Of a stretch of DNA of 48,531 nt, positions 1-48,531 are shown one piece after another (position 1 is the first letter of the stretch; every line of letters begins with the position of its first letter). The translations under genes and the position numbers were made by a program. Origin of the DNA: Candidatus Zipacnadum vermilionense (GTDB lineage: Bacteria > Armatimonadota > Zipacnadia > Zipacnadales > Zipacnadaceae). The notes under the pieces are model-generated. The model was not told where the DNA came from. It did no database searches and was given only the letters and a program-made list of their open reading frames with translations. The stretch spans positions 1 to 48,531 of the forward strand of contig JALGSV010000027.1 in the NCBI GenBank assembly GCA_029821755.1, written 5' to 3'.

Positions 1-449
1 CTAGCGCCGTCGGTACCGGGGTAATCGGGGATGTACTCAATGACGGCGAGGAAAACGAGTGGCCGTGCTATAACCCGCTGGACAACAACCAGTTCGTGTA
101 CCAGACCACGAAAGCCGGGATAAACGTAGACGACACCAGCATCTTCATCTACGACATCTCCGGCGCAGCCTACACCCACATTGCGGCCAGCGACTACGTC
201 GACGGAGGGCCCGCCTGGAGCCCGGACGGCACCATGATCGCCTTCCACTCCAACCGCTCGGGGGACTTCGATGTCTACATATGGCGGCTAGCGGACAGCA
301 CGCTGCTGCACGTGACCAACGACTCCCGCTCGGATGGCTTCCCGGTATGGAACCAGGACGGCACGCGGCTGGCCTTCACCCGCGACCGAGAGCTGTGGAC
401 CACCAACCTCGACGGCACCGACCAGAAGAAGTTGACCAGCCGCTTCTAG
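1..449 (+). CDS. TolB-like beta-propeller (PD40/WD40-like) protein, C-terminal part
   Basis: The reading frame is open from the first bases of the window (codons begin at position 3), so the 5' end lies outside; the GTG at 96 is only an internal valine. About 149 residues remain. Two typical PD40 beta-propeller blades are visible, with the cores PAWSPDGTMIAFHSNRSGD and PVWNQDGTRLAFTRD, each followed by a short strand ending in an NLDGT-type turn. Such blades occur in TolB, in DPP-IV-like peptidases and in many secreted proteins of unknown role. No catalytic domain is left to see, so the specific function is open. The gene ends 29 bases before a strong terminator. Confidence 0.75.
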   Translation, partial: SAVGTGVIGDVLNDGEENEWPCYNPLDNNQFVYQTTKAGINVDDTSIFIYDISGAAYTHIAASDYVDGGPAWSPDGTMIAFHSNRSGDFDVYIWRLADSTLLHVTNDSRSDGFPVWNQDGTRLAFTRDRELWTTNLDGTDQKKLTSRF

Positions 450-478
450 CGGAGGCGAGGGCTAAGCGACGGTGATTG

Positions 479-512
479 CCCGGGTTCTCCGCGAGGAGGA
501 TCCGGGTTCTTT
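479..512 (+). terminator. Rho-independent terminator with GNRA tetraloop
   Basis: A 12-bp stem (479-490 paired with 495-506, two G-U wobbles) closes on a GCGA tetraloop and is followed by TTCTTT. It lies just after the propeller gene and before the rhomboid gene, so it most likely ends the upstream transcript. Confidence 0.75.
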
Positions 513-590
513 GTAGGTAGGGGCCGCGGCCCTCGCCCCTTCCCCTCACCGGAGAGAGGGTAGTGAAGGAAGGCACGACGGTTCTCCACC

Positions 591-1307
591 ATGCTACCCC
601 TACGCGATAACATCTCGCACCGGCGCGTTCCGTGGGTCAACTACGGGATCATCGGCGCGTGCGTGGGGATGTACCTGTACCAGGTTGCCGATCCAAGCCT
701 GGTGGAGCGACTGGCCTTCCGGCCCAGCTTCGTGCTGCCGCAGGACGGAGTCCACCTGCCCGTGGCGCAACTGCTGCTGGCGGCCACGGCGACCATGTTC
801 ATGCACGGGGGCCTGGCCCACTTGCTGGGGAACATGTGGTTCCTGTGGATCTTCGGGGATAACGTGGAGGACCGGATGGGCCCGATGCGGTTCCTGGTCT
901 TCTATGTGATCTGCGGATTCGCGGCTACGGCGGCACATACGGGGATCGCACTGCTGAGCACGGGTCTGACGGGGCCGGGGGAGTTGGCGATCCCGATGGT
1001 GGGGGCCAGCGGGGCGATTGCGGGGGTGCTGGCGGCGTACCTGCGGATGTTCCCCAAGGCGCGGGTGCTAACGCTGATCCCCTTCGTCTTCCTCATGGTT
1101 GTGGAAATACCCGCGGTCGCCTTCATCGTGTTCTGGTTCATCCTGCAGTTGCTCTACGGCCTGAGCAGCCTGGGCGGCGGGTCGGGGGTGGCGTTCTGGG
1201 CACATGTGGGAGGCTTTGCGGCGGGGTACGCGATGCTGAGGCTATTCGTGCCGCTACCGCGACGCCGGCCCCGTCCGCCGCGAGTGCTGGATATGCGGTG
1301 GGAGTAG
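591..1307 (+). CDS. Rhomboid family intramembrane serine protease
   Basis: 238 residues, the usual size for a bacterial six-helix rhomboid. It should cleave transmembrane substrates within the inner membrane. The first loop carries the HGGLAHLLGNMWFLWIFGD segment (about 72-90). The catalytic serine is Ser140 in GASGAIAG. The catalytic histidine is His205 in WAHVGGFAAG in the last helix. Hydrophobic helices at about 17-32, 58-90, 100-122, 133-152, 160-190 and 200-220 match the fold. The N-terminus (PLRDNISHRRVPWVNY) is typical of the family and supports this start, although no good ribosome site lies at normal distance; a purine run at 566-572 is rather far upstream. It is preceded by a terminator and faces a convergent gene, so it is probably a single-gene transcript. 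The substrate is unknown. Confidence 0.93.
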   Translation: MLPLRDNISHRRVPWVNYGIIGACVGMYLYQVADPSLVERLAFRPSFVLPQDGVHLPVAQLLLAATATMFMHGGLAHLLGNMWFLWIFGDNVEDRMGPMRFLVFYVICGFAATAAHTGIALLSTGLTGPGELAIPMVGASGAIAGVLAAYLRMFPKARVLTLIPFVFLMVVEIPAVAFIVFWFILQLLYGLSSLGGGSGVAFWAHVGGFAAGYAMLRLFVPLPRRRPRPPRVLDMRWE

Positions 1308-1383
1308 GGAGGGGACACGGCACCACCACCCCACACCGGCGAGACGTCGGTGCCACCGGGAGGGGAGCCACTGTTTGGCGAAC

Positions 1384-1437
1384 GGGCGGCTGTCGGGCTG
1401 CGGTCGCGGACGACCGCTTAACGCCCGAAAGCCGCCC
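1384..1437. repeat. REP-like palindrome, family A
   Basis: Nested inverted repeat: GGGCGGCT at 1384-1391 with AGCCGCCC at 1430-1437, TCGGGC 1393-1398 with GCCCGA 1423-1428, and GCGGTCG 1400-1406 with CGACCGC 1411-1417 around a CGGA loop. It fills the gap between two convergent genes and abuts the stop of the minus-strand glycosyltransferase, so it could end transcripts from both sides. The outer GGGGCGGCT core recurs at 36107-36154 and, in part, at 17816-17845. Confidence 0.7.
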
Positions 1438-3459
1438 CTACCGGGGGCGCTGGAAGACATAGACGTCCGGGTGGTCGAAGAGTCGGAAGGTGGGCTCCGA
1501 GTTGCGGTCGGAGAGGGTCCAGGGGCCCAGGTGGGGCTGGGGGGTGAAGGCGGCGGCAGGCAGCAGGCCGGTGCCGCCACTGAAAAGCAGCGCGTAGTAG
1601 GGGTACATCACCGGGAACCAGCGCGCCACCGGCTCCATCCGCTCGTGGCGCAGACCGGTGAGGACCGCGTAGTCCGCCCAGGTGAATAGCTCCGCCAGGT
1701 ACCTCTCTTTGGCCGCGGCCGCCTCGGGCGGGATCAGCCGACCATAGTAGTCGTGCTCCAGCAAGTGCGGGTCGTAGACGCGCACATCGTACCGGGGCAG
1801 CTTCTGCCACAGCGCCAGCCCCGCCGCGCCCCAGGCGTCGTCTTCCTCGATCAGGATATGGGCCCCCGGCCGCGCGTGTTGCTGCACCCACGCTAGGGCC
1901 TGCAGGCGGCTGTCGAGCTGCGAGTAGATCCCCAGGTAGGCTACGCACCAGAGCAGGGCACTCAGCCCCGCCGTTATCCCCACCCCCACCCCCAGCGCCC
2001 GGACCCTCTTCGCCCGGGCCCCCAGCATCACCGCCAGAAACCCTCCCGCCAGCAGGCAGAAGAGCGGCATCTGCGGGACCACATAGCGGGCCATCTTGAT
2101 CCAGCCGGAGTTGCCGCTGTAGAGCAGGAGCAGGAAGGCGACGACCGGCACCCACACCAGCCCGGCGCGGCGGGCGAGGACACGGAGGGTCCAGTAGGCG
2201 CCGGCCGCCAAGACCAGTACCAGCAGCGGCCAACCGAAGGCGTAGGGGTAGATATGCTGGAGCTGGTAGAGGAAGGGGCGGGTGCCCACGAACTGGAAGG
2301 TGAAGGCGAAGGGCAGGGCGCGGTTAGCGCCGGCGACGATGAGCATGCTGGAGAGGACCGAGTCACGGGCGCCGGGGAGCCAGTAGCCGCGCGGGTCCAG
2401 GACACTGGCGGGGTTGAGGAGGACGAAGATGCCCAGGCCGAGACCGACCATGGCAAGGGGCTGCCCCAGGCGGCGGACGAGGGCGGGAACGGCGGCACGG
2501 CCGGCGGTTGATAGCGAGTAGGCCAGGGCGGCAAGTCCGAAGAGCCCCATGCACAACGCCATGGCCAGCAGGAGCCGAGCCCCGCCGGCGGCCATCCCCT
2601 GCGCCTGGGCTTGCCAGAAGTCCAGGCTATGGCCGGCGGCGAGTAGGTCGGCGGTGTGGTGGGTCAGGTGGTACTCCGCCATCTGCTGCAAGCGGTTGTG
2701 GATCTGGCCGCTCAGGGCGAGGATCGCCCCGGAGACGGCCATCAGCAGGAGGAACACCGCCTGCGCCCCCCAGGGGCGGCGGACGGGACGGCCTGCGTCC
2801 TGCTTCGCCGCCCATACGCCCCAGACCAGCACGGGCACCGCGGCCAGCATCAGAGCGGAGACCTTGACCGACAGCGCCAGACCCAAAGCTACGCCGCACC
2901 AGAGGAAGCTGCGCCAGCCGGGGCGCTGGGCCGCGCGCAGGGAGAGGTAGACGACCAGTAGGCCGGTGAAGACGCCCAGGGAATCCACGGTGGCGAAATG
3001 CGCCTCGCGGATCGAGAGCAGCGTGACCGCGTACAGCCCCGCTCCCAGCAGCCCCGCAAGGCTGCCCCACAGCCGCCGGCCCATCAGGTACACCAAGTAG
3101 ATACTAGCCGTGTCGGCCACAGCGGACAAGGCCCGGCCGGTGAGCAGGTAGAGAGCGCCGGTGTCCAGGGCGGAGCCGAAGAGCCCCAGCAACGCGCCCA
3201 GAGGCGTGGCCATCAAAAGGAGCAGGTAGTAGGGGAGGTTGCCGTAGTTGCTGCGCGGTGCGCAGGGCAGGCCGCCCTCGGCCAGCACGCGGGCCAGGCC
3301 GGCGGCGTTGCCCAGGGTGGAGCTTTCGTCACAGTGCAGGTCCGCCGGGTAGCCCCAGGCCAGCCCGTACAGCCGCAGTCCCAGACCCAGGGCCAGGACC
3401 GCCAGCAGGCAGGCGGTCTCCCGACGCGAGCGGGGCGAGGCAGGGCACGAGAGGGCCAT
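1438..3459 (-). CDS. PMT/GT39-type multi-spanning membrane glycosyltransferase
   Basis: 673 residues with about a dozen hydrophobic helices. After the first helix comes a periplasmic loop with the acidic pair Asp44-Glu45 in LHCDESS. This is the signature of the GT39/ArnT/PMT superfamily, whose members transfer sugars from polyprenyl-phosphate donors to lipids, proteins or glycans at the outer face of the inner membrane. Further helices and the REAHFATVDS loop near 160 fit the family. The soluble C-terminal part after about residue 530 probably forms the periplasmic acceptor domain. The start has no clear ribosome site. It diverges from the subtilase gene and shares its upstream region. Donor and acceptor cannot be told from the sequence. 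Confidence 0.8.
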   Translation of the reverse strand: MALSCPASPRSRRETACLLAVLALGLGLRLYGLAWGYPADLHCDESSTLGNAAGLARVLAEGGLPCAPRSNYGNLPYYLLLLMATPLGALLGLFGSALDTGALYLLTGRALSAVADTASIYLVYLMGRRLWGSLAGLLGAGLYAVTLLSIREAHFATVDSLGVFTGLLVVYLSLRAAQRPGWRSFLWCGVALGLALSVKVSALMLAAVPVLVWGVWAAKQDAGRPVRRPWGAQAVFLLLMAVSGAILALSGQIHNRLQQMAEYHLTHHTADLLAAGHSLDFWQAQAQGMAAGGARLLLAMALCMGLFGLAALAYSLSTAGRAAVPALVRRLGQPLAMVGLGLGIFVLLNPASVLDPRGYWLPGARDSVLSSMLIVAGANRALPFAFTFQFVGTRPFLYQLQHIYPYAFGWPLLVLVLAAGAYWTLRVLARRAGLVWVPVVAFLLLLYSGNSGWIKMARYVVPQMPLFCLLAGGFLAVMLGARAKRVRALGVGVGITAGLSALLWCVAYLGIYSQLDSRLQALAWVQQHARPGAHILIEEDDAWGAAGLALWQKLPRYDVRVYDPHLLEHDYYGRLIPPEAAAAKERYLAELFTWADYAVLTGLRHERMEPVARWFPVMYPYYALLFSGGTGLLPAAAFTPQPHLGPWTLSDRNSEPTFRLFDHPDVYVFQRPR

Positions 3460-3553
3460 GGGAGGGTATTTCGCTAGGGCTGGCGAGGAAACCTTGCGGC
3501 GGCCCCACCCTACTCACCGACAAAGGCAGGGCCCACTGTCGCCTGCCGTTTCG

Positions 3554-3582
3554 TTGACAGGGGGCTTACTAGTTGGTATCAT
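3554..3582 (+). promoter_or_regulatory. Sigma-70-type promoter of first subtilase gene
   Basis: TTGACA at 3554-3559 and TATCAT at 3577-3582 are separated by exactly 17 bases. Transcription should start near 3589, giving a 5' leader of about 55 bases with a GGGAGG ribosome site at 3631-3636. A TTG start at 3573 would lie inside this promoter and is therefore not used. Confidence 0.8.
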
Positions 3583-3644
3583 CTGAGCTGGCCTTTGTGT
3601 GTTGTCCTGTCATTCCCAGTCGCAAGACGAGGGAGGTCCTGCGT

Positions 3645-6600
3645 ATGGCCAGTGTCGGCCCCCAGGGTGTGCGTTCCAGCGCACGATTTGTGCTGTTTCT
3701 CCTGCTGCTTTCCCCCCTTCTGCTGTGCTTGTCGCCTGCTTGGGCGGGGTTCAAGATTGAGTCCCTGCCTGCCTCAGCCGGGGCTAGGGGCACCGACCAA
3801 CTAGCGGTCGTAGGCCAAGCGTTGGTGATCGTGCCGCGCGGCACCTCCAGCGAGGCCCTACGGGCAGCTCTGGCCGAGAAGAACTGCACGCTGCTCACCC
3901 ACTACACTCTCGGGAGCGGAACGGTGGCCTTGGTCGGATTTGCAGCCGGCAAGACGGTGCCCGAGGGCCTGGCCTTACTGCAGACGGTGCCGCAGGTGCT
4001 CAAAGCCGAGCCCAATCGACTGATGCGCCCACTGGAAGGAACTGCGGCTTCGGCCCCGCGCGCGGTCCGGCCGGCCGGGGCTCCTTTTGCGCCACTACGC
4101 ACCCCCAACGACCCTCGCTACAGCGAGCAGTTCCAGTGGCCTCTGTGTGACTTCCCGCAAGCGTGGGACGCGACCACGGGTACCGCCACAACGAGTGTGG
4201 CGATCATTGATACCGGCATTGACTACAACCACGAGGACCTGGCGGCCAAGGTCTGGATCAACTCAGGCGAAATCCCCAACAACGGTATAGACGACGACGG
4301 CAACGGATACGTCGACGATGTCCAGGGCTGGGACATGTTCAGCGACGACAACGATCCGCTGGACTTCATGGGCCACGGCACGCATGTGGCCGGGCTGGTG
4401 GGGGCGGCGACCGACAATGGCATCGGCGTGGCCGGCGGTGACTGGCAGTGCCGCCTGATGACTCTGAAGGTTTTCCCTGATGAGGAGCCCTTCCTGGCCC
4501 CTGACGCAGACATCCTCGAGGCCATCCAGTACGCGATCGCCAATGGCGCGAAGGCGATCAACCTGAGTCTGGGGGGCGGACCGGGCTCCTTTAGCGACGC
4601 GTATACTCAGCCGATCACCGACGCCTTCAACGCGGGGGTAGTGGTGGTGATTGCGGCGGGCAACGACGGCTTCACCTACACCGATGACCCCTCCGGTTGG
4701 GCCTCGCCGATCTGCAATGACGGCGACTTGCCGGGCGACAACCACGTGCTGGGCGTCGCCGCCTGCGACGACGGCAAAGTGTTGGCCGACTTCTCCAACC
4801 GCGACGCCTCCTCGTACCGTTTTGTGGATCTGGTAGCTCCGGGAGTGGCCATTCTCAGCACGATGCCAGATGACGCTTACGACTTCATGCAAGGCACCTC
4901 CATGGCCTCGCCGGTGGCGGCGGGGGCGGTCTCCCTCTACCGGGGGAAGCTCCCCACCCAACCGCCGGCGCAGGTGATCAACTCCATCCGGGGCGGGTGC
5001 GTCAACATCGACGCGGAGAACCCTCTGAACGTGGGGCTGATGGGAGCGGGGCTGCTCAACATTGCACGGGCGCTGGTGGACCTCCCGCCCGGCCCGGCGC
5101 AGAACGTGCGGGCTTCCGATACGCCCAGCGACGACGGCGGCAGCATCACCGTCACCTGGAACAGGTCGGTGGACGACGGCGCGGGTTTCAGCGACGTGGT
5201 CAAGTACAGCGTCTTCAGGTCCGGTATGGCGACGGGGCCCTTCACAATGCTGGCGAGTGTGCCGGCGACGGGGCGGGCCAGCTACAGCCTGGCCGACTCC
5301 CCCGTGTCGGATAGCACCGACTTCTGGTACCGGGTCGACACCCACGATCCCGCGGCCATTACGCGGTCGGCGGTGGTGGGCCCGGCCCAGGCGCGTGACG
5401 ATCTCGCGCCGCCGCTGGTGACCACGCTGACCGTGACCGACACTCCGGCGGACCAGGGCGGCTCCCTGGCCCTGGACTGGACCGGTTACGCGGGCTCGAC
5501 AGACCTGGACAAGCTCAGGATCTACCGTGCCACCGCTGTATTCAACGACGTCAGCGCCATGACCCCGATAGTTACACTCAACGACCCAGACGCGCGGGGC
5601 TATGTGGACAACGGCGTGAGCAACGGCGTGCAGTACTGGTATGCCGTGACCGGCGTGGATACCAGCGGCAACGAGGGCACAGTGGTAACCCCCACAGGGC
5701 CGGCGGAACCCTATCCCAATCTGGGAATCACTTTCCCCGTGGGGCTGTCGATGATCGCGCTGCCCCTGGTACCGCCCAGCACGGACATGGGGAATATCCT
5801 GGGTATCGGTGGACCGATCTCGATCCAACTGGCTACGTACAATCCGGGCACGGAACTGTACGTGGACTACGCCACCGATCCCAGCAACCCCTTGCTGCGG
5901 CAGGCGCTGGGCCGGGCGTTCTGGATTCGCACCGGCGCTCTGCTGTCCGTGCCCTTGAACGGGCGGCCGGCGCCTGCCGGTGACTTTGCGGCGCCTATGG
6001 TAGTGGGCTGGAACATGCTGGGCAACCCCTTCAGCGCCGACATTGTGTTCGGGCAGAGCGAGATCGCGGTGGCGGGAACCACTGAGGACCTGCGGACGTC
6101 CAACGCGAACGGGCACACCGACAGCTACGGGTGGGCCTATGATAACCTGGTACGCAGCTACCGGCTGCTTAGCGGCACGCTACCCTTTGCCTCGCATAGC
6201 TTAGGGCAGAACCGAGGCTTCTTCTTCCGTTCGCGCGTGGTGGGGTCATTCGTGTTCAAGCGGCCGGTGGGCGCTCTGCGGGTAACTCCCGAGGCGCCGG
6301 CCGCGGCGGCAACCGAGGACAACTGGACGCTGCGGATTGTGGCCAAGTCGGGGCCAAACGCCGACACCGACAACTTCCTGGGAGTCAGCCCCCAGGCGGC
6401 GGCCCTGACCGGGATTGTCGGCCCCCCGGCGGTGGAGGGTGGCGTGGAGCTGTCCTTCCCGATGGCGGGAGGCGTGCAGGCTGCGACCAGCTTCCAGTCG
6501 CCCGGGAAGCAGCAGAGCTGGGACTTGCAGGTGGCTTCGGCCCAGGCGGGGGCGGAGGTAGTGCTGTCCTGGCCTGATCTGAGTACCTTGCCCAACTCGG

Positions 6601-7016
6601 TGCGGCCTATCCTGACTGATCTGGCCACCGGTCGCAGCATGTACTTGCGGACGGTCCCCGCTTACCGCTTCCGAGCGGGCGGCGAGGCGCGCTCCTTCCG
6701 GCTGACTCTGGCCGGTGAGGGCACGGTTATGCTCACCAGCGTCAGCGCCGTGGGTGGCGCGGGGCGCGGCGAGGTGACCTATGCCCTGTCGGCTGCGGCG
6801 CGCGTGACGGTGGAGATCCGCAGCATCAGCGGGCGGTTGGTACGCACGGTGAGCGCAGGTGACCTGGCCCCGGCGGGGGTGGCGACAGTGGTCTGGGACG
6901 GGCGCAACCGGACCGGGTCCTCCGCTCCGGCGGGAGTCTACCTGGTCCGCGTTACCGCGGAAAGCGACACCGGACAGCGGTCGTCGGTGGTACGCACCCT
7001 GTCGCTACAACGGTAA
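3645..7016 (+). CDS. Secreted S8 subtilisin-like serine peptidase with FnIII and FlgD-like domains (copy 1)
   Basis: 1123 residues from the ATG at 3645, which has GGGAGG nine bases upstream. A signal peptide (1-34, ending SPAWA before G) is followed by an inhibitor-like prodomain (about 40-130). The S8 domain (about 150-480) carries Asp189 (IIDTGID), His244 (GHGTHVAG), oxyanion Asn340 (AAGND) and Ser419 (GTSMASP), so it should be active. The linker NDDDGNGYVDD-type loop after the Asp motif is calcium-binding-like. Two fibronectin type III-like modules (about 495-690) follow, then a domain with two similar halves (IALPLVPPS and GWNMLGNPF). The last 90 residues form a FlgD-type Ig domain ending in a GVYLVRVTAE motif, as in many secreted proteins of deep-branching phyla. 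It is a tandem paralogue of the next gene. Substrate unknown. Confidence 0.9.
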   Translation: MASVGPQGVRSSARFVLFLLLLSPLLLCLSPAWAGFKIESLPASAGARGTDQLAVVGQALVIVPRGTSSEALRAALAEKNCTLLTHYTLGSGTVALVGFAAGKTVPEGLALLQTVPQVLKAEPNRLMRPLEGTAASAPRAVRPAGAPFAPLRTPNDPRYSEQFQWPLCDFPQAWDATTGTATTSVAIIDTGIDYNHEDLAAKVWINSGEIPNNGIDDDGNGYVDDVQGWDMFSDDNDPLDFMGHGTHVAGLVGAATDNGIGVAGGDWQCRLMTLKVFPDEEPFLAPDADILEAIQYAIANGAKAINLSLGGGPGSFSDAYTQPITDAFNAGVVVVIAAGNDGFTYTDDPSGWASPICNDGDLPGDNHVLGVAACDDGKVLADFSNRDASSYRFVDLVAPGVAILSTMPDDAYDFMQGTSMASPVAAGAVSLYRGKLPTQPPAQVINSIRGGCVNIDAENPLNVGLMGAGLLNIARALVDLPPGPAQNVRASDTPSDDGGSITVTWNRSVDDGAGFSDVVKYSVFRSGMATGPFTMLASVPATGRASYSLADSPVSDSTDFWYRVDTHDPAAITRSAVVGPAQARDDLAPPLVTTLTVTDTPADQGGSLALDWTGYAGSTDLDKLRIYRATAVFNDVSAMTPIVTLNDPDARGYVDNGVSNGVQYWYAVTGVDTSGNEGTVVTPTGPAEPYPNLGITFPVGLSMIALPLVPPSTDMGNILGIGGPISIQLATYNPGTELYVDYATDPSNPLLRQALGRAFWIRTGALLSVPLNGRPAPAGDFAAPMVVGWNMLGNPFSADIVFGQSEIAVAGTTEDLRTSNANGHTDSYGWAYDNLVRSYRLLSGTLPFASHSLGQNRGFFFRSRVVGSFVFKRPVGALRVTPEAPAAAATEDNWTLRIVAKSGPNADTDNFLGVSPQAAALTGIVGPPAVEGGVELSFPMAGGVQAATSFQSPGKQQSWDLQVASAQAGAEVVLSWPDLSTLPNSVRPILTDLATGRSMYLRTVPAYRFRAGGEARSFRLTLAGEGTVMLTSVSAVGGAGRGEVTYALSAAARVTVEIRSISGRLVRTVSAGDLAPAGVATVVWDGRNRTGSSAPAGVYLVRVTAESDTGQRSSVVRTLSLQR

Positions 7017-7053
7017 GCCGCGGCAAGTGTCGTCGGAACGCACGTAGTTCGGG

Positions 7054-7079
7054 CACGGGCCGCCATCAGGCGGCCCGTG
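7054..7079 (+). terminator. Perfect 11-bp hairpin between the two subtilase genes
   Basis: CACGGGCCGCC at 7054-7064 pairs perfectly with GGCGGCCCGTG at 7069-7079 over an ATCA loop. It is 37 bases after the first subtilase stop and just before the ribosome site of the second. The following bases (TCGTT) do not form a real T-tract, so it may be a weak terminator, an mRNA 3'-end stabiliser or an attenuating hairpin. Confidence 0.5.
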
Positions 7080-7097
7080 TCGTTAGAGGAGCATGGT

Positions 7098-10000
7098 ATG
7101 ACCGAGGGATGCTTGACAGGCCGGGGGGAATTCCGGACGGTAGGGACAGAGGTCGGCGGACGTAATCGACCGACGGCATTCGCTCCCAGGAACTGGGGCG
7201 GGAGGCTGTCTGCCCTGCTGCTCTTACTCGTAACCGCAGCCGCCTGGGCGGGTCCGGAGCGGGTGGTTCCGCTGGCCGCGGCTCCGTATACCCAGATAGG
7301 CCCCCGCGGACAGGTGATCGTGCATCCAGCCCAGGCGGTGGCTGACCGACTGATTGTCATCATGGAGCCCACCGGGACCGTGGCCCAGGTGAGCCCGATG
7401 GCGGTGATCACGGCAGCGGTGCCGGGAGCCACGGTCAAGGCGGTGCTGCCGCGCTCCGGGGTGGTGGTGGTGGACCTGCCAGTGGGCAGCAACCTGCAGA
7501 CCGCGGCGGCGCAGTTCCAGCGCCAGCCTGGCATCCGCCTGGCGGTGCCCGACACCCTCGTCTACCCGCAACTGATCCCCAACGACCCGAAGTACCCCCA
7601 GCAGTACCAACTGCCCCTGGTCCGCGCCCCCGGAGGCTGGGACGTGACCACCGGCTCCTCGAGCGTGGTCATCGCCATCGTTGACTCCGGTGTAGACCTG
7701 GACCATCCTGATCTGGCGGCGAAGATCTGGACCAACCCGCAAGAGATTCCGGGGAACGGCCAGGATGACGACGGCAACGGCTATGTGGATGACGTGCACG
7801 GCTGGAACTTCGTGGAGAACAACAACGATGTCTCTCCGGCGCCGGAGGCGGGACAGGACAATTCGGTGGTCTCGCACGGCACGCTGGCGGCGGGCCTAGC
7901 AGCGGCGCTAAGCAATGAGGGCTGGGGAAGCGCCGGAGTGGACTGGCGGGCCCGCATTATGCCCCTCAAGATCTTCGCCCACGACGGCATGGGCACGATG
8001 TCGGGAGTGCTGCAAGGCATCGAGTATGCTACGGCCAACGGGGCGAAGGTCATCAACCTAAGCCTGGGCGGGACCTGGAACGAGGGATACAACCCGGTGA
8101 TCCAGGCGGCCTACAACGCGGGAGTCGTGATGGTCTGCGCCGCCGGCAACCAGGCCCAAGCTCTGAGCAACGTCAAGACCACCTGGCAGTCGCCGGTCTG
8201 CAACGACGGCCCCACGCCGCTGTTGGACAACATGATCCTGGGCGTGGGCGCCACCGACCGCAACGACCGCAAGTCGTACTACTCCAACTGGGACACCTCG
8301 ACCGGCAAGCACTTCGTGGACCTGTGCGCGCCGGGGGACGAAGTATACGGGCCGGTGTACCAGGATGCCGGCTTCCCCGGTTTCACCCAATATTGGGGTA
8401 CCAATACCGGCACTTCCTTCTCCTCGCCGCTGGTGGCGGGCGCGGCGGCGCTGCTGCTGGCGCGTGAGCCGGGCCTGACCCCCGCGCAGATCTTCGTGCG
8501 GCTCAAGTCCAGCACCGACAACATTGATGCGCTCAATCCCGGCTATGCCGGCAAGCTGGGGGGCCGGCTCAACATCGCTCGGGCCCTGGGGGAGGTCTCC
8601 CCGCCCCAGGCGGCGCAGAACGTCGCTGCGGCCGATACGGTGGGGGACCAAGGCGGCAGCATCACCCTCACCTGGCTCAAGTCGGGGGACGACGGAGCCG
8701 GGGCGAACAACGTCACCAAATACACCATCCGCCGGCGCCAGGGCACGACCGGCGGCTTCGCGGCGCTCAAGGACCTCGCCCCAGGTACTGTGCAGTACGT
8801 GGACAACACCACTACGGACGGGCAGGACTACTACTACCAGGTGCGCACTTACGCCGGGACGCTGTACACCGACTCGGACACCGTCGGCCCGGTCCAGTCG
8901 CGCAATGACGCCCCTCCCCCGGCGGTCTCCACGCTCAGCGCCACCGACCGCCCCGACGACAGCGGCGGGGCGATTGTCCTGAAATGGACCTACCCCGCGC
9001 CCCCGGACTTCAAGGAGTTCCACGTCTACCGCCAGGCCTACAACTTCACCAACGTCACCGGGCGGACGCCGGTGGCGGTGATCACCGATGCGGGCAGCAC
9101 CACGCTGACCGACGAGGGCGTGGTGGACGGCTCGGACTACTATTACGCGCTGACCGCGGTGGACACCTTGGGCAACGAGAACAGGAATGTAACCGCCGTG
9201 GGGCCCGTGCAGTCCTACCCCAACCAGGACCTCACCATCAGCGCAGGGACGCACCTGATGGCCACGCCGGTGCTGCCGGCGGACCTACATCCGGCTACCC
9301 TCCTGGGGCTGCCCACCAGCCAACTGCTCTACGCCCGCTACGTCGCGGCGGTACAAGATTACATCGCCTACAGCGGCGAGCCACTCCCGGCGGCGCTACG
9401 GCTGGCCTTGGGGCAGGGCTTCTGGGTGAAGCTGGCCAGCGAGGTGACGGTATCGCCCACCGGCCAGTCGGCGCCGGCCGGCGATTTCCCGGTGAACCTG
9501 GTGTCCGGCTGGCAGGCACTGGGCAATCCCTTCTTTGCGGCGGTAGACTTTGCCGCCTGCACCGTGACCTCCGGCGGCAACACCATGGACCTGGCCTCCG
9601 CGCAGGCCGCGGGGCTGCTTCTGGCCCAGGCCTGGGTCTGGGACACCTCGATCAACGGCTACCGAATGGTCAACGGCGACACCGGCGGCAGCCGGCTGAT
9701 CTCGCCGTGGCAGGGGTTCTGGGTCCAGGCGCTGCAGGCCTGCACGCTGAGTATCGTGCGCCCGGGTGACGCCCTGGCGGCGAACGTCAAGGCGCAGGCG
9801 ACCGCGGAGCCGGCGGCGGGCGAGTGGCGGCTGCAGTTGACGGCGCAGGCCGGACCTTATCAGGACCCGGACAACTACGTGGGCGTGGGGGCGCAGGCGG
9901 TGCAGATAGAGTCGCCGCCGCTGCCGGGCGAGGGGGTGGACCTGTCGCTGGGCGCCGGCCGGGCCGGATCAGCCGTGGCAATGCGCTTGCTGGCGACGGA

Positions 10001-10526
10001 CGCCAAGACCTTTACGCAACCTCTCACGATCACCTGGGCGGGCGTCACCGGATCCCTCCGGCTGGCGTGGCCGACAGTCAACACGCTCGCCGGGGACAAG
10101 ACCTTCCTCCTGACGGATCTGGCGACGGGTACCGTCACCAACCTGCGCATTTCGCCGGCGTATGTCTTCCGGGCCACCCAGCCCTCCGGGCAGCGGCAGC
10201 TCAGCCTGACCGTCACCGACCGCACCGCGGCCTCCCTGCAGGTCACGGCTATGTCGGCGCAGGCTACCGCGCAGGGCGCGCAGGTTGTCTTTGCGCTGTC
10301 CGCCCCGGCCACCTGCGACCTGCAGGTACTCAACATCGCCGGGCGCAGCGTACGGCAGGTCCTGATCGGCGCGGTGCGACCAGCGGGGCGGAACCTGATC
10401 CTGTGGGACGGACGCAACCAGGGCGGCGCCCGCGTCCCCGCGGGCCGCTACCTGGTCAGCCTCGAGGCCCACGACGACCAGGGCGGCTTAGTGCGCCTGG
10501 TGCGGGACGTGCTGCTGACCAGATAG
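7098..10526 (+). CDS. Secreted S8 subtilisin-like serine peptidase with FnIII and FlgD-like domains (copy 2)
   Basis: 1142 residues from ATG 7098, preceded by AGAGGAG at 7085-7091; the GTG at 7077 lies in a hairpin and is unlikely. A long N-terminal lead (1-34) precedes the signal helix, which ends AAAWA before G (about residue 52). The S8 domain keeps Asp196 (IVDSGVD), His260 (SHGTLAAG), Asn351 (AAGNQ) and Ser440 (GTSFSSP). The usual second His of the GHGTH motif is Leu here. The layout matches copy 1: prodomain, S8, two FnIII-like modules, a duplicated GFW/GNPF domain and a C-terminal FlgD-type Ig domain. Shared phrases such as NGYVDDV and the WDVTTG lead-in mark a tandem duplication that has since diverged. 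Probably expressed with copy 1. Substrate unknown. Confidence 0.9.
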   Translation: MTEGCLTGRGEFRTVGTEVGGRNRPTAFAPRNWGGRLSALLLLLVTAAAWAGPERVVPLAAAPYTQIGPRGQVIVHPAQAVADRLIVIMEPTGTVAQVSPMAVITAAVPGATVKAVLPRSGVVVVDLPVGSNLQTAAAQFQRQPGIRLAVPDTLVYPQLIPNDPKYPQQYQLPLVRAPGGWDVTTGSSSVVIAIVDSGVDLDHPDLAAKIWTNPQEIPGNGQDDDGNGYVDDVHGWNFVENNNDVSPAPEAGQDNSVVSHGTLAAGLAAALSNEGWGSAGVDWRARIMPLKIFAHDGMGTMSGVLQGIEYATANGAKVINLSLGGTWNEGYNPVIQAAYNAGVVMVCAAGNQAQALSNVKTTWQSPVCNDGPTPLLDNMILGVGATDRNDRKSYYSNWDTSTGKHFVDLCAPGDEVYGPVYQDAGFPGFTQYWGTNTGTSFSSPLVAGAAALLLAREPGLTPAQIFVRLKSSTDNIDALNPGYAGKLGGRLNIARALGEVSPPQAAQNVAAADTVGDQGGSITLTWLKSGDDGAGANNVTKYTIRRRQGTTGGFAALKDLAPGTVQYVDNTTTDGQDYYYQVRTYAGTLYTDSDTVGPVQSRNDAPPPAVSTLSATDRPDDSGGAIVLKWTYPAPPDFKEFHVYRQAYNFTNVTGRTPVAVITDAGSTTLTDEGVVDGSDYYYALTAVDTLGNENRNVTAVGPVQSYPNQDLTISAGTHLMATPVLPADLHPATLLGLPTSQLLYARYVAAVQDYIAYSGEPLPAALRLALGQGFWVKLASEVTVSPTGQSAPAGDFPVNLVSGWQALGNPFFAAVDFAACTVTSGGNTMDLASAQAAGLLLAQAWVWDTSINGYRMVNGDTGGSRLISPWQGFWVQALQACTLSIVRPGDALAANVKAQATAEPAAGEWRLQLTAQAGPYQDPDNYVGVGAQAVQIESPPLPGEGVDLSLGAGRAGSAVAMRLLATDAKTFTQPLTITWAGVTGSLRLAWPTVNTLAGDKTFLLTDLATGTVTNLRISPAYVFRATQPSGQRQLSLTVTDRTAASLQVTAMSAQATAQGAQVVFALSAPATCDLQVLNIAGRSVRQVLIGAVRPAGRNLILWDGRNQGGARVPAGRYLVSLEAHDDQGGLVRLVRDVLLTR

Positions 10527-10539
10527 ACGACGCGCTGGA

Positions 10540-10573
10540 GGGCGCGCAGACGAGCCGCAAACGGCGCGCGCCC
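10540..10573 (+). repeat. GC-rich inverted repeat after second subtilase
   Basis: GGGCGCGC at 10540-10547 pairs with GCGCGCCC at 10566-10573 across an 18-base loop. There is no T-tract, so it is at best a weak terminator or mRNA 3'-end structure. Confidence 0.35.
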
Positions 10574-10611
10574 ACTCGGCCGGCCCCGCCCCCGCTGGCC
10601 TTCCTGCTTCC

Positions 10612-10641
10612 TTGACACCCCCCTTTCCTCTCCCGTATAAT
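10612..10641 (+). promoter_or_regulatory. Consensus sigma-70 promoter of histidine kinase gene
   Basis: Both hexamers are perfect: TTGACA at 10612-10617 and TATAAT at 10636-10641, spaced 18 bases. The start of transcription should be near 10648, leaving a 5' leader of about 115 bases before the kinase ATG at 10763. Confidence 0.85.
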
Positions 10642-10688
10642 TGATGATGATAGTAGTCGGAGTCGGCCTCGGCTCCCTGTCCTACTTG

Positions 10689-10727
10689 GCGGCCTTGCGG
10701 CAATGCGCGGGCCGCGCTGATTTTTTT
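10689..10727 (+). promoter_or_regulatory. Terminator-like hairpin and T7 run in the kinase leader (possible attenuator)
   Basis: Within the predicted leader, GCGGCC at 10689-10694 can pair with GGCCGC at 10710-10715, enclosing a smaller TTGC/GCAA pairing, and a run of seven T follows at 10721-10727. Downstream, GTCCTC (10737-10742) and GAGGAC (10745-10750) form a tight palindrome that contains the GGAGG ribosome site. Together they look like a leader that can limit expression, but no known riboswitch class is recognised. Confidence 0.4.
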
Positions 10728-10762
10728 CGTCCCCGAGTCCTCGGGAGGACTAGACCAACAAA

Positions 10763-12466
10763 ATGCCTGACCGTTCGATGCCTGAAGATCCCAGTTCCGT
10801 GCGCAAAGAGTTGGAGCGCTATCGCCTGGTAGTGACCGAACTCCAGGGCAAGATTCGCCAGCTGGAGGACGAACTGCAGACGACCACTGCGATGACCGAG
10901 ATGCCTACGGTGGTCGTGACTAGGCCCGAGCTGCACCAGACCCTGTCGCGTCTACTGAATAAGATCGCCATGATCGTGCAGGCCAGCGAAGTCGTCATCA
11001 TGCTGTACCAGCCGGAGGCGGGCGAGCTGGTGGTACTGCCCCCCTCGCTGGGTATCACCGACGAGCAGGCCAGCCAGGTACATGTGGACCCCGAGCAGGG
11101 CGTGACCGGGCTGGTCTACCGGACCGGCGAATCGGCCATCTACAACGACGCCCTCAACGACCCCCGCACGCTCAAAGACAAGATCGCCCTGCTCCGCATG
11201 CGTAACGGCATCTGCGTCCCGCTGACCATTAAGCAGCGCGATGAGGAAGAGCGCATCATTCAGGAGCGCGTCATCGGCGTGATGCACGCCTGCAATAAGC
11301 GCTACGAGCAGGCCTTCAATGACGACGACGTGCGCCTACTGGAGATGCTGGCCGAGCAGGCCGCCGCTATTGTCTCCAACGCGCAGATCTACATCGAACT
11401 GACCGAGGAGAAGGCGCGCCTGGAGCAGACGCTGGAGACGCTACACGCCGGTGTGATCGCTGTGGACGTTAGCGGGCGGATTCGTCTACTCAACCGGGCG
11501 GCCGCGCAGATGCTGGGTATTTCGGCCCTGTCCTACGAGGGGCAGCAACTCACCGCGGTAGTGAGCAACGAGCAGGTCGCCGACCTCTTGCACAATTCCC
11601 TAGCCGACCAGACCGAGATACAGGTCGAAATCGGCTCGGCGGCCGACCGGCGCATCTACAAGGGCGAAACCAGCCTGATGCGTGACGAGGGCAAGCTGCA
11701 GGCCATCGTGGCCATTTTCAACGACATCACCGAAATCCGCCAGGTGGAACGGATGAAGACCGCTTTCGTGTCCACCGTCTCGCACGAGCTGCGTACCCCC
11801 CTTACCTCCATTAAAGGCTTCATCTCTACCCTAATCGACGACGTAGACAACCTCTACGATGACGAGACCCGCCAAGAGTTCTACGGGATCATCGACCAGG
11901 AGTGCGACCGCCTCACCCGCTTGATCAGCGACCTCCTGAACGTGTCGCGCATCGAGTCGGGGCGGGCGCTGGATATGCAGCTCTCCGAGGTTGACTTGCA
12001 CAAGCTCGCGGGCCGGGTGCTGCAGGCGCAGCAACAATACACCACGCGCCACAAGCTCATCAACGAAGTGCCGACTGACTTCCCGCTGATCGAGGCGGAT
12101 GGCGACAAGGTCTACCAGGTAATCGACAACCTGATTGGCAACGCCATCAAGTACGCGCCGGAGGGCGGCAACATCACGGTGGCCGCCGAGGACGAGGGCG
12201 GCACGATTCGACTGGACATCACCGACCAGGGCCTAGGCATCCCGGAGCGCCACCGCGATAAGATCTTTGAGCGCTTCCACATGGTGGATGACGACGTAGA
12301 GCACAAGGCGATCAAGGGCACCGGCATCGGGCTGTACCTGGTGCGGCATTTGACTCGGGCGCACGGCGGCGATGTGTGGCTGGCGTCGTCCGAGGAGGGC
12401 AAGGGCTCGACCTTTGCCGTCCGTCTGCCCAAGGTGGCACAGGAGTCGGAGCAAGCAGGCATATAG
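10763..12466 (+). CDS. Soluble sensor histidine kinase (GAF-PAS-HisKA-HATPase)
   Basis: 567 residues. A short coiled coil (about 12-42) is followed by a GAF domain (about 57-212) and a PAS domain (about 222-328, starting LHAGVIAVDVSGRIRLLNRA). HisKA carries the phosphate-accepting His341 in STVSHELRTPLTS. The ATPase domain has the N box with Asn460 (IDNLIGNAIKYAPEGG), the G1 box DQGLGIP, the F box IFERFHMV and the G2 box GTGIGLYLVRH. No membrane helix is visible, so the kinase is cytoplasmic and senses through GAF/PAS. ATG 10763 has GGGAGGA at 10743-10749, rather far; ATG 10778 in the same frame is an alternative. No response regulator is adjacent; the nearest is at 20316. A terminator-like hairpin follows the gene. 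Confidence 0.92.
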   Translation: MPDRSMPEDPSSVRKELERYRLVVTELQGKIRQLEDELQTTTAMTEMPTVVVTRPELHQTLSRLLNKIAMIVQASEVVIMLYQPEAGELVVLPPSLGITDEQASQVHVDPEQGVTGLVYRTGESAIYNDALNDPRTLKDKIALLRMRNGICVPLTIKQRDEEERIIQERVIGVMHACNKRYEQAFNDDDVRLLEMLAEQAAAIVSNAQIYIELTEEKARLEQTLETLHAGVIAVDVSGRIRLLNRAAAQMLGISALSYEGQQLTAVVSNEQVADLLHNSLADQTEIQVEIGSAADRRIYKGETSLMRDEGKLQAIVAIFNDITEIRQVERMKTAFVSTVSHELRTPLTSIKGFISTLIDDVDNLYDDETRQEFYGIIDQECDRLTRLISDLLNVSRIESGRALDMQLSEVDLHKLAGRVLQAQQQYTTRHKLINEVPTDFPLIEADGDKVYQVIDNLIGNAIKYAPEGGNITVAAEDEGGTIRLDITDQGLGIPERHRDKIFERFHMVDDDVEHKAIKGTGIGLYLVRHLTRAHGGDVWLASSEEGKGSTFAVRLPKVAQESEQAGI

Positions 12467-12505
12467 GGCGGGCGCGCCGAACGGGTCGCCCGGCGCGCAA
12501 AGAAG

Positions 12506-12557
12506 GACCGGAGTAGCGGTTGTCGCCTTCCTGACGAGGCTACCGGCTCCGGTCTTT
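12506..12557 (+). terminator. Hairpin after the histidine kinase gene
   Basis: GACCGGAG at 12506-12513 pairs with CTCCGGTC at 12547-12554. An inner TAGC/GCTA pairing extends the stem, and TTT follows. It separates the kinase transcript from rpiB. The T-run is short, so strength is uncertain. Confidence 0.55.
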
Positions 12558-12614
12558 GAACGATAGGCACAGGGGCAGCACACCGACAGGACTGAGTGGC
12601 AAGAGACGGACGCT

Positions 12615-13061
12615 ATGAAGATAGCTATGGGCAATGATCATGCGGGCTTTCCCCTGCGCGAGGTGGTGCGAGGGGCCGTGGAGGCGCTAGGGCACGAGGT
12701 AGTGGACTTTGGCACGACTACCCAGGACTCGTGTGACTATCCAGACGTGGCCGTAGTGCTGTCGCGGGCAGTGGCGGCGGGAGAGTGCGATTTGGGGATT
12801 CTGTTCTGCGGGACCGGCATCGGCATGGCCATCGCCGCGAATAAGGTGGAGGGCGTCTACGCGGCGCGCTGCGAGGATTGCTATGCGGCACGCATGGCTC
12901 GGACCCACAACGGCGCCAACGTGCTGACCTTCGGCGGGCGCACCATCGGGCCAGGGCTGGCGGAGGACGTGGTCACGGTTTTCCTGGCCACCGAGCCCTC
13001 CCAGGACCCGCGGCACCTGCGCCGACAGGTGAAGGTCAAGCAGGTGGAGGCGGGAGGGTAG
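12615..13061 (+). CDS. rpiB: Ribose 5-phosphate isomerase B (RpiB/LacAB family)
   Basis: 148 residues, the normal length. It interconverts ribose 5-phosphate and ribulose 5-phosphate in the pentose phosphate pathway. The N-terminal MGNDHAGF motif has the phosphate-binding Asp8-His9. The catalytic cysteine is Cys65 in ILFCGTGIGMAIAANK. The ARMARTHNGANVL segment has the conserved His98 and Asn99, and NVLTFGGRTIG is typical of the family. The ATG at 12615 is well fixed by homology; the ribosome site (AGAGACGGA) is weak. It heads a co-directional run that includes nucleotide and cell-envelope genes. Confidence 0.95.
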   Translation: MKIAMGNDHAGFPLREVVRGAVEALGHEVVDFGTTTQDSCDYPDVAVVLSRAVAAGECDLGILFCGTGIGMAIAANKVEGVYAARCEDCYAARMARTHNGANVLTFGGRTIGPGLAEDVVTVFLATEPSQDPRHLRRQVKVKQVEAGG

Positions 13062-13121
13062 GGCCCCCACTCCCGCCCTGCGTACGTCCCGTGCGCTTTG
13101 CAGAGGAGGAGGTGTCAGACC

Positions 13122-13709
13122 GTGCCCGCCCCGTCTGTCGTTCCGCCTGCTGCTCCAACTGCCTTACCAACTGCCGTTCCTCTGACGTGCCCGACGTTGA
13201 TGGAGAACTCCACGCCCCACAACTCTACCGGTTCCCGGCCTGACTGGGACGACTACTTCATGCAGATCGCCTTCCTGGTGGCGCAGCGGTCTACCTGTCT
13301 GCGCCGACACGTGGGGGCGCTGCTGGTCAGCAATCGGCGCATCCTGGCCACCGGCTACAACGGCGCCCCCCAGGGCCTGCCGCATTGTGAGGAATTGGGT
13401 GGTTGCCTGCGCGAGGCAATGTCCATCCCGGCCGGTGAGCGCCAGGAGCTGTGTCGCGGCCTGCACGCCGAACAGAACGCCATCGTTCAGGCGGCGGTGC
13501 ATGGCGTAGGTCTGCAAGACGTCACCGCGTACTCGACCACCCAGCCCTGCGTGACCTGTGCCAAGATGCTCATCAACGCCAACGTCAAGCGTATCGTTTT
13601 CGCCGGCGACTACCCTGACCCGCTGGCGCGGCAGATGCTGGCCGACGCAGGGGTAACCTTGGAGCGCTGGGAGTCGAGCACCCCGCCGGCCCGCGAGGCG
13701 CAGCCGTGA
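13122..13709 (+). CDS. dCMP deaminase family (ComEB-like) zinc deaminase
   Basis: 195 residues from the GTG at 13122, chosen because a strong GGAGGAGG ribosome site (13104-13112) sits at the right distance. An ATG at 13200 would give 169 residues and has no ribosome site. The first 27 residues are rich in Pro and Ala and are not part of the fold. The zinc-deaminase motifs are HAEQNAI (His115, proton-shuttling Glu117) and PCVTCAKM (Cys143, Cys146). With the N-terminal RRHVGALLV and [11 protein letters not shown] segments these identify a dCMP deaminase, which makes dUMP for thymidylate synthesis. The role could also be a related deoxycytidine deaminase. It overlaps the next gene by four bases (GTGA), so the two are translationally coupled. 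Confidence 0.88.
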
Positions 13710-14659
13710 TCGCGGTCGCAGTAGCCGTAGCCACCGCCCTACTGGCCACAGCCATCCTGGTGCCGCCAGTGCGACTGGCGGCGATCAAGCTGGGGATGGT
13801 CGTCCCCCCGGGCGGGCGGCATGCGCACACCGTACCCACGCCCACCGCGGGGGGCGTGGCCGTCTTCGCCGGCGTCTGGCTGGCGATCATCGCGGGCACT
13901 TCCGTGATGGGGATCTGGCCGTGGAGCGCGGCACTGCGCGGTGTCTTCATCGGCTCGGTCCTGCTGCTGGTGCTGTGCGTGATCGACGACGCCTGGGGCC
14001 TGCCGGTTATGCCACGACTGGTGGGGCAGATCCTGGTGGGGCTGATCGCCTGGGCGCACGGGGTCCGCATAGTCGGCTTTGGCCATCCCTTCTATGCGGA
14101 AACCGCCGGCTACATCCCGCTGGGGTGGCTGTCGCTGCCGCTCACCGTTATCTGGATCGTCTTCCTTATCAATGCCGTCAACTGGCTGGACGGTCTTGAC
14201 GGGCTGGCCGCGGGAGTCATAGGAGTGGCAGCCATTACCTTGGCCATCATGGCCTTCTCCGGGTTACGCAGCAACGTAGGTCTGATGTCGGCGGCGCTGG
14301 CCGCCGGGTGCGTGGCCTTCCTGTTCTACAACTTCAACCCCGCCAAGATTTTCATGGGCGACAGCGGGGCGATGTTCCTAGGGTACATGATTGCCTGCTT
14401 GTCGGTGCTGGGGGCCTACAAGAGCACGACTTTGGTGGCGATCGCCGCGCCGGTGTTGGTGTTGGGGGTGCCCATCTACGACACGATCACCACAGTGGCG
14501 CGGCGACTGCTTCGGCGCAAGCCGGTCTACAGCGCCGACCGCGGGCACTTGCATCACCGGCTGCTCGACCGGGGACTGTCCGTGCGACAAACCGTGCTGG
14601 CAATATACGCGCTCACCGCGGTCTTGTGCCTGGTGGCACTGGGGTTGTGGTTCCGCTGA
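13706..14659 (+). CDS. wecA: Undecaprenyl-phosphate N-acetylhexosamine-1-phosphate transferase (WecA/TagO type)
   Basis: 317 residues with about ten or eleven membrane helices. This family (related to MraY) moves a sugar-1-phosphate from UDP-GlcNAc to undecaprenyl phosphate, the first step in O-antigen, teichoic acid or related polymers. The family motifs are present: Asp94-Asp95 in [22 protein letters not shown] (Asn156, Asp162, Asp165); [11 protein letters not shown] with Asp219; and the carbohydrate-recognition loop [11 protein letters not shown] (His281, His283, His284), which separates WecA/TagO types from MraY. The GTG start overlaps the deaminase stop. The wecB epimerase follows with a 13-base overlap, supporting a joint role in surface glycan precursor supply. 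Confidence 0.88.
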
Positions 14660-15804
14660 ACTCGATCCGCGTCGCACTAGTCATGGGCACCCGGCCTGAG
14701 GTCATCAAGCTCGGGCCGGTCTACGGGGAACTGAGCCGGCGGCCAGAGTTCATGCCGCTGGTAGTGGCTACCGCTCAGCACCGGCAAATGCTGGACCAGA
14801 TGCTGCCGCTGTTCGGCATGACCCCGGACCTGGACCTGAACATCATGCAGGAGGGCCAGACGCTGGGGCAGGTGACCTGCCGGGCCCTGGCGGGACTAGA
14901 GCAGGCCTACGCGGAGCTGAAGCCCGATCTGGTCCTGGTGCAAGGCGACACCACCACCGTTCTGACCGGGGCGCTGGCCGCCTTTTACGCGCGGATTCCG
15001 GTGGGGCATGTGGAAGCGGGCCTGCGCACCAACAACAAGTTCTCGCCCTTCCCGGAGGAGAGCAACCGGCGTCTGACCGGGGTGCTGGCTGATCTGCATT
15101 TCGCGGCCACTCCGTTGGCGCGCGACAACCTCCTGGCCGAGGGCACGGCGTCGGAGTCCATCTTCGTGACCGGCAACACGGTGATCGACGCGCTACAGAT
15201 GATCGCCGCCCACCCGCCGAAGCTGGCGGGGACGCCGCTGGAGGCACTGCTGAGGGGCGACCGGCGGGTGATCCTGGTCACCGCACACCGGCGGGAGAAC
15301 CTGGGCGAGCCGCTGCGGCAAGTGTGCCGGGCGCTGCGTAAGATCGCAGAGGATTTTGCCGACGTGCAGGTGATTTACGCCATACACCCGAATCCTCAGG
15401 TGCGGGCGGTGGCGCATGAGGTGCTCGACGGGGCCGAGCGCGTGGCACTGATTGACCCGCCGGACTATCAGTACTTTGTGGCGCTGATGTCGCGAGCGTA
15501 CCTGGCTATCACCGACTCGGGCGGGGTGCAGGAGGAGGCGCCGGCCCTGGACTTGCCGGTCCTGGTCACGCGGGACACCAGCGAGCGGCCGGAGGGTATC
15601 GCTAGCGGCGCCGCGGAGTTGGTGGGGACCGATCCCGAGCGCATCTACCACGCCGCGGCGCGCCTGCTGACCGAGGCGGAGGCCTACCGGGCCATGCAGC
15701 AAGCGCCCTGTCCGTACGGAGATGGCCAGGCCTCGCGGCGGATTGCGCAAGCGCTAGAGTATCACTTCGGGTTGCGGCCGGAGCAGCCGGAGGAGTACGT
15801 ATAG
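14647..15804 (+). CDS. wecB: UDP-N-acetylglucosamine 2-epimerase (non-hydrolysing)
   Basis: About 385 residues from the GTG at 14647, which overlaps the end of the previous gene. The frame is open further upstream, but that part is out-of-frame translation of the WecA-type gene. The enzyme converts UDP-GlcNAc to UDP-ManNAc. Family motifs in order: MGTRPEVIKLGPV, VQGDTTTVLTGALAAF, VGHVEAGLRT, FPEESNRRLTG, FVTGNTVIDAL, VTAHRRENLGEPL, DSGGVQEEAPAL and RDTSERPEGIASG. The GDTTT, HVEAGLRT, EE-N-R and HRREN segments form the UDP and substrate sites of the GT-B-like fold. Coupled to the WecA-type gene, it probably supplies ManNAc for a surface polymer. Confidence 0.95.
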   Translation: MVPLNSIRVALVMGTRPEVIKLGPVYGELSRRPEFMPLVVATAQHRQMLDQMLPLFGMTPDLDLNIMQEGQTLGQVTCRALAGLEQAYAELKPDLVLVQGDTTTVLTGALAAFYARIPVGHVEAGLRTNNKFSPFPEESNRRLTGVLADLHFAATPLARDNLLAEGTASESIFVTGNTVIDALQMIAAHPPKLAGTPLEALLRGDRRVILVTAHRRENLGEPLRQVCRALRKIAEDFADVQVIYAIHPNPQVRAVAHEVLDGAERVALIDPPDYQYFVALMSRAYLAITDSGGVQEEAPALDLPVLVTRDTSERPEGIASGAAELVGTDPERIYHAAARLLTEAEAYRAMQQAPCPYGDGQASRRIAQALEYHFGLRPEQPEEYV

Positions 15805-15834
15805 AGGCACAGTTCGCCGTGCCCCGAAGGGATA

Positions 15835-15852
15835 GGCGTGATGGATCACGCC
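15835..15852. repeat. 18-bp palindrome upstream of the AI-2E-type permease gene
   Basis: GGCGTGAT at 15835-15842 is the inverted complement of ATCACGCC at 15845-15852, with two bases between. It ends ten bases before the ATG at 15863. It could be an operator, or a small hairpin over the translation start of a gene that has no Shine-Dalgarno site. Confidence 0.4.
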
Positions 15853-15862
15853 CCCACCCAAA

Positions 15863-16975
15863 ATGGAAACTACCACCACCGGACAATTCTGGACCCCGCG
15901 CCGGGTGCTCGGCTATACCGTCATCATCGGCCTGGTGCTCTTTGTGGTCTACAAGGAGTCGCTGGTCCTCTTCGTCCTGGAGCGGGTAGCCCGGGTGCTA
16001 GTCACCTTACTCCTGGCGATGGCGGTGGCGTATCTGCTGCATCCGCTGGTTAAGTGGCTGACCCCCAGGCTGCGCTGGGGCAGCGAACGGACCCGGCGCA
16101 CGCTGGCGGCCCTGTTCACCGTGCTCGCCTTCCTGGCCGTGGTGGTGGGACTCATCGTACTCACGGCGGTACCGATTGTTTCGGAGTTGCGCGGCCTGGG
16201 CGTGCAGCTCCAGGATTGGGCCAAGAATGAGCTGCCCCAGAACCTGGAGCAGTGGCGCCGGTCGTACGCGGAATTCGTCCCGCCGGACCTGGCCAACACC
16301 ATCGAGTCGCAAGCTTCGGACCTGGCCGGCCTGCTACTCAAGGCGGACTACTTCGCGGCGTTCAAGTGGCTGGCGGCGCGCGGCTGGTACGTGGTGGAAC
16401 TCCTGCTGATCCCGGTACTCGGCTTCCACCTGCTGCGCGACGGGCGGGCGCTGCGGGAGGGTATCCTGGGCTATGTCTCTCCGCGCCACCGTCGGGTGGT
16501 GCGGGTGCTGAGCGAGGACATCCACCGGGTGCTCAAATCCTACGTTCGCGGCATCCTCATCCTGTGTCTGTTCTTCGGTATCACCACTACCCTGCTGCTG
16601 TACTTTGCCCACACGCGTATCTACCTGACGCTAGGGCTACTGGCCGGGCTCTCCTGGACCATACCCATCGTCGGGCCGGTGATCGCCGGCATCTTTGTGG
16701 TGGGCGTTACCTTGCTGCAGAGCGGCTTGAACACGGCCCTCGTCGTCCTGGCGATCTACATCACCCTCAATATCCTGGACAGCAAGCTCATCACGCCCTT
16801 TGTGCTCGGGGAGGCCATGCGGCTGCACCCCGTCACGATCATCACGGCTCTGTTGTTGACGGGGCAGCTCTTGGGCCCGGTGGGGATGCTGATCGCTGTC
16901 CCGGTCGTCGCCATCGGCAAAGCCGCCTACCTGCGCTACCAGAAGCTACAGGCCTCCGCGGAGGTCGGTAGCTGA
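15863..16975 (+). CDS. AI-2E family transporter (PerM/YtvI-like permease)
   Basis: 370 residues. The layout is that of the AI-2E/PerM family: a pair of N-terminal helices (about 14-60), a further helix (about 79-105), a long extracytoplasmic domain (about 106-180) and a C-terminal block of helices (about 180-355). Family signatures include GRALREGILGYVSPRHR followed by DIHRVLKSYVRGILIL, and the C-terminal GPVIAGIFVVGVTLLQSG and ILDSKLITPFVLGEAMRLHPV. Members have been linked to export of small molecules, Na+/H+ antiport or signal uptake, so the substrate is open. No ribosome site precedes the ATG; a palindrome does. It overlaps uppP by one base (TGATG). Confidence 0.85.
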   Translation: METTTTGQFWTPRRVLGYTVIIGLVLFVVYKESLVLFVLERVARVLVTLLLAMAVAYLLHPLVKWLTPRLRWGSERTRRTLAALFTVLAFLAVVVGLIVLTAVPIVSELRGLGVQLQDWAKNELPQNLEQWRRSYAEFVPPDLANTIESQASDLAGLLLKADYFAAFKWLAARGWYVVELLLIPVLGFHLLRDGRALREGILGYVSPRHRRVVRVLSEDIHRVLKSYVRGILILCLFFGITTTLLLYFAHTRIYLTLGLLAGLSWTIPIVGPVIAGIFVVGVTLLQSGLNTALVVLAIYITLNILDSKLITPFVLGEAMRLHPVTIITALLLTGQLLGPVGMLIAVPVVAIGKAAYLRYQKLQASAEVGS

Positions 16976-17793
16976 TGGGGTGGACCCAGGCGCTGGTGCT
17001 GGCGATCATTCAGGGGCTTACCGAGTTCCTGCCCGTGTCCAGCAAGAGTCACCTGATGGTGGCCGAGAAGCTGCTGGGTGTGCACGTGGACAGCTTCATC
17101 ACCCTGGCGGTATTGCTGCACTTCGGGACCTTCCTGGCGGTGGTAATCTACTACCGACGGGACTGGGCAGGGCTGTTCCGGGGGCTGGTACGGAAGGGTG
17201 AGGAAGGCCGGCAGGCGTGGCGATTGGCGGGACTGCTGCTGGTGGGCACGATCCCGGCGGCGCTAGCCGGACTGCTCCTGGAGAAGCACCTGGAGCCGCT
17301 CTATGACAAACTGCTGCCGGCGGGCCTGTTGTGGCTGGTCACCGCCACATTTCTGTGGTATGCTGACCGCCTGTCCGGTGCCCGTGGCCGGAAACAGACC
17401 CGCTGGTCGGACGCTCTCTGGGTGGGGATCGGGCAGGCCGTAGCTCTGCTGCCAGGAGTTTCCCGCTCCGGATCTACCATCTTCGCAGGCCTGGCTCGGG
17501 GTTTCGACGACCAGTGGGCGCCCCGGTTCGCGTTTCTGCTCTCGGCCCCGATAGTGCTCGGGGCGACGGTGTTCCACGCCAAGCACCTGCTGGATCCTGC
17601 GGCCGCGGGGAGCGGCCTCGGAGGGGTTCCGCCCGCGATGGCCGCGGTAGCCTGCGCGGTGTCGGCCGTCGTGGGCTGCCTGGCGATCAGGCTGGTAATC
17701 GGCGCCGTCCGCGCGGGGAAGCTCAAGTACTTCGCCGCCTGGTGCGCGATCATGGGCATGGTGGCGATAGTGTGGGGACTGTTGGGAGGATAA
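16975..17793 (+). CDS. uppP: Undecaprenyl-diphosphatase UppP (BacA)
   Basis: 272 residues with about eight helices, the usual size. It removes phosphate from undecaprenyl pyrophosphate to recycle the lipid carrier for peptidoglycan and polysaccharide synthesis; loss of it raises bacitracin sensitivity in known species. Motif 1 is QGLTEFLPVSSKSHL near residues 13-28 (the more common form ends SSSGHL or SSTGHL, so Lys-Ser is a variant). Motif 2 is LLPGVSRSGSTIFAGL at about 158-173, with the essential Arg and Ser residues. Its start codon overlaps the stop of the permease gene, so the two are translationally coupled. It fits the neighbouring WecA- and WecB-type genes, which consume or act on the same carrier pathway. 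Confidence 0.93.
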   Translation: MGWTQALVLAIIQGLTEFLPVSSKSHLMVAEKLLGVHVDSFITLAVLLHFGTFLAVVIYYRRDWAGLFRGLVRKGEEGRQAWRLAGLLLVGTIPAALAGLLLEKHLEPLYDKLLPAGLLWLVTATFLWYADRLSGARGRKQTRWSDALWVGIGQAVALLPGVSRSGSTIFAGLARGFDDQWAPRFAFLLSAPIVLGATVFHAKHLLDPAAAGSGLGGVPPAMAAVACAVSAVVGCLAIRLVIGAVRAGKLKYFAAWCAIMGMVAIVWGLLGG

Positions 17794-17815
17794 CCCAGAA
17801 CAGGCGACTGTTGCG

Positions 17816-17845
17816 GCTGAGCCGCGAAAGCCGCCCCTACAACGG
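17816..17845. repeat. Partial family A REP-like sequence upstream of hppA
   Basis: Contains a GCGGCT/AGCCGC hairpin and the segment AAAGCCGCCCCTAC, which is shared with the right arm of the palindromes at 1384-1437 and 36107-36154. It appears to be a degenerate half element in the gap between uppP and hppA. Confidence 0.5.
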
Positions 17846-17886
17846 CGCTCCTATCCGCCGTTTCATACAATGAGGAGGAGATAACG

Positions 17887-20208
17887 TTGCCAGAAGCAGC
17901 ATCGGGTTTCCATCTTGCGAGCAGTGACTGGTACCTGCTCTATATCGTTCTGGCCTGTGGGGTGGTCGGGATCATCGCGGCCCTCTACTGGCGGGCCAGG
18001 GTCCTGGAGACGGACCAAGGCACCGAGGAGATGCAGCGCGTCTCGGGCCAGATCCGGGAGGGGGCGTACGCCTACCTCAACCGGCAATTCAAGACGATCC
18101 TGGTGATGGTCGCCATCCTGGTCCTCCTGCTACTGCTGACCGTCATCGGGCAGACATGGCAGATTGGGGTGGGGCGCATCGTCGCCTTCATGCTAGGAGC
18201 CTTGTTCTCCGGCCTCACCGGCTACATAGGCATGACCCTGGCGGTGCGCGGCAACGTGCGCTGCACCCAGGCCGCGCGCACCAGCCTGGCCCAGGCCCTA
18301 TTTGTCGCGTTTCGCGCCGGGTCGGTCACCGGCATGTTCACGGTTAGTCTCGGTCTGATCGGGGCGGCCGTGATCTTCATGATCTACCGCGAACAGGCCA
18401 CCGAGGTACTGCTGGGCTTCGGCTTTGGCGGCTCCCTGCTGGCCCTGTTCATGCGGGTCGGCGGCGGCATCTACACCAAAGCCGCCGACGTGGGCGCCGA
18501 CCTGGTGGGCAAGGTCGAGGCCGGCATCCCCGAGGACGACCCCCGCAACGCCGCGGTCATCGCCGACAACGTGGGCGACAACGTGGGCGACTGCGCCGGG
18601 ATGGCCGCCGACATCTTCGAGTCCTACGAGGTGACGCTGGTCGCCTCCATGATTCTGGCCCTGGCCCACGTCAAGGAGCAGCCGGCGATGGCCCTAGCGT
18701 GGATCATGTTCCCGCTTCTGGTCCGCGGCGTCGGCGTGCTGACCTCCATTATCGGCATCGCCCTGGTGCGGATGCGCAGCGACCAGGACTCGGTCCTGGG
18801 CTCCATCACCCGGGGCTTCGTGTGGTCGGCAGTGTTCTCGGCCATCGGCTTCTTCCTGCTGACCAAGTTCTATGTCGCCAAGTACGATCCCCAGCACTGG
18901 GGCATGTTGTTCTGGGCCACGATTACCGGCTTGCTGCTGGCGATCGCCATCTACAAGCTGACCGAGTACTACACCTCGCACCAGTACAGCCCCGTTAAGA
19001 CCATCGCCAAGGCCTCGCAGACCGGACCGGCCACGACCATCCTGATGGGCATCGCCGAGGGTCTCGAGGGCGCGGTGTGGGCCGTACTGGCGATCTGTGC
19101 CGCTATCTACGCCGCGATCCTGATCTTCAGCGGCGACCCGACCCCGATCAATATCCTCTACGCCGTCTCCCTGACCGGTCTGGGGATGCTGACCACCACC
19201 GGCGTGATCATCTCCATGGACACCTTCGGGCCCATCGCCGATAACGCGCAGGGCATCACCGAGATGGCCCACGTCAGCGAGGCCAGCGACAACGTGGCGG
19301 AGCTCGATTCAGTGGGCAACACCACCAAGGCCGCGACCAAGGGTATCGCTATCGCCTCAGCGGTGATCGCCGCCCTGGCGCTGTTCGGGTCCTTCCTGTC
19401 CAAAGTCGCAGCCCCCGGGGCCGGTGAGACCGTGAGTGCCGCGGCCCTCAACGACCCCCTCAACTGGCTGCGGCTCAATGAGCCGACCGTCTTCATCGGC
19501 CTGCTGATCGGCGGGGCCATGCCCTTCCTGTTCAGCAGCATGACTATCCGCGCCGTCAGCCGCACGGCTTTCTACATCATCAACGAGGTGCGGCGGCAGT
19601 TCCGCGAGATCCCGGGCCTGATGGAGGGCACAGCTATGCCCGAGTCAGCCAAGGTCGTGGATATCTGCACCGCTTCCGCGCTGCGCGAGCTGGTCGCCCC
19701 TGGCATCCTGGCCATTCTCTCGCCGATCGTGATCGGCTGCTGGCTGGGCTGGTGGGGACTGGGCGGCTTCCTGGCGGGGATCATCGTCGTCGGGCAACTG
19801 CTCGCGGTGTTCATGTGCGACGCGGGTGGCGCCTGGGACAACGCCAAGAAGTCCATTGAGGACGGCCTGTATGGCGGCAAGGGCAGCGATGCTCACAAGG
19901 CCGGTGTAGTCGGCGATACCGTGGGCGACCCGCTCAAGGATACCGCCGGCCCGGCGCTCAACCCGCTGCTTAAGGTCATGAACCTGGTCGCACTCTTGTT
20001 CACGCCGATGATCGTGACCTACGCCGGCGCCACGGGCATCGCCAAGGGCGCCGAGATCAGCCAGATAGGCAAGAGCCCCGCGCTGATGGCCATTGGGGGG
20101 CTGGTCCTGGCCGCGATCATCGCCATTGCGTTCATCATGGGCAAGAGGGAGACCGCGGCCGTCAAGGAAGTGGAGGCGCGGTTGGAGGTCGCCGACGGCT
20201 CCGAGTAA
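17887..20208 (+). CDS. hppA: Membrane-bound ion-translocating pyrophosphatase (probably K+-independent, H+)
   Basis: 773 residues with about sixteen helices. It hydrolyses cytoplasmic pyrophosphate and pumps ions across the inner membrane. The substrate site is visible in DVGADLVGKVEAGIPEDDPRN (split by the DxxxDLVGK motif), then DNVGDNVGDCAGMAADIFESYE, and at the C-terminal end DAGGAWDNAKKSIEDG and GDTVGDPLKDTAGPALNPL. In the GNTTKAATKG motif, Lys481 and Thr484 are the residues that mark K+-independent enzymes (K+-dependent ones have Ala at both); H+ rather than Na+ transport follows from that class. The TTG start at 17887 is supported by GAGGAGGAG at 17872-17880. A terminator follows. Confidence 0.96.
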   Translation: MPEAASGFHLASSDWYLLYIVLACGVVGIIAALYWRARVLETDQGTEEMQRVSGQIREGAYAYLNRQFKTILVMVAILVLLLLLTVIGQTWQIGVGRIVAFMLGALFSGLTGYIGMTLAVRGNVRCTQAARTSLAQALFVAFRAGSVTGMFTVSLGLIGAAVIFMIYREQATEVLLGFGFGGSLLALFMRVGGGIYTKAADVGADLVGKVEAGIPEDDPRNAAVIADNVGDNVGDCAGMAADIFESYEVTLVASMILALAHVKEQPAMALAWIMFPLLVRGVGVLTSIIGIALVRMRSDQDSVLGSITRGFVWSAVFSAIGFFLLTKFYVAKYDPQHWGMLFWATITGLLLAIAIYKLTEYYTSHQYSPVKTIAKASQTGPATTILMGIAEGLEGAVWAVLAICAAIYAAILIFSGDPTPINILYAVSLTGLGMLTTTGVIISMDTFGPIADNAQGITEMAHVSEASDNVAELDSVGNTTKAATKGIAIASAVIAALALFGSFLSKVAAPGAGETVSAAALNDPLNWLRLNEPTVFIGLLIGGAMPFLFSSMTIRAVSRTAFYIINEVRRQFREIPGLMEGTAMPESAKVVDICTASALRELVAPGILAILSPIVIGCWLGWWGLGGFLAGIIVVGQLLAVFMCDAGGAWDNAKKSIEDGLYGGKGSDAHKAGVVGDTVGDPLKDTAGPALNPLLKVMNLVALLFTPMIVTYAGATGIAKGAEISQIGKSPALMAIGGLVLAAIIAIAFIMGKRETAAVKEVEARLEVADGSE

Positions 20209-20235
20209 AGCCTGCGCCCGGAAGAACAGTACCCC

Positions 20236-20267
20236 GCGGGGGCCGACCACCTGTCGGCCCCCGCTTT
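20236..20267 (+). terminator. Rho-independent terminator after hppA
   Basis: A perfect 12-bp stem, GCGGGGGCCGAC (20236-20247) with GTCGGCCCCCGC (20253-20264), encloses a five-base loop and is followed by TTT and a pyrimidine-rich stretch. It ends the rpiB-to-hppA run. Confidence 0.8.
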
Positions 20268-20315
20268 GCCTTGCCCCTCAACCCCCCTCGCTGCCCCGCC
20301 GATATACCCTTCGAG

Positions 20316-21101
20316 ATGCGCCATCTACTCTTGGTGGAGGATGACCACACACTGGCCGACTGTGCGCGGCGGTACCTGGAGGCGGCGGGGCACGGGGTCA
20401 GCCTAGCGTTGGATGCGGCGACCGCGTACCGACTTCTGGCCGGTCGGCGCTTCGACATGGTGATACTGGACCTGATGCTGCCGGACGGGGAGGGGCTGGA
20501 CCTGTGCCGGGAGATACGCGCCGACGGGCGGCTGCCGGTGCTGGTGACCTCTGCGCGGGGCGACGGCGCCGACCGCATGCTAGCGCTGGAGGCCGGGGCC
20601 GATATGTATCTACCGAAGCCCTTCGACCTGGAGGAACTAGCCGCCCGCGTAGTGGCGTGTCTGCGGCGGGGGGGAGCCGAAGGGGAGGAGGCAACGACCT
20701 GTGGCGACCTGCGCATGGACCCGGCCGCCCGGCTGGCGACTGTAGCCGGGCGGGAGCTGGCGCTCACGCCCAAAGAGTTCGAGCTGCTAGCCGCTCTGGC
20801 CGCAGCCGCCGGGCAGATCAAGCCGGGCAAGCAGTTGTTGTGGGAAGTCTGGGGCTACGCGGAGGGCATCCGCACCCGCACGCTGGACGTACATATCGCC
20901 CGCCTACGCCGGAAGCTGGCCGAGGCTGGGGCGTGGGAGTGCCGGATCGTGACCAAGGCGGGGGTGGGGTACGGAGTGGAAAGACACGAGACGCGAGTCA
21001 CGAGTCGCGAGTGGGGAGGGGACGGAGTCGGGCCACTTGAAGAAAGTGACGCGATCAGCGCCGAATGCGCTCCAGGGCAAGGCGTCCAAGCGAGGCGCTA
21101 G
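20316..21101 (+). CDS. OmpR-family response regulator with repeat-derived C-terminal tail
   Basis: 261 residues from ATG 20316. The receiver domain (1-115) has the acidic pair Asp9-Asp10, the phosphate acceptor Asp52 in MVILDLMLPD, Thr78 and Lys101 in LPKPFD. The winged-helix DNA-binding domain (about 127-222) has LTPKEFELLAALAAAAG, the recognition helix TLDVHIARLRRKLAEAG and the final GVGYGVE hairpin. This is where OmpR proteins normally stop. The last 39 residues are encoded by a heptamer-repeat unit and following sequence, so the original stop was probably lost. The partner kinase is not adjacent; the soluble kinase at 10763 is a candidate only because both are orphans on the same strand. 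Confidence 0.9.
   Translation: MRHLLLVEDDHTLADCARRYLEAAGHGVSLALDAATAYRLLAGRRFDMVILDLMLPDGEGLDLCREIRADGRLPVLVTSARGDGADRMLALEAGADMYLPKPFDLEELAARVVACLRRGGAEGEEATTCGDLRMDPAARLATVAGRELALTPKEFELLAALAAAAGQIKPGKQLLWEVWGYAEGIRTRTLDVHIARLRRKLAEAGAWECRIVTKAGVGYGVERHETRVTSREWGGDGVGPLEESDAISAECAPGQGVQARR
20983..21021 (+). repeat. Heptamer-repeat unit (GCGAGTC type), at the response regulator 3' end
   Basis: Degenerate copies of GCGAGTC run into a G-rich GGGGAGGGG tail. The unit lies in frame in the response regulator gene just after the codons for the conserved end of the DNA-binding domain and encodes part of its extra tail. Its inverted partner is at 21125-21165. Confidence 0.75.
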
Positions 21102-21124
21102 CGGTAACCGACCGCAAGATTCTA

Positions 21125-21165
21125 CACTCGCGACTCGCGACTCGCGACTCGCGACTTCCCCTCAC
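21125..21165 (-). repeat. Heptamer-repeat unit (GCGAGTC type), at the MBL gene stop codon
   Basis: Read on the minus strand, the unit begins at the TGA stop of the MBL gene: TGAGGGGAA is followed by four to five copies of GTCGCGA. It is inverted relative to the unit at 20983-21021. The two could pair in RNA to form a long hairpin between the convergent genes. Confidence 0.8.
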
Positions 21166-22562
21166 ACCTCGTCCCGCTCGCCCTGCGCGGGGACCACTAC
21201 CCGGTCGCCCAGAAGGTCCTGCAACAGCCCCTGGAGGGTTCGTAGGGAATCATCCTCGCCGTGTACCAGGAAGACCTGGCCGGTCGGACCGGCAACCTGC
21301 TCACCCCAGTGAACTAGGCCCGTCTGGTCGGCGTGGGCGGAGAAGCCCCCCAGGTGGACCACATCACACAGCACGGGGTGGACCGTCCCGAACAGTTCCA
21401 CCTCTTGGGCGCCGTCGACAATGTCCCGCCCCAGCGTGTCCTCAGCCTGGTAGCCTACGAAGAGCAGCGTGTCCTTAGGGTGCTCCAGGTGGTGGTGCAG
21501 ATGGTGGCGGATGCGCCCGCCGGTGCACATGCCACTGGCCGACAGGACGATGAAAGGCTCTTCCATGTCGTTGAGCGGCAGCGAATCGCGCATGGCGCGC
21601 AGGTAGTGCAGGCCGGGGAAGTCGAAGGGGCTGTCGCCGCGCTGGATAGCCTCTTGGATCTCCTCGTCGAAGATCTCAGTGTGCTGGCGGAAGACCTCGG
21701 TGGCTCGGAGGGCCATGGGACTGTCCGCGAAGATGGGAGCCGCGGGCAGTTCGTGGCGGCGCTCCGGGTCGCACAGGCAGTAGAGCACGTCCTGGGTGCG
21801 CCCGAGGGCAAAGGCAGGGATGATGACGTGCCCGCCCCGCTCCAGGGTTGTGCGGATGACGCTCAGGAATTTCTCCAGCGTCTCGTCCCACGGGTCGTGG
21901 AGGCGACCGCCATAGGTGCTCTCCAGAATGGCCACGTCAGCCGGTTCAGGCATCTGGGGGTCGCGGATGATGGGCCGACCATGCCGGCCCAGATCGCCGG
22001 AGAAGACCACCCGCCGGGTCTTGCCGTTCTCCGGGATCCACAGCTCCACTGAGGACGACCCCAGAATGTGCCCGGCGTCGAGGAAGCGGACCTGCACCTC
22101 CCCGGTGAGGGTGTACTTGGTGCCGTACTGGCAGGGGACGACCAACTGCAGGGAGCCCTGGGCCTCGCGGGAGGTATAGAGCGGTCCGGGGGGCTCGGGG
22201 CCTTCCTCACCCCGCCGTTTCCAGCGCTTGAGTTCCCAGCGGGCGTCCTCCTGCTGGATGGAGGCGCTATCGGTCCAGATCACGGCGACCAGGTCGCCGG
22301 TAGCGGCAGTGCAGTAGATGGACCCGCGGAAGCCCTCCCGGTAGAGTCGCGGCACTAGGCCACAGTGGTCCAGGTGGGCATGGGTGAGGATGATGAAGTC
22401 CAGGGAGGCCGGATCGTAGGACAACTCCCGGCGGTTAATCTCATCCCGGTCATCGCGCCCCTGGAAGAGGCCGCACTCCACCAGGAAGCGGGCCGACTCC
22501 GTCTCCACCAGGTACTGCGAACCGGTGACGCACTGGGCGCCACCCTCAAAGGTGATATGCAT
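21162..22562 (-). CDS. Beta-CASP metallo-beta-lactamase fold protein (Ysh1/RNA exonuclease-like)
   Basis: 466 residues, typical of the bacterial COG1236-type MBL/beta-CASP proteins thought to process RNA. The zinc motif THAHLDHCG gives His61, His63, Asp65 and His66. Later ligands sit in LDAGHILGSSSVEL and VVFSGDLGRHGRPI (motif 4 Asp). The beta-CASP insertion starts about residue 240 with VIIPAFALGRTQDVL and contains FADSPMAL and IVLSASGMCTGGRI. The C-terminal motif is LGGFSAHADQTGL, with QVFLVHGE after it. The start has GAGGAA upstream. An exonuclease or endonuclease role on RNA is inferred from the family. The stop codon is the first triplet of a heptamer-repeat unit. Confidence 0.9.
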   Translation of the reverse strand: MHITFEGGAQCVTGSQYLVETESARFLVECGLFQGRDDRDEINRRELSYDPASLDFIILTHAHLDHCGLVPRLYREGFRGSIYCTAATGDLVAVIWTDSASIQQEDARWELKRWKRRGEEGPEPPGPLYTSREAQGSLQLVVPCQYGTKYTLTGEVQVRFLDAGHILGSSSVELWIPENGKTRRVVFSGDLGRHGRPIIRDPQMPEPADVAILESTYGGRLHDPWDETLEKFLSVIRTTLERGGHVIIPAFALGRTQDVLYCLCDPERRHELPAAPIFADSPMALRATEVFRQHTEIFDEEIQEAIQRGDSPFDFPGLHYLRAMRDSLPLNDMEEPFIVLSASGMCTGGRIRHHLHHHLEHPKDTLLFVGYQAEDTLGRDIVDGAQEVELFGTVHPVLCDVVHLGGFSAHADQTGLVHWGEQVAGPTGQVFLVHGEDDSLRTLQGLLQDLLGDRVVVPAQGERDEV

Positions 22563-22591
22563 GAAGGAATTCCTCGATGTCTAGGTCTGAT

Positions 22592-22640
22592 GGGGGGGGG
22601 AGGGGAATTGATGATTGACAATTGATGATTGATGAATAGG
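22592..22640 (+). repeat. Heptamer-repeat unit (ATTGATG type), left arm
   Basis: A run of G with one A, then GGGGAA and repeated ATTGATG-type heptamers. It lies between the MBL start and the next minus-strand gene and is an inverted partner of 22672-22724. Confidence 0.75.
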
Positions 22641-22671
22641 AGAGGGAGACAGAGACCAAGGGGACCCGTCT

Positions 22672-22724
22672 CCCTTCCCCAATCATCATTCATCGATTAT
22701 AGGTCATCAATTCCCCCCTCACCC
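22672..22724 (-). repeat. Heptamer-repeat unit (ATTGATG type), at a stop codon
   Basis: On the minus strand the unit starts at the TGA stop of the LOG-like gene (22719-22721): TGAGGGGGGAA is followed by degenerate ATTGATG heptamers and a GGGGAAGGG end. With the unit at 22592-22640 it forms an imperfect inverted repeat in the mRNA between two minus-strand genes. Confidence 0.75.
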
Positions 22725-23297
22725 GTCCGCCTCGGGCGGCAGGTGGGCAGTGCCGGCCTCCATGCGCCGCTGGAAAGCCTCCAGCAGGCGCTGGATGAGG
22801 ACCTCCGGGTCCCGCTCGTAGATGATCTCGGCGCGGGTGGACTTGTTGATGATGCGGACCACCTCTTGCAGGTGGTCCGCGATGCCGCCGGTGCCCTCCA
22901 GGATTCCAATCAGCTTGCCCTCGTCGTAGGCGATGGCGAACTCGCCCAGCGTTCCGGAGCGCCCCCCTACGATGACGACGACATCGCAGGAGCGGATGTT
23001 GGTGATCTCACGCCCCATCAGGCCGGAGCCGGTGTAGATGATGGCGTCGTACTCCTGGTGGGGAGAGTGGTAGCGAACGATGTGCTCGTCGAGGGAGAGA
23101 GCGGGGGAGACGCCGATGACCAGGCCGCCCTCGCTATTGGCCCCCAGGACTGCCTCGTGGGGCAGGCCGGGACAGGCGCCGGTAAGCAGGACGCAGTCAT
23201 GTTGGGCAATGCACTGGCCCAGGCGGTAGCAGTCGTGAAGCACCTCGGCCTTCAGGACCCCACCGGCGGATCCCATGACACCAATCTGGGTACGCAT
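22719..23297 (-). CDS. LOG/lysine decarboxylase-like Rossmann protein (TIGR00725-type)
   Basis: 192 residues. The fold is that of the LOG/MoCo-carrier family of nucleotide-binding proteins: MRTQIGVMGSAGG at the start, LLTGACPGLPHEAVLGA at about 38-54 and VVVIVGGRSGTLGEFAIAYDEGKLIG at about 107-132. The last matches the PGGxGTxxE phosphoribose-binding motif in loose form (GGRSGTLGE). LOG proteins release cytokinin-like bases from nucleoside monophosphates, but many bacterial members of this subgroup have no proven activity. The ATG has AGGAG ten bases upstream. The gene ends in a heptamer-repeat unit and is followed by the MBL gene on the same strand. Confidence 0.8.
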   Translation of the reverse strand: MRTQIGVMGSAGGVLKAEVLHDCYRLGQCIAQHDCVLLTGACPGLPHEAVLGANSEGGLVIGVSPALSLDEHIVRYHSPHQEYDAIIYTGSGLMGREITNIRSCDVVVIVGGRSGTLGEFAIAYDEGKLIGILEGTGGIADHLQEVVRIINKSTRAEIIYERDPEVLIQRLLEAFQRRMEAGTAHLPPEADG

Positions 23298-23367
23298 CGG
23301 GTACTACTCCTGACCGCGGTGAGAGGGGCGGCTCTTTCTCTGCCCCGACCGCTAGCGGTAGGCAAAC

Positions 23368-23400
23368 GGCGGGCCGCGGCTAACCAGCCGCCGGCCCGCC
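23368..23400 (-). terminator. Terminator of the cold-shock gene
   Basis: GGCGGGCCGCGGCT (23368-23381) pairs with AGCCGCCGGCCCGCC (23386-23400) with a single bulged base and a four-base loop. Read on the minus strand it lies 85 bases after the cold-shock stop and is followed by GTTTGCC. Confidence 0.65.
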
Positions 23401-23485
23401 TGGGGGTTATCGTCAGCACTGCACCCACGCTCCAAGGGGAACGCGCGGGTGAAGGGTCTGCGCAGCTTAGCCGTAGCTCAGTGGC

Positions 23486-23722
23486 TTACCAGGTGGCTTC
23501 GGTAGCTTCCTGGGCAGCAGCAGCGGTTACTACGACGTTGGACGCACGGGGACCCTTAGCGTCCTCCTCAATATCGAAGTCTACCGCGGAACCCTCGGCC
23601 AGGGATCGATAGCCTTCCCCGACGATCGCGGAATAGTGCACGAAGACGTCCTCCCCGTCGTCTCTCTCGATGAAGCCATAGCCCTTCGCGTCATTGAACC
23701 ATTTGACCTTACCGGTCGCCAT
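23486..23722 (-). CDS. Cold-shock protein (CspA family)
   Basis: 78 residues from the ATG at 23722, which has GGAGGT nine bases upstream; the frame is open further 5' but that part has no family match and contains the promoter. A single cold-shock domain binds single-stranded RNA and DNA. RNP1 is KGYGFI and RNP2 is VFVHY, and GKVKWFND opens the domain. The last dozen residues (rich in Ala, Glu and Thr) extend past the usual 66-70. It should melt RNA structure or act as an RNA chaperone. The gene has its own promoter, a leader of about 114 bases and its own terminator, so it is a single-gene transcript. Confidence 0.95.
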
Positions 23723-23842
23723 CTGACACAGACCTCCATCTGAATGATGCCTGCCAAGCCGCCGGACCAAACGCTCGCGCACTACGCTCCCAGATCTAGC
23801 AACTGCTTTGACACGGCTGTGGGCAGCGGCCCACTGGCGGCG

Positions 23843-23871
23843 ATTATACGAGAAACGCATGGTTTCTGCAA
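23843..23871 (-). promoter_or_regulatory. Sigma-70 promoter of the cold-shock gene
   Basis: On the minus strand, TTGCAG (23866-23871) and a perfect TATAAT (23843-23848) are spaced 17 bases. Transcription should start near 23836, giving a 5' leader of about 114 bases before the ATG. Long structured leaders are typical of cold-regulated csp genes. This promoter takes up part of the 317-base gap between the cold-shock gene and the dehydrogenase gene. Confidence 0.75.
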
Positions 23872-23947
23872 CCATCTGCCGCGACTAATGTGCGATTCCC
23901 GCTGGTACGGGCTCCAGGAAGCGGGCGGCGCTCGGGTCTGAAGGACA

Positions 23948-23956
23948 TGGTATACT
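23948..23956 (+). promoter_or_regulatory. Extended -10 promoter of the dehydrogenase gene
   Basis: TGGTATACT is an extended -10 element (TGn plus TATACT at 23951-23956). No good -35 is seen, as is usual for this type. The start would be near 23963, about 77 bases before the GTG at 24040. Confidence 0.5.
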
Positions 23957-24039
23957 GGTAAGGGTTCCCGCCGAAAACAGCTCCGGCCCGGAACCTCCTA
24001 CTACTCTACGGTCGTTTACGCATACGGGAGGCGAACTCA

Positions 24040-25209
24040 GTGATCGGCGATCTCTCCACTTTACGGCTGGACTTTCCGGACACTCCGGTAGGAATATTCA
24101 GCGCCGCGTGCGCCCTACGCCGTCTCCCCGAGTTGCTGGACGAGCTGGGCCTGGAGCGCCCCTTGCTGGTCTGCGGGCCGCACGTCCGCCGCCTGGCACC
24201 GGTCATCGGGCTGGTGGAAGCTGGGTTGTTCGCCACGGTGTATGACGAGGTGGAGCCCGACCCCTCGGACACCACCGTAGCCCGCGCGGGAGAGCTAGCG
24301 CGCGAGACAGGGGCGGACGGTCTGGTGGCTATCGGCGGCGGGTCCAGTCTGGACGCGGCCAAGGCGGTCGCGGCGGAGGCAGTCGAACCAGGCTGGATAG
24401 TCGACCGCGACCAGCCCGGCTTGCCTACCGAGGTGCCCGAAGGGGTCCTGCCGCTGGTGGCCGTACCCACTACCGCGGGGACCGGCTCCGAGGTCACCCC
24501 CTTCTCGGTCATCACCTTCGCCGCCACGCGCCGCAAGCTGGTGCTCAACCACCCGGCGCTCCTGCCCCGAGCCGCCCTGTTAGACCCCACCCTCCTGGCC
24601 ACCGCTCCCCGCGAGGCGCGGGTGGCCGCGGGCATGGACGCCCTCACCCACGCCGTGGAATCATACCTGAGCAAGCAGGCGACTGAGGAGACCCGAGCGC
24701 GCGCCGGGGAGGCGGTGGCCGGGGTGGCGGCGCACCTGCCAGGCGCGGCGGCCCAGCCGCCGGCGGAGGAAGACCTGGGCGGGATGCAGCTCGCTGCCCT
24801 GGTGGCGGGGCTGGCTTTCTCCCGGACGCGCCTGGGGATCGTACACGCTCTGGCCCTCCCGCTGTCGGCCCTGTTCGGCGTGCCGCACGGGGTGGCCAAC
24901 GCCATCTTGCTGTCGCACGGGATGGCCTTCAATCTCCCGGTCGCGTCTGCCGATTTCGGAAACCTGGCCCGCGCTTTGTCCGTCCAATCTAGTGGAGGAC
25001 AAGAAAGTCTTGCCCCGGAAGCGGCGGTGAGCGCGGTGGAGGAGCTGGCGCGTCAGATTGGCGCGCCCGCCCGTATGCGCGACGTGGGAGTAGACCGAGA
25101 GGCCATCCCGCGGATGGCCCAGGACGCCGCCCGCAGCCCGCATCTGGTCGTCAATCCGCGCGAGGTGGAGGCGGGGGATGTGGTGCGCATATATGAGGAG
25201 GCGTGGTAG
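24040..25209 (+). CDS. Iron-containing alcohol dehydrogenase family protein
   Basis: 389 residues, the usual length. These enzymes oxidise alcohols or reduce aldehydes with NAD(P) in the cytoplasm. The dinucleotide site is AIGGGSSLDAAKA (about 97-109), followed by PTTAGTGSEVTPFSV at about 146-160. Metal ligands are expected in the MDALTHAVE stretch (Asp and His near 200) and in GIVHALALPLSALFGVPHGVANA (two His near 270-290). The catalytic metal may be Fe2+ or Zn2+. The GTG start is supported by GGGAGG at 24026-24031. The last part (about 310-340) is less conserved. No neighbour points to a specific substrate. Confidence 0.9.
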   Translation: MIGDLSTLRLDFPDTPVGIFSAACALRRLPELLDELGLERPLLVCGPHVRRLAPVIGLVEAGLFATVYDEVEPDPSDTTVARAGELARETGADGLVAIGGGSSLDAAKAVAAEAVEPGWIVDRDQPGLPTEVPEGVLPLVAVPTTAGTGSEVTPFSVITFAATRRKLVLNHPALLPRAALLDPTLLATAPREARVAAGMDALTHAVESYLSKQATEETRARAGEAVAGVAAHLPGAAAQPPAEEDLGGMQLAALVAGLAFSRTRLGIVHALALPLSALFGVPHGVANAILLSHGMAFNLPVASADFGNLARALSVQSSGGQESLAPEAAVSAVEELARQIGAPARMRDVGVDREAIPRMAQDAARSPHLVVNPREVEAGDVVRIYEEAW

Positions 25210-25224
25210 GCGGGGGAACCCACC

Positions 25225-25436
25225 CCCCTGCCCCCCGACATGCGTTAACTTAAGCGTTCCTGCGGCCTTTTGGGGACCTTTTGTCAGGCTATCGACAGCA
25301 AACGCCAGCCGCGTGAGTGCGGGCATGCGCCTGATTTGCGCCATATCTCGGAGTCGGTCGTGACGGGGACGAGCCGCATCAGGCGCGAAAAACTGCTGAA
25401 AAACCGCTTAAGTTAACGCATATGCCCCTGCCCCCC
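25225..25436. mobile_element. MITE-like element: 188 bp with 17-bp inverted ends and 12-bp direct repeats
   Basis: ATGCGTTAACTTAAGCG at 25240-25256 is a perfect inverted copy of 25405-25421. Three bases outside each end, CCCCTGCCCCCC occurs as a direct repeat (25225-25236 and 25425-25436), exactly 200 bases apart. The element proper is thus 25237-25424. Inside, GCGCCTGAT (25327-25335) and ATCAGGCGC (25378-25386) form a second inverted repeat. It has no significant ORF. The terminal AT-rich motif contrasts with the GC-rich surroundings. It looks like a non-autonomous transposable element with a target duplication, though the direct repeat is C-rich and could be coincidental. It fills most of the gap between the dehydrogenase and the lipoprotein gene. 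Confidence 0.6.
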
Positions 25437-25505
25437 TCCCTGATAGGGAGCGCTCGACCTGCGCCTGAACGATCAGTGATTAGCCGCGAATGTGAAAGGA
25501 GAACA

Positions 25506-26267
25506 ATGGCACCGAACACAGTCCCCTTATGCTTAGTAGCGTTCCTGCCGCTCTGGCTGGCTTGCGGGTGCAGCAAAACCCAGGCGGAAGCGCCCACGGA
25601 GGCGCAAGCACCCGTACAACCGACGACGATGACGATTGATCTACAGGAAACCGCGGTGGAGGACATCAAGCTGTTGGGCGACCGGGTTGCGGTCGCCCTG
25701 CCAGGTGGCGGGCGTGCGGATACCCTCGTCACGCTCAGCAGAACCAAGTACGAGGTGTCGGCGCGGACCGGGGACCTCGCGTATAGCCCTAAGCGCGCCA
25801 ATGTCCTGTACTGCTATGAGCTGCGCTCGGTGGAGCCGGGGGTCCCCCTCATCTGGTCCATCTGGACTCCATCACCCGTAGAGGGCAGCTTCCAGGTGCT
25901 CGTCAACGAGAAGGATGAGAAGAGCTATCTGGTCGTGATATGGCGAGACCTGGTGAAGTTCGTGACGATCGAGCGTCCCAAGTCGAGGACAGAGTCGCTT
26001 CTAGCCTACGTCGGCGCCAGGACCTTTTCGGCGCTGGCGCCGGTGATTGTCACTCGTGTGCTGGGGGAGGAGCCCTTCTTCACAGGGACCTCCAGCCGGC
26101 CTGCCAATGCGGCGAACCCGTATGAGGTTCACGTGTTAGACATCTCCCGGGACACCTCGGCCAGCATAACCAATGGAGACTGGATTGTCACTGTGGCGGG
26201 AGTCGACAAGACCAAGACGTTCCGGTTGCGATTCGGTGTTCTCACCGGCCAATGGAGCGCGGACTGA
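25506..26267 (+). CDS. Putative secreted lipoprotein of unknown function
   Basis: 253 residues from ATG 25506, with AAAGGAG at 25495-25501. The first 22 residues are hydrophobic and end LWLACGCSK, which looks like a signal peptide with a lipidation cysteine (Cys20 or Cys22), though the lipobox is not canonical. A spacer rich in Glu, Ala, Pro and Thr follows to about residue 42, as expected for a surface lipoprotein. The remainder is beta-rich with several Trp and Tyr residues. I do not recognise a domain. No partner gene is adjacent: a MITE-like element lies upstream and MoxR 241 bases downstream. Confidence 0.6.
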   Translation: MAPNTVPLCLVAFLPLWLACGCSKTQAEAPTEAQAPVQPTTMTIDLQETAVEDIKLLGDRVAVALPGGGRADTLVTLSRTKYEVSARTGDLAYSPKRANVLYCYELRSVEPGVPLIWSIWTPSPVEGSFQVLVNEKDEKSYLVVIWRDLVKFVTIERPKSRTESLLAYVGARTFSALAPVIVTRVLGEEPFFTGTSSRPANAANPYEVHVLDISRDTSASITNGDWIVTVAGVDKTKTFRLRFGVLTGQWSAD

Positions 26268-26508
26268 CACAGCAATTCCGGGGACACCACACTACGATCC
26301 CTGCTATAGTGTGACGATAGCCGACACCGATGCGGCGAAGGAGAATTATACGTCGACCAATGGGGGGTGAAGGGAAAATCGGGTCCGGAGACGCAAAATA
26401 GGTTCCGGGTCCTTCACCCAAGGATTGACTGATAACGAGGTACGAGAAAGCCTGAGCTGCCGGGAGACGGCGGGGCACGTAGGCCCCGCACTACAAGAGG
26501 TTCACACT

Positions 26509-27468
26509 ATGGCGACGACAACCGCCAACAGGATTAGCGAGATCATCGCCAACATAGAGACGGTCATGGTCGGCAAGCGGGAGGCCGTGTCGTTGGCGGT
26601 GGCCGCGCTGCTGGCGGACGGGCACATGCTGATTGACGACATCCCGGGAGTGGGTAAAACCACCTTGGCCCAGTCGCTGGCGCGCTCGGTGCACGGGGAA
26701 TTCAAGCGGGTGCAGTTCACGCCTGACCTGTTGCCCTCGGACCTGACCGGGGTCTCCATCTACGACCCGGGCCGCGGCGAGTTCGTCTTCCGGCCGGGGC
26801 CGGTGTTCGCCAACATCGTACTGGCCGACGAGATCAACCGCGCCACCCCCAAGTCGCAGGCCGCGCTGCTGGAGTGCATGGAGGAGCGCCAGGTCTCCGC
26901 CGACGGGGTCAGCTACCCGGTGCCCCGGCCGTTCATGATCATCGCCACCGAGAACCCGATTGAGTACGAGGGGACCTACTCGCTGCCCGAGGCGGAGCTG
27001 GACCGCTTCCTGCTCCGCATCCGCCTGGGCTACCCGCGCCCGGCAGAGGAGGTGGAGATCCTGAACCGCCAGCGGGTACGCCATCCCCTAGAGACCGTCG
27101 AGCCGGTGCTGGACGCACCCGGACTGTTGGAGCTGCAGCACACGGTCCGGGAGACCTACCTGGACGACAGCCTGAAGAACTACATCGTGGAGTTGGTCAA
27201 CGCCACCCGTACGCACCCGGACGTGGCCCTGGGCGCCAGCCCGCGCGGGAGCCTGGCGTTGATGCGCCTGAGCCAGGCCCTGGCGGCGACGGAGGGGCGG
27301 GACTATGTGATCCCGGAGGACATCCGTTCGGTGGCGGTAGCGGCGCTGGCCCACCGGATGAACCTGACCCCCGACCGGCAGATGCGCGGGGTGAGCGCCG
27401 AGGAAGTAGTGCAGGAGATTCTGGAGAACCAGCCGGCACCGCTGGGGAAGCGGAAGGTAGTGGCTTAA
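26509..27468 (+). CDS. MoxR-family AAA+ ATPase
   Basis: 319 residues from ATG 26509 (AAGAGG at 26495-26500). The frame is open back to 26425, but that part lacks a ribosome site. Walker A is GVGKTT with Lys50, Walker B is NIVLADEINRATPKSQAAL (Asp107, Glu108), sensor 1 is FMIIATENPIEYEGTYSLPEAELDRF, and sensor 2 lies in GASPRGSLALMRLSQA. MoxR proteins are chaperone-like ATPases that help mature or insert cofactors into partner proteins, often with a DUF58 or VWA protein encoded beside them. Here a DUF58 gene and a transglutaminase-like gene follow in order, the classic MoxR-DUF58-TgpA arrangement. A REP-like palindrome separates moxR from the DUF58 gene. Confidence 0.95.
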   Translation: MATTTANRISEIIANIETVMVGKREAVSLAVAALLADGHMLIDDIPGVGKTTLAQSLARSVHGEFKRVQFTPDLLPSDLTGVSIYDPGRGEFVFRPGPVFANIVLADEINRATPKSQAALLECMEERQVSADGVSYPVPRPFMIIATENPIEYEGTYSLPEAELDRFLLRIRLGYPRPAEEVEILNRQRVRHPLETVEPVLDAPGLLELQHTVRETYLDDSLKNYIVELVNATRTHPDVALGASPRGSLALMRLSQALAATEGRDYVIPEDIRSVAVAALAHRMNLTPDRQMRGVSAEEVVQEILENQPAPLGKRKVVA

Positions 27469-27474
27469 CGTCCC

Positions 27475-27533
27475 CGTGGGGCGGGCTTGCTGGCCCGCGC
27501 TCTCAGAGGGCGGGCCTGCAAGCCCGCCCCACG
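27475..27533. repeat. REP-like palindrome, family B
   Basis: A 16-bp perfect inverted repeat: CGTGGGGCGGGCTTGC (27475-27490) and its complement at 27518-27533, plus an inner GGCCCGC (27492-27498)/GCGGGCC (27510-27516). It sits between the MoxR and DUF58 genes. A related palindrome with a GGGCTTTCTAGCCCGC core lies at 37263-37339. Confidence 0.75.
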
Positions 27534-27561
27534 CGGAGGGGCCCGCGGAGTCGAATCCATC

Positions 27562-28800
27562 ATGACCCGCACGGTCAAACGACAAATGCTAGTCTGGGGC
27601 AGCGTTTTCCTCATGTTGGTGGGGCTGACGCTGCACGTCCGGCAGATGGAGCTGATGGGCTTCGCCCTGGCACTGCTCGGCCCGCTGGCGTACTGGGTCA
27701 GCAAGCCGCTGCTGCGAGGTCTGGAGGTGCGCCGGCGCGCTCCGGGCCGCTTGACTGCGGGCGACACCGCCCAGGCGACCCTGACCATTACCAACACCAG
27801 CAGCCGCTCCCGGCCTGCCTTCTGGCTGGAGGACACCCTCCCGGAGGGCCTGGAGGCGGATCAGCCGGCGCAATTGGTGCTGGACCTGGGGCCGGGCGAG
27901 GAGCGCGCGGTCACGTATGCGCTGCGCGCTTTGCGCCGGGGCGTCTACCAACTGGGTCCGGCGGCCCTGCTGGCGACCGATGCGCTGGGCATGCATGATT
28001 TCCGCCAGCCGATCCCCGAGCTGACCGAGACGGTCGTCTATCCCCGGGTCCTGCCCCTGCCCGACCTGTGGCCGCAGGGCCCGGCGGAGCGCTCCACGCC
28101 GCGCCGCACGATGCGCCGGCCGGGCGGCAGCGATCCCCGTGGCAGCCGGGAGTACATCCCCGGCGACGACCTGCGGCATATCCACTGGAAGGCCAGCGCC
28201 CATCGCGGCAAGCTAACCGTGGTCGAGCGTGAGCAGTCCCAGGGCCTGCGCGCCACGGCCCTTCTCGACCTAACGGCGGGCGTCCACACCGGACGGGGCA
28301 GCGAGGCGACGCTGGAGTACGGGGTGACGGTGGCGGCCAGCATCCTGTCCCAGGCACTGACCGTCGGCGGCACGGTGAGCCTGATCGCCCACGGCGACCG
28401 TGACTACTCCGTGCGGGCCGACTCCTCGCCGGGTCAGCAGCGGCGGTTACTGGAGGCCTTGGCGCGCTGCCAGGCCGGAGAGGAGCGCTCCCTGCTGGAG
28501 GTGCTCGCCATGCGCTTGGGAGCCGTCCCGCAGGGGAGCGCGGTGGCGGTCATCACTCCGCAGGCGGCACCGGAGGTCGCCGCCGCGGCAAACCTCCTGG
28601 CCTCCCGCGGCCTGCGGGGACTCTGGTTCCTGCTAGTCGCTCCTACCTTTGAGCCGCGGGCGCAAGACACGCGTTCCGCCGAAGAGCACTACCAGGCGTT
28701 AGCGACCTCGCTGAGCCGCCGCGGGCAGTTCGCTTACGTCCTAAGCGCCGGCGACAGCCTGGATACCGCCCTGGGGAGGTGGCTCCGTGCGGCGAGTTGA
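27562..28800 (+). CDS. DUF58 domain-containing protein
   Basis: 412 residues from ATG 27562; a weak GGAG (27547-27550) lies upstream. Two N-terminal hydrophobic helices (about 10-52) are followed by a beta-rich region (about 60-180). The DUF58 core motif is GSREYIPGDDLRHIHWKASAHRGKLTVVEREQS near 195-230 (split here only for description: YIPGDD, then HIHWKASA). The C-terminal half is VWA-like, beginning ATALLDLTAGV. DUF58 proteins are inner-membrane partners of MoxR ATPases, with unknown biochemical function. It overlaps the following gene by 14 bases and is likely translated with it. Confidence 0.92.
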   Translation: MTRTVKRQMLVWGSVFLMLVGLTLHVRQMELMGFALALLGPLAYWVSKPLLRGLEVRRRAPGRLTAGDTAQATLTITNTSSRSRPAFWLEDTLPEGLEADQPAQLVLDLGPGEERAVTYALRALRRGVYQLGPAALLATDALGMHDFRQPIPELTETVVYPRVLPLPDLWPQGPAERSTPRRTMRRPGGSDPRGSREYIPGDDLRHIHWKASAHRGKLTVVEREQSQGLRATALLDLTAGVHTGRGSEATLEYGVTVAASILSQALTVGGTVSLIAHGDRDYSVRADSSPGQQRRLLEALARCQAGEERSLLEVLAMRLGAVPQGSAVAVITPQAAPEVAAAANLLASRGLRGLWFLLVAPTFEPRAQDTRSAEEHYQALATSLSRRGQFAYVLSAGDSLDTALGRWLRAAS

Positions 28801-30853
28801 GTCCATCAGCATTGACCCGCAGGTTCCGCTGCTCATCTTCGCCGGGGTTAGTGCGCAGGCGGCTGCCTTCGTCGCCACGGCGACGGTGGGCAACGCCGGC
28901 TTCTCGCTGCTCGTCCACCTGGGCCTACTGGCGGGCTTGGCAGTTAGCCTGCAGAACTTGCGCCGCCATCTGCCGCTGGACTGGCTAGCTTACCTGGTGA
29001 TGGCCGGGGCGCTGGCCTCGTTCGCAGCGCGCAACAGCGGGGCGGCGGCACTGCTCTATCCCAACGCGGCCCTGTACGATCCCAACCTGGTAGTCGCCTC
29101 CTTGCTGGTGTGGATGCTGGTGGGCTTCGGGTTCATCCAGTACCGCCGGCGCAACCTGATCTTCGTCTCCGCGACCGGCCTGGCCGTCTTCGGACTAGTC
29201 GGCGTCATCAACCTCGAGCCCGGCTTTCTGATCGCCTTCCTGGTCTACCTGTTCGCCACCATCATGACCTGGAGCTATGACGCGCTCACGGCGCGGGCGA
29301 CGCCCGGGGCGGCAGCAATGTGGTGGCGGGTGGTCCGCGGGCAGGCCACCACCGGCGCAACCGTCCTGGCCGGTGTGGCCCTGGCAGCGTATCTGGCCAG
29401 CACGGCCCTCTATGCCCTGGTTCCCAGCCCCTTCGGCTCCACAGCCATGCGCTGGCATCCCATGATGACGTGGGCGGGGGCGGTGGTACAAGGCAACTTC
29501 CTGCTCAGCCGACGCCTGGCCGTGGGCGCCGGTCCGGCGGCACTGGGAAATGAGGTGCTCTTCCACGTCCGCGCCGACGGCCCCGGCCTGTGGCGCACAC
29601 GTGTCTACGACGACTACGACGGGCGCTCGTGGTCGCGGAGCCTGCAAGGTCAGTACAGGGTCCAGAGGACAGGGCCGAACCAGTTCCAACTCGCCGAGAG
29701 TCCCGGTCCCCAGGATCGGGTGCTGCACCAGGAGTTCTGGGTGGACAGTGTCAGCACCGGCGCGGTGCTGGCGGCGGCGCGGCCGGTGCAGGTTACCTTC
29801 AAGCCAGGCTGGAGGGGGCCGGCGGTCACCCAGATGAAGCGGGATTCCTACGGTTGCCTGATTTCCTCACCCGTAACTCAGCCGGGGGCCGGTTTCACCG
29901 TGCTGTCGCTGCTGCCCGAGGAGGACCCGGCCAAGCTGCGCAAAGCGGGGACGACCTACCCGCTCTGGATGCGGGAGTTGTACATCCACAGGGTGCCGAT
30001 CCTCGCCCAGACGAATCTGGAACCCCTGGCCCAGCAGATAACCGCTGAGGCGGCCACGCCTTACGACAAGGTCGTGGCCATCCAGACCTTCCTGGAAGAG
30101 AACTACTACTACACCGAGAAGGAGCCGGTGACGCCCCGCGGCAAGGACGCAGCCGCCTTTTTCTTGCAGGAAAGCCGGCGGGGGGCGTGCGACCTGTTCG
30201 CGACCTCCATGGCCGTACTGCTGCGCCTGTCGGGGGTGCCGGCGCGAGTGGCTACCGGTTTCGTCAGCGGCGACTACGATACCACCGCCCGAGCGAACGT
30301 GATCCGCAGCAAGGACGCGCACGCCTGGGTGGAAGTGTACTTCCCCGGTTACGAGTGGATCCCGTTCAACCCGACGGCGCAGCGAAACCTGGACGAGGAG
30401 TCGGTGTGGAGCCTGCTCCAGAGCGGCCTGAGTCTCTATGCGTTTACGCACGTGGCGAGATCGATCGGCGTGGGTCTACTGGTGGTAGCGCTGGCCGCCC
30501 TGCTGGTGATGGCGGCGGTGGACCCGCGCGTGCTGCAGGCGCGCTGGGGGCAACTGCGCACCCGGCAGGACCCCTGGGAGCGGGCCGTCCGGGAGGCCCG
30601 AGCGGCCGGGGCCACGCTGCTGGCCACGCTCGATCTGCCCCCCGGCCCATCCGGCGAGACGCCGCTGGAGGTCTTGGCGAGGATCTCGTCCGTCGCTCCG
30701 CCGGCCCTCGCCCAACTGGGCCGCCTGCGCGACCTGACGCGGGAGTACTACCACCTGCGCTACGGCCCCACTCCCGGCACGCCGGGCCAAGTGGCGGCCC
30801 TTACCCGCGACCTGCGCGCCCTGCGTAGAAGGTTGCCGCGCCCCCGACGGTGA
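28787..30853 (+). CDS. Transglutaminase-like membrane protein (TgpA family)
   Basis: 688 residues. The GTG at 28787 has a strong GGGGAGGT at 28773-28780. Six or seven helices (about 10-210) precede an extracytoplasmic transglutaminase-like domain (about 385-535), then one more helix (about 553-575) and a cytoplasmic tail (DUF4129-type). Cys468 in RRGACDLFATS and His512 in SKDAHAWVEVY are the first two triad residues. The third, normally Asp in a DPT motif, is Asn528 (WIPFNPT). TgpA in Pseudomonas is essential and has transglutaminase activity. The frame completes the MoxR-DUF58-TgpA operon. The last codons overlap the holA start. Confidence 0.9.
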   Translation: MRRVESISIDPQVPLLIFAGVSAQAAAFVATATVGNAGFSLLVHLGLLAGLAVSLQNLRRHLPLDWLAYLVMAGALASFAARNSGAAALLYPNAALYDPNLVVASLLVWMLVGFGFIQYRRRNLIFVSATGLAVFGLVGVINLEPGFLIAFLVYLFATIMTWSYDALTARATPGAAAMWWRVVRGQATTGATVLAGVALAAYLASTALYALVPSPFGSTAMRWHPMMTWAGAVVQGNFLLSRRLAVGAGPAALGNEVLFHVRADGPGLWRTRVYDDYDGRSWSRSLQGQYRVQRTGPNQFQLAESPGPQDRVLHQEFWVDSVSTGAVLAAARPVQVTFKPGWRGPAVTQMKRDSYGCLISSPVTQPGAGFTVLSLLPEEDPAKLRKAGTTYPLWMRELYIHRVPILAQTNLEPLAQQITAEAATPYDKVVAIQTFLEENYYYTEKEPVTPRGKDAAAFFLQESRRGACDLFATSMAVLLRLSGVPARVATGFVSGDYDTTARANVIRSKDAHAWVEVYFPGYEWIPFNPTAQRNLDEESVWSLLQSGLSLYAFTHVARSIGVGLLVVALAALLVMAAVDPRVLQARWGQLRTRQDPWERAVREARAAGATLLATLDLPPGPSGETPLEVLARISSVAPPALAQLGRLRDLTREYYHLRYGPTPGTPGQVAALTRDLRALRRRLPRPRR

Positions 30854-31938
30854 AGATTCCCTCGCGTCGGCCTGCCCTACCCGCCGCCGCCCGTGCCATG
30901 GACACCTCTGCTACTCCAATCCGTACTGACGCCTCCGTGAGCCTGTTCTACGGTGATTCAGAGCGGCTCACCACGCGCGCCGCCCAGCAGCTCATCGCCG
31001 CCCAGGTGCCACCGGCCGACCGGGACTACGCACTGGTGCGACTGCGCGGGGCCGAAGCCAGCGGAGAACGCTTGCGGCAGGAGGCGGCCTCGGTCTCGCT
31101 GCTTTCGCCTCAGCGGGTGATTGTGGTAGAGGAAGCCGACTCTCTGCCGGCCAAGGTGCAGGGCGAGATCGCCGCGGTCGTATCGGCCCTCCCCGCGGGC
31201 GTCGCCGTTGTCTTCCTGGCCGGACCAGGCCGTAGCGGCCGATCGCCCCTGGCCGCGGCGCTGTCTAAGGCAGTGACGAAGGTAGGGCAGGCCGTGGACC
31301 TGTCGCCGGGCCGCGGGGACCAGGTCGCCGGCGCCCTGAGTGCCGAAGCGACAGCGCAGGACAAGCGGCTAGCGCGACCGGCAGCCCAGCACTTGCTGGA
31401 GATGGTGGGCGGGGATTTCGACGCGGCCTGCCGGGAGCTCGACAAGCTGGTGTTGTACGTCGGCGACCAGCCCGAGATCGCCGCGGCGGACGTGGAGCTG
31501 GTGGCCTCGGCCTCGGTGGAGGGCAATATCTTCCGCTTTGCCGATGCGGTGGGCCTGCGCGACGGGCGCCAAGCGCTGCGTCTGCTGGACGATCTGCTGC
31601 CGCCGGGCAGCAAACGCGGGTCGGCGTTAGGAATTATGGGGATGCTGGCCCGGCAGTTCCGCCTCATCTGGCAGGCTCAGGCGATGCGCGGGGTGCGGGA
31701 CGCCAAGGAGCGTCTGGCGGACCGCCTGCCCCAGGAACACAATTACTTCAGCGCCACCGGCGGCAAGAGCTGGATGCAGCGCAACCTGGCCACCCAGGCG
31801 GGCAAGTGGAAGCCGGAAGAGCTGGCCCGCGGGTTCCTGCTGCTGTACGAGACCGACCGCCGCCTCAAGGGTCTCAGCGACGGGCAAATCGACGAGCGGC
31901 TGGCGATGGAGCTGCTGATCGGGGAGCTCTGCCGATGA
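30850..31938 (+). CDS. holA: DNA polymerase III delta subunit
   Basis: 362 residues from GTG 30850, which overlaps the stop of the previous gene (GTGA); ATG 30898 is a plausible later start. The delta subunit opens the sliding clamp for the replicative polymerase. The family start motif is SVSLFYGDSERL (about residue 29). The ATPase-like domains I and II run to about 210, with LSPQRVIVVEEADSL and the GGDFDAACRELDKLVLYVG segment. The GNIFRFADAVGLRDGRQALRLLDDLL stretch is split across domain III and marks the family well. There is no Walker A, as expected for delta. It is placed after TgpA and before a small membrane protein; no rpsT follows. Confidence 0.88.
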   Translation: MKIPSRRPALPAAARAMDTSATPIRTDASVSLFYGDSERLTTRAAQQLIAAQVPPADRDYALVRLRGAEASGERLRQEAASVSLLSPQRVIVVEEADSLPAKVQGEIAAVVSALPAGVAVVFLAGPGRSGRSPLAAALSKAVTKVGQAVDLSPGRGDQVAGALSAEATAQDKRLARPAAQHLLEMVGGDFDAACRELDKLVLYVGDQPEIAAADVELVASASVEGNIFRFADAVGLRDGRQALRLLDDLLPPGSKRGSALGIMGMLARQFRLIWQAQAMRGVRDAKERLADRLPQEHNYFSATGGKSWMQRNLATQAGKWKPEELARGFLLLYETDRRLKGLSDGQIDERLAMELLIGELCR

Positions 31939-32066
31939 AGAAAAGCAAACGCCGCGCCTCTACCCCACCTCCGGCTCTCGACTGGCGGGACGCGGTCGCG
32001 GCCGTCTGGGCAGCCGGGGTGCTAGTGGTCTTCCTGCGGCAGTTGCTCGCCGCCTTCGGGGCGTAG
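31935..32066 (+). CDS. 43-residue predicted single-pass membrane protein
   Basis: The ATG overlaps the holA stop (ATGA) and has GGGGAG at 31921-31926, eight bases upstream. The first 10 residues are basic (MKKSKRRAS), then come Pro-Pro-Pro-Ala and a hydrophobic helix of about 20 residues (AVAAVWAAGVLVVFLRQLLAAF). A single-pass inner-membrane peptide is the natural reading. It is too short for an ordinary gene call, but the ribosome site, stop-start overlap and clean membrane segment support it. I do not recognise a family. Confidence 0.6.
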   Translation: MKKSKRRASTPPPALDWRDAVAAVWAAGVLVVFLRQLLAAFGA

Positions 32067-32097
32067 CCGCGCGGGTCGGGCGTTCCTTCCTCACACC

Positions 32098-34146
32098 ATG
32101 CCCTCACTTACCCTCGCCATCCTGGCCTTTCTCTGGATTGCGCTGACCGGCTGCCTGTTGGGTGGCGGACTGGTGCGGCGGCTGGCTCCGCGCGAGTGGG
32201 GCGCCGGCTCGCGGGCGCTGCTGGCCTGGGCGGTGGGGTTGCCGATACTCGCGTATGCGACACTCGCCCTGGGCCTGCTGGGGAAGCTGTCGCCGGGGAG
32301 CCTGGTCATCCTGCTGGCCGTCGGCGGACTGCTCGGACTGGTCCTGGGGTGGCGGGAGATTGGACAGCAGGGGCGCTTGCTGCGGCGTGCGGCGGCCGCT
32401 CTCGCGCACTCCCCCCGCCGCCTGTGGTACTGGGCGCTCGCCCTCTGGGCGCTTACGCTGCTTCCGCAGGCGCTGGCGCCGCCGGGGTTCATGGACTGGG
32501 ACGGCCTGGCTGAGCACCTGGCCATGGCTAAGGTCTGGCTGCAGGGCGGGGCCATCGTCCCGCTGTGGTATGAGCACCACTCCCAGTTCCCCGCCACCAC
32601 CCAGATGCTCTATCTGCTGGGCCTCGCGTTCGGCGGACCGGTCGCCGCCAAGCTCTTCTCCACCCTCTTCGGCTTGCTCAGCTTGGCCGCCGTCGGCCTC
32701 CTGGCCCGACGGCACTTCGGGAAGGAGACTGCGCCCTGGGCCCTAGCGGTATTCGCGGCCACGCCGCTGGTGGGCTGGCTCAGCATGGTGGCCTATGTGG
32801 ACATGGCGGCGGTGTTCTACTGCGGGCTGGGGCTGGGATTCTTCCTGGATTGGAGGCGGGAGGAGTCTGCCTCCAATCCAGCGAGGGGGCAGAAGGAGCG
32901 TTTCGCCTCCGCCGCTTGGGCCGGGGTGTGCTTCGGGCTAGGGTTGGCGGTAAAGATGCAGGTGCTGGTCTTCTGGGGAGCGCTGCTGCTGGTGGCGGCA
33001 GTCGCCGCCTTCCGCGGCCGTCGCACCCCGTCTCGCCCTACCTTCGGTCAGTTCGCCGCCTACGCCGGGATCGCCCTGGCCGTGGCCTCGCCGTGGTACC
33101 TCAAGAGCTGGGTGCTGACCGGCAATCCCGTGTACCCCTTCGCCTACAGCGTTTTCGGCGGCGAACAGTGGTCGGCGGAGCAAGCACGCACCTACGCCTA
33201 TCAGCAGAAATCCTGGGGCTGGGGGCAGTTGCCGCCGCCGGAGGTCTTCTGGAGCCTGCCGCCGCTGCAGCGTACCTTCGCCGGGCCGCGCCGCCCTGAT
33301 CATCTGCTGCTGGCTCCGGTGGGGCTGACCTTCCTGCCGGAAAAGTACGTGGACAAGGGCGTGGGGCGTCTTGCCTCTTTCCTCACGGCGTCAGTCGGGC
33401 CGCTGTACCTGGCGCTGCTGCCGCTGCTGCTGTGGGGAAAGCGACCGAAAGCCTGGGCGACCATTGGCTGGGCGCTGGCGCCGGTGGGGCTGTGGTGGCT
33501 GATGTCGGCGCAGTACAGCCGCTACTTCCTGCCCGCGCTGGCCTGGCTCGCGCCGGTGGCGGCCGGGGCGGCGTGGCAGGCAGCCGGGAGGGGGCGGTGG
33601 TCTAAGCGAGTGCTGACGGCGGTGATCGGGGCGGGGCTGGGGCTAGCGATCCTCTTCAACCTGCCGGGGGCCGTGCACGGCCTGCCGGTGGTGCTGGGTA
33701 CCCAGTCGGTGGACAGTTACCTCGCCTCCGTCTTGCCCGGCCTGTACCCCACGTTGCAGTTCGTCAACCGCGCGACCCCGGCCGAGGCCAAGATCATTTC
33801 CTATGGCGAACCGCGCCTGTTCTACCTGGACCGGGACTACCTGTGGGGCGAGCCAAGCTACCATCGGCTGCTTGGTTATGATACAATGCGGACGGCGGAC
33901 GATTTGCTGGAGGCCTACCGGAACCAAGGCCTCACCCATGTGTTAATGAACCAACAGTTCTTCCCTGGCGGCAGCCCGGCCAACGAGCGTATAGCGACGC
34001 TGCTGGGCGAGGCCCTGGCCGCCGGGGAAGTGGAACGGATGGTCGGAGCGCCGGAGAGGGGGCCGTATGAGGTGCTGGCGGTCCGTCCGGCGAGCGGCTT
34101 CGCGGGTCCGGCCTCACCGGCGCCCGGGGCCGGCGCAGTTCCATGA
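32098..34146 (+). CDS. Multi-spanning membrane glycosyltransferase (PMT/GT39-like)
   Basis: 682 residues with about twelve hydrophobic helices. After a long N-terminal helix block comes the periplasmic loop PGFMDWDGLAEHLAMAK, with Asp133 and Asp135. This matches the acidic site of GT39/PMT-type enzymes, which use polyprenyl-phosphate sugars. A large C-terminal soluble part (about 540-680) is typical of the acceptor domain. It differs from the glycosyltransferase at 1438-3459 in length and in its first helices. Its stop overlaps the start of lptC, which hints at a link to lipopolysaccharide synthesis. The start has little ribosome-site support. Confidence 0.72.
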   Translation: MPSLTLAILAFLWIALTGCLLGGGLVRRLAPREWGAGSRALLAWAVGLPILAYATLALGLLGKLSPGSLVILLAVGGLLGLVLGWREIGQQGRLLRRAAAALAHSPRRLWYWALALWALTLLPQALAPPGFMDWDGLAEHLAMAKVWLQGGAIVPLWYEHHSQFPATTQMLYLLGLAFGGPVAAKLFSTLFGLLSLAAVGLLARRHFGKETAPWALAVFAATPLVGWLSMVAYVDMAAVFYCGLGLGFFLDWRREESASNPARGQKERFASAAWAGVCFGLGLAVKMQVLVFWGALLLVAAVAAFRGRRTPSRPTFGQFAAYAGIALAVASPWYLKSWVLTGNPVYPFAYSVFGGEQWSAEQARTYAYQQKSWGWGQLPPPEVFWSLPPLQRTFAGPRRPDHLLLAPVGLTFLPEKYVDKGVGRLASFLTASVGPLYLALLPLLLWGKRPKAWATIGWALAPVGLWWLMSAQYSRYFLPALAWLAPVAAGAAWQAAGRGRWSKRVLTAVIGAGLGLAILFNLPGAVHGLPVVLGTQSVDSYLASVLPGLYPTLQFVNRATPAEAKIISYGEPRLFYLDRDYLWGEPSYHRLLGYDTMRTADDLLEAYRNQGLTHVLMNQQFFPGGSPANERIATLLGEALAAGEVERMVGAPERGPYEVLAVRPASGFAGPASPAPGAGAVP

Positions 34147-34730
34147 GACGATACCTCGGCTACATCATCATCCTGATTACTGTGGTGGCGGTGGCGGCGG
34201 TCATCGTCTATGGCTTGACGCGCCCTAAACCCCCGGAGGTCCCTCCGGAGACGACGGCCACGCCGACGCAGCCGAGCAACCCGCAGGGCGCTATTCCCGG
34301 CGACCTGAGCGTCAAGGGCTTCAATGTCACCAAGCGCGACGAGCAGGGCAACCAGGTCTGGTCGCTGCAGGCCGGGACCGAGGTAAAGGTCAACGCCGAC
34401 AGTAAGCAGGCAGAGGCCAAGAATGTCCATTGGTTGCTCCAGCAGGGCAGCGACACCGAATGGGTCGTGGACGCACCGCAAATCGTCATTGACTACGAGA
34501 CCAGCCGCCTGGTTTTTACCGGCGGTGTCAAGGTGAAATCCGCCGACGGCTCCCGGCGCTTCTCGGTGCCGCGGCTGACTTACGAGCCCAACAGTAAGAA
34601 GCTGATCGGCGAGGGCGGGGCGCGGTTCTCCCAGGGCGGGACGGTTGTCACCGGCGAGCGGCTGGTGGTGGATACCAAGGCGCACACCGTGCGCCTCAGT
34701 GGCGACATGCAGGCCCATATCGGTAAGTAG
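34143..34730 (+). CDS. lptC: LPS export periplasmic protein LptC
   Basis: 195 residues. One N-terminal anchor helix (about 7-24, IIILITVVAVAAVIVYGL) is followed by a Pro-Thr-rich linker to about residue 50 and a beta-jellyroll domain. The domain starts GDLSVKGFNVTKRDEQGNQVWSLQAG and continues with segments like VVDAPQIVIDYETSRLVFTGGVKV and LTYEPNSKKLIGEGGARF, typical of the LptC/OstA fold. It forms a bridge between LptBFG in the inner membrane and LptA. The ATG overlaps the previous stop (ATGA). lptA and lptB follow. Its linker is longer than in E. coli LptC. Confidence 0.85.
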   Translation: MRRYLGYIIILITVVAVAAVIVYGLTRPKPPEVPPETTATPTQPSNPQGAIPGDLSVKGFNVTKRDEQGNQVWSLQAGTEVKVNADSKQAEAKNVHWLLQQGSDTEWVVDAPQIVIDYETSRLVFTGGVKVKSADGSRRFSVPRLTYEPNSKKLIGEGGARFSQGGTVVTGERLVVDTKAHTVRLSGDMQAHIGK

Positions 34731-34776
34731 GAAGCAGTCAGACCCCCGGCGTCGGCCGGAGGGGAGTGTGTGTGCT

Positions 34777-35373
34777 ATGGCCAAAAAGGCGCAAATCGCG
34801 ACGGTTATCTGGGTCCTGGTCGGGCTGCTGGCGGTCTCGTGCTTCGCCTTGGCCCAGAACTCCAAGAAGACCCAGAGCGCCGAGATCAAAGGCGATTCGC
34901 TGGTCTTCAACTGGGTCTCCAACGAGGTCGTCCTGACCGGGAATGCCTCCGTGCAGATCGCCAGCGCCAACCCGACCATCATGACGGCCCCGAAGATGAC
35001 AGCCAAACTCTCTAAGGCCGCGGACCAGATCGTGAACCTGGTCGCCTACGGCCAGATACACCTGAAGATCACCACCGCCCCTGATCCGGACGGCGTGCGC
35101 GGCCGGATCACGGCCACCTGCAACGACAAGGCCGAGTACTCCGAGACCACCCAGAAGATCCTGCTCTACGGGGGGGCGGTGGCCGACTACGTCTCCCTCC
35201 CCGAGGGCCCTGAGTCCCGCCGGGCGCATTTCACCGGCGATCAGATGGAGGCGGACCTGAACACCAGCACGCTGACCGTTACCAAGGCGCACATCAGCGT
35301 CAACGCGCCCCTCAAGACCCCGCCGGCCGCGACCGCCCCCGGGGCGGCGCCAGCGCTGGAGCCCGAGGAGTAA
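34777..35373 (+). CDS. lptA: LptA/OstA-like periplasmic LPS transport protein
   Basis: 198 residues from ATG 34777, chosen because GGAGGGGAG (34758-34766) is upstream. A signal peptide ends FALA before Q (about residue 27). The OstA domain follows with AEIKGDSLVFNWVSNEVVLTGNASVQ and later KILLYGGAVADYV and AHFTGDQMEADLNTSTLTVT. The tail is rich in Pro and Ala. LptA oligomers bridge the periplasm between LptC and LptD. It lies between lptC and lptB, as expected. The frame is open back to 34645, but that part is only an out-of-frame shadow of lptC. Confidence 0.8.
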   Translation: MAKKAQIATVIWVLVGLLAVSCFALAQNSKKTQSAEIKGDSLVFNWVSNEVVLTGNASVQIASANPTIMTAPKMTAKLSKAADQIVNLVAYGQIHLKITTAPDPDGVRGRITATCNDKAEYSETTQKILLYGGAVADYVSLPEGPESRRAHFTGDQMEADLNTSTLTVTKAHISVNAPLKTPPAATAPGAAPALEPEE

Positions 35374-35391
35374 GGACCGCAGCCACCTGAC

Positions 35392-36106
<715 letters not shown>

Positions 36107-36111
<5 letters not shown>

Positions 36112-36154
36112 GGGCGGCTTTCGCACGGTCCGTCGTGCGACAGCCGCCCCTACA
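36107..36154. repeat. REP-like palindrome, family A, across the lptB stop codon
   Basis: TGTAGGGGCGGCT (36107-36119) and AGCCGCCCCTACA (36142-36154) are perfect 13-bp inverted arms; TCGCACG (36121-36127) and CGTGCGA (36134-36140) extend the stem. The lptB stop codon (36109-36111) lies in the left arm. It may limit read-through to the permease gene or stabilise mRNA. The arms match the element at 1384-1437. Confidence 0.8.
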
Positions 36155-36173
36155 CAGAGTGAGCCCGGCCCCG

Positions 36174-37253
36174 ATGCGCAAACTCGATCGCTACATAACC
36201 CGGGAAATGTTCGGCCCCTTTCTCTTTGGGATGGGGGCTTTTGCCATCGTCCTGATCGGCGTGGATGTGCTCTACAACGCGCTGCAGATGATACTGGAGC
36301 AGGGCCTGCCTGCCGGACCGGTGCTGCTGGCTGCGTTCTACCGCCTGCCCCAAACTCTGGTCTTGACCCTCCCCATGGCCACGATTTTCTCGAGCCTCAT
36401 GGCCTTCGGCGGCCTCAGCTCGTACGGAGAGATTACCGCTATGCGCGCTGGGGGGATCGGACTCTACCGCATGGCTGTCCCGGCGTTGCTCGTGGGGCTG
36501 GTCGTCTCGGTCGGTTCCTTCGGGCTCAACGGCTGGCTCATCCCCTTCGCCAATCAAGCCTCCAACCGAGTTCTCGTCGGCCTCCAGCAAGAGGACTTGA
36601 CCAAGCAGCAGTCGCTGGTTATCCGCATTCCCACCAAGGGACCGCTGCAGCGTTGGGTGCTGGCGGAGAGCTTCGACTCGGTGACGCAGACGCTGCACGG
36701 GGTGGCGATCTGGGAGTACCGGAACGGCGTGCCCCTGGCCTCCTTCGCCGCCACCTCCGCTCAGTGGCAGGATACTACTTGGGTGCTCAAGGGCGCCAAG
36801 CGTGTCCAGCAGACCTCCTCCGGCCCGCTCACCCTGGATATGGGTGTCATCCGCTACGGCATCGGAAAGTCGCCCTGGGAGTTGGTACAGGCCAAACGCA
36901 GACTCGAAGACATGAGCATGGCCGAGCTGCGCGCCCTGGGCGACGCGGCGACCACCCAGGACAGCCAGCCGGCCCGCAACGCCCGCGAGGAGCTCGCCCT
37001 GCGCCTGGCGGTGCCCTGGGCCGCGTTGGGACTGGCGCTGATCGGCCTGCCCCTGGGCATCCGCCCTCAACGCACCTCCACCGGCGTCGGCCTGGGCCTT
37101 TCCCTGGCCATCATCCTGGTCTACTACATTGTCATCAGCCTCATGCGTATCCTCGGCCAGCAGGGCGCGCTTCCCCCCCACGTGGCTGACTGGATACCGA
37201 ACGTGCTTTTGTATACAATAGGGTTGGGACTGCTGCTCAACTCGTCGAGGTAA
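36174..37253 (+). CDS. LptF/LptG-family LPS export permease
   Basis: 359 residues from ATG 36174. The protein has the usual six helices: three at the N-terminus (about 14-36, 50-75, 95-120) and three at the C-terminus (about 275-355). A periplasmic beta-jellyroll domain lies between. The start KLDRYITREMFGPFLFGMGAF is typical of the YjgP/YjgQ family. With LptB it extracts LPS from the inner membrane and hands it to LptC and LptA. Only one permease of this type is in the cluster, although E. coli uses two (LptF and LptG); the other may be elsewhere, or this protein may work as a homodimer. The ribosome site is weak. Confidence 0.9.
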   Translation: MRKLDRYITREMFGPFLFGMGAFAIVLIGVDVLYNALQMILEQGLPAGPVLLAAFYRLPQTLVLTLPMATIFSSLMAFGGLSSYGEITAMRAGGIGLYRMAVPALLVGLVVSVGSFGLNGWLIPFANQASNRVLVGLQQEDLTKQQSLVIRIPTKGPLQRWVLAESFDSVTQTLHGVAIWEYRNGVPLASFAATSAQWQDTTWVLKGAKRVQQTSSGPLTLDMGVIRYGIGKSPWELVQAKRRLEDMSMAELRALGDAATTQDSQPARNAREELALRLAVPWAALGLALIGLPLGIRPQRTSTGVGLGLSLAIILVYYIVISLMRILGQQGALPPHVADWIPNVLLYTIGLGLLLNSSR

Positions 37254-37262
37254 GGACTCTCC

Positions 37263-37339
37263 CGCGGGGGGCGGGCTTTCTAGCCCGCCCTCTCCGAAGT
37301 GCCGGCCGGGGGAGCGCGGGCTAGAAAGCCCTCGCCACG
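37263..37339. repeat. REP-like palindrome, family B
   Basis: The 16-bp core GGGCTTTCTAGCCCGC (37273-37288) has a perfect inverted complement at 37316-37331, with imperfect matches extending outward. It is located between the LptF/G gene and the DUF3084 gene. Related to 27475-27533. Confidence 0.75.
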
Positions 37340-37372
37340 CGGAACGCGCCCACCGACTCGCGCTACGCGAAT

Positions 37373-38854
37373 ATGTCCATCTTCACCGTACTCGCCATCA
37401 TTCTGCCCATCCTGGGCGGCTTCATCGCCTGGGCCGGCGACATCATCGGCTACCGCCTGGGCAAGAGCCGCCGCTCGCTCTTGGGCCTGCGTCCCCGCTC
37501 CACCGCCCGCCTGATCGCCGTCGTCGTCGGCGTCGTGCTCCCCGTAGTCACCATGGCCCTGGCGGCCGTCGGCAGCGAGAACGTCCGCATTGCCCTCTTC
37601 CGTCTCACGGAACTCACCCAGCAGCGTGCCCAGTTGGAGGTGGAGAACAAGCAGCTAGCCGCCTCCGCCGAATCCAGCAAGCAGCAGAAGGAGACCGCCC
37701 AGCGCCAGTACGAGGCGGCGCGTAAGGGCCTGGCAGCCGCCCAGGTCGAGCTGCGCTCGGCGGAGACCTCCCTGCGCGGCGCCCGCGCCGAACTCAACGC
37801 CGCCCGCGCCGAGCGACAGCGGCTCCTCGGCCAGGTGCAGGAACTCAAGACCAGCCGCGACCGCCTGCAGGAGGAACTGAGCAAGGCCCAGGCGGACCTC
37901 GCCACCAGCCTTACGGCCCTCGCGCAGAAGAACCAGGAACTGCGCCAGGCGGAGAAGCAAGTGCAGGCGCTGGACGCTCAGGCGCGTGACCTACAGGAGA
38001 TGGTGCGCCGGGAGACGCTGCGGGTGGAGCAGAAGCAGCGAGAGGTGGAGAACAAGCAGCGGGAGTTGGACCAGACGACTGCCGAGTTGCAGGACAAGCG
38101 AGACGAGCTGGAAGCCACCAAGCAGATGAAGGCCGCGATCGAGGCTCTCTGGGGCTGGCACGAGGACGTGGCCGGGGCGAACCCGGTGCTGTATGAGCCC
38201 GGGGCGGAGCTGGTGCGAGGGACGATCAACGCCCGGCAAAGCCTGGGCCAGATTGAGGCCTCCCTCCAAGAGTTGGTCGTGCTGGCCGCCAAGAACGCGG
38301 CGGCCCGCGGCGTGCAGCCGCCCGAGGGGCAGTCGGCCGCACAATTGGTGATGCCCCTGACGCCGGCGGTCGAACCCGGGCTCCCCGCCGAGGAGGACAT
38401 CATCCGCCTGGTGGCCGAGACCATCCGTAGCGGGCCCGCCCGACAGTACGTGACCGTGATCCGCGCCGTCTTCCGCAGCTTCGCCGGTGACCGCCGGCCC
38501 GTGGCCGCCAGCCTCTTCGTCCGCCCCAACGACCTCGTGTACCCCCAGGGGACGGTCATCGTCCACAAGATCATCGACGGCAGCCGCCCACGTCCGGAGG
38601 TCTTCCAGCGCCTGTGGGGTCTGCTGGGCGAGCTGCGCGCCGCCGCCGAGCGGGCCGGGCTGATGCGCGACCCCCAGAGCGGCCAGTATGGACAGGTGCC
38701 CGCCGAGTCCATCCTGCGGGCGTTGGACGAACTGCTGGCGCATGAGACGCCCCTGGAGGTCTACGCCGTGGCCGCCGAGGATGTCTACGTGGCCAGTGAG
38801 AACCCCTTCCTGGTCCTGCTGCGGGTGGAGCAGCCGGAGGAGACGCCCCAGTGA
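37373..38854 (+). CDS. DUF3084 coiled-coil membrane protein
   Basis: 493 residues. Two helices (about 4-22 and 42-63) are linked by the basic SRRSLLGLRPRSTARL loop. A long coiled coil rich in Ala, Glu, Gln and Lys spans about 75-260. The C-terminal half (about 290-490) is globular, with IIRLVAETIRSGPARQYV and RRPVAASLFVRPNDLVYPQGTVIVHK. This is the architecture of DUF3084 proteins known from Cyanobacteria and some other phyla, with no assigned function. No ribosome site is obvious before the ATG; a REP-like palindrome lies just upstream. It overlaps the following YqgF-like gene by four bases. Confidence 0.82.
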   Translation: MSIFTVLAIILPILGGFIAWAGDIIGYRLGKSRRSLLGLRPRSTARLIAVVVGVVLPVVTMALAAVGSENVRIALFRLTELTQQRAQLEVENKQLAASAESSKQQKETAQRQYEAARKGLAAAQVELRSAETSLRGARAELNAARAERQRLLGQVQELKTSRDRLQEELSKAQADLATSLTALAQKNQELRQAEKQVQALDAQARDLQEMVRRETLRVEQKQREVENKQRELDQTTAELQDKRDELEATKQMKAAIEALWGWHEDVAGANPVLYEPGAELVRGTINARQSLGQIEASLQELVVLAAKNAAARGVQPPEGQSAAQLVMPLTPAVEPGLPAEEDIIRLVAETIRSGPARQYVTVIRAVFRSFAGDRRPVAASLFVRPNDLVYPQGTVIVHKIIDGSRPRPEVFQRLWGLLGELRAAAERAGLMRDPQSGQYGQVPAESILRALDELLAHETPLEVYAVAAEDVYVASENPFLVLLRVEQPEETPQ

Positions 38855-39273
38855 GGGCCGCGGCGATCCTCGGCGTGGACCCCGGCACGGCCAAGTGCGG
38901 GCTAGCGGCGGTAAGCCGGGAGGGGCAGACGCTCTATCGAGCGGTGGTGGAACTGGGGGCGCTAACGGAGGCGCTGGCCGAACTGGGCCAGCGCTTTGCC
39001 CTTGGTCAGGTGGCGCTGGGGAATCGCACGGGGGCGGGGCCAGTGCAGGGCATGATCCGGGAGGCACTGCCGGAGGCTACCGTGTCCCTGGTCGCGGAAC
39101 ACCGCAGTACCGAGGAGGCGCGGCGCTTGTACTGGGAGTACCACCCGCCACGAGGCTGGCGGCGGCTGGTGCCGCTTGGACTCATGCTCCCCCCCGAGCC
39201 GCTGGACGCCTACGCGGCGGAGATAGTCGCCCGGCGGTGGTTGGGCCAAGGCGAAACTGGGCCCGAATCATAG
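38851..39273 (+). CDS. YqgF/RuvX-like RNase H-fold protein
   Basis: 140 residues from a GTG that overlaps the DUF3084 stop (GTGA). The N-terminal ILGVDPGTAKCGLAAVS, with Asp10, is the RNase H-fold strand shared by RuvC and YqgF. The middle stretch ALGNRTGAGPVQGMI and the SLVAEHRSTEEARRLYW segment (conserved Glu) fit YqgF. A C-terminal Asp lies in PLDAYAAEIVARRWLG. YqgF matures the 16S rRNA 5' end in E. coli; this divergent member may do that or another nuclease job. Translational coupling to DUF3084 suggests a shared function. Confidence 0.7.
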   Translation: MRAAAILGVDPGTAKCGLAAVSREGQTLYRAVVELGALTEALAELGQRFALGQVALGNRTGAGPVQGMIREALPEATVSLVAEHRSTEEARRLYWEYHPPRGWRRLVPLGLMLPPEPLDAYAAEIVARRWLGQGETGPES

Positions 39274-39432
39274 CGGCCGGGTGCGAGTTGCCAGGAGTAT
39301 CATCGCCGCCAGGAACACTCCCGCCAACGTGAGCAGTTGCGCCATCTGGCTATTACCGAACTCGCGTCCGGTTATGTAACCGGCCGTCCCCAGCGCCGTG
39401 GTGAAGATTAGTCCCACAATAAGCCGCAGCAT
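39268..39432 (-). CDS. 54-residue predicted two-pass membrane protein
   Basis: The ATG at 39432 is preceded on the minus strand by a near-perfect GGAGGAG, four to five bases away. The peptide starts MLRLIVGLIFTTALGTAGYITG (helix 1), has a short polar turn REFGNSQMAQ and then a second helix (LLTLAGVFLAAMILLA) with a basic end (TRTRPL). Helix 1 has regularly spaced small residues. It ends by overlapping the last six bases of the convergent YqgF-like gene. No known family is recognised, but the ribosome site and double helix make it a real gene candidate. Confidence 0.65.
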   Translation of the reverse strand: MLRLIVGLIFTTALGTAGYITGREFGNSQMAQLLTLAGVFLAAMILLATRTRPL

Positions 39433-39553
39433 TTGTCTCCTCCGGCTGCGGCTCGTTCGGGCAGACCCCTACATCAGGGCCGCAACCTCCCCCTCTGTGT
39501 AGTATACCCCGGTGGGGGGCAAGGTATGCATGAGGGAGTGGGAGGTGGCGGGG

Positions 39554-40699
39554 CTACTCCACTATCGCCTCAGTCGCAATCTCCGGCGGCCGGCCTCCCG
39601 TGAGGGCGCTGACCTCCCGCTCGAAGACCTCCAGTTCTCCAGCGGTGGTTAGCAGGTCCAGCTCCAAGTCATAGGTGCGCGACTCGCCGGGCTGCAGCAC
39701 GATCATCCGGCCCGCCGCCCGCTCGCGAGGGCGGCCGTCGCCGTAGTTGGTGCCCGGCTCGATCCCGGTCACGTAGTTACCCGCGCCCGGCATCCGCCAG
39801 TGCACCAGCACCGGCAGCGCCTCCAGGCTGTAGCGCATCGCCAGCCCCAGCGGCTGGCCCGGGTCGGTCTCCCGGTTGATCAGTCCCACGCAGGTCTGCC
39901 CTTGCCCATCCGCCGCCAGTTCGTAGTAGTAGACCATCTCCTCCAGACCCGGCTGTGGCGGGGCGAAGCGGTTCCAGTCGGGCGCGTGCTGCAGGGCGAA
40001 GGGGGTGCGGGGCAGGACCTGGCGCGCCGGAAAGAGGTAGCGAGCCCCCTCATCCAGCAGGGGGAAGCCAAGATTCACGTGGTAGAGCAGCATGTGCTCC
40101 TGGGGCACGTAGCCCCGGTTGGTCACGACATCGCGCAGGTGTAGCTTGTTCTCCCCCAGCCGCGCCCACAGCTTCCGGCGCAGCTCCAGGTGCGGGCCGA
40201 AGAGAATCCATTCGTCCACTACGCCCTCCACCCACATCACGTAGTCGTCCCCTTCCCAGCGCCCGCCGTAGGAGACCTGCTTGGCCGGGATATTGCCGAT
40301 GCGGCCGTGGATCCCCAGTCCGGAGTGACCCTCCACGCCCGCCTCAGGGTCATCGTGCGGGGCGCCGTACCAGGTTAGCCCACAAGTAGCCAGCAGCCCG
40401 CCGGGGAAGGTACGGAGCCAGCCCAGGCCCGCCGGCTCGTAATACGAGGGATGGGCCGCCCCGGCTGGTGACTGCCAGCACAGGGAGCGCCCCTGCCAGT
40501 CGGCAGCGACGATGTCCAGCGCCCGGTCCGCAGCGACGGTGACCGACAGCCCCGTACCCGTCCGCATCTGGAAGCAGCGGACCCTGTCGTCGCGCCCCTC
40601 GGACAGCGTGAGCGGCAGCACCCCACCCACCTGCTCAATCCGCCCTACCTTCGGCAGCAGTTCTTCACGCGTGTAGTCACGGCCATAGATGCGGGGCAT
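39554..40699 (-). CDS. DUF4432 (aldose 1-epimerase-like) protein
   Basis: 381 residues. The sequence matches the galactose-mutarotase-like DUF4432 family: early ALDIVAADWQGRSLCWQSPAG, middle GGLLATCGLTWYG and HGRIGNIPAK, then EHMLLYHVNLGFPLLDEGA and near the end HWRMPGAGNYVTGIEPGT. The His and Glu residues in HVNLG and GIEPGT are placed like the mutarotase catalytic pair. The sugar substrate is unknown. The start has AGGAGGT seven bases upstream. It may be preceded by a promoter in the gap to the next minus-strand gene, but none is clear. Confidence 0.82.
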   Translation of the reverse strand: MPRIYGRDYTREELLPKVGRIEQVGGVLPLTLSEGRDDRVRCFQMRTGTGLSVTVAADRALDIVAADWQGRSLCWQSPAGAAHPSYYEPAGLGWLRTFPGGLLATCGLTWYGAPHDDPEAGVEGHSGLGIHGRIGNIPAKQVSYGGRWEGDDYVMWVEGVVDEWILFGPHLELRRKLWARLGENKLHLRDVVTNRGYVPQEHMLLYHVNLGFPLLDEGARYLFPARQVLPRTPFALQHAPDWNRFAPPQPGLEEMVYYYELAADGQGQTCVGLINRETDPGQPLGLAMRYSLEALPVLVHWRMPGAGNYVTGIEPGTNYGDGRPRERAAGRMIVLQPGESRTYDLELDLLTTAGELEVFEREVSALTGGRPPEIATEAIVE

Positions 40700-40783
40700 G
40701 AGGGTACCTCCTGGCGGAGTGGTCCTTGGTGTAAGGTCCTAGTCGCCCCGTGGGGACGAAAGCCCAGGCGCGATCAGAGGGGG

Positions 40784-40839
40784 GAAGCACCGCTCAGTCA
40801 TCCACCCTCGCTCCCCCCTCGACCGTCGACTCTCGACTA
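40784..40839 (-). repeat. Heptamer-repeat unit (GTCGAGA type), at a stop codon
   Basis: Read on the minus strand, the unit starts at the TAG stop of the 173-residue gene: TAG then TCGAGAG, TCGACGG, TCGAGG and a GGGGGAG tail; a further GGGGGG-type tract follows near 40784. Only a single unit is found here, without a clear inverted partner. Confidence 0.6.
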
Positions 40840-41358
40840 GCCACCATTACTCTCCGTGCGCGTGTAGTGTTTGATCGCGTACTGGATGCCGCGCTGGAGC
40901 TCACCGGTGGTGATGCGGCCGCCGAGGAACTCGGCCTGGAGCAGTTTATTGAGCTGGGCAAACAGCTCGCTGCGACTCATGCCTTGCTCCACCCACAGGC
41001 CAATCTGCTCCTGCAGTTGCCGCTCCCGCTTGCCGGGGATGGTTCGCACATGCTCCTCGACCGCGTGCAGCACTTCGACGGGGTCGCAGGACTCTACCTT
41101 GCACTCCAGGTCAGCGCTAAGGTAGCTGAAGGACTTGGTCTGGGGGTCGTAGGTGACATTGAGCTGCGTCGTGGACCCCCCGGGGGTCTCGTAGATAATG
41201 GCGACATTGGTAGCCCCCTCGCCCCGGCGCCACCGGGAGTACTCGTGACGAAGGTTCCCGTAGCCGATACGGCGCTCGGGATTGCTGCAGCAGGCACGGA
41301 CCGCCGCGTCCAGATGCTCCTGGAACCACTCCATGGGATCGGAAACTTCCGGATCCAC
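40837..41358 (-). CDS. Conserved-looking protein of unknown function
   Basis: 173 residues from the GTG at 41358, which lies six bases after a GGAGGT (41365-41370). The ATG at 41364 would be almost inside that ribosome site, and the frame extends back to 41448 without support. The sequence is mostly charged: the first half has a beta-type stretch with TNVAIIYETPGGSTTQLNVTYD, followed by helices rich in Glu, Gln and Lys. There is no signal peptide and no membrane helix. Several Cys occur in the first half (RACCSNPERR, then KVESCD). I recognise no domain. It lies between the DUF4432 and DUF169 genes on the same strand. Confidence 0.65.
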   Translation of the reverse strand: MDPEVSDPMEWFQEHLDAAVRACCSNPERRIGYGNLRHEYSRWRRGEGATNVAIIYETPGGSTTQLNVTYDPQTKSFSYLSADLECKVESCDPVEVLHAVEEHVRTIPGKRERQLQEQIGLWVEQGMSRSELFAQLNKLLQAEFLGGRITTGELQRGIQYAIKHYTRTESNGG

Positions 41359-41475
41359 CAGCATACCTCCAATGAGGCGAGGCAAGACGCCCGGCCCTAG
41401 GGGTAGGCCGGCGCGGAAAGAGCCTCTACCATAACCGACACGGGACAATTCGCTCTCCGTCTCCGGATTACCTTC

Positions 41476-42252
41476 CTAGCCTGCGCACTCTCCGGGCTGA
41501 CCTCCTTCGGCGGCCTTGGCGATGCGCCGGCGGAGGGTGGCCCACGTCTTTGTGTGCAGGAAACTCTCCTCCGCGTTGCTCAGCATTTCCAGCCACAGGG
41601 CCAGCGGCGCGGAGAAGCTGAGCTCGTCCGCCGGGACGCAGGGGCGGGCCGAGGGGTCCAGCGCGCCCAGGAAGGCCCGCGGCCGCGGCTGGTCCCCTTC
41701 CTCCAGCAGCCGGCCGACCATGACGCCACAACCGGAGCCAAAGGGGAGCAGGACGGCGTCCTCCGGGCGGGCGTAGTTGGCCAGGCCAACCAGCCCGGCC
41801 AGTTCGTCGGGCGCGGCCAAGCAGATGATGACCAGCGGAGTCTGCTCCGGCGAGAGCGAGGCCATCGGCATGAACACGGCATATCGCGCCGGCGCCGGCC
41901 GCGGGGGATGGGCTTCCCGGAAGGCACGCACCAGCTCCGGGCACTGCTTGTAGTGCTCGCCCTCCACCCGTCCCGGCACGCCGGTGGAGACGAACTCATC
42001 AATTCCCGGCCGCGCCTCACAGAAGCCGAGGTAGTACCCCCCACCAGGGCAACCGACGGTGTCCTTGTCGAAGTATACTGTCTCCCCTTGGCGCGCTCGG
42101 CTGAGCACGCCCACCAGACACCCATGGCCTTCGGCCGGCGGCTGATATCCCTCCGGGGCCTGGTTGGTGTAGAAGAACGCCAGCGGATCATGGCGTAGTC
42201 CGACCAGGTCCCGCAACCGCGCGGTTCTGGCAACCAGCTCGGCCGTGCTCAT
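41476..42252 (-). CDS. DUF169 family protein
   Basis: 258 residues. The sequence follows the DUF169 pattern: an N-terminal helix ending LRDLVGLRHDPLAFFY, then GHGCLVGVLSRARQGETVYFDKDTVGCPGGGYYLGF. The conserved Cys-Pro-Gly-Gly segment is near residue 68. The family's PMASLSPEQTPLVIICLA and LLPFGSGCGVMVG segments follow, the latter with a further Cys. DUF169 proteins are found widely in anaerobes and archaea with no proven function, and the conserved Cys residues hint at metal or redox chemistry. AGGAG lies twelve bases upstream of the ATG. The dinB gene runs away from it on the other strand. Confidence 0.85.
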   Translation of the reverse strand: MSTAELVARTARLRDLVGLRHDPLAFFYTNQAPEGYQPPAEGHGCLVGVLSRARQGETVYFDKDTVGCPGGGYYLGFCEARPGIDEFVSTGVPGRVEGEHYKQCPELVRAFREAHPPRPAPARYAVFMPMASLSPEQTPLVIICLAAPDELAGLVGLANYARPEDAVLLPFGSGCGVMVGRLLEEGDQPRPRAFLGALDPSARPCVPADELSFSAPLALWLEMLSNAEESFLHTKTWATLRRRIAKAAEGGQPGECAG

Positions 42253-42330
42253 CGAGCCATCACACTCCTAGGTAGGTTAGGCGACCATGCACCCCTTCTT
42301 GGCGACGTTCGGGGAAAGGCGGTGGTTCGT

Positions 42331-42367
42331 GGGGGGGGGAGTGTCAGTCGACAGTGTCAGTGGGGAA
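42331..42367 (+). repeat. Heptamer-repeat unit (TGTCAGT type), left arm
   Basis: A run of G, then TGTCAGT, a degenerate CGACAG copy, TGTCAGT again and GGGGAA. It is in the gap between the divergent DUF169 and dinB genes. Confidence 0.7.
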
Positions 42368-42396
42368 CGGCTCTGAGCGGAAACGGAGGCCACAGG

Positions 42397-42446
42397 CTCC
42401 CTACTGACACTGTCAACTATCAACTGGCACTTCCCCTCTTCCCCCC
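42397..42446 (-). repeat. Heptamer-repeat unit (TGTCAGT/AGTTGAC type), right arm
   Basis: On the minus strand: GGGGAAGTG, then AGTTGAT, AGTTGAC and TGTCAGT heptamers, and GGGAG. It is inverted relative to 42331-42367, and ends eight bases before the predicted -10 box of dinB. Confidence 0.7.
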
Positions 42447-42453
42447 GCCGCGC

Positions 42454-42459
42454 TACAAT
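42454..42459 (+). promoter_or_regulatory. -10 box of dinB, predicted leaderless start
   Basis: TACAAT is placed so that the +1 base would be the G of the GTG at 42466. No ribosome site precedes that GTG. The -35 region (CTTCCC and neighbours) is poor. Confidence 0.45.
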
Positions 42460-42465
42460 GTACCT

Positions 42466-43653
42466 GTGAGCCGCTGGATCCTTCACGTAGATATGGATGC
42501 GTTCTTCGCTGCCGTCGAGCAGCGGGATAGTCCCGAGCTGCGCGGCCAACCGGTGGTGGTGGGCGGGGACCCGTCCGGCCGGGGGGTAGTGGCCGCAGCC
42601 AGCTACGAGGCCCGTCGCTATGGCATCCGCTCCGCCATGCCCTCGGCCGAGGCCCGGCGCCGTTGCCCTCACTGCGTTTTCATCACTCCCCGTGGCCGGA
42701 GCTACGCGGAGGTCTCGCGCCAGATCATGGCCATCCTCGAATCCTATAGCCCCTTGGTGGAGCAAGTCTCGGTGGACGAGGCGTTTGTGGATGTCGCCGG
42801 TTGCGAGCGTCTTTTCGGCCCGGCGGAGGAGATCGCCCGGCAGATCCAACGGCGAATCCGCGAGGAGTTGGGGCTGTCGGCTTCCATCGGCGTGGCCCCC
42901 AACCGCTTCCTGGCTAAGCTGGCCTCCGACCGGGAGAAGCCGGGCGGACTGGTGGTAGTGCCACCCGAGCAGGTGGAGGACTTCCTCCGGGACCTGCCGA
43001 TCGAGGCGGTCTGGGGAGTGGGAGAAGTGACCGCGGCCCGCCTGCGCCGGCTGGGTCTCAAGACCGTGGGACAACTGGCCGAGTATCCCGAGGATCTCCT
43101 GGAGCAGCAGTTCGGTGAGTACGGTCGGCGCCTGCACGAACTGGCCCACGGCCAGGACGAAAGCCCCCTGGCCCTGGGCGTCGAGCGCAAGCAGGTCAGC
43201 GCGGAGACCACCTTCGCCCATGACACCACCGACCGGGAGTTCCTGGAAGCGCAGCTGTTGCGGTTGAGCGAGCAGGTCGGCACGCGCCTGCGGAAGAAGG
43301 GTTTGGGTGGGACCACGGTGACGCTCAAGGTGCGCTTCTCGGACTTCCGCACCATCACCCGCCGCACCACCGAGCGCGACCCGGCGGGGGAGGACCTAGC
43401 CATCTACCAGCGGGCGCGGACGCTGCTGGAGCCGCAATTGGCCGCGGGGCGCAAGATTCGGCTGCTCGGCGTGGGGGTCAGCAACTTCACCGCCGTCTCC
43501 CAGCCCTCGCTCTTCGCCTCCGAGCGCACCGAGCGACCGGTGGACGAGGCTGTCGACCGCGTGCGCGACAAGTTCGGCGAGCAGGCCCTCCGCCGCGGGA
43601 GGTTCGTCACCAAGACGCTTCCCAGCCGCACGCCCAGAGAGGATACCGATTGA
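42466..43653 (+). CDS. dinB: DNA polymerase IV (Y-family)
   Basis: 395 residues from GTG 42466; the family normally begins within a few residues of WILHVDMDAFFAAVE. Asp9 and Asp104-Glu105 (VSVDEAFVDV) form the catalytic centre. The steric-gate Phe is in DAFF. The palm, fingers (GVVAAASYEARRYGIRSAMP), thumb helix-hairpin-helix (WGVGEVTAARLRRLGLKTVGQLA) and little-finger domain (from about 250) are all present. A C-terminal beta-clamp motif (about 365, QPSLF) is visible. It copies past lesions with low fidelity. It starts without a Shine-Dalgarno site and behind a TACAAT box. It overlaps the following gene by four bases. Confidence 0.95.
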   Translation: MSRWILHVDMDAFFAAVEQRDSPELRGQPVVVGGDPSGRGVVAAASYEARRYGIRSAMPSAEARRRCPHCVFITPRGRSYAEVSRQIMAILESYSPLVEQVSVDEAFVDVAGCERLFGPAEEIARQIQRRIREELGLSASIGVAPNRFLAKLASDREKPGGLVVVPPEQVEDFLRDLPIEAVWGVGEVTAARLRRLGLKTVGQLAEYPEDLLEQQFGEYGRRLHELAHGQDESPLALGVERKQVSAETTFAHDTTDREFLEAQLLRLSEQVGTRLRKKGLGGTTVTLKVRFSDFRTITRRTTERDPAGEDLAIYQRARTLLEPQLAAGRKIRLLGVGVSNFTAVSQPSLFASERTERPVDEAVDRVRDKFGEQALRRGRFVTKTLPSRTPREDTD

Positions 43654-45470
43654 CCAAGGATTCTCCCCAGTCCAGCGCCGTGACCTTTCTCGGGCCGGGA
43701 GTCGAGAGCCGTCCCGGCGTGCCGCTGGTCGCCAACCTGCGGTCGGTCGAGTTAGGCGACCATCCGGTCCTGGCCGCCCTGCGCGGGGAGACCAGCCGGA
43801 TCGCCCGGGAGGCGCTGGGCTACGCCCAGGCTCTCGCCTCCGCCCTGCCCGAGGAGTTGGCCGCTCGCCCTGCTCCCGATCTGCCCTCCCTGTGGGAATG
43901 CTTCCAGTGCGAATTTGCCCGCCACAGCCTGGCGCCGGCGCTGATGAACCTGGAGCTGGCGCAGGCTGCCGGGGACGGCCAGCCGGACGCCCGAGCGCGG
44001 CTGGTGGAGCGACGCAACGGGGCTTGGTGGCTGGGTGGCAGCGGGGCGCGGGAGGTCGTACGCGAGGTCGGGGGCCTGGCCCCGGGGGCACCGGTGCTCT
44101 CCTCGGTCTGGTGGCGCAATCGATTGCTACCTTATCTGGCCCGGCGCGCACCGCGCCCTTCGGACCCGTGCGCCTCGTGCCCACCATGGGAGGACCGAGC
44201 GCGTTCCCCCGAGTCCTGCGACGTACTGTTCCTGGGCGTGGCCGCCACCACCGCCCCGCTTATCGCCCACCTTGCCCGCGGCCTGGAGGCGGAGGGCCTG
44301 CGCTGTCTGACCGTAGACTTCCACTACGAGAACTCCACCCGCGCCTTGCGCGAGGTCGGGGTGCGAATACTCGACGGGCGACCGGAACTGAACGGCGGGC
44401 AGGAAGCCGCTCGGCACCTCCGGAGGCGCTTCCACTCGCTGCGCCGCCGGGCGGTGGCCGGCATACATGAGCAAGTGCGGAGAGGGGAACTTCCGGCCTG
44501 GCTGGAGTCGTTCGTCCAGACGCGGATCACCGTCGCGCTGGGCCGGGACCTGCCGGCGATGGCGGCCTACCGCGCCGCCGCGGCAGGGATTCTCGACGCC
44601 ACCGGCCCACGTCTGGTGGTAGGCTTTCACCTCTCGCCGGACTTTCTCGCGCCGCTACTGCTCGGCGCCCAGTTGCGCGGAACGGCCACGGTCTGCGCGC
44701 AGCACGGCATCCGCGGACCGGTCCACCGCAATGGCGTCGCCCTCCCCTGGGACTATCTCCTGGCCTGGGGACAGTACACTGTGGACGTCAACCAAGGCCT
44801 GACTGACGAGCACTCCCGCTGGGTGGTAACAGGGAACTGCCTGTACGACGGGGAATCGCGAGTCGCGAGTCGCGAGTCGCAAGTGCGGAGGGGAGGGGAG
44901 GTCGGTGGAGGCCCGGCGGGCCGGATCGTGCTCGCCGCCACGCAGACTGATGAGGCACAGGTCAAGGCCAGCCAGCCGCGCTGGTGGCTGCGAGGGGTCG
45001 CCGAGGCCTGCCGGGCCCTGGGGGCGCGGCTGCTTATCCAGACCCACCCGGCGGAGACAGTCCTGGGCATGTACGAGAAGTTGGCGGCAGACCTCCCGGC
45101 AACGGTGCAGCTACCGGCGGCGGGGGAAAGAGCCCGAGGAGTAGGCGAGATGGAGGTCCTGGTAACGCGCGACTCGACGGTGGTCTACGAGGCCGCGCTG
45201 GCGGGCAAGCCGGCGCTGGCGATAGCCCTGCCGCCATATCGGCCGCGCTTTCCGCTGGCGGAGCACGGCGGCGCGATCGGGGTCAGCGCTTACGAAGAGA
45301 TCGAGCCAGCGTTGCAGGATGCTCTCAGCGACGGCCCTCGGACCCAGGAACTCGTCCGCAAGAGGCCGGAGTTCCTGCAATACCACCTCGGGCCCCAGGA
45401 CCACCGCGCTACGGAGCGCACCCTCGTGATGCTGCGAGAGGCGGCCGCGCACTCGCCGGCGCCCGGCTAG
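43650..45470 (+). CDS. GT-B-like protein, possibly surface carbohydrate biosynthesis, with in-frame repeat insertion
   Basis: 606 residues. The TTG at 43650 overlaps the dinB stop and has AGAGAGGA six bases upstream. The first 170 residues match nothing I recognise. From about 195 there is a Rossmann-like start (CDVLFLGVAATTAPLIAHLARGLEAEG). At about 355 the motif TVCAQHGIRGP and at about 390 WVVTGNCLYDG resemble the QHG and VTGxPxxD sites of capsule-type GT-B enzymes. From about 490 comes TRDSTVVYEAALAGKPALAI, like the nucleotide-sugar-binding end of that fold. Between the last two blocks, residues about 401-417 are encoded by a heptamer-repeat unit. The specific reaction is unknown. Confidence 0.65.
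   Translation: MTKDSPQSSAVTFLGPGVESRPGVPLVANLRSVELGDHPVLAALRGETSRIAREALGYAQALASALPEELAARPAPDLPSLWECFQCEFARHSLAPALMNLELAQAAGDGQPDARARLVERRNGAWWLGGSGAREVVREVGGLAPGAPVLSSVWWRNRLLPYLARRAPRPSDPCASCPPWEDRARSPESCDVLFLGVAATTAPLIAHLARGLEAEGLRCLTVDFHYENSTRALREVGVRILDGRPELNGGQEAARHLRRRFHSLRRRAVAGIHEQVRRGELPAWLESFVQTRITVALGRDLPAMAAYRAAAAGILDATGPRLVVGFHLSPDFLAPLLLGAQLRGTATVCAQHGIRGPVHRNGVALPWDYLLAWGQYTVDVNQGLTDEHSRWVVTGNCLYDGESRVASRESQVRRGGEVGGGPAGRIVLAATQTDEAQVKASQPRWWLRGVAEACRALGARLLIQTHPAETVLGMYEKLAADLPATVQLPAAGERARGVGEMEVLVTRDSTVVYEAALAGKPALAIALPPYRPRFPLAEHGGAIGVSAYEEIEPALQDALSDGPRTQELVRKRPEFLQYHLGPQDHRATERTLVMLREAAAHSPAPG
44850..44901 (+). repeat. Heptamer-repeat unit (TCGCGAG type) inside a coding gene
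   Basis: GGGGAA, then three TCGCGAG copies and one TCGCAAG, followed by TGCGGAGGGGAGGGG. The unit is translated in frame as part of the GT-B-like protein, just after its VTGNCLYDG motif. Confidence 0.8.
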
Positions 45471-45524
45471 GCCCTTGGCGCGTGCAGGCCCGCCGCCGTC
45501 TCCCCTGTCGTCGTGCCTGCCGTA

Positions 45525-47666
45525 CTAAGACCGGCCGCGCTCGTACCAGAGCTGACCGCCGCTGGCAGGGGGCGGGCCGGGGAGGGCCTGCTCGCGCGGC
45601 ACCAGCTTCCCCACCGACCGCAGCCAGGTCCAATCTTCCCCGGCTATGTGCAGCGATACTCCCACGATCTCCCCGGGCGCCAGCCGCAGGTAGACCGCCG
45701 GCTGATGCCGCGTCTGGGCCTCCTCGGTGAAACGAAAGACATTCTGAATCTCTCGCGTCACCGCCGGTCCCTCCGCGCGCAGGCGCAGCACCTGCATCTG
45801 GAAGGGTTCGGCCCGGATCTCGGCCAGCACCTCCTGCGGCGCCGAGGTGTTGTTGGCTAGGAAGAGGATCCCCTCCGCCTTCCGTAGGAAGGCCCAGCAG
45901 CGCACCGGCGAGTCGGGCGCATTCCCGCACAGCCCGTCCTCCGCCGTGGGCACCGCCATCGGCACCGCGCCGGCCAGCTCTCGCCACAGTTGCTGCACAC
46001 CCTCGTAGACCACAGCCGACTGACCCTCGGCGGCTTGCAGCACCCGCGCCCCGGAGTCGAGCAGTATCCCGGTGGAGCCCTGCCAGCTCTGCTCCAGCAG
46101 GAGCCGCGCCAGCAGCAACATCTCGAGACGTGGGGCAGCACTAGCAGACAACTGCGAGAGGTCCAGCAGGAGCGGATGGGCCGGGCCCTGCTCCACCAGG
46201 AACTGCCGTAGCGGGGCGAAATCATACCGCCGCCCGAACCTCTGCCAGAAGGCGTTGGCCAGCGGCCGTTGTCGCCCATCCACCCGCTCAGCTACCACCC
46301 CGCACGTAGGCAACTCGCGCAGCCCCACGGAGACGCTCTTGACCCAGTTCGCCAGCCCCGAGTCGAAGGCCGCCTCCATCGCCGCGTCGGGTTGCAGGCC
46401 GTGCTCACCGGGTGTTACCGACCAGGGCGGCGACACCAGCGCAGTGAAGGGCAGATTGGGCAAGACCTTCTCCGTGAGCCCCTGGTAAGCCGCCACCACC
46501 TGTTCTGGCGTGGGGGCGGGGCCCTCCTGCGGGGCCGCCAGTTGCAGCAGCGCCGGCCGCTGGTCCTGGAGCTGCTCCTGCAGAGCGACCACCGGATCGC
46601 TAGCCGGCAGGGGAAGACGCAGCGCCTGGCTCGGATCAGGCAGGGCCGGCGGCGTCGCCAGGAGCATGCCGGCAAAGGGCAGATAGGCCGGGACCGATGA
46701 GGCGGAAAGGGGCAGCGCCTCCTGGGCCAGCACCGGATATCCGTCCTTCACGTGCACGCGCAGCGGCGCGGCGGCCGACTCCTTGCCTACCGTGAAGGTG
46801 AACTTGACCCAGCAGTCTCCCACGCGCAGCACCTGGAAGCGTGCCAGCAACGCCGTCGTCCCGCCCGATTTGATCGGTACGGTGTAGGTCGGCATGTAGG
46901 CGCCGGGGCTGGCCGCCTGCGCCGCGACCGTCAACTGTTTATCCACCTGGCCGCGATTGTCCACGTAGATCAGGATCGGATGCCGCTCGCCGCGCAGGGC
47001 CTGCGCTTCGGAGGGGATACTCAGTGCCAGGCCGCCGACGTTCAGCGTCAACTCGATGGTGTCGCCGATCTTGCGCATCCGGGCGTCCAGCGTACCCTCC
47101 GGCGACCAGTTGGCGGGCAGCGCCTCCAGACCCTCCGCCTTGTCCAGTCCCTTGAGCCAGGGGTCCTGCGGCGTCCGAGTGGCCGGCGCTGCGACCAGCG
47201 CTAGGTCGTCGACGGTCCAGACGCCCTCCGGCTCCGTGCCCAGCACCAGCCGCCACTTGTCCCCCGGCGGCGGGGCCAGGGTCAGCTCCACCCGATGCCA
47301 CTTGCCGTCGGTGGGCAGGTCACTACGCCAGGCCGGAATCGGCGCCGCCGTGACCTCCCCCTCCCCGCTTACCATACCCAGCGTCAGTCCGCCCGCGCCC
47401 GACACATGCCGCACCTGCAGCGTCAGGACCAGCCAGTCCTGCGTGGTACCCGCTTGGGCCGGGGAGACGAGGGCGCCTTCAGCCGGGCCTCCCAGCCGCA
47501 GCCCGGCGCCGGTCTTCCCGGCGTCGGCTGCCACCTGTGCCGCCCCCGGATCGCCAACCACGGCCCAGCCCGTGGGTCCTGTGGCGAAATCCTCCTGCCA
47601 CAGCGGCGCCGCGGCCAGTGGCGCGGCCAGCGCCAGACAGATTGCCCACACGCTGCAACGGATCAT
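45525..47666 (-). CDS. Secreted protein of unknown function with N-terminal carbohydrate-binding-like module
   Basis: 713 residues from ATG 47666, which overlaps the stop of the gspF-like gene by three bases; the frame is open upstream, but only as a shadow of that gene. A clear signal peptide (MIRCSVWAICLALAAPLAAA) comes first. Residues about 22-150 look like a beta-sandwich module (LWQEDFATGPTGWAVVGD, ending WTVDDLALVAA), as in carbohydrate-binding domains of secreted enzymes. The large rest has segments such as LLDLSQLSASAAPRLEMLLLARLLLEQ and is partly similar in feel to glycosidase-type alpha/beta barrels, but I see no catalytic motif. The product is likely exported. Function unknown. Confidence 0.7.
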   Translation of the reverse strand: MIRCSVWAICLALAAPLAAAPLWQEDFATGPTGWAVVGDPGAAQVAADAGKTGAGLRLGGPAEGALVSPAQAGTTQDWLVLTLQVRHVSGAGGLTLGMVSGEGEVTAAPIPAWRSDLPTDGKWHRVELTLAPPPGDKWRLVLGTEPEGVWTVDDLALVAAPATRTPQDPWLKGLDKAEGLEALPANWSPEGTLDARMRKIGDTIELTLNVGGLALSIPSEAQALRGERHPILIYVDNRGQVDKQLTVAAQAASPGAYMPTYTVPIKSGGTTALLARFQVLRVGDCWVKFTFTVGKESAAAPLRVHVKDGYPVLAQEALPLSASSVPAYLPFAGMLLATPPALPDPSQALRLPLPASDPVVALQEQLQDQRPALLQLAAPQEGPAPTPEQVVAAYQGLTEKVLPNLPFTALVSPPWSVTPGEHGLQPDAAMEAAFDSGLANWVKSVSVGLRELPTCGVVAERVDGRQRPLANAFWQRFGRRYDFAPLRQFLVEQGPAHPLLLDLSQLSASAAPRLEMLLLARLLLEQSWQGSTGILLDSGARVLQAAEGQSAVVYEGVQQLWRELAGAVPMAVPTAEDGLCGNAPDSPVRCWAFLRKAEGILFLANNTSAPQEVLAEIRAEPFQMQVLRLRAEGPAVTREIQNVFRFTEEAQTRHQPAVYLRLAPGEIVGVSLHIAGEDWTWLRSVGKLVPREQALPGPPPASGGQLWYERGRS

Positions 47667-48531
47667 GGCATCAACTTCTCCCCGATGGCAAAGGCAGCGT
47701 CCAGATAGGCCTTGTACCCAATAGCTAGCGCTACGCCCGTGATCAAGCCAAAGATAGCGATACCGACTACGTAGCCGGTGATCGCCACCCGCTTGGGCGC
47801 GGACTCCAGCTTCTCCCGCTCCGTTTCGGCCAGACGCCCCAGCGTGCGCTGGTGGGCCCCCGCCTGTTCTGCCGTCAGCATGGTGCTGCGCACGGTGAAG
47901 GGCAGGCTCTTGGCACTCGCTAGGGCCGTCCCCAGCGGCTCGCCCGCCTCCACTCGGACCGCGGCGCGCGCCAGTTGTCGCCCCAGCTTCCCCGGCCCCG
48001 CGGCCTGCGCCGCCAGCTGCAGCGCCTGGCCGTAGGACGCCCCCGACCGCACCATCGCCTCCATCACGGTCAGCACCCGCGTCAACAACGCCGCGCGCAA
48101 AAAGCCCGCCGCCCCCGGCACCAGGCCCAGCAGGTCCTGTCGTAGCCCCGCCGCCCACGGTTGGCGCAGCACCCAGCGCGCCACCCAGTCCAGCAAGACG
48201 ATCAGGGCGAACAGCGGCAACAACTTATGAACAAGAAGCGGCTCGTAGTTGTTCCAGAGCTGCTGCAACTGTTCGGACGACGTAGCGTCAGGGTGCAACA
48301 GCGTCCACTCCATTACCGCGGGTAGCACGGTGGGCAGCGTCGGTACCATGATGGCAAAAAAGAGGATGACCCAGCCGTAGAGGCGCGTGGGCAAGAGGCC
48401 GATCCACACCCGGTGGTCTTGCCGGTACTGGTCGGCCAGTAGCCGGGACATGGGCCCCAGTTGCCCGGAGCGCTCCCCGGCCCGCATCAGCCCCACCGTG
48501 CTGGCCGAGAAGATATGGGGATACCGCGCCA
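47663..48531 (-). CDS. Type II secretion system F family protein (GspF/PilC), 5' end missing
   Basis: The frame runs off the right edge of the window, leaving 288 residues. GspF/PilC is the polytopic inner-membrane core of type II secretion and type IV pilus machines. Two T2SF units are seen: the end of the first (ARYPHIFSASTVGLMRAGERSGQLGPMSRLLADQ, split at YPHIFSASTVGLMRAGE) and the second, with the helices at about 50-75 and 100-120 of the visible part and the LLTRVLTVMEAMVRSGASYGQALQLAA segment. A second AGEPLGTAL/TAEQAG region matches the family's GE-containing repeat. The last helix is near the end. Its stop overlaps the start of the secreted-protein gene. The rest of the secretion cluster lies outside. 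Confidence 0.85.
   Translation of the reverse strand, partial: ARYPHIFSASTVGLMRAGERSGQLGPMSRLLADQYRQDHRVWIGLLPTRLYGWVILFFAIMVPTLPTVLPAVMEWTLLHPDATSSEQLQQLWNNYEPLLVHKLLPLFALIVLLDWVARWVLRQPWAAGLRQDLLGLVPGAAGFLRAALLTRVLTVMEAMVRSGASYGQALQLAAQAAGPGKLGRQLARAAVRVEAGEPLGTALASAKSLPFTVRSTMLTAEQAGAHQRTLGRLAETEREKLESAPKRVAITGYVVGIAIFGLITGVALAIGYKAYLDAAFAIGEKLMP

Follow-up and report, generated by a model that had tools for sequence, protein, structure and literature searches.

Many bacteria carry an excess of heptamer repeats, and we know of no explanation for the unit of seven or for its occurrence at gene ends. REP/BIME palindromes, too, are short intergenic elements often located at gene ends; they are associated with RAYT and may act as terminators or mRNA protectors. 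Unlike the arrays described here, these palindromes have a fixed sequence and no heptamer period, and a RAYT-like gene of the present genome stands between palindromes that form a family of their own. Among tandem heptamers, the dispersed G-rich repeats described by Rehm et al. 2015 (PMC4692102), GGGNATC in Xanthomonas and GGGGA(C/T)T in Nostoc, are mostly intergenic and lie at most 50 bp from stop codons on the coding strand, some of them overlapping the stop; they form 70-75 convergent inverted close pairs per Xanthomonas genome, and their positions are mostly kept between two related species. The same paper cites a report on cyanobacterial STRR heptanucleotides in Calothrix, which share with our arrays the dispersal of tandem seven-base units within one genome but belong to another lineage and are not described, as cited there, with respect to gene ends. 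The initial annotation had pointed to these STRRs; the link was apt, but the Xanthomonas GGGAATC arrays are the closest published case. Self-pairing heptanucleotide repeats (TDNGATT or NNTGAGT) also build the P6b stem of the Nostoc tRNA-Leu(UAA) group I intron, in which the repeat class was replaced and the structure retained (PMC4476775). GAGTNNT words in hairpins of a genome from the same phylum as ours (G049) match the NNTGAGT class, but P6b lies inside an intron with an RNA function, whereas our hairpins stand at gene ends. Finally, the TAACTGA repeats of marine Beggiatoaceae (MacGregor 2015, PMC4679880) are intergenic direct heptamers with a patchy distribution across phyla; in contrast to the present arrays they consist of a single word, lie mostly just upstream of start codons and have nearly no inverted copies.

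We analysed a stretch of 48,531 nucleotides (hereafter the window, 67% GC) from the genome of Candidatus Zipacnadum vermilionense (4.39 Mb, 115 contigs). Its arrays resemble the heptamers of Rehm et al. in their tandem 7-nt units, dispersal, mostly intergenic location, stop-proximal position on the sense strand and convergent inverted pairs, and the heptamer class with these last three properties is thus already known (PMC4692102). They are unlike the Xanthomonas GGGNATC subtype in that GTCGCGA has no GGG tract, which is confined to the caps, and does not conform to a four-tract G-quadruplex motif. Two further differences from the heptamers of Rehm et al. are new as far as the literature was searched, namely the many word families with common GGGGA caps in one genome and the locus-specific, mirrored paired stems, with loops common to loci within each of two related genomes. 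To the same extent, novelty also applies to the word GTCGCGA, to the rewriting of a gene segment by an array and to hairpins that, in several genomes, fit exactly from stop to stop.

Mirror-image arrays between convergent genes

Two mirror-image heptamer arrays lie between a response regulator (RR) gene and a convergent metallo-beta-lactamase (MBL) gene. The RR ORF (20316..21101, plus strand) matches Pfam Response_reg and Trans_reg_C; the MBL ORF (21162..22562, minus strand, TGA at 21162-21164) was assigned by Pfam to the beta-CASP group of RNA-specificity type. Arm 1 (20976..21022, plus strand) is G-rich on the RR coding strand and consists of GTGGAAA, GACACGA, GACGCGA, GTCACGA, GTCGCGA and GTGGGGA followed by GGGGA. 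Arm 2 (21125..21161, minus strand) is G-rich on the MBL coding strand and follows the scheme GGGGAA(GTCGCGA)n, with four identical units and a terminal GTG; its TRF score was 100%, and there are two exact period-7 runs of its length in the window. Its GGGGA cap (21157-21161) directly adjoins the MBL TGA, with a gap of 0, and its inner end (GTGTAGAATC) carries no cap. The arms are separated by about 102 nt (21023..21124), a spacer that holds small internal hairpins and the present RR stop. Complementarity of the two arms extends over 36 bp with few mismatches and exceeded that of all 200 shuffles. The RNA of the RR–MBL interval was predicted to fold at -93.8 kcal/mol (z -4.72), with the arm pair as its dominant stem.

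The RR reading frame stays open across arm 1 and through the spacer up to a TAG at 21099-21101, because GTCGCGA arrays contain no stop codon in any frame (7 is not a multiple of 3, so that all phases are read). As a result, 41 residues (221-261) follow the conserved GVGYG end, of which about 15 are encoded by the array and the remainder by the spacer. In a same-genus homologue of 234 aa, 13 residues follow GVGYG, giving a net gain of about 28 here. These results largely bear out the initial annotation, which had described inverted heptamer units with G-rich borders at the ends of both genes, the right one starting at the MBL TGA, and RNA able to fold on itself. Its left unit (20983-21021), correctly recognised as read through by the RR gene, in fact starts one heptamer earlier, at GTGGAAA (20976). 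The borders assigned to both units are present, but in arm 2 the clean GGGGAA cap is found at the stop side alone. Similarly, the extension of RR stands, but the 39 residues credited to it had included the spacer.

The same-genus genome (G001) that provided this homologue displays the same gene order, with an H+-pyrophosphatase gene, RR and the convergent MBL, and its RR–MBL interval is devoid of the array. The MBL homologue ends with GAGGTC-TGA, compared to GAGGTG-TGA here, and its TGA, located at the same place, is followed by non-array sequence; the MBL C-terminus is unchanged and the array begins right after the stop. By hand count from the sequence, GVGYG and the MBL stop are separated by about 102 nt in G001 and 188 nt here, which makes the interval of the relative about 86 nt shorter.

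The window contains further arrays. A second heptamer hairpin (22601..22717, minus strand), made of ATTGATG-type words with GGGGA caps, starts 2 nt past the stop of a SLOG-family gene (22719-23297) and ends 38 nt before the MBL start, occupying much of this gap. It forms a near-continuous 117-nt stem (fold z -9.6) and is the best inverted pair in the window, stronger and better preserved than the RR–MBL pair. By eye its loop suggested homology with that of the G049 hairpins, an assignment that was rejected as the covariance model described below gave no match. A weaker array (40804..40846, minus strand) overlaps a TAG stop on the sense strand. A GTCGCGA array (44849..44896, plus strand) lies in frame inside a gene (43680-45470) for a protein of 596 residues with no Pfam match, at an inter-domain linker. 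Five relatives have 22-24 residues at this site, between two conserved regions, and the present protein has about 24, made by the array. In this comparison, the array has overwritten the linker without lengthening the protein, which simple insertion hardly explains. Heptamer arrays also alter protein sequences in two ways, by read-through into new C-terminal tails and by the rewriting of an inter-domain linker, and they need to be considered both in gene calling and in work on 3' ends. An Rfam search of the window returned no known RNA family. Other intergenic palindromes lie at about 27471-27537, 37262-37342 and 36107-36154; the first two belong to a TCCGCGTGGGGCGGGCTTTCTAGCCCGC...GCGGGCTAGAAAGCCCGCCCCACGCGGA family that is common in this genome.

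Position of the arrays relative to stop codons

The exact string CGCGACTCGCGACTC, which contains at least two GTCGCGA units, occurs at 7 loci in the whole genome. A broader census was performed on stretches amounting to 1.24 Mb (28% of the genome), in which genes were called with a self-written program based on codon usage and trained on these stretches. With a threshold of at least 19 matching positions out of 28, we found 49 segments of period 7, compared to 3-9 for periods 4, 8, 10, 11, 13, 16 and 17, and 17 for period 5. Raising the threshold to 21/28 left 15 segments of period 7 and 0-1 for the other periods. Thirty-six of the 49 arrays are intergenic. The exact word GTCGCGA is common to 11 arrays and GTGGAAG to 5, the remaining words being of ATTGATG, ATCGATA and GACTTCA types; to our knowledge, the words of cyanobacterial STRRs differ from these. 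Exact identity was the sole measure used to compare words, since clustering at one mismatch proved uninformative, a random control clustering equally well. GGGGA-type caps at one or both ends are found at unlinked loci and are clearest in the GTCGCGA group. The Xanthomonas-type word GGGAATC is also present in this genome, at G000:C55:2697-2729 (GGGGAATCGGGAATCGGGGGGGGGAATCGGGGA).

Inverted second copies were detected within 250 bp for 10 of the 49 array rows, corresponding to about 7 loci, and a search over the same distance yielded no significant partner in direct orientation. The matrix of arm pairings is partly circular because the arms were selected by complementarity; of the eight pairs, just three emerged independently on both sides.

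Arrays favour the bases at or just after stop codons, with their G-rich strand as the coding strand. Half of the intergenic arrays (18/36) begin from 30 nt before to 15 nt after a stop located on the G-rich strand of the array, compared to 10.1% of random intergenic segments (Fisher p 2.4e-9) and 11.6% of intergenic segments that are as G-rich but not periodic (Fisher p 2.6e-8). The association was far weaker for segments of other periods. It is also oriented, with 18 arrays at a sense stop versus 5 at a convergent stop (p 0.01); convergent stops at the opposite array end (14% versus 9-11% in controls) were not clearly enriched. The bias was weak for the 15 arrays that pass the 21/28 threshold, the strongest ones, with 2 of 9 intergenic ones, and likewise in a limited set drawn from three further genomes, where 5 of 24 intergenic single arrays abut a sense stop. 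All three stop codons occur at array starts, and several arrays themselves appear to supply the stop, as in GGGGA-TAG-TCGCGA and ATCGA-TAA-ATGATAATCG. The check proposed in the initial annotation, for many copies at stop codons when compared with a null expectation, came out positive in this genome, as it does for the hairpins of related genomes described below.

One could propose that slippage arrays arise anywhere and merely survive after stops, as the least harmful place. Expansion of low-complexity sequence is a known mutational process, and the predominance of intergenic arrays fits such tolerance. By itself, however, tolerance leaves the sense-strand bias unexplained, it would place arrays anywhere in an interval rather than within 15 nt of a stop, and it accounts neither for shared words nor for mirrored arms. 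As a complete explanation we consider it very improbable.

Hairpins in related genomes

In G049 many arrays are organised as hairpins whose two arms display the same ordered series of heptamer variants, the series differing from locus to locus. The loops are alike (GGAAG.CCAAAGG ... TGGTTTCC) and 42-48 nt long in most cases, and the stems are unlike (shared-loop hairpins L154, L159, L164, L182, L186, L230-L232, L234-L236 and L239). A second relative, G061, mostly carries its own loop, of GGCCGAAG type, on other heptamer stems (L240-L246), and 4 of its 7 hairpins span two convergent stops within 20 nt. A covariance model (R1) built from three G049 hairpins gave matches in 15 of the 20 genomes tried (E up to 1), with 49 in G049, 28 in G061 and 25 in G047, many of them being one hairpin matched on both strands. 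The present genome showed one weak match (E 0.018). In the window the best match (E 4.6) lay away from the RR–MBL locus, and the RR–MBL pair did not group with the shared-loop hairpins of G049.

We assembled a set of 40 hairpins from 11 genomes, picked by structure and not by gene position. Of the 39 that come from other genomes, 24 are found no more than 20 nt from a sense stop, and in 7 the ends come within 20 nt of the stops of two convergent genes, so that the arrangement seen between RR and MBL recurs in several genomes. Stem pairs are 94% Watson-Crick. Pairing between arms of the same locus reached 93-99%, a value inflated in part because the hairpins were chosen by complementarity, versus 33-38% between arms of different loci compared in the same register. 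Mismatches read in sense orientation comprise, in small numbers, 16 G-U and 14 A-C. Selection for RNA pairing would favour G-U, and the near equality of the two classes thus does not support selection at the RNA level; it is the pattern expected of mutation or copying at the DNA level.

Taken together, hairpins and arrays could belong to a phylum-wide, so far undescribed family of intergenic stop-codon hairpins, with a lineage-conserved loop, a heptamer stem of about 30 bp rewritten at each locus, arms mirrored by DNA-level copying and, often, a size that fills the gap between convergent stops. We put forward this broader reading tentatively, as one that may well not hold in full.

The stem between RR and MBL also raised the question of a functional 3'-end element under selection, a bidirectional terminator-like or exonuclease-blocking stem-loop shared by the two genes. 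A scan for intrinsic terminators (GC-rich stem followed by a T run) found none formed by the arms, which lack a U-tract. No normal terminator was found for RR or MBL except a weak match of 5 pairs at 21062-21048; the gene upstream carries a classical one (20236-20264). A 3'-end role would suit this situation, the dominance of the arm pair in an interval that folds far better than shuffles, and the convergent stops spanned by hairpins in G061. Yet the 36 intergenic arrays have a median fold z of -0.77, close to the -0.57 of 100 control windows taken after stops, and a general RNA-structure function was rejected as a class property on this ground: a class whose single arrays do not surpass ordinary post-stop sequence in folding cannot have stem formation as its function. 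The mismatch pattern and the absence of arrays from the RR–MBL interval of the same-genus relative also speak against a selected 3'-end element, which we judge unlikely, although the RR–MBL pair itself may act as a terminator.

Origin and spread of the arrays

A 21-mer spanning a heptamer junction (GTCGCGAGTCGCGAGTGGGGA) was searched for, by sequence alone, in 84,980 named species genomes, a collection that may omit records near the window's own genome, and was found in 2: one Bacteroidetes MAG and one Phycisphaerales MAG (L063, 4429-4449, minus strand; L064, 6857-6877, plus strand). Both foreign arrays begin directly at the TGA of the upstream gene, on the sense strand. We take one of these upstream genes, from its sequence, to encode a nicotinate-nucleotide pyrophosphorylase-like protein.

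This scattered presence in other phyla could reflect insertion of a small MITE- or REP-like mobile element at stops or next to them, with mobilisation by an enzyme encoded elsewhere in the genome. Words and caps common to unlinked loci, the empty interval of the same-genus relative and the similar loops within G049 and within G061 would all be accounted for in this way. Of the features of a MITE, inverted arms are present, but lengths vary, the ends are not fixed, the number of units changes and no target-site duplication was seen by eye; in addition, the copy inside a gene did not lengthen it. No linked transposase was found either. We looked for REP/RAYT pairs at the loci of five Y1_Tnp matches in this genome and detected no period-7 array in these loci, which extend at most 1.5 kb to each side; spread by RAYT was accordingly rejected as a candidate. 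The mobile or self-spreading unit suggested by the initial annotation failed to gain support, and we hold a MITE- or REP-like element mobilised in this way to be quite improbable.

The explanation that we favour, and regard as fairly probable, is a dispersed heptamer repeat of the STRR or G-rich heptameric SSR class, found here in its paired form between convergent genes and produced by slippage and arm copying. Arrays would grow and shrink through slippage, and a second arm would arise, and the arms would stay alike, by fold-back or template-switch copying of DNA. Both would be tolerated or favoured mainly where translation has just ended. A transcription-linked origin, in which the G-rich non-template strand is exposed after the ribosome has left, would be in line with the strand bias. 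At the RR–MBL locus, read-through transcripts of both genes would end in the 36-bp stem, which could terminate or protect them. Slippage combined with fold-back or template switching is preferred on the basis of the folding of single arrays, the mismatch pattern and the contrast between own-locus and cross-locus pairing. Counting against it is the replacement of the linker inside a gene, which simple slippage growth does not predict. The loops that are alike within G049 and within G061 on different stems point to the spread of a defined element beyond local growth, and exact words common to unlinked loci and to different phyla need some dispersal. The data nevertheless give testable statements: a preference for the post-stop coding strand, arms mirrored locus by locus, and mismatches that point to DNA copying.

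One of the Y1_Tnp matches, at G000:C71:182866-183048 (L146), is RAYT-like and lies just below the Pfam cut-off. It is flanked by palindromes of the TCCGCGTGGGGCGGGCTTTCTAGCCCGC...GCGGGCTAGAAAGCCCGCCCCACGCGGA family at about 182594-182672 and 183207-183285 of the same contig, and likely forms a REP/RAYT pair with them.
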